Source: Branchiostoma floridae
Lineage: Eukaryota; Chordata; Leptocardii; Amphioxiformes; Branchiostomatidae
Assembly (NCBI RefSeq): GCF_000003815.2
Contig: NC_049991.1
Span: 6,359,372 to 6,423,371, forward strand
Reading direction: 5' to 3'
Length of the DNA: 64,000 nt
Of this stretch, positions 1 to 64,000 are shown piece after piece. Position numbers and translations under genes: made by a program. The notes beneath the pieces are model-generated. The model was not told where the DNA came from and did not search any database. It saw only the letters and a list, made by a program, of their open reading frames with translations. The number at the start of each line of letters is the position of its first letter. The first letter of the stretch is position 1.

Positions 1-41
1 GATTGCAATTTCATACAGTATATACGCTAGTTATCGAAAAG

Positions 42-290
42 AGTAGGGGTCCTTCCCGGTGTGAGTGATTCAACCCTATAGTCCTATATGGCCGCACCTG
101 GGGCAATTACTGTCAAATTGAGGTCACATGAGTGGCACCGAATGGCAGCTCACTCCAGACACTTGCGACAGTCGTATTTAAGTCACCTGAATGCCACCAA
201 ATGGCCGCTCGCTCCAGACACTTGCGATATAGCCCCCACCTATTGTAAGCTCCTTGCAATTCAACCCCTTGATGTGAAGAGATAGTAGTC
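42..290 (+). repeat. Interspersed repeat copy (family shared with 10501-10645)
   Basis: The stretch from TAGGGGTCCTTCCCGGTGTG through GGGGCAATTACTGTC and the CTCCAGACACTTGCGA motif recurs at 10501-10645 on the opposite strand, at roughly 85 percent identity by eye. The CTCCAGACACTTGCGA segment occurs twice here (about 151 and 211). No coding potential is convincing. The element is cut by the window start or by the dynein gene, and its class is unknown. Confidence 0.55.
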
Positions 291-378
291 TGCCCACCTA
301 TAATACCAATACCAATGATACCACTATTTTATTCTTACAAGAAAAGTTAGATTAGATGTATCTTTCTTCCTATGACAG

Positions 379-3300
379 GTGATGAAGAAGTACCCAGTGG
401 TTTATAACGAGTCCATGAACACCGTACTGCGTCAGGAGCTGATCCGGTTCAACCGGCTCACCAGCGTGGTCCGGTCCAGTCTACAGAACCTGCAGAAAGC
501 CATCAAGGTAAGTGTCTTACGTTAGTGTCTTACGTTAGTGTCTCACACTGGTTCAACCGGCTCACCAGCGTGGTCCGGTCTAGTCTACAGAACCTGCAGA
601 AAGCCATCAAGGTTAGTTTTGTGTCTTAACCTGATTTTTGATTGAAAATTCTAAAAAAATTCACCATCAAAATATATGTTTCAGGAATCCGGCTTGTAGT
701 TATGAAGACTGGAAATTGGTGTAAATGAGTACTAGATACATTTTTTGAAAATTTTGCAGATGAAAAGTCTGAGAAAACCAGATTCGATTTCACTCCTAAT
801 ATACTGTTTTATCACATGGAAAATGCACTGTATGATACTTGTAATATCAAACACTTTTCCTTCTCTTTTATTTCTTGATCAGGCATTGATAGTACAGTGC
901 TGCTTTTGATACTTGCATAACTGAGTGCTATAATAATAATTTTCATTGTACTATGCCAGGCATGGTAATGAAATTGTATGTAGAAAATGCTTTTGTACAC
1001 AGATTATCCCTTTGCTGCTTACCAGTATGTTGAACTTGCACTTGTTCCCATGGTCTGGTGGTCATGTGACTAACATGTTGTGCTCTTGTACCCAGGGTCT
1101 GGTGGTGATGTCGTCTGACCTTGAGGAGGTGTTCAGCAGCATGTTGGTGGGTAGAGTTCCGGGGGTGTGGGCTGCCAAGTCTTACCCATCACTCAAACCG
1201 CTGGGCAGCTACGTCAATGATCTTATACAAAGGTAGGCCTTTTAGTTAGTTTCAGCTTGCTACACTTGGCCGTTTATTCAATGTTTAAAGGAACCGGCCA
1301 TGATCAATTATTTGGCACGTATACACCTCAGGGCAGGTCATTAACCCTTAATCATTTTAGGAACATAATAGAAATGCATGTCAGAGAGTGCACTTTAGGG
1401 GGGGGGGGGTGCAAGAAGAAAGCCCAGTGCAAAAATGTCAAGATTTTAAGTGCTCAGCCAAAGTTTATAGTATAAGACATTAACTTACTGATAAATTTAG
1501 CTTGCTACAAGATTTGTTAGAGTTCGCTTGTCGAAAAAGGTTGCTTTGTAATTTGTCCCAAAACAACTTCTGGAAAAGCTCTGACTACAATTCTTGTACA
1601 ACAACATGCTTTTAGATTCCATGCGTGCATGAAATATAGCAGCCAAGTGATTTAAATTGCACCATATAACTGAGCTGAAATGTTGTTTTTATTGCCGCAG
1701 GTTGACGTTCTTGAACGACTGGATTGACAACGGTGCCCCGCCCGTGTTCTGGCTGTCAGGGTTCTACTTCACCCAGTCGTTCCTCACAGGTACGTTCCAC
1801 GACAACGCACGCATTACGGCGCGGGATTATAGCATTTGACCCGTGTATCCCCAGGTTGTGCAATCAAATCAAACCCAGAGTGCTGACATTACGACGCATT
1901 CACCAGTGCTTTTTACGTTGCACTCGCAATACATGTTTTGCATTCTGCGTGCATCATCGGCTTTGGATTGGCTTGAAGTATGGCCGGCGCACTGGCCAAT
2001 TGTGCAGAAATCCCATTGCTAATGCATGCTGTATGCTTTCACAATGTATTACACTGATGGTGTAAGTCAAATTTGGTACTGTGTGCAGAATAATGCATTA
2101 AGTTTTACTCAGATTTAAAGTCTACTAAAGGTTCCATGATTTTATAGTCTTTTTGAGGTCATAGGGGCAGTAGACGCCTTCACTCAGCCCAATCTATTTC
2201 TACATCATGCACCTTTTTACATGTACATTAAGTGTACCTCCCCAACCAAAGTCAGCTGCTCATTTACACCTGGGTGGAGTGAGGAAAGCTTTACAAAGTG
2301 ACTTTCCCAAGAACACGTGTCAACATCTAACCAGGAATGCTGGGAATCGAACCCAGTTCCACTCGACCAAAGCCTGCTCACCGAGCTATATACATTTGTA
2401 TGGGGTACCTGAGATGAGGATTAGCACAACGTGAAGTTGCTCAATATACGTTGATCCTCATGAATGTGCGATTGCTAAAAAAACGTGACACATATCCTAC
2501 AGTTGCTCATATATAACTGGCTCACCTAGCCACAATGTTATGACAAACTGATTAAAAACTTTTACAATAAACATCATTCTATAATTTCACTTTTGTCTCC
2601 AGGCGTGTCACAGAACTATGCAAGGAAGTACACCATCCCCATTGACCAGTTGGGCTTTGAGTTCGAGGTCACCAAATCCGAGAGCGACATGGACTCCAAA
2701 CCTGAAGATGGTGCTTACATCAAGGTCAGGGTCATTTAACATCCTCTTTCCTGACCGGTTTTTCTTTTTCAACTGTGTTTTCTGAAAACAAAATAATGAC
2801 CCAATGACTTAGTCTGTTCATTCATTGTAATTGATGACAGCTTGTGTAGCAACAGTTGGACATTATGTTGTATGTTAATGGCAAAATCAAATTTGCAGGC
2901 ATTATTAGTAGTACTTAGTAGTAGGTAGTGGAAGTAATGATAGAAGTTATTCTGACTGAGTTAAGATATTAATCTTAAAAGATTTCAATAAATTAAAAGG
3001 AGTACCCTTCACTGTATGTTACTTTAGATCAATTTTGCTTGACTTGAAATGGGGGACTTCTTATTCCTTATACATACACATCAAGATCAAGATCTCAGTC
3101 TAAAGAAACTCTAAACTGGATGTCTTGATCTAACATAGAATTGGCAATTCTTCCAGATATCAATATGTACTCTGACATATGATGATATACATCTACAGTC
3201 ACAAAGTGTTTGCTTTGCATACTGTAAGTTAACTTCAATCCGTGGCCAAATCATACCAAAGACTCTCAACAATTTTTGAAAAGAGTCTGTTTAAGTTAAA

Positions 3301-4406
3301 CACACACCATTTTATCAGTAGACTATCCCCTGCTGTAATGATTGCACAAAGTTGTGTGGCTCATGCAGGGCTACAGGAAACGAGACTCAGGCGCCACCAT
3401 TGGATACAGGAAGCACTTTGAGTGACAGTCACTTAAAGAAGCATGTCTTCTTCATTCTCACTCTAAATCTAAATGCTGTGTATTTGCAGGGGTTGTTCAT
3501 GGAAGGCGCCCGCTGGGACCGAGAGACGATGGTGATTGGCGAGTCCTACCCGAAGATCTTATTCGACACCGTGCCGGTGGTATCCTTTTTGCGCCATGTC
3601 AAATTGAGCATTTCTCATATTGCCATTTTATGAGTCAGAAACACCTCTGGGGTGACCCTTTCACCACTTACAAAAGTTACCTATTTCAAACACAAAGGAA
3701 TGAAATGCAATTTAACATTGTGGGCTTTGAAATTCAGGTGGCCTTAGATACTTGAGTATGACTTTTATCCTTAAGTATATGTACCAAAACTTATAAATCA
3801 AAGCAGCTTTAGATAATGCCATCAAGCAGGTATAGTAATGAAGTAGTATCCCAGGTGAAAAGTCATCCAGAGTTGCAGTTTGACTGGGACATTTTGTAGT
3901 TTGACTGGACATACAGCCACACAAATATAACTACTTTATATGCAGCTTTGTTCAGTACAAAAAATAACCTCTGCCCTTTTGACTGTAAAAGTGTTTTGAA
4001 GTTATTGTTTTAGCAATAATTGAATAATTGGCATTACCAACTACTGCATTGCATGGAGAGTTTATTTGATAGTCCATCCCCTCTATCTACACATTGCCAG
4101 AAGTCACCATGCATATACAATGTATGACGTACTGGTTTCCCAAGAGTAGACTGGTGTTTGTGTTTGCACTGTTCAGTGCCTTAACTCCGAGTCCCACAGA
4201 TCTGGCTACAGCCCGGTGAAACTAAGAAGTTCAAGAAGAAGAGCAGCTACACCTGTCCTGTGTACAAGACCAGCGCAAGGCGCGGCACACTGTCCACCAC
4301 CGGTCACTCCACAAACTTCGTGCTCTACATGGAGATCCCGTCTGACCGGCCGCAGAGCCACTGGATCAACCGAGGAGTAGCCATGCTCTGTCAGCTGGAT
4401 GACTAG
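379..4406 (+). CDS. Axonemal dynein heavy chain, C-terminal six exons (partial)
   Basis: Six exons join in frame: 379-507, 1096-1232, 1701-1789, 2603-2724, 3490-3579 and 4200-4406 (stop TAG). Together they encode the last 257 residues. All introns are GT-AG. The product is the C-terminal region of an inner-arm axonemal dynein heavy chain, an ATP-driven microtubule motor of cilia and flagella. Diagnostic stretches are [47 protein letters not shown] and the end [14 protein letters not shown], which is typical of the DNAH3/DNAH7/DNAH12 group. Which paralogue it is cannot be settled here. The motor AAA+ ring lies upstream, outside the window. A polyadenylation signal ATTAAA sits at 4508-4513, about 100 bases after the stop. 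Intron 1 begins with a duplicate of the exon end (see repeat at 550). Confidence 0.93.
446..613 (+). repeat. Tandem duplication of a dynein exon 3' end and its splice donor
   Basis: Bases 446-509 (last 62 bases of the exon plus GT) are repeated at 550-613 with one mismatch in the exon part (tccagt to tctagt). A short doubled GTGTCTTACGTTA spacer lies between. The second copy ends in its own donor-like AAGGTTAGT. Using the second donor would read through an in-frame TAG in the spacer (after AAG GTA AGT GTC TTA CGT), so the first donor is the coding one. Confidence 0.85.
2150..2410 (-). mobile_element. tRNA-derived SINE-like repeat in dynein intron 3
   Basis: Read on the minus strand, the head has a Pol III A-box-like TAGCTCGGTGAGCAGGC and a B-box-like GGGTTCGATTCCC. 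A non-tRNA body with TCTTGGGAAAGTCACTTTG and CTCACTCCACCCAGGTG follows. It does not fold into a full tRNA cloverleaf that I can support, so it is called a SINE and not a tRNA gene. Confidence 0.6.
3316..3400 (+). mobile_element. SINE-tail fragment in dynein intron 5
   Basis: The segment ending in CCTGCTGTAATGATTGCACA plus AAGTTGTGTGGC matches, in opposite orientation, the body of the SINE-like repeat near 31700-31760 (CCCCTGCTGTAGTGATTGCG on its minus strand). The head with the promoter boxes is absent, so this is a truncated copy. Confidence 0.5.
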
Positions 4407-4513
4407 ATACGCGACAGCGCACCGTACGGACTAGAATCAGTTATCGTCCATTTGTATATACGTTGGAGTCAAATTTTGCCTTTGTTTATGTTTGTATATG
4501 TGTGAGAATTAAA

Positions 4514-6197
4514 GCTGCCATGAAAACGAATATTGTGACAACCAACTGATATGTGAAATTATTTGAACACACATCAACAACATTGTAGATGCAACATCTT
4601 TAAGTTGCCTTTAAGTTTATTTGTGTATATGGGAATATCTTGGTCCTGGGTTTGAAATTTGCTTGTAGAAAATGATTTTTCGTCAGTGTACGTGGATGAA
4701 ATGTAATTTGGATTGAATTTGTTGTTGAGTATTTGCGAGTCCTGTTGCCATATAGATTTATACAGGGTTTCAATGAAGAGTAAAGATTTTTCATGAGTGT
4801 AAATGTGACCTACTGAACATGTTATTGTACCCACCCACTATACTACTCGTTCTGTCTGTCTCTCTAATTGTTTTATCAATACAAGAGTGAGTTGCTTTGG
4901 AGATTTTAATGATAAGCTTGTGTATGTATATAAATGGGAACTTTGAATTGCAGTGTATTCATTGTACAGTTACAAACATTTCACAGATTTTAGACATTTT
5001 CAATCTCAATATAAGCAGTGATACAACTTTTACCAAGAGCACAATTTTGCAGTGCACCTCAGATATGATCACTTACACAATGTACATGTAGGTACTGGAC
5101 AATAATAACGGTGGAAAAAAACTTGGTGTGATTTTTCAAATTTAAAACCTGCCTTTCTTCTCTTTATAGAATTGATCAAGGTTCTTTCAAATTGACAATG
5201 TATTAAATATGGTAATAAACTTTCTCATGTTATCTTTAGACCCCTAAAGCCATACAACAAACCTAGAGGTGGACCATAAATTTACCTGTTTTCCATGGTT
5301 TCAAAGAAAGCATGTAAATATAGAAAACATGTATTTTAAGTGTCCACCTCTTGCTGCTAGACCACTATGTAGACTGTACCCTTGTTGCACAAAGTCATCA
5401 TTGACTTTTTATAGACTCATATAATGTTTCTATAAAGATCTAACTTTTTTTCTAGAATGTGTTCAGACTTTAATGTTCTATGCATTCAACCTGTAATATT
5501 TCTTAAGTAACGACCACTGCTGTAAATTTTACAATCTTATACAAAATGTATGTAGAATTCTATATCTATTATATAATCGCACATGGACTATATATTTCTA
5601 AACTGTATAATAGGATGATATGCATTCCGTCCGTGTCTTTTCGAATTTTAGATGTGGATGCTTCCGTCAATTTTTATCTGTAAATGATTCATGAGGAACC
5701 CTTAGCTGTGTAGTTAACGATTTGTCGGCTTGTCTGTGATGTTTAATATCGCACCACTCAATCGCTGGTTGCACAATTTGAAGTGTTTTGACATTTCCTG
5801 GTTTACATAACTTGGCATACTTGTCTCGAGAGAAGGAAGTACTTAATACCAGAATATGCTTCTGTGTTTTATTACATTTTTGATTTTGTCTGCACATTCT
5901 GAATTTTTCTGCCATGTAAAATAATTTGTATTTTTGTGTGTGCTATGAGGTTTTTAAAATGTGAACCTTCATTTGTTTTGGGAACGACATATTAAAGAGT
6001 GTTGGACTGGTTAAGACCTGTGTTTGGACCACTATAATTGTGTGTTGATGTATTTTATTACCTCCGTAAAGACAGAGGTATTGTGCTCCGTCGGTGTGTA
6101 TGTTTGTCTTTGTGTGTGTCCGCAGTTGTTTTACAGAGTTGCAGCCTTCCAGAATGTGTGAGGCCGAAGTGGTGTAACAGGGTACTTGAATGACTAA
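4514..6197. other. Gene-free AT-rich interval after the dynein gene
   Basis: No supported gene. The sequence is AT-rich with many short frames that lack splice or homology support. At about 6053-6160 there is a CCTCCGTAAAGACAGAGG segment followed by a TTTGTCTTTGTGTGTGTCCG stretch; a related TTTGTGTTTCCGG segment lies near 31340-31430, so an old interspersed repeat is likely. Confidence 0.4.
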
Positions 6198-6612
6198 ACT
6201 CCAAGTAGATTCCCAGTGGCATTAGCCTGGGTACCATTCGGAAAGTAGTTCGCTCCGGTGTTCATTTTATACTATATACAGTCGCTTCTAGCTCTGACGT
6301 TCATTATACAATATATATATTCAGTCGCTCCTCTGCTGTTCCGTGTAGCAGAAGCAAACTACTATCCGGATGGTACCCAGACTGTTAGTGGCATAAGATC
6401 AAAGCTCGCCAAGGTGTGTAGCCGGCCAGATGAGGTCAGCCACCTTCCCTACGGTGCCATAAGATGATATCAAAGCTGACCAAGGAGTATAGCCGGCCAC
6501 AGTGAGTCAGACGGGCACCGGAGGCGGTAGGTGGCGGAAATCCTCTGGCCGGCTATACTCCATGGCCAGCTTTGATACTATCTTATGCCACCGGGAATGT
6601 GCTTGGAGATTA
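6198..6612. mobile_element. MITE family A copy, interrupted
   Basis: Ends are inverted: CTCCAAGTAGATTCCCAGTG at 6199 and the complement of GGGAATGTGCTTGGAGATT ending at 6612. Internally it has the family hallmarks GCATAAGATAGTATCAAAGC and GGAGTATAGCCGGCCA in both orientations. It is split by a second element at 6223-6386. Other copies of this family lie at 6691, 14201, 22638, 28490, 36010 and 50880. Confidence 0.75.
6223..6386. mobile_element. 164-bp hAT-like MITE with 8-bp target duplication
   Basis: The terminal regions are inverted (AGCCTGGGTACCATTCGGA against the complement of TCCGGATGGTACCCAGACT). The octamer AGTGGCAT flanks both sides (6215-6222 and 6387-6394). That octamer is part of the family A end it landed in, so this insertion is the younger of the two. 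An 8-bp target duplication is typical of hAT transposons. Confidence 0.75.
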
Positions 6613-6690
6613 AAGAATTACAAATCTATGGTTTGGCTTTGGTCCAATGTTGTAGGCAGGAAGGATGACACATGGCTACACCCACACATA

Positions 6691-6853
6691 ATCTCCAAGC
6701 AGATCCTACGGTAGTATAAGTATCAAAACCTGGCAGAGGATTGAAGCCATGGCAGCCTTGAAGTGGGTATCGTGTCTGACTCCTTTTGGCCGGCTATACT
6801 CCCTGGCCAGCTTTGATACTATCTTATGGCACCGTAGGATCTTCAAAGAGATT
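6691..6853. mobile_element. MITE family A copy
   Basis: Starts ATCTCCAAGCAGATCCTACG and ends with the inverted counterpart GCACCGTAGGATCTTCAAAG. The core carries GTATCAAAACCTGGCAGAGG and the complementary CCTGGCCAGCTTTGATACTA. About 163 bp, no coding capacity. Confidence 0.75.
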
Positions 6854-6859
6854 ACCCAC

Positions 6860-7145
6860 ACACAGTCACTTCAGGGCGTTACCCTACGTGGGACACCCTG
6901 CGAGTATTGGGTTAATTTTGGGGCTTAGCCGGACCCCTGGATTATTTTAACCTCGGGAGTTAAAATCAACTTGGGGCCCGGCAACAAATGGACTCCTTAA
7001 GCTAATGGTGAGAAGACCGAGAGGTACCCCAGCCTGCGATATCCGACAGTCAACCGGGCGAAATGGCTTCGGAGCCCGACCGGGGCTACTATGTACATTC
7101 CTTACGGGCACCGGTGCAAACGGGGCCGTAGAATAAACAACGATT
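6860..7145. other. GC-rich unexplained block with AATAAA at its end
   Basis: This 280-bp stretch (GTTACCCTACGTGGGACACC through GGGGCCGTAGAATAAACAAC) is clearly richer in G and C than both neighbours and ends at a polyadenylation-type AATAAA. It may be the 3' end of a retroelement, but no reverse transcriptase, terminal repeat or poly(A) tail is visible. Confidence 0.35.
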
Positions 7146-7666
7146 GCTAGTGTTGTGAGTTGTTCGTTTTTGTGTCTTTTGATAAGTTTCTGCCGCTGTT
7201 TTCAGCTGCGTTTATTGCATGCTGCCAGATAGAAATTAAAATTCTGCAGTCACAGATAGACAATACTCGGTCGGAAAATCTGTTGAATAACAATGGACAA
7301 ACGTATCTTTATAGTTATGGTAAGTTAATTAGGAGTCAACTTTCATGATCATCCTTCATCAAAATGACTTTAAGAATTATTGATTTTTGGCTTATATCAT
7401 ATAAACAAATGCAACAGAAGTCTTTCATAAAATCTTACTATTGCTCCTGTACTTTCCAAATCTTTCTGGTCAATCCCTTAGACTATATTCCAAATAAAAA
7501 TAGGAAATATGACCCCCGCGACATATGGCGGTCCAGACACCTGATAGTGTTTCACAGAAATGGCGGTGTAGATTTTAACGTAGTAGAACACACACGGTAA
7601 TATGATGCCTCATTTTCCCTTGTCTTTAATGAGATCACAAATCATTAATTCGTCCCAAGTACCGTA

Positions 7667-8434
7667 GTACCATGTTGATTAGATAATATGGACGACATCA
7701 ACGCATGCATCAATTTTCGTCTGCTTCAAATTTTTTTTTTTTATTCAACATAAAAGCAGACAGGACAAAGTGACACTGCACTCAAGTTAAAAAACTTATT
7801 TTAACAGTGCCTCTTAACATACATTTGAATACATGAATAGATATAACAACATTAGAAACAATAATTGAACAAACTAATCGACTAACATCGTGTGTGCCCA
7901 AAACACCCTACCCACCCCATGTACAAAGTAGACAATTCAATGATGTATAAATGTAGTAAATTCTACACATGAAATGTAAGAGTAGGACTAAAAAAATTTG
8001 AAACAATAAAAAATGATTTGAAACCATACTGTAAATTGTACAAAGCAGAAGCAAACTTAGCTGCAGATTTTTTTTAAATTAAGGATGGCTGCTGAATGGC
8101 TACTGGTGTCTACTGATTTCTACTGATGTCTACTGAATGGCCACTGAATGGCTACTGATGTCTACTGGTGATGTCTACTGAATGGCTACTGAATGAATGG
8201 CTACTGATGTCTACTGAATGGCTACTGATGTCCAGAGTGAATTTCAAATACGAAGATGCGAAAGAGTAAAAAATGGAGAATACATTGTTCGGTATACCAT
8301 ACTCTTGTGTGTTTAATTATTACTTTGTTCAACCTTCCTGACCACTTTGATTTCATTAAGAACGTATCTTTTGTTAACTCGAGTTTTGGTGTTCCCATTG
8401 GATGTCACCCATATAATCAAATTAACATGGTCTT
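7667..8434. mobile_element. MITE family C, long copy
   Basis: Left end CCATGTTGATTAGATAATAT followed by GGACGACATC. The right end, GGATGTCACCCATATAATCA then AATTAACATGGTCTTA, is its inverted counterpart. The interior is AT-rich and holds the TGGCTACTGATGTCTACTGA minisatellite at 8095-8236. Related copies: 25572, 52231, 63259 and a single end at 24568. Confidence 0.7.
8095..8236 (+). repeat. Short tandem repeat TGGCTACTGATGTCTACTGA
   Basis: Degenerate head-to-tail units of roughly 10 to 30 bases built from GGCTACTGATG and TCTACTGAA, inside the long family C element. Confidence 0.8.
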
Positions 8435-8774
8435 ACCTCCTAGACATCCAGACCTTGAGACGACTACGTTTGCTTAAAGACGAATTTTCTGCGATATTCT
8501 TCAGAATTCATCATTGCATTAGAACTATCCCTGACCTAAATATATTAAGCCGTAGGGCGCCAACGTGATATTTCTTTTCTTAGTTGTCATTTGCATTGGT
8601 AATCCAACTTGCTATACTGAAAAGCATTTAGGATGTGCATTGGACACGTATGATGTTGGCTGGATTTTAAATCCCCCAAATGGAAAACACTTATATATAA
8701 GCTTGTTCTCAGAATACAGATACACTTGCAATTGAATAAATAGTAAGTATTACACTTATCTTCAAAAGCAATAT

Positions 8775-9545
8775 ATACATATATATAGAGAGAGAGAGAG
8801 GGAGAGAAAGATCTGTGTAGATATAGATGGATAAATAAACAGAGAGAGAAAGAACTACACAAATAGTAGATAGAAATATAGATAAACAGGGAGAGAAAGA
8901 AGTATATAGATAGATACACAGACAGAGAAAGAAGTATATAGATATAGATAAAAGAAACAGAGAGAAAGAAGTAGATAGATGCTACTATATGTTTAGAAGG
9001 ACATGATATACTGTAAATGAATTTAAGTTCGCTGGGATTTAAATTCGCGGTAGCGGGAAAAATGACTTTTCGCGGTAACACCATCGACTGCAGTCTAATG
9101 ACTTTTCGCGGTGGATTTAAGTTCGCGGTAAAGTGGTCGCCGCCAAAACCGCGAACATTAATCCACCGCGAACATTTCTGCATTTACAGTAGTTAAAATG
9201 AAGAAAAAACGGCCGAAATGGCCGAAGAGAAAGAAAGAGAGAGAGATTGGTGTAGATAGAACGTTAGATAGATAGAGAGAAAGAGAGAAGTATATAGATA
9301 GATATAGATAACGTTATAGGTGCTACTAAACTGTTATGTATAGGCCATGATATAGTTAAAATGGAGAAAAAACGATGAAATGGCCGAAGAGAAAGAAAGA
9401 GAGAGAGATTGGTGTATAGATACAGATACTGGTGTAGATGGATACTATTAGATAGATAGATAGATAGATAGATATAGCTAGAGAGAGGGCAAAGTATTTA
9501 GATATAGATAGATATAGACGTTTGTTATATACAGAAGGATAAGAT
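8775..9545 (+). repeat. GA/GATA-rich microsatellite region with duplicated module
   Basis: Long runs of GAGA, GATA and GAAA type. A module GCCGAAGAGAAAGAAAGAGA followed by GAGATTGGTGTA occurs near 9221 and again near 9381, with a degenerate third near 9575. Apparent protein frames here are simple-sequence artefacts. A family D element lies inside at 9009-9191. Confidence 0.85.
9009..9191. mobile_element. MITE family D (TACTGTAAATG ends)
   Basis: Begins TACTGTAAATGAATTTAAG and ends GCATTTACAGTA, an inverted pair. The interior alternates TTCGCGGT and ACCGCGAA motifs in both orientations. Other copies: 13964-14173, 26828-27042 and a decayed one at 51958-52165. Confidence 0.8.
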
Positions 9546-9599
9546 ATAGTGAAATGAAAAAAAAAACCGCTGAAATGGCCGAATTGAAGAGAAGACATT

Positions 9600-10500
9600 T
9601 ATCATGAGATAAAATTCATTACAAGGCGAAATTGACAGCAAATGAAGTTGAATGACCACGGCGTTGCATGTTCGTACCTTGTAAACACGGAAACCTATCT
9701 CACTAATGGACGCCTGAACCAGATTTCTAAACTAATGAAAAATTGAAAGCGATGTCCCAATAGCTAGAGCTCAGATACAACTGTGAAGCGCGTGTGTGTT
9801 TGCGAGAATTTGATTAGATTTGTGTGACCATTCAAAGGCTATTATAAATGTCTAGCCGTAGTAACTGCATGTACCATTGATGATCAGCGAAATAAACGAT
9901 TACAATGCTTGCATATAAATACGTTGACATATACATGTATTTTTTTTATGTACTACATATAGGTTACACAAATAATGCAAAAGACATCACTTAAGATGTA
10001 GAGACGGTAGACGTACAGACAGACACACACAGCACGCTTACACACGAATACACACATGTATGTACACAAACACAAACAAACAAACGAACGCGGCAGAGGA
10101 CAAAATACAACACTCGACTCTCTCAGAATGAAGCGATTTAAGAAGCTTCGATCACAAAGAAGCTTGACAAAGAAGTGTATGACGAACACGTAACGCACTT
10201 GTCCCTGCCCGCCCCGTGCCTTCCTGTAATGAGAGCCGGCGCCACTCGACCTTTTTCCCGCCGTGCGCATCACAGCAGAGCCTGGATGTCGCTTCTCAAC
10301 AGCAAGGCAAATTTGATGACCTTATTAAAATCACAGCAGGAAGAGGCATATACAACAAACATCCTATGCCACAGACAGGTCTTCTGTCTAGAGAGAGAAG
10401 TAACCTACAGAAAATGTGGAAAGATGAATATGATTTTTAACTCGGATTGGCTGACTACTCTCTCTTTGCAGCCAGGGGCTGAATTGCGAGGAGCTTTTAT
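9600..10500. other. Gene-free interval
   Basis: No supported gene. Short frames near 10175-10507 have no homology or splice support and read like intergenic sequence. A purine-poor CACA/AACAAA-rich stretch lies at 10020-10090. Confidence 0.4.
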
Positions 10501-10645
10501 AAGGTGAGGCTAAATCGCAAGGGTCTGGAGCGACTGCCATTCGGCGATAACTCAGGTGACCTCAATACGACAGTAATTGCCCCAGATGCGGCCATGAAAC
10601 TGTAGGTTTTTAACCACTCACACCAGAAAGGACCCCTATTCTTTT
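10501..10645 (-). repeat. Interspersed repeat copy (inverted partner of 42-290)
   Basis: The reverse complement reads ATAGGGGTCCTTTCTGGTGT, GGGGCAATTACTGTCGTATT and CGCTCCAGACCCTTGCGA, colinear with the copy at the window start. Confidence 0.55.
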
Positions 10646-10705
10646 CAACAAGTATGACGGATTCTTTAAGTTAATAAATTCGCTTCGTAGATGCTCCAGA
10701 AATAA

Positions 10706-10766
10706 CGATATAGAAGAACTTTATTGCCAGACAATTGTACATGATACAATGTATGGCAACAACTAT
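10706..10766 (-). mobile_element. 3' end of a non-LTR retrotransposon (minus strand)
   Basis: Reverse complement reads GTTGCCATACATTGTATCAT then GTACAATTGTCTGGCAATAA and AGTTCTTC. A colinear copy is on the plus strand at 24780-24836 (GTACAATTGTCGTGCAATAA then AGTTCTTCTTC). Such AATAAAGTTCTTC ends with short tail repeats suit CR1/L2-like elements, but the class is inferred. Confidence 0.5.
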
Positions 10767-10948
10767 TACACAAAGTACAAAATAGAGGTATAGCTTACAA
10801 CCTAGTTAGCATAACAATATTATGTAGTTTCGGTATTCTTTGTAATAGCAGTCCTTGATATATTTGCCTATTTTTGCATTATGACATCTAAAGATATACA
10901 CATCTGTTTGTACCATCGAGTTTCTTGTAGTTATGCTCACCACAAATA

Positions 10949-10951
<3 letters not shown>

Positions 10952-10982
<31 letters not shown>
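10952..10982 (+). repeat. (GA)n microsatellite
   Basis: About 15 uninterrupted GA dinucleotides. Confidence 0.95.
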
Positions 10983-10984
<2 letters not shown>

Positions 10985-11647
10985 GAAAATGCCAAAGTCA
11001 CTAACTCGAAAAGATCGTATACAAATGTCACACATATGTAACTCAAATATTGATAGTTCCTATGGCAAGACACTATCATAGGATCTGTTATTATTTGTGT
11101 TGCACATATGCATCTAAACAGATTCATTAATGAATAATGATAAAATATGGATAAATCATGCATATGCACATGAACGTTCGCAATGAAAAATTTCTGCACT
11201 CTTAAGTCATGTCTCCGGATCCGTTTTCCATACACATCCCAATCCATACTGAGAGTCCAACCGCATACGCAATTCCTTGGCAACTGCCTAGTAATTTTGG
11301 ATTAGGGCCCACTTCACGTCTTCGAGTATCAATTAAAACTCAGGATTGACTGGTGCACAAAGAGGCCTGTATGACACGCTGACATGACCTGAAAACTGCA
11401 GAAGATTATGTCAGGGACAGTTCATTTTAGATGTGCAAGGAGCACCCGGTGCCAGCAAAATTATGAATCCTTTTTTCTTGAAAGACCATTTCTACGGATC
11501 ATATTAAATGATTTTAGTGTATATAACTCTCTCACCTCATGACTTCTACACTTGTATGTATTTGTACGTACGTATGATCTGTTTTGAGTGTATGTTTATG
11601 TATCTGTCTATCAACTTGTACATACTGTGGGTGTTTTTATGAGCCCT

Positions 11648-11649
<2 letters not shown>

Positions 11650-11726
<77 letters not shown>

Positions 11727-11729
11727 CAC
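11650..11729 (+). repeat. (CA)n microsatellite
   Basis: Nearly uninterrupted CA dinucleotides for about 80 bases. The frame through it is an artefact. Confidence 0.95.
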
Positions 11730-12202
11730 CAAAAACAATGCTTCCGTTATCATGGAGGTAACTGAACAGTAACCGAAATGATAGAATATGAAAGTTTTAT
11801 TTTCTCATTGATGATTAAACTTTTAAAGACATGACAGCAACAGTGTCATGTACAGTTTGATGTTAGACCTTTCCTCCTTTTCCATCTACATAGCCTGAGT
11901 ACCATCCTCCGGAGTGACCGCTGGCTCAATCCTTTCACTTGCTCCGTGGTTCCACACTTTGATTCTAGGTTCTGCCCCCGGCATGTCTTTAATGAAATGC
12001 CCGTCATGACGACCCACGCTCGAGCTCTGCACGAGGTCCTCTTTCTCTTCTTCTTCTGACGTCATATTGACATGACCCGCCCACCTTCCGTCGTACAAGA
12101 TCTCAGAGTGTAGGATGTTTCAAAAGGGACGGACGTGTGTGTACTGTACCGCCTACACAGTCGGTTACTTAAAGCTATACATGCATGGAATATAATCTTT
12201 TA

Positions 12203-12946
12203 CACCCGTGTCACATTGCGCGATAATCGATCGGACGACGAGTTTGCGAGCTCTACTGAATAATATTTTCGGCAGTAATACGTCCGGTATTTTCTGGATC
12301 AACACGCGATTTTTACCTGTTTAGTGATCGTCGGCGATTTGTAGGATTCGCCCGATGCTCGCTGTGCACCGAAACCTGTTCTTAACATTAACGACTATTC
12401 GCCGGTGATCCGAGGTCGCAGAGCTTTGAGGTGTGAGCGAGTAGAGACCGATGTATTGATCATCGGTCGCAAATCGGCTCACGTACGCCCGTTGGTCTGA
12501 CGAGTTTCGCTCGACTCACGTTTGCGCATTGCAGATTATTAGACGTCTTTGACTTAGGGAGTAATTCTGACAGTGTGGCTCATGTGGTAGTATGCGGGCT
12601 ATGTTTATTACACAATCATTTCCTGTGATCATTTCTAATCTGTCCGTGCGGTCCATTAAAGGGTTAAAAATATTCCCACAACAAAATTGATTAAACTATT
12701 TATTGCCTTTTTGTGGGGAACGTTTTTTTTGTGTGCTACCTCGTCCCTGAAAGAGGTGGCGCCATGTCATGGGAGGCTCATTATCATAAATGTATTCTTA
12801 GACGATCGTCCGAGCCTCGTTCAAACTCACAGGGACGGTTTTCAGGCGAAAAATACGCGCGACCCTCTATAGATCTTAAAATCGGCCGACCTTCCAGCGA
12901 CCACGAAGTACTTCCGACGATCGTCGGCAATGTGACAGGGGTATAA
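12203..12946. mobile_element. Inverted-repeat DNA transposon, about 0.74 kb
   Basis: Left end ACACCCGTGTCACATTGCGC matches the inverted right end (the complement of GGCAATGTGACAGGGGTATA). Subterminal GATCG and CGTCGT motifs also pair. The interior is CpG-rich with no transposase frame, so the copy is non-autonomous. Confidence 0.65.
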
Positions 12947-13963
12947 GCACAACTTAAAGGTTGCGTAAAGGTTCTTTTTTTCCTCACTCTAGTGAAAAAA
13001 ATTGGACTTTTATTTATTATTATGCTTGCTTTTAAGGCAGGATTTGTGCAGTACTACAGGCGTAATGTTTTGCTTCTATAAGTCCAATCTTGAATCCAAC
13101 ATTCATTCAATGGATGGTTACTTATTCAACGCATAATAGATACGTGTGTGAGATGATTTATTATAAGCAGGAACATTTTTTAAATGATAGGTGAGTTGGC
13201 TTCGATGATGAAAAGCTTTGGGAAAATTTTGAATACCTCTTCTCTTATGTTGTTTACATCCACATCCATTCTACCATGGCACAACCGAAAACATAGCCTT
13301 CTTAGCGAAGGTAATATTTGAAAGAGTGACCGAAATCACGCCAACATTTTCATTGTTAAAAACGCCACAAAAGATTCTCTTTCTACTAAGATCACCGAAT
13401 CAATCTATTATAGAATACTTCAATACATGGGGCATTTCATTTGCAACTGTCTTCAAAGAAGAAGTCAAACGTGTATGTTAAAATTTAGATCTACATGTAC
13501 TCATCAGGCCACATTCATTTATTTCATGTATCTAGTCTTTGTTCACTTGCAATTAGCCCCATGGGCATGAATTTGCAATAAAACATCAAAATATTAAGCC
13601 AACAAGCCATTCAGTGTATCAACATCTCTCACTTGAACATAGAAATTCCAACATTCTATTTCATAGATTCACCACACGGACGAAACCCCTTCGGAATTCT
13701 GTTGACAGGTGCACAATCATTGCACGCTCATGCCCCGTCTATTAATGAATATGCAGTCAGGTCACCCAAAGATGCGGGCCTGAATAGACAACTAATAGCT
13801 GGTTGCACAATTAAGCATTGATTCCAGGAATCAGTATGGGTCATGGTGGCATCAAGCCCTTGGGGACTGACCGCTAATTGTTCCAGAGGGATGAGGGCGA
13901 GGCGAGAGATGAGAAGAGAAGAGAAGACATTGCAGGCATGCCGGAACAATCTTCGTTACCGTA
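12947..13963. other. Gene-free interval
   Basis: AT-rich. No frame with splice, homology or composition support, and no repeat that I can pair. Confidence 0.4.
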
Positions 13964-14173
13964 TACTGTAAATGCAGAAATTTTCGCGGTGGTTTTATGT
14001 TCGCGGTTTTCGCGTTGCAAATTTCCCGCGAACTTCAAACCACCGCGAACGTTTTACCATGGCAGTAAGAGACTACAGTGCTTGGTGCTACCGTGAACTT
14101 AAAACCACCGCGAACAGTCCTTGTTCCGCTACCGCGAAATTAAATCCCCGCGAACTTAAATGAATTGACAGTA
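13964..14173. mobile_element. MITE family D copy
   Basis: Starts TACTGTAAATGCAGAAATTT and ends TGAATTGACAGTA. It has internal GTTCGCGGTTTTCGCG and, inverted, CACCGCGAACAGTC. Closest match is the copy at 26828-27042. Confidence 0.8.
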
Positions 14174-14200
14174 CCTCCGGCGCGGGTTCTGTTTTATTGT

Positions 14201-14336
14201 AATCTCCAGGCAGATTTACCAGTGGCCTGAAATAGTATCAAAGCTGGCTAAGGAGTACAGCTGGCCAAAGGGAGTCATCAGCCACTGGGAGCCAAACTCA
14301 CCTCCCAGGCCGGCTTCACTCCTCTGGCAGCTTTTT
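14201..14336. mobile_element. MITE family A, degraded copy
   Basis: AATCTCCAGGCAGATTTACC followed by ATAGTATCAAAGCTGGCTAA and, inverted, CCGGCTTCACTCCTCTGGCA. The right terminal repeat is lost. Confidence 0.6.
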
Positions 14337-14833
14337 CTGGCCTTCCGACCTTCTCCAGACTATGGTTGAGAGTCAGTCGTGAGCTGAGTCATCTGTGGTT
14401 GGGAGCTGGTCTTTAAAGTCGTTTGCGCCAGTTGACTACAAATTTCGAAAAATGAAAAGTCGGGAAGTCGTGTTTAGCTTGGATGCGATCAGAAGAATGA
14501 ACTGCAGTTGTAATATTGAATAGGCGTTGAATAGGATACTAATTTCCAGACTACAGGAGTCCCAACTCAGCGCTGACTTTGGTTCGGAAGTGGTCGAAGT
14601 AAAGTAGTGAATGTGTGACAGGTAAAGGTGGTATCTCACTGCACTTGGGGCACCGGTACGGCACTGCGGAGTTCGTTCACTGAGGCACTGTTGTGTTATT
14701 TTCGCCGATATTTTATTTATAATGCAAGATATTGCGTAATAGGAAAAAGTATGACTTAAAAGACAACAAAATACACAAAACGTAAGAAAATTCGTTCTTT
14801 ATCTCTGAAGTTCGTTGAGTATCTTTCGAACCC

Positions 14834-15848
14834 GGCTAAATGTAAATACCTTAGTCATGGCCCCCGCTATCCCTGTCTTTTGCTGACTCGTCTTCGGATC
14901 GGCACCTGCAGCTTGAACTCCAGTCTCTTTTCCCGAGGGCTACGTAACAGCCCAGCATGTAGCTGCGGGTGCCGATCCGAAACAGTCGCCCATTACCTAC
15001 TTCACTGCCCAAATTACACCAACCAAAGGTTACTTCTCCTCGGCAAACTTTCTCGGCTTTTAGGACAGTCAATTAACTTATTTACACTTTCCGAAAATAT
15101 GCATATTTCCTTATTACTTAATGGAAGTCCTTCTTTCTCATATTCCTTAAATTCCAAAATTCTTACTTTAACCCAAAACTTTATTACAATATCTAAACGT
15201 TTTATATCCTGATTTATACTTTTTAGTTCTCTGCAAATCTGATCTTTTGTTACTGGGGCAGGGCTCTAGCCAGCGTCCGTTTTTCCGTCAATTGACGGAA
15301 ATTTGCTGCTCATGACGGAAAAAGTTTAAAACCAAGCCGTCAATCTTGACGGACAAAAATCCTTGTTGGAAGCTACAGGCGGCTTGGGGACGCTGTCCGC
15401 GGCCGAAAAAGCTACACACTGTTTGTTTAACTATTGTTATGATTGTTGACAATGTGTGTCGGCACCCTTTCGCATACGATAATCTCATTAAAAACCTGTT
15501 TTTCAAGGTCTCAGTTCAGTCCTTCTAACTCCTGGAATAATTAGTTTTCGCGGTTTTCGCGACGATGGGAATTGGTTGACGGAAAAAAATTTCGAGCTGG
15601 CTAGAGCCCTGTACTGGGGTAGGGGAACCGGCATGCGCTCATACCAACTTTTGTTACACATCATTTAATTTTTACTTGATGTTAGTATTATTTATATCTT
15701 TCTTAATTTTGTATTTCGCTTAGTTCAGTTATGTCTAAGTCTTTGTACACATGTATAGTGGTGGCGTGAATATAAGTTCCCAACTTGAGTGCGCCACCAC
15801 TATGTCTGTCTTCTATGTCTTATTTGTCCGAATAAAAATTAAAAAAAA
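14834..15848 (+). pseudogene. 5'-truncated non-LTR retrotransposon, C-terminal zinc knuckle
   Basis: A frame at 14880-15212 encodes LTRLRIGTCSLNSSLF and then a Cys-His cluster CSCGCRSETVAHYLLHCP. That is the zf-RVT-like knuckle found after the reverse transcriptase domain of many non-LTR retroelements. The reverse transcriptase and endonuclease domains are missing. The 3' part carries a stem-loop (15756-15802), AATAAA at 15831-15836 and a terminal A run. AACCC borders both sides, a possible short target duplication in the family E element. It is interrupted by a hAT-like MITE. Confidence 0.75.
15259..15611. mobile_element. 353-bp hAT-like MITE with perfect 8-bp target duplication
   Basis: Ends are a perfect 16-bp inverted repeat CAGGGCTCTAGCCAGC. 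TACTGGGG flanks both sides (15251-15258 and 15612-15619). Subterminal TTGACGG/CCGTCAA motifs recur internally. The CAGGG-type ends and 8-bp duplication match the hAT superfamily. It sits inside the retroelement fragment and is therefore the youngest of the three. Confidence 0.9.
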
Positions 15849-16489
15849 ACCCTACAGTGCCGCACCGGCGCCACAAGTGCAGTGAGATACAACCTTTACC
15901 AAAACGCTATACACAGGAAATAATCACAACGGTAGTGTTCACTGTTATAGTCACATATTGTAGATGTAGGGCGACTTTAGTTAAACTTTAACAACACTGG
16001 TTTACGTATTACAATATCAGACGAAGGCCGTCTACGTATAAGTAGTTCACCGGGTAAACTCACTGTACAAGGCTTTATACTGACCTCAAATTTCAAAGAT
16101 CACAAATTATAATCATAGCATTTTTACATTAGAAATATTTCAATAAATTTCATGAATTTCTATACCCTGGTGCGATTATCATCAAGTAGAGTTGCCAAAA
16201 TTTCCTAATACGATCCAAGGCTTCATACGTTTGGGGCCTATATTTTATAATTATATTTCAATATCAACACACTATTTCTGGAGTACTAGTATAATTCTCC
16301 GTTCCAGCGACGTTCGTTTCACTTAATTGGGATTTGATGTCATCTGTTTTACCTCTATAGTACTCATATAAACTAAATCTAGTTATCCGTTGACAACATC
16401 ATTAATTACCAAAGCATTGTTTATTAGTACAATTTGTGACCCTTAAATATCTTGCAAACCCAAGGGCTTGGTTTTCGAGGATTGGTACT

Positions 16490-16694
16490 ATTAGAAAACC
16501 TCTTTCGCATCCTTCGAAAGCATTACATTGATAGAAAACCTCTTTCGCATCCCCCATAAGTATTACATTGATAGAACACCTCTTTTGCATCCCCCTTAAG
16601 TATTACATTGATAGAAAACCTCTTTTGCATCCCCCTTAAGTATTTCATTGATAGAAAACCTCTTTCGCATCCACCTTCAGCATTACATTGATAG
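16490..16694 (+). repeat. 40-bp tandem repeat, about five units
   Basis: The unit is TATTACATTGATAGAAAACC plus TCTTTCGCATCCCCCTTAAG, exactly 40 bp, at 16521, 16561, 16601 and 16641, with partial units on both sides. Point differences only. Because 40 is not a multiple of three, it is not a coding repeat. Confidence 0.95.
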
Positions 16695-19228
16695 CTGCGC
16701 ATCTGAAGAGCTTGGCTTGTCTCGTAGATCTTTCGCCGTGTTGTCCAAGGTTGTACATGTGTTGGCGGGGGCACGCGCAAATATTTCAGTCGCCACACTC
16801 GCTCCGGAAAACCACCGGGCCGTCACAATTGCTGTGCACACATTCGGAGAGGCGAACAGCTGATAAGGGCCGCTAAAAACAGCCGGAGCAGGTGGTTTGT
16901 TCCCTGACCCTTGCCTCGCGTTTCCAGTCGTATAAACAGGCACACCAAAAATGCGCCAACAGTAGCGGGCTCCTTAAAACTCTACTGTCGTACGACTTTT
17001 CTTATTCGTACGGTTTTGATACAGCAAAGAGAGAGCTGAATTTTATAAACTTATAGAATTATGCTCTCCTACTTCATACATGTAAATAATGTGGACGAAT
17101 TCATGTTCCTAATAAATAAATGAGGAGAAACCTTTGATTGTAAAATGTATCTGTTCCTACATTTTCAGTATCATAAAGAAGCAAGAAGAGGTCAAATTCA
17201 GCTGGAAGAATATACTAGTAGTCTCTGCGTAAGATGGCCAGTAAAGGTATATGTATATTATGTATCCGTCAACTGTTCTCATGTTGTGAACTGTTTTTAA
17301 CCCAGTTGGGCATATATGCACAATAAAGGTTTTCATTCATTAACTCAATAACAAGGCAGGTGAATTTTGAGTTACGACAAATTTACGACTGTAAAGAATG
17401 CCATCCAACTTGCTGTCGTAATCCGGTCGTGTGACGTTCGTGAAAATGTCTTTAAATTTCTAACCCAAATTTTCTTTATCTGAAACCGACATCTTACAGA
17501 ATATATAGGCGCTGTCTACGTGCTATGTATTTCAAAACTTTATTATTCCAAATTCTGAAGATGAAGATGTAAACATTTCAAATGCATCCATAGTCACGAA
17601 TGTGAAAGGCAAAGTTTTTTTTATATTCTAAAGGAATTTCTCTTTGTAGAAGAAGTGATAAAACGTTGTTTTTCTGTGTATCTCTTTGATGGCCAATAAC
17701 AACCGGCGTTCGTGACGTACGAAGCATCTTATACCAAAGCCTATAATACCGACGCCTTTTATTACGACTTCTCTCATTGGTCAGATGATTAATCAAATTT
17801 TAGGAGAAGCTATACGTCCGTTGGTGACGTACACGTATGAAAGAACGTAAGTATTTGATTACATTAGTAAAATCCAAGTTATCAAATTTCATCCATGCGA
17901 CTGGTATTTTTTTCCAATACGTGCGGCGCGTTTGAAATAGACAACATGGGTGAATAACCTCATCGAGATAGAGTGCAACTCGGCCTTGGTTGGCAAGGAA
18001 GATAATCGTATATAACACCGCAGGGATAGCAAGAACCAACCACAAAGAAATAACTGCCTCTTCTAAAACCTCTCCACTTACGATCCATTAAATGCAAGCA
18101 ACAAGTTGACAAGCAAAAGGCGGGCTCTTAGAATACGGAAAGCCGTATTAGCCTTTTTTTTATAAAGGCTATTATATAGCGTACGCATCACTTGACGTAC
18201 TACATAATACCGATGATTATAGAAAATATTTCTAAATCTAAATAACATCACAAAATAGACAAAAGGATGGGCCAAAACATCCATACATATACAACTCAAG
18301 AACGCTTGCTTTGATTTTTTTGAACGAATTTGAGAAAGCATTTTAAATCGGAAATGACAAGACAAAGACAATATCTAAAGCTTTTTCTCCTTTTATTGTA
18401 GAGCAAGAAAAAACAAACATGCTGATAGATAAAACTAGCTTTACAATTCATTATAGATGTGCGACAAAGAGCAAAATTGCCGCCTTTAATACAAACGTAT
18501 TGGAGATACACTAGAGTATAGTAATACTTATATATATTTATTCAGGGCACATTTAGGTTTTAGCTATGATAATTTGGAGTATAATTGCGACGTATGACTG
18601 TAGATATGACCCGGTAGCACTGGTATATGCATACGCATTATCTGCATATACTAGAGTGCACTGAGTAACTCATTACCTACCCCTAATGATTTGCCGTCTG
18701 GGCAAAATTAGTTTACCAAGCTATTTCCTAACAAGTCCTTTTCATGCAGTCGGACGTGGAATATATAATTTCACAGCCATATCAACATTACAATACTACA
18801 AAAAAAAACTACACCATACTTATGAAATCTATTTTTAAGACGAAGATAAGGTGTTTGTATTTGTAGGATCTTTTTTACCGAAAGGTGCGACATTTCAAAA
18901 TATTCTATTTTTCTTCTCTCTCTCTAATTCTGTGAAATTTTTTACCTACTTTTTGGTCCCATTTTTTCTTAGACTTGGATCTAACAATCCCTCATATAGT
19001 CATATCTTTTATCAAACTCACACTCTTGGAATTTTGTGAACTGGCTGTTGGAATATGCCATGTTCCGGTCGACACTACGCAACGTTGGAAGGGAGCGTAT
19101 GAAAATAATCAGTATTAAAAATAAATCTTTGTAGTATGGCCGCCATTCTTTTTGGCAGACACCCAGATATATAGAAATTCAAAGGTGTACATCCGTTATT
19201 CATATAGTTTAGCCATCTGATCTAAAAA
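16695..19228. other. Interval without a supported gene
   Basis: A GC-richer patch at 16700-16950 has an 86-codon minus-strand frame without recognisable domains. At 17270-17345 GGGCATATATGCACAATAAA followed by TTCATTCATT looks like a retroelement 3' end. Minus-strand frames at 17578-18511 contain hydrophobic runs but share no splice sites or family signature. Confidence 0.4.
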
Positions 19229-19834
19229 CTAGTTGCGGTCTAGTTCGGTAGGGGGGTTTGCGTCTGAGTTGGGGGAAGGGGGGAGGGGGTCAGGGTCGGG
19301 GTCCGCCTTTGGGTCACCCTGGACCTGGTTCTGAAGCTTGCAGACGATACCAGTGAGCGCCACGATGTAGTTCTGCGCCAGGGTTAGCGTTTCTATCTTG
19401 GAGAGTTTTCTGTCCGCGTTCACATGGGGAATAACGTCCCGTAAGCCTTGAAAGGCGTCGTTGAGCGAGTGCATGCGCATCCTTTCTCTCTCGTTACTTT
19501 CCAAGCGTCGCAAATTCCGTTCTCTAGCACTGAGTGCGGCCCGACGTCGTCTGGGGCTTGACGTTTTCTTACTACCGCCGCCTCGGGCTTTCTTCTCCTT
19601 GGGTTGAGCTTCGTCGGTGCTTGAAATGGAAGGCGAGCTGACCGATCCTCTAGGCGGGAGCCCCGATATGTCTTCCCCGTCTTCCTCATCGCTGTGGCTG
19701 GAGAGGTTATCGATGAGAGGTCGCTTGCTTCCGCGGGAGGGGCGCAACTGGTAGTCGGTGGCACGTAGAGCGCTCTCCGCTAGCTCTGCAGTCCAACTCG
19801 TAGTATTGTGGCTCATCATGTTCTTCCCCACCAT
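19229..19834 (-). CDS. BHLHA15: Mist1/dimmed-type bHLH transcription factor
   Basis: The 201-residue protein is read from ATG at 19834 to TAG at 19229. The bHLH domain spans about residues 109-162: basic region [14 protein letters not shown] (with the Asn114, Glu115 and Arg118 E-box contacts) and helix regions ending [15 protein letters not shown], the signature shared by vertebrate Mist1 and fly dimmed. The N-terminal part has acidic/Ser-rich and Lys/Arg-rich segments; the tail is Pro/Asp-rich. Human Mist1 is 189 residues, so length fits. I chose this ATG because a splice acceptor (TTTTCGCAG) ends at 19846 just upstream, implying a 5' UTR intron; a longer frame to 19930 would read through that intron. 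In vertebrates this factor drives secretory-cell maturation. Confidence 0.93.
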
Positions 19835-20164
19835 CTCACAACCACCTGCGAAAATCGATATATTATGGCGTATGAGGGACGACGTCTTTCCGTCTTCGTA
19901 CATTTGCAAAATGACAGGAGTTTGCGTCAAAGCTAGAGCAATCCTACGCCGTCTAGGCCCTCAAAGGGTAGAATGGATTTAGTTTAGCTGTCTGATCTAG
20001 GGAATTTGAAGGTCTTCACTGCTACGGAGATTGACGTAGGCCACCCATCTTTTCATTCGGGGTGAAAAAAAATACCCTGGGAGATCCGTACTGTATTTCG
20101 CTATTAAGATACACTGACGCAAATGGCCGGGAACATAGCACGCTCTTACGCACTTTACTCGGGC

Positions 20165-20178
20165 GTTGCCATGGCAAC
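20165..20178. promoter_or_regulatory. Perfect RFX X-box palindrome
   Basis: GTTGCCATGGCAAC is the canonical 14-bp palindromic RFX-family site. It lies about 330 bp upstream of the Mist1 ATG, in the presumed 5' UTR, 5' UTR intron or promoter. The site is seen directly; its use is inferred. Confidence 0.6.
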
Positions 20179-20558
20179 GGGCCTTAGAGTTTGACATGTG
20201 ATGGAAACGTCGTCTGCGTTTGACGTAACAACGCTTCCACCGGATGAATAAACGAAATCCACAGAGTATTAAGCTTGTCGTGCGTTGGTCTACGCCCACT
20301 CTAAGCGACAGTCCCTCCATACGAAATTGCAAAATTGGAAACATTTTACCTCAGGTTTTGCAGAAAACAAGCAAAATACGATACCTTGGGGGCTTTCCTC
20401 TTCGTAAGCTGTGTCTTGGCGGCGTCTTAGCGTGCTAAGAGGTTGAAACGGGGCGTTTTCCTTCTCCGCTTCTCTCTCGTCGAAGTGTTTTTCACGCGAA
20501 CACACGCGCACCTGCGGGCCTGTTGCGCTCGGTCTCTCATCCACCCTACTCACGCCCT

Positions 20559-20586
20559 GTCATTGGTCAACCACGGCGTGACGTCA
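20559..20586 (-). promoter_or_regulatory. CCAAT box and CRE upstream of Mist1
   Basis: ATTGG (CCAAT on the gene strand), CCACG and the CRE palindrome TGACGTCA (20579-20586) cluster within 28 bp, about 0.7 kb upstream of the Mist1 ATG. A TATA-like TTTATAAAAA on the minus strand lies near 20640. The spacing is not that of a canonical ERSE. Confidence 0.45.
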
Positions 20587-20803
20587 GAAGCGGACCGGAA
20601 AAAGAAGCAACATCCAATTAGATGCCGTCTTTTTTATAAACTAGGTGTATACGTGGAGAATTTTCAGGGTGGGGGAGAATATATATAAAAAATCAAACAA
20701 CACAGTTTAGAAATCATAGATAAGAATGCGTATATTTTGTGTTTTATTTAGAAGGAAGAGGTTGTGTAATGATGTTACTCCACGTTGTCACTTGACGTTA
20801 ACG

Positions 20804-21327
20804 TTAGGCCACAGCAAGTGAATTTTATGGATAACATCCTCTGCAGACTGCAAAAAAAAGTGAGATAGGGCGAAAAAAAAAAGATGGGAACAAAAAAACA
20901 AGATGGTTACATTTTCAAAATAGGCACCATAAACAAAAATTAAAGGGACAAAATATGGTACCACAGCCAACAAGACATTCATTCCTGTATCTAAAACATG
21001 TATTGGTGAGTAAAAGTGGCACTAGTGTGGTAGACTGGTATCACTAACAAAGCTGACAACTACACCAATGGCTCCTAAATTGGTGTCACTTTTACAACTA
21101 TCCAACTAGTTTAACTACAGTCCTGAGTACCTCAAATTCACAAGTGTCACTTTTACAAGTAATTATCACGCTATAACACAACATATTCTTTGCTCATATT
21201 GGTAATTTTGTGTCGTGTTAACCATCTCCAAAGAAGAAAAAATTCTTGTTTTGTTTTCCTGAAATCAGATGAAAATTAATCATTGCGTGGATGTCATCTA
21301 TCAAATTTACTTGCTCTGGCCTTACCA
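20804..21327. mobile_element. MITE family B, 0.52 kb copy
   Basis: Left TTAGGCCACAGCAAGTGAAT then TTTATGGATAACATCC. The right end, GGATGTCATCTATCAAATTT then ACTTGCTCTGGCCTTA, is its inverted counterpart. The interior is non-coding. Other copies: 22466-22907 and 27914-28838. Confidence 0.8.
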
Positions 21328-21484
21328 GTCATTATACGAATGGTGTCACGTAGTATAGAGCACTCAGCGGTACGTTTTCAGAAGGGTAAACCCGGAAGTC
21401 ATTAGCGAGCCACTGGGAAGTGTAATAGGGCCCCTAGGCGACATGTAACCACGCCGATGAATACATATATTTTGTATAAAGCTA

Positions 21485-21783
21485 AGGGCATAACCCGCCG
21501 TACGTGCAATTTGTCCGTACGTTTTTTTGGGAGGCCACGATCGCCACGTATTTCTGAAAACGTGGGGAACGACTGGCAAGAGCAGGGAGAGAGTACGTCA
21601 ACGCACGGCACACAACATTTTGCCTGCATGTTAAGTTCTACGGCGTGTCTGCGTGCTCCAAAATCCGTCGGATTCCCTACTAGTTCGTACGTAGGCGGTA
21701 CTTACAACATACGGATCCCAAAAGATTGGCCACGTTTTGGCACGTAGACAGCACGTATTTTCACGTAAGGCGGGTTGTGCCCT
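21485..21783. mobile_element. Mariner-type MITE, TA target duplication
   Basis: Ends AGGGCATAACCCGCCGTACG and inverted GGGTTGTGCCCT, each flanked by TA (21483-21484 and 21784-21785). The interior is rich in CGTACG and CACGTA motifs. A sister copy is at 31886-32169. Confidence 0.85.
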
Positions 21784-22363
21784 TAGCTCTGCAGTACGTT
21801 ATTGTAATGCATATCCCTTTTATCTTTTATCTTTTACACGCTACCTCGAATCATTGAAGTTCGCTTCTTTGCATACATTTTAGGTCAATACCTTTTTTTT
21901 AATAGTTCAGCATATTCCTAGCTTTTTATCGATAATATAATACAATATACCACAATCTTTCTTTCAGTATGAAATTACATTGATGGATATTAACGAATTG
22001 AAGATGGGATATATAATATCCATTTAATTTGGATAATTGCAAAGTAGTTGACCCAATTACGCTTAATTGATGGGGGTGAGATTTTACGTTATTTGAATCC
22101 CACACCGGAATATCGAAAAGTTTTTCTAATTTGTTTATCGGCTTTGAAACATCTAGATATAAACAATTTCCATTCATTTATATGACTGCAAGGCCATATC
22201 ATTCACAAGTTAACATGAATATGTGCATACATAGACAGCCTTACATTCTGTGTAGCGCCACAGACTCAACATTGGCAGGTGATTATGCAAATTAACCGTG
22301 CGGGTGGTCAACTTCAGTCCCTTGCCGAGTTCTCAGAACCCAGTCAGAGTGATCAAATTTGCA

Positions 22364-22432
22364 CATTCTCCTACGCAGATTCGAACCCCCATCCTAAAAC
22401 ACCTTGTAGTTTCGAATCTGCGTACGAGAATG
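22364..22432. other. Near-perfect 22-bp hairpin
   Basis: CATTCTCCTACGCAGATTCG (22364) pairs with the arm at 22411-22432 (TTCGAATCTGCGTACGAGAA then TG), one mismatch in 22, with a 25-base loop. It lies 34 bp before a family B element. Whether it is transcribed is unknown. Confidence 0.6.
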
Positions 22433-22465
22433 GATTCCCATGGCTTCCATTTGGCATAGTTTTCC

Positions 22466-22907
22466 TTAGGCTTAGACCACAAGAAGTAAATCTTATGGAT
22501 GACATCAACGAGCTCATACTTTTCGCCGGATTTCAGAAAAAAAGATTTTTTCTTTCTTCTTCAGGGATGGTCAGATAGACCAAAATGGTTCAAATAGGTT
22601 TGTGTTGTAACCTAAATTGACACAAGGGAGGTAACGTTAATCTCCAAGCAGATCCTAAGGTAGCATAAGATATCAAAATCTGGCAGAGGAGTGAAGCCGG
22701 CTTAGGAGTTTCTACAAGGCAAATCTACACTCCTTGGCCAGTTAGGTACTATCTTATGCCATTGTAGGATCTACTTGGAGACTACTAGGGAGGGTCTCTG
22801 TCGCAGTATTTGCCATCTTCTTTTTTTTACCCATCTCGTTCTCATTATTTTTTGCAGTCTGCAGAGGATGTCATCCATAAAATTTACTTGCTGTGGCCTA
22901 AGTGTAT
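22466..22907. mobile_element. MITE family B copy with nested family A insertion
   Basis: Left CTTAGGCTTAGACCACAAGA and AAATCTTATGGATGACATC. Right GATGTCATCCATAAAATTTA then CTTGCTGTGGCCTAAG is the inverted counterpart. Between them lies a complete family A element. Confidence 0.75.
22638..22789. mobile_element. MITE family A, intact copy inside family B
   Basis: Starts AATCTCCAAGCAGATCCTAA and ends with the inverted TGTAGGATCTACTTGGAG. The core has AGGAGTGAAGCCGGC and ACTCCTTGGCCAG in opposite orientation. Confidence 0.8.
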
Positions 22908-22999
22908 CTTTAAAGAGATTGTCCCTTAAAATGTGCCATGTAGACGGGATGCTATCAAGATAATACGACAAGAAACGTTAAGTAGTCAAAGAGATGGGG

Positions 23000-24560
23000 C
23001 GATGACGTCAAACGATGACCTTGTGGGTGTGGAGGCGTAGGTGATTACTTATTACGCATGCGCGTAGCTAGAACCCACAGCGTTTTTATGCACACCATGT
23101 TTTTATATAGAATGACCTTGAAATTGGGATTCGTGCATGCGCAGTTAGACATTACGGAAGACATGGCTACTATATTCAAGTTCTTTTTTATGACGCACGT
23201 TACGATATGAATTATGGATCCACTCATATTCCGAGAAAGCGTGCATGAAATTCTATAGGTGCTCGACAAATCACAACGTCGTGAAAGTCAATAAGGCGTG
23301 AAATGGGTGCGGTAATGCCGTGAAATTAGGGGCTTATAATACGATACATGATTTCCATTCACACACATGCTTTATACGAAGGTATTGTTTTCATGTGGAA
23401 AAATGGTCACACATAAAATGATGTCAAATCTTAATGCGAATGATTTCCAATACGTTGCATGCTACGTTTGATACTTTTATTCTTAATGTAGATTGGCCTT
23501 CTATCTAAATCTACATCCATCCTAATATTTCCCTTCCAACCCATATAACCCACGTACACACGTTTTAAGATTGTTTGCTCGCCTATTTATGCAGACACTT
23601 GAACGGCTGAGCAAATACTCCCGGCTTATACATAATACGTGCTCAGCTGGCCTTATTGTGGCGTCCTTGTTCTAGGCTAACACAACAATACTAATGGCCA
23701 ATCGTTACTCAAATCTTACCATGCTTGGGGGGAGGGGGGTATCTTTTTTCTTCTTCTTCAAAACGACGGCAGGTGACATAAATGGTTTGGGGTACAGGTA
23801 TAGATTTTTTGCACCTGTTGATCTTACACCTGTTGACGGTGGGAAAGTGTGCCACGTAGCCACAGCTGCTATTGTTTACTTGATAACGTTGTTTACACAT
23901 GGCCACGCGTACGGCACACTTGTGGTGGGGGAGGGGGGCGGTACATTTTTTTACGAGATAAGAATGTGTAAAGCCCCTGTCCAATTGACGATTGTACAGC
24001 GATCAGAAGTAGATTTTTTTACTCGTTCTCTATATTTCAAAATCGTAATTTGATACAAGACATAACGTAAGAGTATGGTTTAGAAGACAACAAATGGCAC
24101 AAAACACGATAAATTTGACCGTTCTTTGGCTATGAAATTCGTTAAGCGGTCTAGCTACATTATTCTCTTGTGAAAAATGGATATCATTGAGACATGTATA
24201 CGGGAATGGTACCAATGTGGGGTAATATTCCACTTTGAAACGAACCGTTTTCGACAACACCTACCTCTGTTATTCTCAGTCGACAACCCCAGCCCGCAAA
24301 TCACCCACACCTTTTGTATGCATTTCCAAATATAGTACAATTATTGACCATTCTCTGTTTGTCACAAGGTGGTTATTTCAATTAATCATTAACTAAGCCG
24401 TAATAAACTATTAAAAAGCGTCATAATAAGCCGATTTTGCAATACTTACGGGGAATGTGTGAAGAAGTTTTCACAACACACTAGGTCCGGGCACCCCTGT
24501 ATTAAAGTATGTCGAAGTTGTCTAACTTTATGGCAACTTCTCCGGCTAAACCGGCTGTTA
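23000..24560. other. Gene-free interval
   Basis: No supported gene. A CRE octamer TGACGTCA stands alone at 23003-23010. At 24061-24145 a segment with CACAAAACACGATAAATT and GAAATTCGTTAAGCGGTCT resembles the subterminal part of family E, heavily decayed. Confidence 0.4.
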
Positions 24561-24567
24561 AAGTTAG

Positions 24568-24600
24568 GCCATGTTGATTTAAGTATATGGATGTCATCCT
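24568..24600. mobile_element. Solo end of MITE family C
   Basis: TTAGGCCATGTTGATTTAAG then TATATGGATGTCATCC matches the family C terminal repeat. No inverted partner is found nearby. Confidence 0.5.
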
Positions 24601-24663
24601 ACGGGAAGCCAAAAATCTGAAGCACCCCACACAACCACCCAACCACCCTCAAAAGGAAAGTTG

Positions 24664-24840
24664 AACCTACTTCATTATGATACTAGAATTTATATTAATG
24701 AATTATGTTAGCCCTTATTGTTATGTTAACTAGGATGTTAAGCTTTATCCTATACCTCTATTTTGTACTTAATGTAATAGTTGTTGCCATACTTTGTGCT
24801 ATGTACAATTGTCGTGCAATAAAGTTCTTCTTCTCCTCTT
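24664..24840 (+). mobile_element. 3' end of a non-LTR retrotransposon (plus strand)
   Basis: TTGTTGCCATACTTTGTGCT, GTACAATTGTCGTGCAATAA and AGTTCTTCTTCTCCTCTTC match the minus-strand copy at 10706-10766. Only the extreme 3' end is preserved. Confidence 0.5.
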
Positions 24841-25571
24841 CTAAACGTACTGAGTATGGTATCCCGAACAATAGATTTTTTAAAATCTTTGATTTGACAT
24901 ATTCCTCCTTAACTTTGGAATTTGGTTTGGCATTCTATGAAAATAGTGCCCATTTTCTGATATATCTACGAGGCATATATCTTATCACATTACACTTGCT
25001 TGTACGATACTAGTATATAGTACGGCCTAAAACTTGGGAGGGGGGGTTTGGACGTCAGATATAATTAAAACAACATACCATTTCTTCCGAAGGAAAATAT
25101 TAATATGTCGTTTTCTTAATCTTCTCCTACTTTGTATTGTATCGAAGAATGTACCTGCTAGTTTTTTATGTGGCCGAAATATAATGCACCAAATAAGTAA
25201 AGTACATTTAAAGAATGTGGTGTATGGACTTTTTTGCGAATTCTATTTTTGTTTTGCCCAAATTTTACGTTTTTAGTTGGGTGAGCTGCAAATAATGAAG
25301 ATACGCGTTTTTCTATTGCCGCCTTGAGCAGTCTTAATCGGATGTTGATTTAAAATAGTAGTCTAACAGACTATTAACCCCTTTGTGGCCTCGTTCCCAA
25401 GGGAACACCAAGCTGTGGACCAATCACAACACACAGAACAACAGCAAGTTGTCTGTAGAAAGGACATCTGCAGTTCGTAAACCACATGCTAGGAGTCGCT
25501 ATGCCATGATCAATACAAGCTGAAGTGCATCAGTAAGCTGCTAGGGGGGCATATCGCTGCTTGTACAATGA

Positions 25572-25977
25572 GTTAGGCCTTGTTGATTTGAATGTATCGA
25601 TGACAATTTCGAGGATCCCAAAACTGATGCGAGCGTGTGAAGAAAAAGTTTGACAAAACAGTTGCATCTATTATGAAATCTAAGTCGCCAGAAAGGTTGA
25701 ATAAATGTCTAAACACACAGACCAATCGCAAACAACAGATACTTCTGATCATTTCTGTTCTTTCACATCCTTTTCTTTGGCATTGCAATTGACGTTGGTA
25801 TTCTATGTTATTAGTATACGCTTTCCTATATCTTCTTCAATCTATGGCATATATTTCCTGGTTTTACAGCTGATTGGTACGATTAACAGTGCGGTCGAAA
25901 AATGATGCACGCGCGCGGATGTCATCCATATAATCTATTTAACTTTATATAATCAAATCAACATGGCTTTAGCCTGA
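25572..25977. mobile_element. MITE family C copy
   Basis: Left TTAGGCCTTGTTGATTTGAA. Right GGATGTCATCCATATAATCT and further TAATCAAATCAACATGGCTT; the right end appears partly doubled. Interior non-coding. Confidence 0.65.
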
Positions 25978-26827
25978 AAAATGTTCTGTCACACTTTCAA
26001 GCTGCTGTATTTTCAAAACACGCAGAATATCTATAGTTTTAGAGAGAGACTTTTGGTGAACATTTTGAGACTGGACACTAAAGAGGGGGGGGGGGGGGGC
26101 ACAAAATGACAGACCACAGTTATTCTCCTTCGCTAACGTCTATAAACGACTGTGTTTATCATTTGGGGGGGAGGTCAAATTCCCTACTTTCTTCAAGAAC
26201 AAGGATCTTTAATACTAGGAGGGAGAGTTTCATAGGCCCAAACTTAAAGTAGACCTATTCTAATCCACATAACCCCATGCAGACCCTCGTCAAATCATTG
26301 CGCTCGTTGATCAAAACAAATCTAGCAAGAATTGTTTAGATAATTTGAACTGAATAAAATGCTGACACGAATTGGTGATCTTGTAGAAAATTGCACCGAC
26401 GTTTATTTATTTTTTTCATTCTTCTCATATGAATGTTAACGTTACCTCCTATACCCAACGCAATGGTATTCGTGGTATTATTGGTCTTTCCCGAAGGGAA
26501 TTTGACATTTTCCCACAAAGGTGTAATGTTTTTGTTGGTCAGCGGGTTAAAACCACATCAACTGGATAACAGTATCCACAAAATCCAGTTGTTGTTTTGG
26601 CCGTGTATTCCATCAAAAACAATTTCATCGCTTGTAACGTTACCTTCGTCTTCTTACCTTCGCCATGAAAGTTTTGAATTTGGTAGTGTTTGCATGTATA
26701 TGTGCATGTAACTATGTATGTGTGTAATGTACATTAGTATTAAATGGACATCATAACTCCAGAATACCTAGATTGATTGTCTTGATATTTGGTATGTGAG
26801 TAGGTCTTATTTTTGGACTATGTAACA

Positions 26828-27042
26828 TACTGTAAATGCAGAAATGTCGCGTTGGATTAATGTTCGCGGTTTTCGCCGTGACCACTTCACCGCGAATTAA
26901 CTTAAATCCACCGCGAACATTTTTCTATTATGGTATTAGACTACAGTCTACGGTATTACCGTGAACTTAAAACCACCGCGAGAAGTTCATTTTCCCGCTA
27001 TCGCGAAATTAAATCCCCGCGAACATAAATGCATTTACAGTA
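26828..27042. mobile_element. MITE family D copy
   Basis: Starts TACTGTAAATGCAGAAATGT, ends ATGCATTTACAGTA. Internal alternating GTTCGCGG and CCGCGAAC blocks. Confidence 0.85.
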
Positions 27043-27912
27043 TTTAGTGCGTAAGAAGCACGGTTCTGGGTGGCAAGTGTGCAGTTCTTGGAACACTAGC
27101 GCACCGAATCAGTGTGTGTTTTTGGACGCCCTTTAAACACATTAGCCGAGAGGCCCTGAAGCCGTCATCCCACTGAATTGTGAAGAAAGTCGATCGTGTC
27201 AAGTGCCTTTCTCAAGGGCACAACATCGTGCCAAACTTTAAACAGTACGCCATACAAACTATGAACCATGAGCTTTCGCTATATACATGTTTTTGTACCA
27301 TGTATATGTAATATTACATGTTGATAGATATATTAGGAATCGATGGAATCTGTATCTCTGTTTATCTGACACTTACCTTCCTCATAACCTCAATGAAAAG
27401 CGAGTTGAGGTCCTAGTGAAGTAATCAAGGTTCTGATTAACAAAAACGACACCACGTCATACGTTTTTAACTTAGAAAATTGCTCATCTTTTCATTAGTC
27501 TTTTCAGACTGTGCATAACCAGTATTCTGCCAGCCAGACTTTTGACTTCTTCTGTGAAATAAATCGCTTGTTTCTAGTATAAGATTATATCATACTTACG
27601 TTTTACTGCCTGTGCAACGCTGCGCCACAATACGTTCGAACATAGGGAGAGTTGAATGATTCAGAAATAGACCACGAAATGGAACTAGTAGTTGATTGTT
27701 CTCTGTCCGGACCTAGCTCACAGTGCAACCGCATACCCGTTGTGAGAGTCCTTGGTCAGCAATTAAAGATAATTCTAACTTTTCCCCACGGCACTTGAGT
27801 GTAATAACCAACCACGTCATCTTTCACCATAACAACGAGCGCTGCAATAATAAAATCAACCGTTAGGGGGAGCTCGTGAGGCGACCAACCCCGCGCGTCA
27901 AAGGTGTTCAGA
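27043..27912. other. Gene-free interval with a SINE-like motif
   Basis: No gene is supported. The complement of TCAAGTGCCTTTCTCAAGGG near 27200-27220 resembles the body motif of the SINE-like repeat at 2150-2410 (cTTGGGAAAGTCACTTTG), so an old SINE may lie here. No promoter boxes are preserved. Confidence 0.35.
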
Positions 27913-27954
27913 GTTTAGGCCACAGCAAGTACTAGTAAATTTTATGGATGACAT

Positions 27955-28362
27955 AGAACAAATCCTAAAAAAAGCTCGTCGCATCTATAGATACTGGGTA
28001 TTCATGTGTGATAGAACACAGACTGTCAATCAACTAGAACAAATCCTGAAAAAAGCTTGTCGCAACAATACTGGATATTCATGTGTGATAGAACACAGAC
28101 TGTCAATTAACTAGAACAAATCCTGAAAACAAAGCTTGTCATACTACCATGGGTAGCAATTACACTGTATATTCATGTGTGATAGAACACAGACTGCAAA
28201 TTAACTAGAACAAATCCTGAAAAAAGCTTGTCGCATCTACACTGGGTATTCATATGTGATAGAACACAGACTGGCGATAAAATAGAACAGAGCCAGAAAA
28301 AAACTGGTCATACTACCATGGGTAGCAACTATACTGGATATTCATATGTGATTGAACACCTT
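27955..28362 (+). repeat. 77-95 bp tandem repeat, five units in two length classes
   Basis: Each unit starts AGAACAAATCCTGAAAAAAG and ends TGTGATAGAACACAGACTG. Units three and five carry an extra block containing the palindrome CTACCATGGGTAG; the others do not. Confidence 0.9.
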
Positions 28363-28489
28363 ATATAGACTGTCTACACATGCCATAAAACACAAGAAAT
28401 TGCAAGTTATAGTTTATATTTATCCCTGATTGTCTATGTGAATAGAGACTGCCTACCAGAACACAGGGTTCAATCACTGACAGAATGAC

Positions 28490-28610
28490 TTAATCTCCAA
28501 GCAGATCCTGCGTGGAATAAGACAGTAACATAAGCTGGGGAAGGAGTTAAGCCGGCAGAGGAGTAAATTGGCCACTCCTTCACCAGCTCATAACTTGACT
28601 GTCTGGAATT
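28490..28610. mobile_element. MITE family A, degraded copy
   Basis: AATCTCCAAGCAGATCCTGC then GGAGTTAAGCCGGCAGAGGA and CACTCCTTCACCAGC. The right terminus is missing. Confidence 0.55.
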
Positions 28611-28990
28611 CAAAACTAAGGGGCGTTTGAACTCTAGGATACCATACATGAACATGTGTCACTGAAACAACTTTGAAAAAAGCATGTGCAATCCTATTTA
28701 CAATATACAGGGTATTTTGCAACAGAAACAATGGACGTTTACGACATATTTTTCAATTTGTGGCATGTTGATTTCTTGTCTTTTATTTCAAATCAGGCGA
28801 AATTAACGTTAATCCATAAAATTTACTTGCTGTGGACTTATAAACGTAACCAAGGAAGATATCCCGCAACCGATTCGGCAGTCCTTCTCTTATGTCTTGG
28901 CTTAGGGTTTATGATGACAAGAGATTCTTCTCGCCGCTAGGTGTCGTGGTGGCAAGAAAAAAAAACGGTCCCAAACGTGACTAAGTTTGT

Positions 28991-29012
28991 ACCCCCCCCC
29001 CCCCCCCCCCCT
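28991..29012 (+). repeat. Poly(C) tract
   Basis: About 20 consecutive C residues. Similar G or C runs occur at about 1397, 26086, 30370 and 41459. Confidence 0.9.
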
Positions 29013-29825
29013 ACTCATCTCGGTTCAGGGCTCTTATCATTATCGCCCTGAAATAGCAGAGGAACTACCAAATTGTTGACAAAGCCATTTTGATTTGATT
29101 ATATATTAGAAACCCGAGTACCAATTATTTCACATCCTCAGTATACTATTCACGGATAAGCCGAAGGGTAGACAACACTGAACAATTGTGTGTCCTCTGA
29201 CGGACTACACCATAACTGCAGCTGTTTGCTGTCTGACCAAGGATATATTCCATAATGTCCTTGGTCTGACAGAATACTTGGGAAAAGTGGGTGAAAGATT
29301 CGTCCATGCTTTACTAGTATATTATATTTGCAGGAATTCAAGAAACTTTTGTCATATCAATACCGTTACTATTATTTTTCAATAAGTACAGCTACTGTAA
29401 CCTTCGGAATGGTAGTAATAAGTAATTATGGCTAGGTAGTAATAAGAAATTCCCAAGCCTCCTTTTCCTTATTTCTTGATTTCTATCTGTATAACAAAAC
29501 AATTGTGCCAGAGACAACAGTATAAACGAGATATTTTATTGTCCACTGCACTCTTCACCAAAGATTTCACCAAACACGTATTACATGTGCAACAGAGAAG
29601 TCTTCGCCGAACAGTAACCAACGACGGTCAACAAGTAAAATATATTTTTCATTTTCATTGTCTATCATTCATTATCATAATATGTACAAAATTTGATTCC
29701 ATCTTTCTCAAGGAAGACGATTTTTTTATTTAGAAGACAATTATGAAAAATTACAAAAATATATGTACAAACATATATACACACAAACAAAATGTAAAAC
29801 TGTGTATCTTCACTAAACAATATCA

Positions 29826-32800
29826 TCAAGTCCTGAAATCTTTCATTCTGTCTGTATCTGAAGCAGATTTGCTGGCCAAGAGTTTGTAGAATCTGTTCCT
29901 CCGTTGTTTGACTTTGTAGCAGTAGACCCAAGGCGTATCCCTGCGGTACACGTGTGTCATGGGAAGGCCTAGTGCAACCGGTAACGTGTTATCTACGTCC
30001 ATTGGTTCAGTATCGGAGCGCTTCACAGGGCGTTTTCCTCTGCGGGTCCCATGGGAGGTTACTGTGGCTCTTGCTGTAGGAGGAGGCTCCGTATGGGGGT
30101 TTAGTGGTTGTTGCTGTTGCTGTTGTTGGCTGAGATTGATGTTTGCGGGGGTTTTCGGAGGAGGTTCTTCGTCACCGGTCGTGGGAGCTAGCTCCATTTC
30201 TGTGCTGGCCGGTACTGGAGTTTGTGGAATCCCCTGTAGGATACGAAACGAGAAAAATATTTTAGAAATCAAATCTCAAAAACAGTTGAAACAAGAGATC
30301 GTTAACCTCATACCTCTGCGAAGTACCATAGCCCTAGTCATCACATCTTTCCCAGCCCCCAGCCGCTACCCCCCCCCCCCCTCCGCGCTAAAGGTGCATT
30401 TCGTCTGACAGCTGTCCATAGACTATCCCACACTACTTTCAAGAAGCGTACTAGTATGATAGGGAGCCCAAACAGGCAAGTTTCAAAAACTACACAGTAT
30501 AACAAGATTCATACAAATCCATCAAAACGATTTTGGTCTTGGTGGGAACACACCAGAAAGCCCAAAATCACACACACGGAGGTAAAATGTCTACAATACA
30601 CACATTCATGCACTGCTCTTTGTTTTCTTTTTATGTGCATGTTGTTGTTGTAGTACAAGTGAGATTTGAGTTGAGATCTTGAAGTTCAGAATATCGTATA
30701 ACTCGGCACAAAGCTCAAAATTTAATCTCTACCTGTTGGGCATACTGTGGCCCGGTCTATTGCTTCTTCTGGTATAACCCACCCCCCATCCCTACTCACA
30801 ACCTAATTCTGTGTTTTGCTCGGAAACTAGCGCGATCAAACGCTTTCAGCAAATCCTAAAACGAACAGCGTATCAAATGTCTTTGTTGCCCTTGCACGTG
30901 AAGCTAAACACACATGAAAACAACACCGCTGCCTCACAACAAAATCTAAATCCTGATATTCGATACCTTCCCCACTACGCCAGGGAGTAATATAGAATGT
31001 AAAGTGAGGAATTCAAAAGTCAACAGCCACTTAGACAACAATGGTGGACCACTGGTCCCGACTGTTAACGTCAGGAGCAATGTCAACAACATAAATGTCC
31101 CCTACAAAGGGCCAACATTCTCGGTTAGTTTTGACAAAACAGAGACTTCTTTCAAACTACACATACAAAATATTTTTCTACTTTTGTGGCACATCATTTC
31201 TTTGTATATTTTTGTTTGTCCGTCAACAGAATACTAGTTTTGAATGGATTTTTGTGATTTTTGTGGTTTGGCCTTGACCTACAAAAATTATTTACATTAA
31301 TTTTCAGGAGTGAATTCTACTTTTAAGATAGGAACTTTCTTTGTCTGTGTGTATGTGTGTGCGTGTGTTTGTGTTTCCGGAAATTTGTTGTCAGCATAAC
31401 GTTCGAACCTCTGGCTGGACTGTACTGATATTTGATATGTGGGTAGGGACTTAACAGAATAGGGTTAAGGTCGATTTTGGGCCCCTGGTGTGTGACCTTG
31501 GTACTGCAGCAGAAATTCCAGTGTTTGTATCTTTTGTCCCCGACATGCTATATATGGTTAATCGGAGCTTTAATAAGAGAGGTAATCACACTAGGTAGGA
31601 GGTTTTACTAAGTTGAGTAATATTAGTTAAGTTAGTTACTTAAAGTCATTCCCCCAATAGATGGTACATGGGGCGGCGCCGATCACCGTTAAAATAACCC
31701 TGGGCCACACAACGTTTGCGCAATCACTACAGCAGGGGGCTAGTCCACTGGTAGTGGTGTGTGTTGAACTACATGTACCACGCTCTTCTCTTTCCTAAAT
31801 GCTTAACAGAGAAAGCAATAGGTACCATTTTAAAGTCTTTGGTATGACTCGGCAGGGGATTGAACACACGGCCTATATAAAACTAAGGGCACAACCCGTC
31901 GTACGTGCAAATACGTGCTGCATGTCTACGTGCTAAAAGTGGTAAGTACCGCCTCCGTACGCACTCGTAGGGAATCCGACGTATTTTGGAGTACGCTGAC
32001 ACGCCGTAGAACTTTAGGTGCAGTCAAAACTTTGTGTGCCATCAGGCTGCGGATTCACCCGCATGCCAATGCGGGCGACGCGCCTGCTCTGTACAGCCAT
32101 ACGTGGCGGATGTGGCCTCCCAAAAAACTTAACGTACGGACAAATCGCACGTACGGCGGGTTGTGCCCTTATTAGCTTAATGCTAGGCGAACACTCTACC
32201 TACTCGACAATTCCACCGGTCGACCATTGCACCAACGATAGTTGATTAATGGAGCAAAACTAAACGAGTTTTAATGGTATTTACAAAGCGCCGCGTTTTA
32301 TCTCTTTGTTGTCTTGTGTTATCACTGTTTGCCCTGTCATCACACACAGAGATGGGCCGCTAATTGGAGTCCTATATTTGGGACCTTTTCTCCTTTTCAA
32401 GTATGCGTAAAATACAAAAATAGCACCTAAATTCACTCATTTTAGATGCTAACATTTGATCTTGATACAATGACAGTTAGGTAAGCTTTCCACTAGGACG
32501 GCGCTCTCGCCGCGCTCTCTCTGTGACCTGGAATTTGACGTATCCCTCAACGAATTGTATAGAAAAGATTATTTTTACACTTTGTATGTTTTGTTGTCTC
32601 CTCTGTCACACTTTTACATTTTGTATGATATACAGAGTGTGAAAGAGAAGGTTACACATATCCTATTTAGGTCGCAGTGAGAGCGCAGTGCGATCGCCGC
32701 ATGTAGTGGAAAGGGGGCCTTACAAAGTAGATCTACTTTTAGTAGTAGAAATATGACGACATTGTCCACTTGATCATGGCCTTTTTTATATTTCAATCTT

Positions 32801-35800
32801 GATTCTTCTTTGGGGGAAGAGGGTTTTATTTCCTGATGTTAGAGTTGCCTAGAACGTTTTCATGACTTCAACAAAATCGTTGCGCAACCAAACAAAAAGT
32901 ATAGAAAGCACTGTTACAAGCTAACGCCAAGAAAATGCAATTACTTACACTTCTTTTGTAGGAAGCAACAAAAGACAAGTAATCAAAAGTCGTTTAGTTC
33001 GGAGTCAGGTGACGTAATGTTAGCAATGCGAGGGTGAAGGCCGTCATTTTTATCGCAGAATCTTTCTTCACAAAAGAATGTGTTTCTAAACTGCGTTGTC
33101 GACAATTTTCTAAAATAGAGTTTTGTATTTTTTCCTTAAATGTATCAAAGTGAACTATATGAAATCTGGCTCGGTCAAATAGTTCAAGGTCTTATGTAGA
33201 TACAGATTAAAATTTTCAGATCTCCAAAAGAGGGCTAGATAGCGGTTAAGGGTACAAAGAACTTTGGATTAGTTAGGTAAACGTTTAACACTTTGACCAA
33301 CGCACGGGTGGTATTTTATCATGGCCATTGTTACGTTGCCATACGAGGAAACGTTTTAAGCAATGTTTCAGCGTCCTCTGCAGGCTGACAATCGTAAGAT
33401 TTGACAAAAGGAAGTTAAGAAATACAAAACTCACAAATAATCGTCATATGTATGGGCTTAGTGTAGCCTTTACTGACAAATTTAGTGGGAAATTAAAAAG
33501 GACGATTTACTAAAAAGAAAAATTATCAAAACAAAGACAAAAAAATATTAGAAAGAAAACTAAAAGGAAATTTTCATGATAACGCCTCTAACATGGAACC
33601 CATCGTAAAATACAGATCCAACTCTAGCTAGCTCTGATGTTTCTTTTTTAAATTCAATTGACATCTTTGCTAAAAAGTTCTAAAACCTTAATCTCATAAT
33701 TTCACCCTAAAATTCCTTCTTTTTTGCCACTTTCCAAGTTGCTACCATAATGGAATCGTAGTTAAGCTCCGTAATATCCTTTTAAAATCCAAATTTGTCT
33801 CTTTTCGAAGTTCTAAAACACTATATAAAGAGTTAAACACCATGATAGTACCTTTCTTATATCTGATATTCTGCCTCAGTCTGTAAAAATGGTTTCCTCA
33901 TAACGTAATCGAACTCTACCTAAGATGCAATCTAATTATACCTCTTTAAAATATCTTAATTCTATAATTGTACCTTTCTTAAATCTTTCTCATCTATACA
34001 AAGTACTTACCACGACGCTATAGTCTGTGTACCAATTAGATCTGCTATCACCTATACAAGTTAGCTAATTATAACAACGTATCTCCAGTGTCTGGAGACG
34101 GTACAAAAACAGATACGCCCTGAGCCCAAACAAAGGCGCGGTGGCGAGGTGTTGCTAATTGGTAAGCAGAGACTGGTGGGGCGATTTACTTCGTTCAACC
34201 AATCGTGTCAGCTTAGCTTACCAAGTCAACACCGCAGAGAAACGGAGACGGTGTGTGTGTGTGTAGTTAGCTTAGCGATAACGAGTTAAGGCTGCAATTT
34301 TCTGGTAAAGATATCGTGGTTAAAAAGCTATAATAATCATTATAGGGTATTACACAAAACGTAATACGATTCGTTCTTTATCTCTGAAATTCGTTGAGTA
34401 ATCTTTCGAACCCCGCAGTACCGCACCGGTGCCCCAAGTGCAGTGAGACACCACCTTTAGCAATAACCAGTTTAAGCCCCAATTTTCCTGGTTAGCATAT
34501 CGTGGTTAAAATGGTATAATTATTATACAGCAGAACTATGATTACCTCCGTCTGTTAAATTCCGACTGGGGTACTGCTTTTGTTGTGTGTGATTAGCTTA
34601 GCGATAACCAGTTTAGACGCAATTTTCTGGTTCAGATATCGTGGTTAAAAAGCCATAATCATTATACAGTACAACTATAATTACCTCGATCCGAAATGAC
34701 TGTTCAATTCCGACTGGGGTACTATGTTTGGTTTTAACTGTGTGTTCGCTCACAACAAATGATCCTTAAATGATGACTTTTTGCATGTTTATCAGTTATT
34801 GAGGTCGCAAAAACATGACAATTGTGGGTACCGTATAGCAGTACATGTATTTTCAGTCAATGCAGCATCACGGACCGACACTCCCTCCCTGAAAGTAGTT
34901 TGGGATATTCCATGGACAACATACCACTAGGCTATGGGAAGCTTTTTTTTTGGAAGAAAAGAAGGGGGGCAATAAAACATGTACTAATATCTAAGTTAAT
35001 GACTTTAAGAAATTTAGAAATTCACACAAAAAAACTCACTGGAGTATGAAATTTTCGGATTCTTGTTATGGTAGGTGTTGTGTATTTTTCTTCAGGCAAT
35101 TGTTAAACAAGTGTACGCTTAGTTTTTTGTGGAGTATATAGTCCACATTGTTTAAGAATTGTTGTCATTCTTTTGGTAAAGTTTACAAAACGCGCCGGAT
35201 TTGAATACAACCGGAAATGATAGTGTGAATTTGTGGCTAGAAACGATACTGGGTTTGAGTACCTGTTTTCTTTATAAGTAAAGAAGAAATATTCAGGTAC
35301 AGGTTTATGCATGAGCGTCAAATGTACCTGCCAAAAAAAAACTAAAGCACTACTGGATTTTATTATCTAGACTAAAATCTGTAATTTGGGTAGATTAAAT
35401 CCTGTGTCAAAGATAAAACTCTGGACAATTGAAAATAGGAAAGTTCTGAATAACCTTGTTAGGAGAGAAAAAAACCCAGTTCTAGTTAGCTTAGTTCTAG
35501 ACCTGAATGACAAATGTACCTTTTTGACTACAAGTAGATAAATTTACTGTCTCAAATAAAGATGACAACTTGACTCTTGAAAATTAGAAATATTATTTTG
35601 AGATCAAAAATGTGTAGATTATCATACAAATATGACGACTTGTTGTCATCAGAAATGACAGATGGCTACATAACTTACAGATGATTGGCTAAATTTGTTT
35701 AGGTACAGGTTTAGGTCCAGACCTGTAGCTAAACCGTTGTACCTAATCTTTATGTACACAGCTCTTATCTAGTTTATACCAGACTAACTACATTGGATAT

Positions 35801-36958
35801 ATAGGTACTATTTTTTCCAGACTCTGGACAACGTAGGGTTTCAGTACATTGGCCACGCAGAAGAAATGTGATTTCCTAACTCTTTGGGGCAACGATTTAC
35901 CCTTTTTCTTTTGCGGAATTCTATTTTCCGTACCCCCTTAGGATTGCCTAGTGGAGAAGCTAGCTATCCTCTACCAGACTCCACAGATCACTGGATAAAG
36001 ATAGTAAATATTGGTCAAATAAGACAGAAAACCCGCCAGAGGAGTACAGCTCGCGACCTACGGCCGGCCAACACTCCTTGGCCAATTAACTCCTACTAGG
36101 CTTTTATTCCTAACTTGGCCAAATCCCATTATTCTGCCAGGCGGGAGTCTGGTAGAGACTAGAAGCTATCCCCAGACAACACTCAGATTGCGATCTGTGT
36201 CCAAGCTAGCCCCCGGGGTATGCCATTACGAAAGCCCCGCTAAGCACCTTTAATTGCACCTGTCGCGCAGCCATACTTGTGGAGCCATGGCTCTTTGTCT
36301 GACACCTGTCGGGTCTTAGGTTCTGTGTTCCTTGGATTTGTTACCACGGAAAAGTAGAGACTTATCGAACTCAAAATCACAGAAAAAACATGTCAAATCC
36401 TTCTGTATACTTAAAATCCTTCGTAGTTAGTAATGTTAGGTTTAAGAAATTGTATCAGTTACAAGAAGATATAAATACACTTTGAGGAAGCAAGTCGAAA
36501 GACAGATACAAAAAGCAACAACAACAGTCAGAGTAAAATATTTGTGGTGAGGAAAGGTTTAGAGGAAGTAGCGAAAGAATTGAAATGTTTTGGGACAACA
36601 ACACCAAACTTACTTCACTTCTCTCGCTACCAGCGGACCGTCTGAGTTTCACAGGCGGGAAAAAGCCCATGACTCCCCGAGACGGCCCTCTCCCCTCCCA
36701 CGGTTGAAACGCCGACGAGTCGAAGTCAACGATGGTCGGCACGGTCCTCTCTCGGGGCCTGGTTCGCAGGATGCCGTCGAAGGATCGTGTCGGCGCCGGT
36801 GCGGTCTTGACGTGGCGGGGCGCTGGGATCTGTGACCCGTAGAGTTTGTACTCCCCTTCTTGGTTGATCGGCGGCACACTACGATGTAGCGACTGCCTAC
36901 TCGTCAGTTTGATAATACTCGGTCCCATACTATTCCTCCTACCTGACTCCACCGCCAT
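29826..36958 (-). CDS. Two-exon gene model, unknown basic/proline-rich protein
   Basis: Exon 1 is 36614-36958 (ATG at 36958, donor GTAAGT, 115 residues, phase 0). The last exon is 29826-30233 (acceptor CCTACAG, phase 0, stop TGA). Joined directly they give 250 residues; extra exons within the 6.4 kb intron cannot be excluded, though I see none. Exon 1 has KLYGSQIPAPRHVKT and RGVMGFFPPVKLRRS. The last exon has a seven-residue Gln run, a basic patch (TRRGKRPVKRS) and a tail VYCYKVKQRRNRFYKLLA. There is no signal peptide, membrane segment or domain I recognise. A minus-strand AATAAA at 29725-29730 follows the stop by about 95 bases, and a CpG-rich region (37080-37240) lies upstream, both consistent with a real gene. 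Confidence 0.6.
31670..32222 (-). mobile_element. tRNA-derived SINE split by a mariner-type MITE
   Basis: On the minus strand the A-box-like GTAGGTAGAGTGTTCGCC (near 32195) and the B-box-like GTGTTCAATCCCCTGCC (near 31860) are separated by the 284-bp element at 31886-32169. The body continues with GACTAGCCCCCTGCTGTAGT. Removing the MITE restores normal A-to-B box proximity. Confidence 0.7.
31886..32169. mobile_element. Mariner-type MITE, TA target duplication
   Basis: Ends AGGGCACAACCCGTCGTACG and inverted GGGTTGTGCCCT, flanked by TA at 31884-31885 and 32170-32171. Sister of 21485-21783. Confidence 0.88.
34265..34725 (+). repeat. Tandem repeat (about 130 bp) interrupted by a family E end
   Basis: Three units share GCTTAGCGATAACCAGTTTA, ATTTTCTGGTTCAGATATCG and GTGGTTAAAAAGCCATAATC. 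Units two and three also share AATTCCGACTGGGGTACT. The first and second are separated by the family E solo end (34358-34460). Confidence 0.75.
34358..34460. mobile_element. Solo right end of family E transposon
   Basis: GTAATACGATTCGTTCTTTA, then GTACCGCACCGGTGCCCCAA and GTGCAGTGAGACACCACCTT, matching the right end of the 14621-15900 element. Confidence 0.7.
35930..36170. mobile_element. Inverted-repeat element containing a family A fragment
   Basis: TAGCTATCCTCTACCAGACT at 35961 pairs with the complement of GTCTGGTAGAGACTAGAAGC near 36148. The centre holds CCAGAGGAGTACAGCT and CACTCCTTGGCCAATTAACT, the family A core. Confidence 0.5.
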
Positions 36959-37079
36959 AGCAACTCCTCACTCCCTAAAAACTACTACAAAAGAGCCTAG
37001 AAAATCCTCAACCACTCCAAACTAGTTCCACGGCCCACTCATGCCATTAGTAAAGCCTCGACAAGGATAGGATTTGCAA

Positions 37080-37250
37080 TGGCTATACCGTGGCGTTTTG
37101 TTCGCCGTTCTTTGTCCGGTCGTTTACGTAGCGGCCGAGCGGTGAAAAGCTCCGTGCAAGCCGATCGGGCATATTTGTTTACCTAGACGACCGCCGAATG
37201 CGTCTACCTGGGCGACCGGTCGTGCAGTCGCTGGTTTTCAGTTAACAGTT
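37080..37250. promoter_or_regulatory. CpG-rich region upstream of the unknown two-exon gene
   Basis: A dense run of CG dinucleotides (for example GTAGCGGCCGAGCGG, GACGACCGCCGAATGCG) stands out from AT-rich flanks 120-290 bp upstream of the ATG at 36958. Promoter role is inferred. Confidence 0.4.
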
Positions 37251-39056
37251 ACCCCCCTCTAAATTACCTCACCTCCCGTAGGTTTTATACTCAAGCTTTT
37301 ATTTGTATAGTTTGCAGACGTGACAAAGTTAACAATATCCAGGTGTTAGCCGTCCGTACACAATCTTAAATCACAAAACCCTCACTCGACAACAATGCAA
37401 TTAAACCCTCCAACTTGACACCTGCCAGGCTACCGCACGTAGCCCACTCAACTGCTGGTTGCCCTGGAGGGTCCTTGAGCAAAGTGGATTATTCCCTAAC
37501 AGGTGAATTGGGGCTATTATAGGGGATAAGTGACGACCTCTTGTCCTAGCAACCGGTCAAAGGTCAACTACGAAAGCCAAATGTTAGACCCTGGGTAGAT
37601 GACTCAACGGTCTAATACAAACATTCACTCTCGCTGTTTGTAACTTAGCACAACGGATTGTTTTGAAAAAAACACAAAGATTTTAAACAATGTTAATTCA
37701 CTTGTTTGGGAAATTGAAACGCTTTGCCGAGCAACTTGGATATATGTTGTGGCTATAGGTATTTTATATGGTATTTTCAGCATAATCCCCAAATGCAAGC
37801 CATTGTTTTGATATAAATGACCCTTTAGTCCTATACATTGTATAATGAATTTGCAGTATCACGTTTTCTTGTATATCATCATTAATACAACTATTTTTAC
37901 ATAAATAAAACCTTGTATATCTATTTCACCTTTGTTTTTGTTGATTTATATTTGAGGTGTTAGGCTAAATAGAACGATTCAATCATTTTAAAAAGTATCG
38001 CCGACCACTTCTGAATTTTTAGTACTTATTATTATGATAACGTTACATAGAAATATAAAGTCCACGCTTCTAAGAGTAGTCTTATTTTTCAATTCTTTTG
38101 GCTAATTTCGAAAATATAAGTAGATCACGGTTCATAATCGAAAGGGAAACATACATTTTATTTAGACTTAAAGACCCATTCAAACCCGTACCATAGCCTT
38201 GGAACCGACAATTCAACTACACATTAAAAATATGACCCTTGGTTTATTTACATTGTAAAGTACAGTTGTACTGTGAGTCTACATTGTCCATATGTACTTT
38301 AGATATGTATGTAAACACTTACACAAGTGCCCTATTCGCCATGTTGAAATCGAGAACTGAGAGTACATTCTGACATTGTCCAATAGATCTAGAGAGACTG
38401 GAACGTTAACCTAATAAGTTGTACAATTGCGAGTAGCTATAATGTGTACGTAGTAACACTTGTATGCTAGCACATGTGCATAGTATAGTTTGAATTGAAA
38501 CGCGTATGGCGAGTCCCAACAACTAGAAGGTATTCGGCGACTTCTAGGTTTAATTCATGCATGTATTCCCTACTATAGTTCGGGATTGAAAGCCACCATT
38601 GCAATATATATAGATGGCCAATAGTCCTACAAACCCTATGACGAATTTGTATATTTGAAAGTTTCTTGTGTGTTTCATTAAAAAAAACCTCTTGGCTCAA
38701 AACAAAATCTCTACGTATATATATATATATATTTACGTTTTATTGCGTTTTTATTTAGCTTTATGATCATGCACACAGTTTGTCAGCGTTTTTTACTTTT
38801 GGTACTGAGTATTGATATGACTCGACGCCGGATTTTTCAAGTATATTTATATTAAAAGTTTACATTGCCAACATGCTTGCGACATATAGTCCGGTTGCCA
38901 AACCCCATTATTTTGGATAACCTTGCAATGCGGTTCATACAAAGTTTTTTTTGCTGTTTCTATACCTCTGAGGTGTGCTCTAACAGAATCTGGATGATGC
39001 CACTCTGTCATCATTGGGCAATCCGCACAATATCCAAATTAAGGCGGCCATTAAAG
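37251..39056. other. Gene-free interval
   Basis: AT-rich with no supported gene. A short (TA)n run lies at 38717-38732. Confidence 0.4.
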
Positions 39057-39172
39057 AAATTCTTGTTTTCGTCAATATCTAGGTAACCACACATGGTATC
39101 AAATTGATTTTGGTGTCTATGGAATCAATTTGATACCATGTGTGGTTACTGAGATATTGACAAAAGCAAGAT
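39057..39172. repeat. Long foldback with perfect 27-bp inner arms
   Basis: GTAACCACACATGGTATCAA (39083 on) pairs perfectly over 27 bp with 39123-39149, with a 13-base loop (39110-39122). Weaker pairing continues outward on both sides (CTTGTTTTCGTCAATATCT against the complement of GAGATATTGACAAAAGCAAG), possibly to about 38990 and 39245. Confidence 0.85.
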
Positions 39173-39478
39173 TTTCCGTAATAACTTCCTTAATTTGCAG
39201 ATTATATGCATATTTAGCCAAAATAGTGGTGTGATCATTACTAAAATGGCTTAATCTGATTCTTTCCCCTTCAAAACATGCAAAGCTGTGCATTGTGAAA
39301 TATAAAAACATGTATACGTAAACGTCAGGTGACTTGGCCAACCAATCAGACAACCTCAAGTTCAGTTTCACTTCCTGTATTTGTCCGCCCACTCAAGACA
39401 TAGAAGACAGAGGCTTTACTTCCACTTTCCAACATATGCTACGTGCAAGCGTTCGACTAAGACGTCGTTTGTCTTGAA

Positions 39479-39781
39479 GTGGACCGAAGAATAGATCAAG
39501 ATCTCTCCAAGATGCTCCTTGAGACGGCACAGGTGATTCTCACCTTGACAGGTGTGGTAATGTACCTGTTTTACCATCGTAGACACCTGCCGAATCTAAT
39601 ATGGCGTCCGTACGCGCTCTTATTGTTTGGTATAGGCGCGGTGTTCCTGCTAAAGAACACCTCCATACTGCTGTGTTTTGCAACATGGCTACTTTTCGTC
39701 TGCCTCCACTACTTCAAGGACTTGGAGAAGGGGAACGAGACTGAGTGCCCGTTTGTTTTTACACAATATAACGACATCTGA
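39479..39781 (+). CDS. Small three-helix membrane protein ORF, unknown
   Basis: 100 codons. Hydrophobic segments at about residues 13-32, 45-58 and 60-78 suggest two or three membrane helices. The region between helices is basic (YHRRHLPNLIWRP), and the tail is short and acidic (KDLEKGNETE). I recognise no family. The last ten codons lie in the duplicated block that starts at 39751, so the original C-terminus could have been different. It may be the 5' exon of a larger gene. Confidence 0.4.
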   Translation: MDRRIDQDLSKMLLETAQVILTLTGVVMYLFYHRRHLPNLIWRPYALLLFGIGAVFLLKNTSILLCFATWLLFVCLHYFKDLEKGNETECPFVFTQYNDI

Positions 39782-40671
39782 TGGAAACTTTAAAATGCGT
39801 CGAAATTACGTCATCTATGACGTCATATAAGGTACTGGAGCGAAGCGGGGAGGTATCGGACCGGAGTTTCTTTTACGATTTCGGAGGTTGGCGGGCAGCC
39901 TCAGGCCGAAGGGCTACAGTTCCGCTAGTAAACGTAGGACGCGAAACTTAATCAATATGGCGGAAAGCCGTTTACTGTATCTTTCCGACAAACCTATTGG
40001 TACCGTCTGTTGCCTCTTTATTTTGGTTAGAATATGTAGTAAAATTTTAATTTTGGACCCGAAAACTATCATTTTTTAACACTTTTTTGATCGAAGCTGC
40101 TTGGAAAAAACGAATTTTCCCAGGATAACGGCCTACGTGGTAGAGAAGCTAAATTCTTCATGTTTGTGTAAAATGAAAATAAAAAAATTCCATGTGATAA
40201 CTTTTTTGCAATCTCCGATGACGTCATTTCTTCGAAATCGCATGAAAAACGCCGCTATTTGGGTCATCAGGCGAAAAAACCGCATCACCGTTGCAGCGGA
40301 CTAATACAAAAATGGTTTCGCTGGCCGACCAACTACTCCTCGCACAAAAACAATACAACCCACGGGCTTTTCAGAAAATACGACAAATCTATGCTCAGCT
40401 ATAACGATCACCAAGCCATAGGGAACAAAAGTTAGGGAGACAACAGCGCACTTCCGGCCTATTACACCACCCTTCCGCCAACTCCGGTCAGATTTGAACT
40501 CCGACCCGGAACCTTAAGAGGGACATTTTTTCTCAATATGTATTTTTATGACTTAAAAAGTTCATATCTACCATATATCCAAATTTGGTTTGTCTCCGAT
40601 GGTTACTTTTCCCACAGGAGCGGTTTAAAGTCAGGTCAAAAACACTGTATTTCGAGGCTATCAAGCCTAGA
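39751..40671 (+). repeat. Direct duplication, copy 1 (0.92 kb)
   Basis: From GTTTGTTTTTACACAATATA to GGCTATCAAGCCTAGA this block repeats at 41547-42468. By reading, the copies are identical except for one patch: 16 bases at about 39837 replaced by 17 unrelated bases at about 41633. It contains two CRE octamers (39818-39825 and 40219-40226) and small frames that are the same in both copies. Confidence 0.93.
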
Positions 40672-41546
40672 TGCATATTGAGCCTACGTTATAATACAGA
40701 AACATTAAAAAACATGCTTTTTTCTGACATCGCTTTTCTGAAAACGGATAAAATGGGGTGCAAAGTCTGCCCATAAACTTGTCCGGGAAAGTATGTGCAC
40801 TCTTCGTCGTTTCGGTGCTACACATCGGTAGAAAACCGTCTTTAAAAGTTGGCATCGCTGACGTCACGGAGTGACGTCAGAGGTTGCTCAAGGAAAACAG
40901 CAGGGGGTCGCGTTTTAAGTTCGTCGCTTGTAAGTAAAATGAAGAATGTGCCAGATTTTGACATGGAGCAGTAGACCAGATCTCACACTTTCAGAATCAA
41001 ACGCGTCCGACACCAAACTCTTAACTACTTCGCCGTGAACGGCCCCTTAAGAAGCACAATGCGCCCCAAATGTGTGCAAGAATGCATTCTTACACAGTGC
41101 AAAGCACAAACTGGATCTTATTGTCGGCGCTAGAAGCGGGCAGTTGGAATAAGCGCGGCAAAGATGTGTAGTGCTTTTAATAGGCTATTACTACATACCA
41201 CCGAAAGAAAAAAAGATCGCCGCGTTAAGGAGCTATGAACCGAAAGTCAGTAAACCCAGTCTCTCCTTAAGTTAGGCTTAAAGCACCAAGATTTCAGCTT
41301 TAATGCCCATTTAAGTCATACTAATGCACGGCATCGCGAACATATGCGATAGGTGAACGACAGAGGTCGGCTCCAATCAAATGACATAGAGAAAGATATG
41401 ATTTTGGAAAATTCTGCCCGCCAGAATCGATTAAAGTTGCCCGTAATGGTAGTTCTAAGGGGGGGGGGGGGTGAAAAGGGGGAGGGGGGCGCCTAGGGCC
41501 TGTGCATGAATATGCTGACTTTTTAACTAGAAAAATGAAAAACGGT
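40672..41546 (+). other. Unique spacer between the duplicated blocks
   Basis: 875 bp with no supported gene. It holds two perfect CRE palindromes five bases apart (40859-40866 and 40872-40879) and a poly(G) tract at 41459-41470. There are no transposon ends at its borders. Confidence 0.6.
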
Positions 41547-42468
41547 GTTTGTTTTTACACAATATAACGACATCTGATGGAAACTTTAAAATGCGTCGAA
41601 ATTACGTCATCTATGACGTCATATAAGGTACAAGCGCCGCCCTATTAAGGTATCGGACCGGAGTTTCTTTTACGATTTCGGAGGTTGGCGGGCAGCCTCA
41701 GGCCGAAGGGCTACAGTTCCGCTAGTAAACGTAGGACGCGAAACTTAATCAATATGGCGGAAAGCCGTTTACTGTATCTTTCCGACAAACCTATTGGTAC
41801 CGTCTGTTGCCTCTTTATTTTGGTTAGAATATGTAGTAAAATTTTAATTTTGGACCCGAAAACTATCATTTTTTAACACTTTTTTGATCGAAGCTGCTTG
41901 GAAAAAACGAATTTTCCCAGGATAACGGCCTACGTGGTAGAGAAGCTAAATTCTTCATGTTTGTGTAAAATGAAAATAAAAAAATTCCATGTGATAACTT
42001 TTTTGCAATCTCCGATGACGTCATTTCTTCGAAATCGCATGAAAAACGCCGCTATTTGGGTCATCAGGCGAAAAAACCGCATCACCGTTGCAGCGGACTA
42101 ATACAAAAATGGTTTCGCTGGCCGACCAACTACTCCTCGCACAAAAACAATACAACCCACGGGCTTTTCAGAAAATACGACAAATCTATGCTCAGCTATA
42201 ACGATCACCAAGCCATAGGGAACAAAAGTTAGGGAGACAACAGCGCACTTCCGGCCTATTACACCACCCTTCCGCCAACTCCGGTCAGATTTGAACTCCG
42301 ACCCGGAACCTTAAGAGGGACATTTTTTCTCAATATGTATTTTTATGACTTAAAAAGTTCATATCTACCATATATCCAAATTTGGTTTGTCTCCGATGGT
42401 TACTTTTCCCACAGGAGCGGTTTAAAGTCAGGTCAAAAACACTGTATTTCGAGGCTATCAAGCCTAGA
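41547..42468 (+). repeat. Direct duplication, copy 2, leading into the 557-codon ORF
   Basis: Second copy of 39751-40671, offset 1796-1797 bp. CRE octamers at 41614-41621 and 42016-42023. The first 44 codons of the 557-codon frame lie in this block. The same frame in copy 1 ends soon after the breakpoint at 40671. Confidence 0.93.
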
Positions 42469-44008
42469 CAATGAAACTTTGGAAAACTCGGCAACGGAAA
42501 ATCCACCAACTACAACGCAAGAAAACCGCCAAGGAGGAAAGTTACTTTCACTTTTGACTTTCTTAAAGACGTTAACCCTTGTGAGTATAATGGTAACTTC
42601 CTATGGCTCCTACCAACTCTTTTACGACAGCTACCGTGAGCTTCCCAAGGACTTGAACACATTTTCCCGCGTATTTGTTGAGGATGCGATCCAATTTGTC
42701 CATGGGCCAATGAGATCGCTCGCTCAAAAGATGTACGGTTTAACCTCCATCGTCATCAAGTTTATAAAAGAGGGAACGACGGTTAAGATGATAGCACTGT
42801 GGGTCTTGCGTACGGTTCGAACAGTCGCTACATGTATTTTGAACTCTTCCGCTCTTGCTAGTCTCAAGAAGGGAGCTGTCAACATGTTAAACTTCCTCGT
42901 TTATACATTTCCAACGCTCGCCCACAACTTTGCAAGAGAATCCTACCGAATCGCGAAAGAAGCTGTTAGAGAAATCGCGACCTCTCGTTTCATAGCCGAA
43001 CTAAAAGAAGATATCTACATTCTGTTTTCTTTCACTTTCCGAACTCTCCCAACTCTTGTCATTCGCGTTGTCGTCGCAGCGTGGCGCTCAAGAACGGCGG
43101 AAGTTTTCAAGCAAAAGACTTTGGACGCAATTGACTTTGCTTTCAAGACATTGCCTGGGCTATGCCGCCGCATAGTGTACTTCCTTTCTGTAACTATTAG
43201 ACAGGTCTTAATTTTGATATGGTACTCTCAGTTCTTGAGTAATGCAATGAATGCACTATGCAATGTGACAAACGTACTGTACGAATTTATGCGTGTTCAC
43301 GGTGTATATACCTACAACAATGTTTTAATTCCATTGGCCAAGGTTTTATACGATGTATACTGGATTATTTGCGAGGCTCTATACAAGGTAGTGATATTTG
43401 CGTTTAGGACTGTATTGCCTATTGGAATATCGCTTTGCAAGGATTTGTGCAAGTGGCTTCGAATCAAAGTTCCCGAGTTGTTGAAAATGATCTTGTCTTC
43501 TTCGCGACTGTTGTGGTCGTACACATCTTTGGTTCTAAGAGAATGGTGGATTGCAATACTAAATTCGCAAGCGTGGGTTGCAGTTGCAACCGCAGCACAG
43601 TATTTGAAATGGGCAGCCATAAATGCCATAGGAGTAATTCATAACCTAGCCATGATTGCTAAGAGGGCTGCTGTTGTTGGTTTGCAACTCAGTCGCGCCA
43701 CCGTGCGGAAAATGACAGAACTGCTGCTCACTTCCAAAATCGTATTCGCTGCCATCATGCATAGTCATGTAGTTGAACACATGATTGTCCCATCTGTAAT
43801 GTATGCTGGAGCTAAGGGTAGAGAGCTAGCACAGAGTACAGCACAGTATCTACACATCTATGGTCCAAGAGCTCGGGAATACATGTTAGATGCAATGTGG
43901 TCAGCATACAACTATGACTACAATGGTGTACTGTATATAGTGATGGATAGTTTTAGGGGTGCCATGAGACGTGTATTGTATAGAGATGTAAATGCTCTTA
44001 AGACCTAG
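42335..44008 (+). CDS. Large helical membrane-prone protein, unknown family
   Basis: An uninterrupted 557-codon frame, far longer than chance in this AT-rich DNA. Residues 1-44 come from the duplicated block and may not be translated; Met86 (MVTSYGSYQLF) is an alternative start, and an acceptor-like TTTTCCCACAG ends at 42414. A hydrophobic helix spans about residues 68-88. The rest is predicted continuous amphipathic or hydrophobic helix with scattered Arg/Lys and few prolines. A loose motif recurs: FLVYTFPTL (187), FTFRTLPTL (233), FAFKTLPGL (268), FAFRTVLPI (355). I know of no family with this pattern. Lipid-droplet, apolipoprotein-like or membrane-shaping roles are possible but speculative. 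Confidence 0.65.
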   Translation: MYFYDLKSSYLPYIQIWFVSDGYFSHRSGLKSGQKHCISRLSSLDNETLENSATENPPTTTQENRQGGKLLSLLTFLKTLTLVSIMVTSYGSYQLFYDSYRELPKDLNTFSRVFVEDAIQFVHGPMRSLAQKMYGLTSIVIKFIKEGTTVKMIALWVLRTVRTVATCILNSSALASLKKGAVNMLNFLVYTFPTLAHNFARESYRIAKEAVREIATSRFIAELKEDIYILFSFTFRTLPTLVIRVVVAAWRSRTAEVFKQKTLDAIDFAFKTLPGLCRRIVYFLSVTIRQVLILIWYSQFLSNAMNALCNVTNVLYEFMRVHGVYTYNNVLIPLAKVLYDVYWIICEALYKVVIFAFRTVLPIGISLCKDLCKWLRIKVPELLKMILSSSRLLWSYTSLVLREWWIAILNSQAWVAVATAAQYLKWAAINAIGVIHNLAMIAKRAAVVGLQLSRATVRKMTELLLTSKIVFAAIMHSHVVEHMIVPSVMYAGAKGRELAQSTAQYLHIYGPRAREYMLDAMWSAYNYDYNGVLYIVMDSFRGAMRRVLYRDVNALKT

Positions 44009-45640
44009 CTCTTGTGATTTTGAAAGAGTTATCTATGTTAACTCAATATTATTGGTGGTGAAATGTATATAGCATTGCTCTACTTGTACATGTTATGTGT
44101 AAGCGAATTCTTTGTTTTCCTCCACAAAAGGGAAACTTAGTAATAGCTTTTGCTTTGTTTCTTCCTCTTTCTCTCTTCTAAACAAGTCAGTTCAAATTAA
44201 GACCAGGGCCAGGCCGTTTGTCACCATGGTTGCTGGTAAAGTAGCATACTTCCTCTGGTATTTGATTCCATGATGTAGCAAGTGGCAGGACAGAGCTGGT
44301 CACCATATATATATACGAATGTGTTTGAGGAATAAACAACAGTAGTTTCTTAGGCTAGACTAATTGTGTTAACGTTATGCTTGCAAATGTTACCTAGTTC
44401 TTTTCAGCTTATTTTGTATTCACAGCATTTGTTCATATGCTTAATTTTGCATCACAGTTTTAAGTTTAGATTAACAATACGAATGTGTATATATCAGTAC
44501 TTTTGGCTGAACATCCGTGGTTTTCAAACTTTTGCATGTTGAAGTTGTGTTGTGGTACATGGGGTCAAATGTGAAATGCTGGATTCACAGAATATACTAA
44601 TTTCAATACTGAACACTTAATAGTTCGTTTTGTTTCTGGCACTTAATACATATCTGTCATTATTACTACAATATTAGCATGAAAGTTCATCTGATTTGGT
44701 AAATAAGACGAGAAATGAACTGCTCTCAATCCCCGACAATCGACTTGCAAATTTTGACCCAATCACTAGATCTTCTCCAGCTGACCCAAGTGGACTGAGC
44801 TTTTTATGCAGGTGTAACTTAACATTAGCAATGGGCTTCTTGGAAGTCTGTATCGCCTCCCATCCCAGTTATCATTGATATGTGTAATGGCTGTGATTAT
44901 TTGGTGAGTGGGGGCAAGTCTACATACAACTACTAGAATCCTAAGATAGCTTTGATCAAATCTGAGTCTCTAATTGGCATGCCAAACAACAAAGTTTTAA
45001 CTGATTTATAAGTCAGTCCAGGATCATTCAGAGGAAGTATACATACATTATTTAGAAAAGTGGTATATCCAAAGTCTAAAATTCTTCTTCTCCAAGCCTC
45101 ATTCATGCACAATCTAATCAAAATTCCTCAGGAAAATTCTGCTAAAACTGTGCTGAAGTTTCTAAATTTGTGGGCGGGGCCTCTAACTAGCCTGTGTTTA
45201 CACAAGCTCTCGCCGGCTGGGCTTAATGACCCCCTAGGGAGGCGGCAATCGTAGGGCCGGCCGCTAGGGGCGCGATTTTAGTCAGGCTAGCCTCTAACCA
45301 GCTGTCAGGTAAAAGCGATTCTCTAATTGAATGACAGCCAATCAGAGAACTGCCTTAATTATTTGTTTAGGTAAAACCGATTCCCTGATTGGCTGAAAGC
45401 TGATACATCTAATAAAGTGGAAACCTCAGCCTGGTTTGATTTTGCAGTATCGCGGTTCTGCATAGTATAATGTAGTCTAGTAACGAAGGCCTCACACAGT
45501 CACTATCATCCATTCTCTTGCTGGCTCACTCACTCATATACGCACCATGACACACACACTCTTGCTCTGCCCTATCAACCCACCACACATACATCACACA
45601 CAACCTATCAGCTATAGCTTCTGTAATCTACTTACCAATA
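44009..45640. other. 3' flank of the 557-codon ORF, no gene
   Basis: AATAAA at 44330-44335 (GAGGAATAAACAACAG) could end the transcript. At 45290-45420 a short tandem pair built on CAGGTAAAAGCGATTCTCTA and GCCAATCAGAGAACTG lies in otherwise featureless sequence. Confidence 0.45.
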
Positions 45641-46135
45641 CTTTCTAGTGGGATACTTGCTGAATGATCATCACAACACAATTTTCAAATACATTAGTAC
45701 ATACTTTATTTCTTCCGTGTGATTTCAAACCACACCCTCGGATCTGAATTTGCGAGAAAGATACAGTCCATGTAAACTCTAATAAACTCATCTCTGAGAC
45801 AAAATTGTACATTACCAGCAAAAGAGAAGAAAAACAACACAAATATGCGATGTCCGTATCGAGGACGTTGAGGTCATAACTACTAACAGCTTTCCAAGTA
45901 CCAGTCAGTGATTTTGTACCATATGACCTCAAAGTCCTCAATGACGAAACATCACAGGAATCACGTGTTGCTAAAAGAAACGAACATTTCATTGGTCAAG
46001 TATGTCATAACAAATGATAACATCTGAGACTTGAATGACGATCTCTAAGGAGAGACAATAGATTAACAAGTAACAGATGAACAGCATTGACAAAGGAATG
46101 GTACAACTGCTACCCTGGTGGATCCTAGTCGACAC

Positions 46136-46300
46136 TCTGGCACGTTGGGACGGCACTGGCTCGTTGGGACCGCATTGGCTCGTTGAGACTGCACTGGCAC
46201 GTTGGGAACTCCTCTTCGGCGACTCCACTGGCTCGTTGGGCTGGCGAATCCTCTTCTCATCCCGCGAAGATTGGCACGTTGGGATCCATGGCTCGTTGGG
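46136..46300 (+). repeat. 19-bp minisatellite GGCTCGTTGGGACCGCACT
   Basis: About seven units of GGCTCGTTGGG or GGCACGTTGGG. The first three are exactly 19 bp apart; later ones are spaced by inserts with CTCCTCTTC. It lies downstream of LENG8. Confidence 0.85.
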
Positions 46301-47005
46301 AGAAAGGCGTTATGGCGACCTAGGTTATGGGTACGGCTGCGACTCTGCTCTGGGGTAAACTGATACTTAATCCGATGCTTCGAATAGCTTCGGCTTGAAG
46401 TGGTGACTCGTATAATGACAGTTTGTGAGTGGAAACTGGTGTAGCTGGTTGGCTGGACACTGCGGCCTGAAAACTGGTGCTGGGATGAAGACTATTAGAT
46501 GGCTTGCGACCTTCGAGTTGACGTTACCGCTCTGAAGTTGACCTTGATGTAAACTGGTGGAAAGGTATGGCTGAAATGATAACCTTTTTATCAAAGAGTT
46601 CTGGTGCAGAAGTAACGTAGCGGTGCAGAAGTAACGTAGCGGCTGGGCTTTCCAACGCAGTCCTGTGTTGACTGCGTTGACTTTTCATGATGGCACAGCC
46701 ACCACACCCACATAACGGCCTGAAACTGACCCAAATGGCAGAGGGACAAAGGCCTGAAAACCCAATCTGGGTAACTCTGGATGGCCGAAAGGCTGACGAA
46801 CGGTCAACCCAACTCACTGACCATCACCAGCCTGGACAAGCATCATCATTGGACGTTGGAAGTATCCCCAGCCTCCGGTAGACGACCAATCGCAATACAG
46901 ATTGCAATACAGATCTTTCATCACCAATGTATCCAAAAAACAAGCAGTTGACTTGCAACCCAGAAAAATTGGGGAAAAAGGACACTGGACAAAACAGCGT
47001 TGTGT

Positions 47006-47026
47006 CCAAAAAAAAAAAAAAAAAAA
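47006..47026 (+). repeat. Poly(A) tract
   Basis: About 20 A residues (47009-47026) after GTGTCC. No retroelement is recognised upstream. Confidence 0.8.
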
Positions 47027-47457
47027 TACACAACTTTTTCTGTGACACTTTCACTACACAACTATACAACACTGTATCCATTCATAAACTCTGCTATCAA
47101 GTTGAGTTTTAGTACGTTGCAATGAGATAAATATATTTTCCATATTTACATCTTCTCCCTTTAGTTTCAATCACTGAAAATTGATATGAATATAATTTTC
47201 TGATCTTCTCTTCGTCGTTGGTATAAAAACATCACAACTACTAGTAGTAACCCGCAAGGCAGGTAAAAGATTTCGAAGGCTTTTTCTACGGATCATAGCT
47301 TTTAGTATATCTTTCAGTTCAGAGCAGGATTTGTTTAAAAATTGTGTTGTAAGGATGGAATAGTCTATTTTCATTTTCGCTGCATCCTTTTTGTTGAACT
47401 ATTGAAAATTGTGCTCTGGAAAAGTAGAAACCCTTTGGACTTTGCTAGGAGCCTATT

Positions 47458-50400
47458 CTAGAACCCCGCCAAGGCCGACATGCTTTGTTTGCAGTCCACT
47501 TTCGACTGGTCTGCCGTCATTATCACCCCGAGGGACGTCAGGAATTCTACGCAGACCTCAGCCGAGTCAAAGGCAAGCTCGCTCACGACATACGATACGG
47601 GCAACATGGGGCGGTAGCTACATGTCAGAGTTTGGGAGAGAAAACAATATGTTAACAACTTCAAAACACAAACATTTTCAACTCCCTACAAGTAAATAAC
47701 GTAGACAAATGCAAAGAAATACGTACCTATGTCTGGCTATCCCTTTCAGAAAAAAAGCAACCATTTAGACGTTATGACCAAAAATAAGAATCACACATAC
47801 CTTGCTTGGCGTACCTCCTAAGAATACAAGTACCATACTTAACACTTTCAAATGAAAAGTGGTCAAACTTAGTAAAATCTACCACAGTACTACAGATATA
47901 CATGTACGTGTTTGGAAATCTCACGACAAGTTTTGAGTTTGGAATCATGAAAAATAAGACTACATTTTTACACCAAACATTACTGAATGTGCTCTAGTCT
48001 AAAAGTAAGAGCTTTAACTATAAAATTAAAAGGATTTCTTAGCAAAGGAATAAGAACAAATAAGAACAAATAAGAACAGCAAGACTTTTAAAGTACTAGA
48101 CAGAAATCTATAAGAAAACATAGACATGCAATAGTGTGAAATGCTTAGCTTTACATTTTGTGTGTACATATAGAAAAACCACAACACACTGCGTAAAATA
48201 TAGAGTACAACAAAGACAGGTGTGAGGTGAAAAGCAGAGGGTTAATAAAAACGATAAAAAGAAGCGCCACGTACGATTTGATGAGCGTCTTCAGCGCGGC
48301 CTTGCGCTCCCTGTCAACAAACATGTCAATGAGATAGCCCGTCATTTTGGGGGCGGACCCATACAACTTAAAGAACTTGTGATAATTGGATAGCGCCCAT
48401 GCAGAGCGGAGGGACAAGGCAAAGGCTATGTCTGAGTCCTCTCGCATCTCCTTTGTTAGGGAGGCCAGGCAAGTCGTGATATCTGGGGAAAAATGGTTAA
48501 GGAGAAACATTGTGTGGTACAAGAAAAAAAGGGCTGTAACAAACTATGTCAAAATGGGAAAGAAGGACTCTAAAGTGCTCAAAGAAATTAGAAAGGGCAC
48601 TTTTGATAAGCCAAAATGAACATAATGTCATTAGATAGCCTTTTCTGAAGTCTTTCAAAGTTTTGTAGGGAAGGCAGCAAATGTACTTTAATAGAACATC
48701 TTAAACAAAAAGGCCAATGCAGTACCCTAAAATAACTGCTAGGGGGCCCAAATCTACATCACAACTCTAATTCAAGAGCTAAATGGCATACTTATTCTAT
48801 GTCCAGAACATAATATACAAGCAGCAAAAAGAAAGTTCTGTTGCAGTGTGGTTGAAAACCATTTGTTGGCCAATAATCAAAGTTGTCCTTAAAACACCTA
48901 CAAAATTTCATACAGACTTGGTTTTTGCTAGTGAGGCTCTACCAAGAAAACATGTTGTTGATGTAAAACCACTGAATGACAAGGATACCAGCTTTGTTCT
49001 TGGTGAAGATGTAGTAGATGAGCCTGTATGCTGTGAACTCCCGGCTGTGTCCGTTCTCGATTCCCTCCGAGTACAGGGCCTTCAGCTGGGTCTGGCACTG
49101 ATTGAACTCATGGTAGTCCATCTACAGTACACACAGAAAAACAGATGTAGCGGTCAGAGATGGCAGACTTCGCCCCTTACCCGTACTGCTTTGTGACACT
49201 TCCAGATTCATGGGACAAAAAATTTCTAACAACGTATCGCAACTTTGCTTGGTTTATATTTGATATTACAGAAACACGCACACATGCACACAGACAACCA
49301 CACATGCACACCCACACACCAAAAAAACACAGGCAGGCACGCACACACACACACACACATACAAGTCAAAAACAAGTAAAGCTATAAATCAAAAGCTGCC
49401 CTTTCTTTTGAAGTATTATGGATGACAAAATATTCTAGAGTTGTCTACAAATTTACTAAACAATACATACCTTTTCCAGGGCTATCCTAGCGTGTGTTTC
49501 GTACACTTGCACTGCAAAACTGTCTCGCACACACTGGATCTGGGTGGAGGAGAAAAAAGATATTAATAAAGATGCAAAATCTAGAAATACTTTGGTCCCT
49601 CAATCAAAAATCTACCAAAAAACATTGAAAGATTTTTCGACTTCACTAGACCGTCTTACCGTGAGATCTTGTCGTATGGACTTGAGCTGTTCACAAGCGT
49701 AGTGGTAGTCTCCTAGAGCCTTGTACTTGGCCTTGACGTGCTCCAAAGCTTTCCTTAGCACCTCTACTGGTCGTACCAGTGATGGGTCTGGTGCCTATAC
49801 AAGAGACCAGAAGTCACAGTTAAAAATACGCCAGTCATATTTGTCATCAAACGAACTGAACGAGTAATTCAGGTAAAGATACAGGTCCGAACCTGTACCT
49901 AAACCGGTGTACCTGTGCCTGTAACTAAAATTTTTTTCGGTACACAGCTCTATTCATATAGAGTTCAAACTGGCCAAGAAGACCACTCATGGACCTGATA
50001 AAATCTGGTCTATATGAACAAGTGGTCACTACAGACAGGATTCTCTGTCAAGGGATTATTAAAAGTGGCCACATTGGCAAGGTTGTCCTTATGTAGAGGT
50101 GATCACTTGTATGCAGGTTAGACTGTATTCAGTCCCTCTTAGAATAGTCTCACTGTGTTAGTCTATCGTGCATTCATAGAAATATGTGTGCTCTAACATA
50201 AATTCATGAAACATTGGCTAACATATGAAAAAGAAATTGCAAATCGTTCACAGTAGTTCTATCTATTCAGTGACTTTGCTGCCAAAGTTTAAGAAGACTG
50301 CCAATGTGCATTCCTAATTGTTCTTTAGAATCGTTTTATCTGCAAACTCATAACACTGGGAAAACCTCCTTCCACAGAATAAAGTTGCTGGGAAAATAAA

Positions 50401-53400
50401 CAAATTTACAGTAAGAAAATAATTTTGGTGAACTTACAGTGGTCAGTCTGAGGTAGGGTTTCTCAATGTCCTGGCACATTCCGATGACCGTGTGGTCAGG
50501 GTCCCAGCAGTCTACGCTATCGTCATTTTCATTCTGTAAACAATAACAACAACAACAACATAACATTATACAGTCATTCAAACAATTGACTTTACAGTGG
50601 TTAACTTAACAATCAGTCAGTGCAACTATTTTAACAACATAGAAATTCTACAATAAGAGAATATACAAATTCTATCTTGTATTAGATACTCTATCCGATA
50701 CAAATTGTTCGAGAAAGTGTAAAGAAAAGAAAGTGATCTCGAACCAATGAACAGTTGAGCTATTCTTTCACTGGTTGTGACAGAGAAGACAGATGTTATC
50801 TACAGTAGTTACAAGTTTGTTGTACCAAGAAAAACTCTCCTAGCTCGTTTTAACAAGTATACTTAACAGTGAACCAAGCAGATCCTACGATGGCATAGAT
50901 AGAACTTAACTGGCCAAGGAGTGTAGTCAGCCAAGAGGTGTACATTTCCCAAACACACTCCTAGGACAGCTTCACTCCTCTGGCAGCTTTTGATACTATC
51001 TTATGCTACCGTAGGATCTGCTTGGAGATTAGCTAGAAAGTCATACTTACAGTGAAGTTATTGATGGAGAGTTGGAGGGGCTGGGAGCGGGGTTTTCTGT
51101 CCCCGGCAAAGCGAGCCATTCTCTTCTGTAACTTTGCGGCCTTGTTGGGGTCATTGTAGGTGAACTGAAAGTCATTCCTGCAAAGAACAAAAACAGAATG
51201 TCAGAAAATACAAAATTCAGCACAGGAATAGTCTCTCACATTTTCTGAGGTATGCTTTTATTGTACACAATGAACTGCAAACCAAGTGCTAGAAATTGAA
51301 ACACACTGCATTTCCTTCAAACATTTCATGGTTTTATTCTCTAGGTTTTCGTGGTGACCTCATACCATAAAACCATGACGTATTCTTTATCACCACTGTA
51401 CTACTGAATTGTTTCACAGCAAAAGCCTTGTTATTCCTTCTACTGCATAAGTTATTGAATTTACAGTAGTAAAAGCCCCTCATTTGTAAACAGTCATTGT
51501 GCAATGTTTGATTACTTTCCAGGCATGTTTTGTTTTATGTCTCGGACTTTCAACTTTGAACCCTCAATGTATGACACAGTGCATGCACATTTTAACCAGT
51601 GAACAGACTTATCTAACTTATTATACAAACATTCAAGCATACTTCTTTCTCTTGTTCTTTCCTTTCCCGGGCGTCTGGTTGCCCTTGCCTCTCCCGCGGC
51701 CTCTGCCACGACCGCGGCCTCTCTGCGTGCCACGACCGGACCTGTTGTCGTTCTCCGAAGAGCTAGAGCTCCCGCTGCTGTCCGCTCGTCTCCGGTAGCG
51801 CCGGTTGTAGCTGTTGTACGGGCGCGGCGAGCGGGAGCGAGATCTAGAGCGAGATCTGGACCTAGATCTACTCCTGGATCGCGATCTGCTTTTCGATCTA
51901 GACCTTGACCTAAACCTAATAAAAGAGATGAGAATGGTTAAGCATATATTTTTCTACTACTGTAAATGCTCAAATTTTTCAGTGATTGATGTTTGCAGTT
52001 TTTGCGGTACCTTTTTTACCTTGAACGTTAACCCGACCCCAAAAATGCTTGCTGTGTCTTCTGCTTGGCCTTGTGTAACCCTTTGTTTTAACTGCGAACT
52101 AAAAACTGCAGTAGACACTCAATTTCTTTCTACCACAAAGTTAAATCCCAGCAAACTTACCATGCTCAGTAGAGTGCCATTCTCAGAAAATTTATATAAC
52201 TTATTTCATTACTTCTATTGTTCAGGATTAGGCCATGTTGATTTGATTATATGGATGGCATCAATGCAAGCATAAAGTTTTCTGCCATGCTTTGAATTGT
52301 ACAAAACAGCTGTAAAAGGAGCAAATACATGGTTGTAGATTAAAAAAAAATATCTGGAAACAAACACTTTTGGCCAAACTTTTTTTACTTGTATGCTCGC
52401 ATCAATTTTGTGATTGCCAGAGGATGTCATCCATGTAGTCAAAACAACATGGCCTTATTCATAAGCATTTATATGACGCACCAGTTAAGAGATAACCAGT
52501 TTAATTCTACCATTTTAAAATAATTTCATCACATGAAATGTAATGATTTTGATATGAGAGATCCTATATGTTTTGTATGTTAACTGACCTGTTCCTACCA
52601 CCCACAAGTCCCCTGTTGTTCAGCCCCTGGTTCTGTTGTCGACCCTCTGACTCCCCCCATCTGCTTGGTCTGTGGGGGACCTCCTGTTTCACTCTGTCAC
52701 TGTGGATCCTTTAGAAAACATGTTTCAAACAGTCAACTCAAAACTCTAAAATAAAAAAATAATAATAATACATAAATATCAAGATTTCTAGCATGTGATA
52801 AACATATGACTGGTTTATTTCGAAATTCATCAAACTGACAATGACATTGCAGCCACACAGCTGAATTGCGACTTGTCATTACAAACCGTTAACATCAAAG
52901 TGGTTAAAATCGAAGCAACAACACAGTTCTTAAAAAGCAGTTGCAGACAGACAGATATGTACAATGCTAAACTTTCTTCTTCCAACACAAAGTTATACAT
53001 GGATCAAATTTTCAACGACCACTGTCGCCTTCTTTAGGATCAAGAATGACCAATCACTTCAGAGTGTAGATATGTGACGTTAACAATTGGTCAAACGTGC
53101 CAGGAAGTAAAATCAGGGCATTCCAGCTTTCACTAAACAGAGACGGGAGGTGCTATAAACTTCCTGGCACGTTTGACAATTTCCTGATGTCACGTATTCA
53201 GTGTTAATATGATCATGTGTCTGTATCTTCGCAAGTTTATACATTGAAAATTTGATCCATGTAAACCTTAGTGTTAAAAGAAAGTTAAACATTTTACTAT
53301 GATTACTACCAACACAGATGAGCTTCCATGATGTCATATGTGTCATGCAATTCTAAAGGACTCATAGGTGCATGGTAAGTTATTCAAGCAACTGGATTAA

Positions 53401-56400
53401 ATCAAGAAACAGTCAGACATTTCAGACAGCATCCACTTAATTCTTTCGTCAGTGAGTCAGTGACTGGCGAAAGACATTTGTAACTTATTGTTAGACAAAT
53501 ATCCAGGAACAAAAACAGCAAGGCAGACAGACAAACCAAGAACAATACCTCCAATTCCACGGAGGTTACATTACTTACAAACAAATCTAAAGACACAAGC
53601 ACACGGTTTCAACTTACCCAGGTAGTGGTTCTTTGTCCCAGTTTATAGTCCAGGCAGACCCATTGTTGAACACACTGGTCAGTTTACCCTTTAGGATGAT
53701 CTCTACTTGATCCTTGTCTATCTCTTTCTCACAGCGAGCAAAGGCTCTTTGTACATACTCCCTGTAAAACACAGCAATATGTTAGAAAAATGACGCAACA
53801 TGTTAAAACACAACTTACAACTACTAAACAACTTTTTTCTTATAGTATCTGCTTCTCAAGTTTTTCGTAACTTACTGCAAAGCTTTTTGGTTACCTTACA
53901 TAAGCAAATTCTTAGGAATTCCTATGTTCTTGTGAGAAACAAATCTTTTCCTTAGACGTATCTAAGATAAGAAATATTCTTACTTGAGACTTGGGGGCCA
54001 GTCGCTTGGATTTGGTGTGCCTCCGCCCATGCCACCCCTGAAGAAGACAAAGAAGAGTCAACCACTCTATTGAAAGTCTATCCAATCAATCGTAATATCC
54101 GAATCTGGTATTCTAATTCTTGACAGTGGCGCAAACACAAAAACTATTCTATCATAGCCCTTACAATACAAGAAGATATGGTAAGACCAGACCAAAATAC
54201 ACAAATCTCAAGTTATCATAGCCCATGTATGATGTGACTCATAAGTCATAACTTTATTCATTTCTCTAGCGTAGGAATTAGAAAAGATATAGTTCCATAC
54301 CCTGGAGGTAGTGTAGTATCATGTTGAGGTTGAGAACTAGGTTCCTCTTGTTGATCCCTCTCTTGATGTTGACCCTGGCGACCTCGAAACGATTGTTGCG
54401 GGTGTGGCTGTCGCGGTGACTCGGAGTTCGCCTGCCTTTGGTTGTTCGATCCCGAAGAGTGGCCCGCTGACGCTAGAGGGTTTCCCATCTGCTGATGCCG
54501 CTTGGGGAGGTTGAATTTGATGCCTGCACCTGGGGCAGCTGTGCATACATAAATAATAAATATTATGCCTACACCTTTGTGCATTCATTAACATTGAATT
54601 TCATGCCTGCACCTGGAACAGCTGTGCATACATAACATTGAATTCCATGCATGCACCTGAAGCAGCTGTATGTCACACATAGGATAGATATTGACTAATA
54701 CCTGCACCTGGAGCAGCTGTGCATACAAGAAAACATTGAATTTACTGTCTGAGCCTGGAGCAGCTGTGCATACATAACATAGGATTTCATGCCTGCACCT
54801 GGAGAAGCTATGCATACATTTACATTGAATTTCATATCTGCACGTGGAGCAGCTGTGTATACATAAACATTGAATAATCACTACAAAGATTCCAGATCTA
54901 CTGTAAAAAAAACTCTAGAAATATTTCTATTATTTTACAATTATAGGGAAGGTTAATTATGTAACATATACTTCATGTATATAAGTAAAACGTAATCTAC
55001 CATTGATTAATTCTACTTCTTTATCAGACATACAAGGAAAAAAAACTGCTTTCAGAAAAGAAGCATCCACACTAAAGGTGTTGCAAAAAAAAAAACACCT
55101 TTCATTTTCATCTGGTTTGGTGGTTGGTTGGGTTGGTCATTGGGTCCCCTCTGTGAGAAGTTCCATGTATTGGTCCCTGATTGGTTGTTCCCCTTAACGA
55201 CATTAGCATAACTCTGATGTTGATTCTGAGTCCAGGGTCCAGGCATCGGGGCTTGGTTGTTGCTGTTGTCCTGATTTGGTTGGCCCATCATTGGCGTTTG
55301 TTGTTGTTGTTGATTTTGTTGTTGTGGTGGCGGACCTTGCATGTTGGGAGGCTGTTGTGGGAACTGAGGCATGTTAGGGGCCTGGCCAGGCATATTTGGT
55401 TGGTATCCTTGGTACATGCCCTAAAAATCATGAAGGGAAATCATCACAAAAATCATTAAAGGAATGGCAACATGTAAACAGTGATAGTACTTTGGTACTG
55501 TACTATAAATATGTATTTCTAGTGTTCCTTTATGTTTGTCTATGTTTCTCTAGTGTCCCAATGCTTGTATGAAATGTATAGTACTTTCTTCAATTCTATA
55601 AGACAACGAAAATTGTCCTTACCCCAGGGTTTGGGTACTGTTGGTAGAACGCAGGGTTGTATCCAGGCTGATATGGATACTGGTATCTGTGGGTAAAGAT
55701 AATAAAAAGGGTAGATTTTATTGACATGAACTAACACATAGTAAAAACAATACACCATCAATAGACTTTTGTTGAACAAGGACTCCATGAATGACATACT
55801 CTAGTACAAAACTTAATACAACTTATAAACATACCCATATTGCTGTTGATACATGGCATACTGCTGAGCGTACTGCTGGTAGTACTGTTGGTATTGTTGT
55901 TCCTGCTGTTGTTGTTGCATGTTTTTCTGCTGAGTGTCCACCACAACTGTCTCCTGTTTCTCTTTCTCCTTAACTTTCTCCAGGGCTTCCTGTGCTTTCT
56001 TCCATGCGGGATTCTCTGCAACGGGCGCTGTTGTCGGATTGGTTGTCGTGTCTGTCGTGCCAGGAGGAGCAAGACTTCCCGAATATTGTTGCGACCTGTG
56101 AAATCGAAAAATATTGTAAAATTGTCTCAGTTCGCAATAGAGAAAAGGAAGTTTTTGTACCATTTGCAGTGTTTTGAATTTGTTCACATTGTTGTACATT
56201 AAGTTTGTAAGAGGGAGACATAAATGCAACGTCATGAACTCACCATAGAAGCGGTCACTATGATTATGAACTTTACATTTAAAAACAAACTAAAACACTA
56301 CAAGTGTTATTTTTCACAAAAGATATCTTCTAGAACTTTCTGACTTGTACCTAAAAGATCTACCTATACTACTCACATCTCTGTAAAAGAGGAGTTGTCT

Positions 56401-57028
56401 ATGGTCTTGGGGGATTCCAAAGTTGGCAACAGTGACATATTCGATATCTTCTGAATTAAAACTGTTTTAGAATTCCCAGACATTGCAGAGGAATAGGTAA
56501 AACAATGTTGTGAATAGGAGCAAAATTTTGTCTCTGTTGCTAAGGAAAATCGCACAAAATTTCTAGAATGTTTTTATGACATCATAATGTCCTTTATGAC
56601 GTTTCACCTATATATTTTGGATCGTGCAAAATACCCGGATGTTGGGTTGTGTGTTTGAGGACTTTTTAGTTTACTGAATTCTTATGTGGATTTTTCACAT
56701 ATTAAGGACAAAAAAATACAGAATACCATGAAATTATGATGGACGGGGAATGGAAGAAGGTTGGGGAATCGAGGGAAGTTATGAGAAAGAAAATAGGACG
56801 ACAAATTATGTGAACATACAACGCGTTGTTGTTTGACAAACCTAAACGCTATCCACATAACAGCGCCATTTTTTTGTACTTAGAAACAATAAACCCCACC
56901 AAGTTTACTCATAAGATGTTCTTTGAATCTTTAAGAAGAACTGTGTGGTACCAAAATTGGCAAGCTACTTACCATTGCGCTGCTTGGGCCGCTTGAGCGG
57001 CCGCATTATTCCACTGTACGGCAGCCAT
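47458..57028 (-). CDS. LENG8: LENG8 orthologue, SAC3/GANP-family mRNA processing factor
   Basis: Sixteen exons, every phase consistent, 819 residues (human about 800): 56973-57028, 55835-56095, 55623-55686, 55099-55420, 54301-54538, 53984-54037, 53618-53761, 52589-52708, 51643-51915, 51051-51177, 50438-50533, 49660-49794, 49471-49539, 48989-49121, 48275-48482, 47458-47617. Near the N-terminus, [14 protein letters not shown] matches the conserved family motif, then come Gln/Tyr-rich and Pro/Gln-rich tracts (about 70-234), [14 protein letters not shown], an RS domain (about 421-446), an RG-rich segment (about 480-500) and the C-terminal SAC3/GANP region (about 555-790; [54 protein letters not shown]). 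Yeast Thp3 and SAC3 relatives act in transcription-coupled mRNA processing and export with PCI-domain partners. For exon 5 I prefer the acceptor at 54539-54540, because it keeps the conserved AAPGAG; one 15 bases downstream is also in frame. Confidence 0.95.
49262..49370 (+). repeat. CA-rich microsatellite in LENG8 intron 13
   Basis: Imperfect CACACA and ACACGCACACATGC runs. Confidence 0.85.
50880..51032. mobile_element. MITE family A copy in LENG8 intron 10
   Basis: AACCAAGCAGATCCTACGAT at the left and GCTACCGTAGGATCTGCTTG plus GAGATT at the right, inverted. The right half is well preserved (CTCCTCTGGCAGCTTTTGAT). Confidence 0.8.
51958..52165. mobile_element. MITE family D, decayed copy in LENG8 intron 8
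   Basis: TACTGTAAATGCTCAAATTT, GTTTGCAGTTTTTGCGG and the inverted CTGCGAACTAAAAACTGCAG keep the family D layout, but CpG positions have mostly mutated, as in an old copy. Confidence 0.6.
52231..52457. mobile_element. MITE family C, 0.23 kb copy in LENG8 intron 8
   Basis: TAGGCCATGTTGATTTGATT then ATATGGATGGCATC at the left. The inverted right end is GGATGTCATCCATGTAGTCA then AAACAACATGGCCTTA. It is the shortest and clearest copy. Confidence 0.85.
52970..53290. repeat. Foldback element in LENG8 intron 7
   Basis: ACATGGATCAAATTTTCAAC (52997) pairs with the complement of TTGAAAATTTGATCCATGT (near 53245). GGTCAAACGTGCCAGGAAGT (53090) pairs with the complement of ACTTCCTGGCACGTTTGACA near 53160. 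The arms are about 130 bp with gaps, around a central segment of about 50 bp. Confidence 0.8.
54524..54882 (-). repeat. Minisatellite made of the LENG8 exon 5 splice acceptor
   Basis: About seven degenerate 38-53 bp units sit immediately upstream of exon 5. On the gene strand each reads like the real acceptor and exon start: GTATGCACAGCTGCTCCAGG, TGCAG, then GCATGAAATTCAATG, compared with CTGCCCCAGGTGCAG then GCATCAAATTCAAC at exon 5. In one frame an intronic unit even encodes [11 protein letters not shown]. Unit starts are near 54566, 54604, 54646, 54699, 54743, 54789 and 54836. Confidence 0.9.
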
Positions 57029-57659
57029 TTTTGCGGCTAAATTTTTTTTCTCAAAATGGCGATCAAAAGTGGTGCATACCAAACTTGATTTTGGAAAGGG
57101 GTAAAGATCCTTATATCAGAAATTTAAAACAAACGAATAATCAAAGAGTAAGCTAAAGATAAACATTAATTTATCTAGATAAGCTATGTAAATGAAATAT
57201 TTGTTAATTTTGGTATTCTTATTGGGAGTTTTATGCCATCGTACGATATTCTAACCCTTGAATTTGACAGAAAGGTACAGCCTAAAACATTACGACATCG
57301 ACGTGTTCGACTCTTCGGTAATTTTCGGCAAACTTCGGCACGGCAAACCCAGAACGAGGCCAATTGACGTCATCAGCCACCCTGATTGGCTGAGCCGGTA
57401 ATGAGTTTAGAACTCTTTACCGTGTTTATTTTTTCCCTCAGCGTGTACACATGCGACAAACAATATAACACCCCAACGCAGTAACCGCTTATGTTTTATC
57501 CACACCCACAGAAACAATAGAGTGTATTTCTATTGGTCATAAGATTGGGGAGATTGCAAAATATTGCGTTGTTTGTGGGAATAGGGACGGTTTTGTGATT
57601 TTTTTTAGTGTTGCACCAAATTTCGTATCCCTCCGCGCAACAGATCTACCATCCCCAAC
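57029..57659. promoter_or_regulatory. Divergent LENG8 / PRKAR1 promoter region
   Basis: Only 631 bp separate the two start codons, which face apart. The interval has a perfect CRE (TGACGTCA, 57365-57372) and GATTGGCTGA (a CCAAT box on the minus strand) 14 bp further on. Both ATGs have A at -3 and G at +4. A shared promoter is inferred from geometry. Confidence 0.65.
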
Positions 57660-57824
57660 ATGGCTTCCAGCATGGATGAAGAGCAGAGCTTGAAAGAATG
57701 CGAGGCGTACGTTCAAAAACACAACATCCAGCAAGTCCTGAAGGATGCCATCGTGCAGCTCTGCATCACCAAGCCCGATAGCCCGCTTGGTTTTCTGCGC
57801 GAGTACTTCGAACGACTGGAAAAG
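57660..57824 (+). CDS. PRKAR1A: PKA regulatory subunit type I, exon 1 (partial)
   Basis: 55 residues from ATG to a phase-0 donor (AAG then GTGGGG). [20 protein letters not shown] and [14 protein letters not shown] are the dimerization/docking helices of type I regulatory subunits, which dimerise and bind A-kinase anchoring proteins. The exon ends at FERLEK, the same point as the vertebrate first coding exon. Vertebrate PRKAR1A and PRKAR1B arose later, so the symbol stands for the single R1 type. The inhibitor site and two cAMP-binding domains must lie beyond 64000; I found no second exon in the remaining 6.2 kb. Confidence 0.93.
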
Positions 57825-58239
57825 GTGGGGCGTTTGCTACGCTTTTGCTCAGACATGCACTTGTTACTGTGTTGACCTTCCGCCATATATTTTCCCCTGT
57901 CTGTGTACTTTGACGTTTTTGATTCAAATCTTCTACACAGCTTTCAACAAATCACACAGACTCGTTGACTGTAGGCTGATATTTTGTCTACAGGATTCAA
58001 TAATTTGTCCCCTTTTATAGGACGTGGCATGAACAGCACATACGTTCACACCCTCTGATCACATCTTGTCCAACAACAAATTTATTCATGTCTTGTAAAC
58101 GTGGGAGTGATTGACAGCTTCTACAGTACTAAGGGACTGTTAATGCGTTTATAATTGATGTATTTCAAGGTCACATTCTTGGCTTTCTTGTTGAAACTAT
58201 GGCATCATTTTGTTCATGCAATTTGTTAAAATCATATGT

Positions 58240-58625
58240 TTTTTGAACTGCTCAGCAGAAGTTGAGTTGCATGATGGGATGTATTTTTGTGCTGCGTAAC
58301 CAGAATCTTGAGTGTCTCACAATGCATTGTGGTGTAGAGATGATACTAGTAATGCGTCGATTGGTGTGAATGTTTGTCAAGGTTGAATTTTCTAATTCAT
58401 TTCGTTAGAAAATATGTATCTGCTGCAGATGTTGAGTTGCATGATGGGACACTTGCTTGTCGGAAATGTTGATCGAATCCCACAATGCAATGCGAGTTTT
58501 TGTGGAGATGAAAAATGTGTTTTGATTGGGGATTGGTCAAATTTTTGCCATGTTGATTGTTTTGTCACAATTATATTTGACTGCTGCAGAAGTTAAGCTG
58601 CTATGCTGTGTTTCAACCAATGTAG
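58240..58625 (+). repeat. About 165-bp degenerate tandem repeat in PRKAR1 intron 1
   Basis: Modules at about 58248, 58420 and 58582 start CTGCTGCAGAAGTTGAGTTG. The first two continue with CATGATGGGA and then CACAATGCA. A related, separate module is at 59165-59235 (GGCATGATGGGATGT and ATCCCACAATGCAATG). Confidence 0.65.
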
Positions 58626-58794
58626 GAAGCTTTTGTTTTGTACATAACAATCTTACAGATTTTGGCTTTGTTTTATTTTATTGAATTTGGCCCACAAAAT
58701 GCAGGAAATAGCTTTTCTGAGGGTTGTTTATTTGCTCTGTAACAGTGGGGTTCAAGCACCTCCAACATTTTAGAAAGGTTTAGAAACAGAAAGA

Positions 58795-58925
58795 AAAATA
58801 TCCTGACTCCCGGGATTCGAACTTGTACCGATCCCGCCCGAATATTTTCCAGGGCCGCCAGATCACAACCCCAGATGCTATACCGTTATGCCAAAAGGCT
58901 TAAAGCCATTTGGCGTGGTCAGTTT
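58795..58925 (-). mobile_element. tRNA-like SINE fragment
   Basis: On the minus strand, TTTTGGCATAACGGTATAG resembles an A box and CAAGTTCGAATCCCGGGAG a B box, about 60 bases apart. No functional tRNA fold is supported. Confidence 0.55.
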
Positions 58926-58997
58926 ATCACTGTTACACTGAGCTTTCCATGTAAGATGCTCCCTACCCTGTGAAATAATCCTTGTGAGAACCTTCTG

Positions 58998-59036
58998 ATG
59001 ATATGATATGATATGATATGATATATGATATGATAC
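58998..59036 (+). repeat. (GATAT)n-type microsatellite
   Basis: Seven ATGAT units in a row. Confidence 0.9.
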
Positions 59037-59627
59037 ACTTTGTATTCTACATTTTTGCCAAGTTGAAATACAGTAAGTGCCGATTTTGGTGTGTATGATT
59101 GCTAGTAGACAAGTGTCAAATTTTAAAATTTTTGCCCTTTTATTTTGTTACAAATCATAATATTTGGAGTGGCATGATGGGATGTACTGTGTCTTCTGGG
59201 TTTCTAATTAATTGTATCCCACAATGCAATGGGATGAGTAGCTACTGCTGTATGAGCTGCTAATAGTGCTATGCAACTTACTGCAATTGAAGCATTGCCG
59301 ACAGCTGTTTTTGGTACGGACAACTTTGGAATTGCAATTCTGCATTTTAGTGTTGCATCAGCAATTTTCAGTCATGTACATGATGTAGACCAACACATGC
59401 TAGATTTTATGTATTCTCACAAAAATTTCAAGGCCACAATGTTTATATGTTTGAACCATTTCAAGGATGCTTTGTTTCACAATTTGTCAATTTAACATCA
59501 AACATGAGAAATACTATGAAAGTCTTTGTATGAATAGTTACAGTTATTCTGTGTATTTAGCTAGAATGGAAGTCAAAACTATCAATAAGACTACCCAACA
59601 CTAATTAAATCTGTTCTATGTTGACAG

Positions 59628-60242
59628 GGGGATGGGGTTTTGTGCGCGTGAAAAAGTTGCGCGTGAAAAATCTGCGTGTGACAATATGCAAATTAGCTGA
59701 TTCCCAAGGGATTCAAAAGGTTTCTGCAGTTTTATACTTAAAAGCTCAAACAAGATGGCACAAAATGGAATTAAGTATCATATTGTTGCTTTATAGAATA
59801 CAAGATCTCTATCTGAGTGATTTTCAAGTGATTTCTAGATGTTAAGTTTTCACGCGCAAAAAAGTTTGAAATTTGCGCGTGAAACAATCTTCTTCAAAAA
59901 AGATGAAATGAAGCTTCTAGAATGGAGAAAAGCCTCAAATTGCTACATTTTACAATATTAAACCACATATGAGTAATTTTTCCATGTATTTCTGTCAAAT
60001 TTTCGTGATTTTGAAATGTTCAAAATATGCAAAATTAACCTATTCCCAAGGGATCTAAAAATCAGTTTTTTTTTCAAACCCAAAATTCAGGTAACAGATG
60101 GGAAATTATATCATAGGTACAAATTTTTCTGCCTTAGAATTCCTTGCTGCACATTTTCTGACATTTCAGGAACTTTTTTTTCTTCACGCGCAAATTTTTC
60201 ACGAGCACGCGCAAATTCTCCACGCGCAGAAAACCCGTTCCC
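59628..60242. mobile_element. 615-bp DNA transposon with 7-bp target duplication
   Basis: TTGACAG flanks both ends (59621-59627 and 60243-60249). The termini GGGGATGGGGTTTTGTGCGC and GGGAACGGGTTTTCTGCGCG (complement of the right end) are imperfect inverted repeats. GCGCGTGAAA and its complement TTTCACGCGC recur at both ends and in the centre. There is no transposase frame. Confidence 0.82.
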
Positions 60243-60654
60243 TTGACAGGTGTCACTATAGGCCTCTCTAATGCTCGTGTCAGCAGAATAATTATCTTAA
60301 GGACCATGTTGGCCAGGTGGTCCTTACATAGGGTGATCACTCGTACAGGTTCTAAATCTAATTTTCTACTATCAGTATAGGGCTAGAAACTAGATTAAGG
60401 TTCTCACAGTAAAGGATTCTCTCACAGCATAGGGGACGTTTTAGTACAGCAAAGCCACGTTGCAATCGGCACACAAGTCTTGAAGTTGTAGGGTGTATAG
60501 TGACAACTGACAACCTCCCCCTTAAGATTTTTAGATGCATTACTTACAAGAAACAATATTTCTTGTAGTTTCAGAGCCAAATTTTATTAGATTCTATTGA
60601 AAAAAAAACACATCAGAAAAGCCCCTATGCTGGTTAAACATATAGTGCAGAGGC

Positions 60655-60795
60655 CCAAATCACTGCGTAGAGGATCCAAATCACAGCATAGGGGATCCAA
60701 ATCACAGCATAGGGGATCCAAATCACAGAATAGGGATCCAAATCACAGCATAGGGGATCCAAATCACTGCATAGGGGATCCAAATCACACTTGGT
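60655..60795 (+). repeat. 20-21 bp minisatellite GGGGATCCAAATCACAGCATA
   Basis: Seven or so units; each contains GGATCCAAATCAC. One unit lost a base (GAATAGGGATCC), shifting the frame, so it is not coding. Confidence 0.92.
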
Positions 60796-61261
60796 GCCTG
60801 CACCGGCAAGGCCCCACTGTGGCTGGCTTATTTTTTATGTTATAATGTAGACAGTGGCTTACTTACATGTACATGGGCTCTAGAAACAACAGTAAGTTCA
60901 TAATAGATTACAGGCCTAGGGCATACACAACACATATTAAGATAATATGATACCATGTCCAGTTATTTGAGTTAATTTGAAAAGTGTAAAATTGTATAAA
61001 TGGAAGAAGTTGATTCTGTTTTCATTTTTTTTTAAGAGTGGCTCTTGTGTCATATTGATAAGACTCATTTAGGGACTGTGACAAGAATTACTGGACGCAA
61101 CAAAGTCCCAGGAGGTTTTTGTCATAGTCTGCCTTTTCCCAGAGGAATTTAGATGTTGTAAGATTCATTATTTTTCTAAAGGTCTCACGCAACAATTCTT
61201 GTAGAGCTTTTAAGTTTCAATCATTTTTTGTTGGTATTTTGCATGTATAATATTCATTTAG

Positions 61262-63031
61262 CCTACTCTCATGTCCCTAATAAACGTACCGGGACGTTTA
61301 TTTTTTTCAGCCTCACAATCCACCCGGTACGTTCTTATTTTGGACGGTACGTTTATTTTTTTTCCCGAAAATTGGGGCTTTGCTTAGCCAGGACCCTCAA
61401 AGAATTGAATTTTGGGGGTTTTCTGCCCATATTTCCGCGGTATTTTTGCTCAAAATTCCCTATTTTTCGGGCGAAACGGCGCGGATTTCCATGAGCGTGT
61501 ACGCGTACGCGGTACTCTTTCGGTGATTTCGGTCGATCTCGCTATGACGCTACGAAGTATTATGTTGTTCTTGGGGGAAAATAAAACACCACACTGACGT
61601 TTTGAAGTACAATTTTTACATAAATAACTTTTAGTTTTAATTTAGTAGTAGTTTACAGTCTCTGTTTACATCGTAAACCAGCACCTTGCACGAGGAATTT
61701 CCGGTCTTGTGGTTCCATGCTCTTTCGTCAGCGAGGCGGAAGAGTGATTGATCGTTCACATAATAAATGCCGGACGTAAAAATAACAACTATAACTTCGT
61801 TTCCCTTGTGATATGAGTTTTGACGCCGCATATCCTCCAAAACGGCAGGAATTCGTCGGTAAAAACAGCAAGTTCATAATCATTTCTAAGCTTCAAACCG
61901 CCACAAACACTTTCCTCTGTAGTTGCATGTGCCATTATGCCGAGATGGTCACGTCGAAATAAACTTTTTCTACCTAGGCTTATTTCTCTGGCAAAAATCA
62001 GCCTTAGTCTAGTTTTCACATAAATAACTTTCATGTAATAGATTTTAATCGTTTTTATACCGTAATCACTGTATTTCTTACTACACATAAGAATTCTTGT
62101 TGTGACATTTTACCTTGGAAAAAATGGAGTCGCCCACTGACCCCTAATGACCTTGTTTATTTGCTGCTGACGCCATCTTGGAAAATATGCGAAGATGGTG
62201 ATTTCCATTTTTGGCCCGCGGAATACGAAAATTGGGACAGCGTACATGCATTTCAAGAACCTAAAACATCAGATACATGAACGGACGGTCTATTTGTAAA
62301 ATCTGTCCATATAGTCTTCCAGTTTGCACATGTAGAGAAGGGTAGAGTGCAAAGAGTCTGAGACGAGAAAAAACGCCGCGTGAATTCAACACCACTTTGG
62401 TGGAAAAACTTCGCCTAAAATCACATAATTTTGTATAATGTTTCTTTATTCAACGTTTCCTTCGTAAATCATCCAATTTGAGCCGCTACATTTTGCTGAT
62501 GTAATGCAGAAATTGTGAACCCCGCCAGTCGCGCCGGTGACCGCTATCGGCAGTGTTGGCATAGCGGCCGGACCGAAAATCGTCTGGCCGCGACCGCATT
62601 CGACAGGTGACCGCTATAGACTATTTCTTAATGCTTAGGTCAATGGAAAAAATCAAAGGGACCGACGAAAACTGACCGAAATGGCCAAGTGGCCCCTATA
62701 CTCAGGTGACTCATAAGGCAGGTTTCACTTTACCTTTTATTACAAAATGGAGAAAATATCATAATTCGAACAAGATATCTGTTATAGTTCTTCAGCTCAT
62801 TATTTATACAACTGATGTGGTTCTTTAACATAGATAAATAAAAAGAACCTACCTGCTTATCATCTTCTTTTCTTTGGACAGAAGTAGCATGGACACAGTT
62901 TAATACTTGTCAATTTGGTAATTTTCCGGGGGGTATGTTTATTCCGGGGGGTATGTTTATTAGATATTGAGGATTTGTCCGGGGGGTATGTTTATTCCGG
63001 AAGGTATGTTTATTAGGGACATGAGAGTAGG
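61262..63031. mobile_element. 1.77-kb DNA transposon with inverted ends
   Basis: A 24-bp inverted repeat, perfect by reading, begins CCTACTCTCATGTCCCTAAT at 61262 and ends at 63031. Just inside, the right end has several GGGGGGTATGTTTATT units and the left has GGTACGTTTATTTTTTT. The interior holds minus-strand frames (61789-62088 and 61637-61840) and a short GACCGCTAT inverted motif near 62540-62610. I see no recognised transposase and no clear target duplication. Confidence 0.75.
61637..62088 (-). pseudogene. Two overlapping protein-like frames inside the 1.77-kb element
   Basis: Frame 1 (61789-62088) includes TEESVCGGLKLRNDYELAVF and frame 2 (61637-61840) DQSLFRLADERAWNHKTGNS. They overlap in different phases and together read like one globular domain with a frameshift or unseen intron. 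No family is recognised. They may belong to the transposon or be captured host sequence. Confidence 0.35.
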
Positions 63032-63258
63032 TCTTCTTTATGTATTTTTCAAAAGGTAACATCCACAAAATCAATTTTTTTTCATTTGTGTGTAACATTA
63101 ACACAAGTAATATTTCCATAAAACATTTATGTCAACAAGTTGTGATCATCAATACAATACAGGACAAATTTATTAGGGCCATTGTTCTGAAGCATTCATA
63201 ATGTAGTCCCTAATTACAAAGGACATCTAATTATTTTTGCATACGGAAACCTTTTACT

Positions 63259-63643
63259 TAGGCCTTATTTATTTGATTATATGGGTGACATTTAGCTGTT
63301 TTCAAAAATTAAAAAAAAGGTTAAACTAAGCCAAATTTCTCTAAATCGTACAAAGCAGCTTCAAAATAAGGAAATATATGTGGATTGCAAAAACAAATAT
63401 CGGAAAACTTGTACTAGTGTCATAGAATATTCAAAGGTTAAAGATGTGAAAGAACAAAAATGAAGAATCCATTGTTTGATATACCGTATTCTGTGTGTTC
63501 AGTCATTTTTTCAACCTTCCTGGCCACTTAGATTTCATAATAAAGGTAACTTTTTATTGGTCAAACTTCTTTTATTCACATAGTCGCATCAGTTGTTTGG
63601 TTTCCAGATGATGTGATCCATATAATTAAATCAACCTGGCCTA
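63259..63643. mobile_element. MITE family C copy
   Basis: TAGGCCTTATTTATTTGATT then ATATGGGTGACATTTAGC. The inverted right end is GATGATGTGATCCATATAAT then TAAATCAACCTGGCCTAG. Confidence 0.8.
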
Positions 63644-64000
63644 GTACAGGTACATGTTATTCAATATCTCTTGACTTGCGCAATGTATTGCGTACGCAAG
63701 GTGTAAAGTGATTGGACGGTATTTGTAAATACCTGGATAAGTCAGGGTGGTTGAGACCCACGCTTTCGCGGGAGAATTTACTAGAAAGGCGTTAGCGTGG
63801 TTTGCTGTCGTTAAATCGTTTTATGGGAGTGGAAAGCAATGCCGCAACTGCACGAAGTGGTATGTTTCGAAGTTCTTATTTATCATAACTACCAAAACTA
63901 CCCAACAAGAACTGATGAAAGCTGGTCTATGTTGACAGGTTTCTATATGCCTGTGTCAACGGGAAAATTCAATTTCAAGTAATTTTATTTGTATTAGTAA

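Follow-up and report, generated by a model that had tools for sequence, protein, structure and literature searches.

A minisatellite was found on the minus strand (54540-54882) directly upstream of coding exon 5 of LENG8 in the window, the whole 64-kb stretch of Branchiostoma floridae DNA that was analysed. The array is very probably (a rough probability of 0.86, judged from the sequence) an amphioxus "mirage", tolerated by splicing rather than used. Mirages are tandem copies at intron/exon boundaries, described for Adh3, globins, troponin C and PGBD5 in the excerpts of PMC3087553 and PMC3902484 that were consulted; the PGBD5 case was added in the latter, which cites Adh and troponin C. LENG8 is a further gene among amphioxus mirages, absent from the published examples compared.

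The gene was identified by comparing its joined downstream exons with the PDB, where human LENG8 chains (9dlr) were matched with an E-value of 2.5e-68, and Thp3 (2.2e-23) and GANP (1.9e-5 at best) came well behind. The query was joined by hand, with one exon absent and a few wrong residues at a join, and the identification is independent of these. One exon of the gene scored above the Pfam cut-off for SAC3_GANP. Exons 4-7, searched against the PDB in the short form without AAPGA, gave 0 matches, and the exon 5 stretch gave 0 families in Pfam. Between exons 1 and 2, an open stretch at about 56396-56460 (minus strand) ends at GTGAGT, and its phase, read by eye, fits a cassette exon; a direct join of exon 1 to exon 2 also appeared to be in frame by eye. 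The coordinates of the features around the array are shown in Table 1.

Table 1. Features of the LENG8 exon 4 to exon 5 region, in positions of the window (exon numbers are those of this report)
Feature	Positions	Strand	Basis
LENG8 exon 4, phase-1 donor AAAG/GTGTTT	55099..55420	-	open frame to ...NQMKMK, joins exon 5 in frame
LENG8 intron 4, 560 nt, array at its 3' end	54539..55098	-	GT...AG between exons 4 and 5
Full units u1-u6 (six, in tandem), each repeating the exon 5 acceptor with about 28 bases of the exon	54588..54882	-	TRF, direct-repeat family, unit alignment
Seventh unit, shortened by a deletion that takes out the CAG/CTG site; both of its AGs (before 54574 and 54568) keep the exon 5 frame	54561..54587	-	alignment, frames
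AG-free zone of 28 nt upstream of exon 5; its branch-point-like motif (yTnAy) lies at 17 nt from the acceptor	54541..54568	-	motif scan
LENG8 exon 5, in-frame AGs at 0, +9 and +15	54301..54538	-	frames; 3' end from GT

Elsewhere in the window, a basic helix-loop-helix open frame was found at 19232-19960 (minus strand; Pfam HLH, E 9.2e-18), with neurogenic differentiation factor 1 as its best PDB match. An open frame of 591 codons at 42233-44005 (plus strand) had no Pfam or PDB match and is possibly an intronless gene or a relic. Other tandem arrays lie at 27954-28359 (171/77-bp units) and 16492-16694 (40-bp units).

Analysis with TRF gave a period of 44 with 6.5 copies at 54578-54875 and a period of 38 with 2.0 copies at 54540-54614, and a gap-free repeat search returned a 56-nt block seven times from 54497 to 54866, the first copy being the start of exon 5. 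Alignment resolved six full copies and one shortened copy in tandem with a unit of about 44 bp, each full unit containing the last bases of the intron (consensus ATGTATGCACAG) followed by about 28 bases of exon 5 (consensus CTGCTCCAGGTGCAGGCATGAAATTCAA). The initial annotation had described about seven extra tandem units upstream of exon 5, in which the acceptor and first exon bases of LENG8 were amplified into a minisatellite, and both statements were borne out by these searches, the unit alignment and the PDB match. On the minus strand, the first AG of u1 to u6 stands just before 54852, 54807, 54763, 54716, 54665 and 54621, respectively, and that of exon 5 just before 54538. The full units were 68-89% identical to the exon 5 copy over the first 28 exon bases (ungapped) and 61-86% identical among themselves in the exon part. 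Over the last 12 intron bases, identity to the exon 5 copy was 92-100% except in u5 (42%), whose intron part has diverged, so that the boundary span is weak on that side. There were up to three AGs per unit, at 0, +9 and +15, plus two stray AGs in the array; with 20 AGs in all, the ladder of candidate 3' splice sites that had been reported was recovered. The first AG is retained in all six full units and was lost from the seventh by a deletion. The array thus shows what defines a mirage, namely tandem minisatellite-like units that span an intron/exon boundary in an amphioxus gene, with splice signals kept in many units (6/6 full ones) and not in all (the short one).

The local duplication of 27 LENG8 boundaries (15 acceptors and 12 donors, the donors of exons 5, 9 and 14 being left out) was scored with a single 60-base query for each. 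Clear local duplication was confined to the exon 5 acceptor (1/27), whose score of 36 (z 21.7; shuffles reached at most 13) rules out chance similarity of the units to exon 5. The other 26 boundaries scored 14 or less, the highest score belonging to the exonic side of the exon 2 donor (z 4.5; shuffles reached at most 12).

The consequences of splicing from exon 4 (phase 1, end 55099) to each AG were then read from the frames. A stop before exon 5 was reached from 18 of the 20 array AGs, which were all the AGs in the six full units. The earlier statement that use of most decoys would give truncated or decay-targeted mRNA therefore holds for these 18 and does not extend to the short unit, whose AGs (54574 and 54568) leave the frame open with 12 or 10 additional residues. 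The three exon 5 AGs, which place the first base of the exon at 54538 (0), 54529 (+9) or 54523 (+15), are all CAG, and all are in frame and open. A T-rich upstream AG before 54900 (TTTTTTTTACAG) was also considered as the true acceptor and was rejected on account of a stop at 54883.

Sequence context distinguished the exon 5 acceptor from most of its copies. The branch-point consensus yTnAy, used as a short motif at distances of 12-60 nt, occurred within the AG-free zone of 13 of the 15 real LENG8 acceptors, exon 5 included, and of 1 of the 7 unit-first AGs (Fisher p 0.002, in a test chosen post hoc). The motif was missing at the first AG of every full unit, the sole match among the units being the AAAG site at 54574, at a distance of 12 nt. 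Among real acceptors, those of exons 8 and 11 failed, the exon 8 site having been placed among several AGs, and that of exon 15 passed only at 13 nt. The 20 bases upstream contained 11 Ts at exon 5 and 5-9 at the seven unit-first AGs. Pyrimidine counts per 20 bases overlapped (13 at exon 5; 8-13 at the seven unit-first AGs), as did the lengths of the AG-free zones (28 nt at exon 5; 26-33 nt), which leaves room for low-level use of some decoys.

The array probably arose when an intron/exon boundary, in this case the exon 5 acceptor, was duplicated in tandem, and slippage or unequal exchange together with decay of units would have followed. The branch-point-like motif and the T-rich stretch in the AG-free zone before exon 5 suggest that splicing uses the last AG cluster, namely 54538, possibly joined by the AGs in frame at +9 or +15. 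The upstream AGs would mostly be ignored, with the copies as bystanders, and occasional splicing to them would in most cases yield mRNA with a premature stop. It is most likely that the acceptor nearest to the exon holds the working branch-point context and that the array is tolerated.

Controls in the same genome showed similar arrays in other genes. Both control tests used three query offsets, with score thresholds of 22 and 20 for globins and kinesins. Two of nine globin matches were flagged for boundary copies, one with a donor-side copy at an offset of 157 bp (L007) and the other with 4.2 copies arrayed on the acceptor side at a period of 158 bp (L011). These agree in side and unit length, the features on which they were matched rather than gene name, with the Branchiostoma floridae globin mirages BflGb9 and BflGb6 as given in the available text of PMC3087553. 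At a further globin locus (L006, 1084-1369), TRF found a 17-bp array of 16.8 copies about 130 bases from the globin exon match, which was not flagged as boundary-spanning.

The kinesin-domain set, which was not selected for arrays, gave a base rate. It comprised 134 matches, of which 40 were left out for flank and 5 as too long, giving 89 matches with 164 ends, and two decoy-copy matches (4 ends) were dropped, giving 87 matches with 160 ends. Boundary-spanning copies were present at 3 of the 160 match ends (about 2%), these being domain-match ends in one family, not all of them proven splice boundaries, with incomplete recall of old or short units. The 12 flagged rows consisted of 4 from the decoy copies of L038, 3 counted ends and 5 uncounted rows. 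The counted ends were the acceptor of L038 and two donors of L048. L038 (G000:C2:31967588-31968002) has two extra tandem copies of 151 bp, in which the acceptor is followed by roughly the first 90 bp of the exon (array period 151, 2.7 copies). L048 (G000:C6:18691097-18692040, minus strand) has decayed downstream copies of two donors (...EIYNEMVR at GTATGT and ...AKIIG at GTATGG), with about 20 and 13 exon bases shared, so that this single gene carries donor-side mirages at two different exons. Flags at L048 222-297, L049, L053 and L054 were judged from their offsets to be intronic repeats beside an exon and were not counted; re-alignment of L048 222-297 and L049 covered the flagged stretch poorly. 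L046 was flagged and left out of the kinesin count. Among shuffled kinesin controls, 0 of 984 scored above 15 (threshold 20). The initial annotation had regarded the array as unusual, a view not supported for this organism, given the arrays in its globins and kinesins and the mirages already named in amphioxus in the published excerpts.

The alternative that fared best, itself rather unlikely, is that acceptor choice varies only at the real start of exon 5, where the in-frame AGs (0, +9 and +15) would yield slightly different proteins that contain or lack AAPGA, and that the array is irrelevant. It is favoured by the three open, in-frame CAGs, which share one branch-point-like motif at 17, 26 and 32 nt. 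However, the AG that comes first after a branch point is usually preferred, and the AG-free zone and branch-point-like motif of the first exon 5 AG favour that site. Human LENG8 presumably carries a PAPGTG stretch before LKFNIQKR, resembling the peptide read from the first exon 5 AG and so fitting its use; a literature search for the human peptide around PAPGTG gave no match. This alternative is compatible with the array being a tolerated mirage.

The initial annotation had proposed that the array could tune LENG8 expression. In its full form, decoys would be used to a meaningful extent and unproductive transcripts would set LENG8 dose, possibly as feedback, which we consider very unlikely. 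According to the literature consulted, LENG8 takes part in holding incompletely processed RNA in the nucleus and in its decay, and the 18 of 20 array AGs that bring a stop before exon 5 provide the premature stop of regulated unproductive splicing; such stops are, however, expected in unselected sequence. The proposal is further opposed by the six full-unit first AGs, which are without branch-point-like context, and by the AGs not being preferentially kept: AG columns matched the consensus in 34 of 36 letters and other core columns in 85 of 96, so that there was no excess conservation of decoy AGs among the six units of this single assembly (p 0.51). Similar arrays in globins and kinesins mean that no link to LENG8 function is needed. 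In the published cases, Adh3 data and globin RT-PCR suggest undisturbed regular splicing at mirages (PMC3087553, in the part available). A limited search of LENG8 literature found no mention of autoregulation or of the intron. Self-tuning of LENG8 through the array would thus be possible in principle and is unsupported. That array unit number sets the fraction of LENG8 transcripts lost to decoys is less likely still; if true, since incompletely processed RNA is retained and degraded by LENG8, the array would form an adjustable feedback on LENG8 dose, variable in length from one individual to another.

False expansion or collapse of the repeat in the assembly is a highly improbable source of the array. 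One published amphioxus mirage was aberrantly assembled in the genome draft, according to the excerpt of PMC3087553, and the unit number of the LENG8 array may be wrong in the assembly. The six full units, however, differ from one another to the extent given above, which argues against false duplication. Some transposons contain tandem units, and the least probable source, a fragment of a transposable element or dispersed repeat abutting exon 5, was rejected because the array, searched against the 513-Mb, 431-contig assembly with a method that passes over simple repeats and very common words, had a single match, the array itself, within search sensitivity, and because the units contain exon 5 coding bases.

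With the LENG8 array read as a tolerated mirage, LENG8, one kinesin acceptor and two kinesin donors extend the amphioxus mirage gene set known from the published excerpts. The kinesin base rate of 3/160 suggests that many lancelet junctions have decoy splice sites that are tolerated. Lancelets would then be a natural test bed for how the spliceosome selects one of several near-identical sites and for the ways in which tandem duplication lengthens introns or creates new ones.

The LENG8 array is like the published mirages in its minisatellite-like boundary copies, its cryptic sites (AG or GT in mirages) and its lineage. Mirages affect both 5' and 3' boundaries and show length instability, and the published units measure 157 bp in BflGb9, 150-160 bp in BflGb6 (81-100% alike) and 10-72 bp in Adh3 (PMC3087553, in the part consulted). 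The LENG8 unit of 44 bp is thus shorter than the 150-160 bp of the globin mirages and lies within the Adh3 range. Its units are less alike in the exon part than those of BflGb6, so the LENG8 array is probably older. A link between mirages and intron gain has been proposed in the excerpt of PMC3087553. As in intron gain by tandem exon duplication, so far as the partial sources describe it, the LENG8 array is a tandem duplication with splice signals; unlike it, no new intron was seen in LENG8, where an intron already present had grown at the 3' end. NAGNAG-like sites are a family of tandem alternative acceptors, and the start of exon 5 likewise has several in-frame AGs (0, +9 and +15), with spacings of 9 and 6 nt and putative use.
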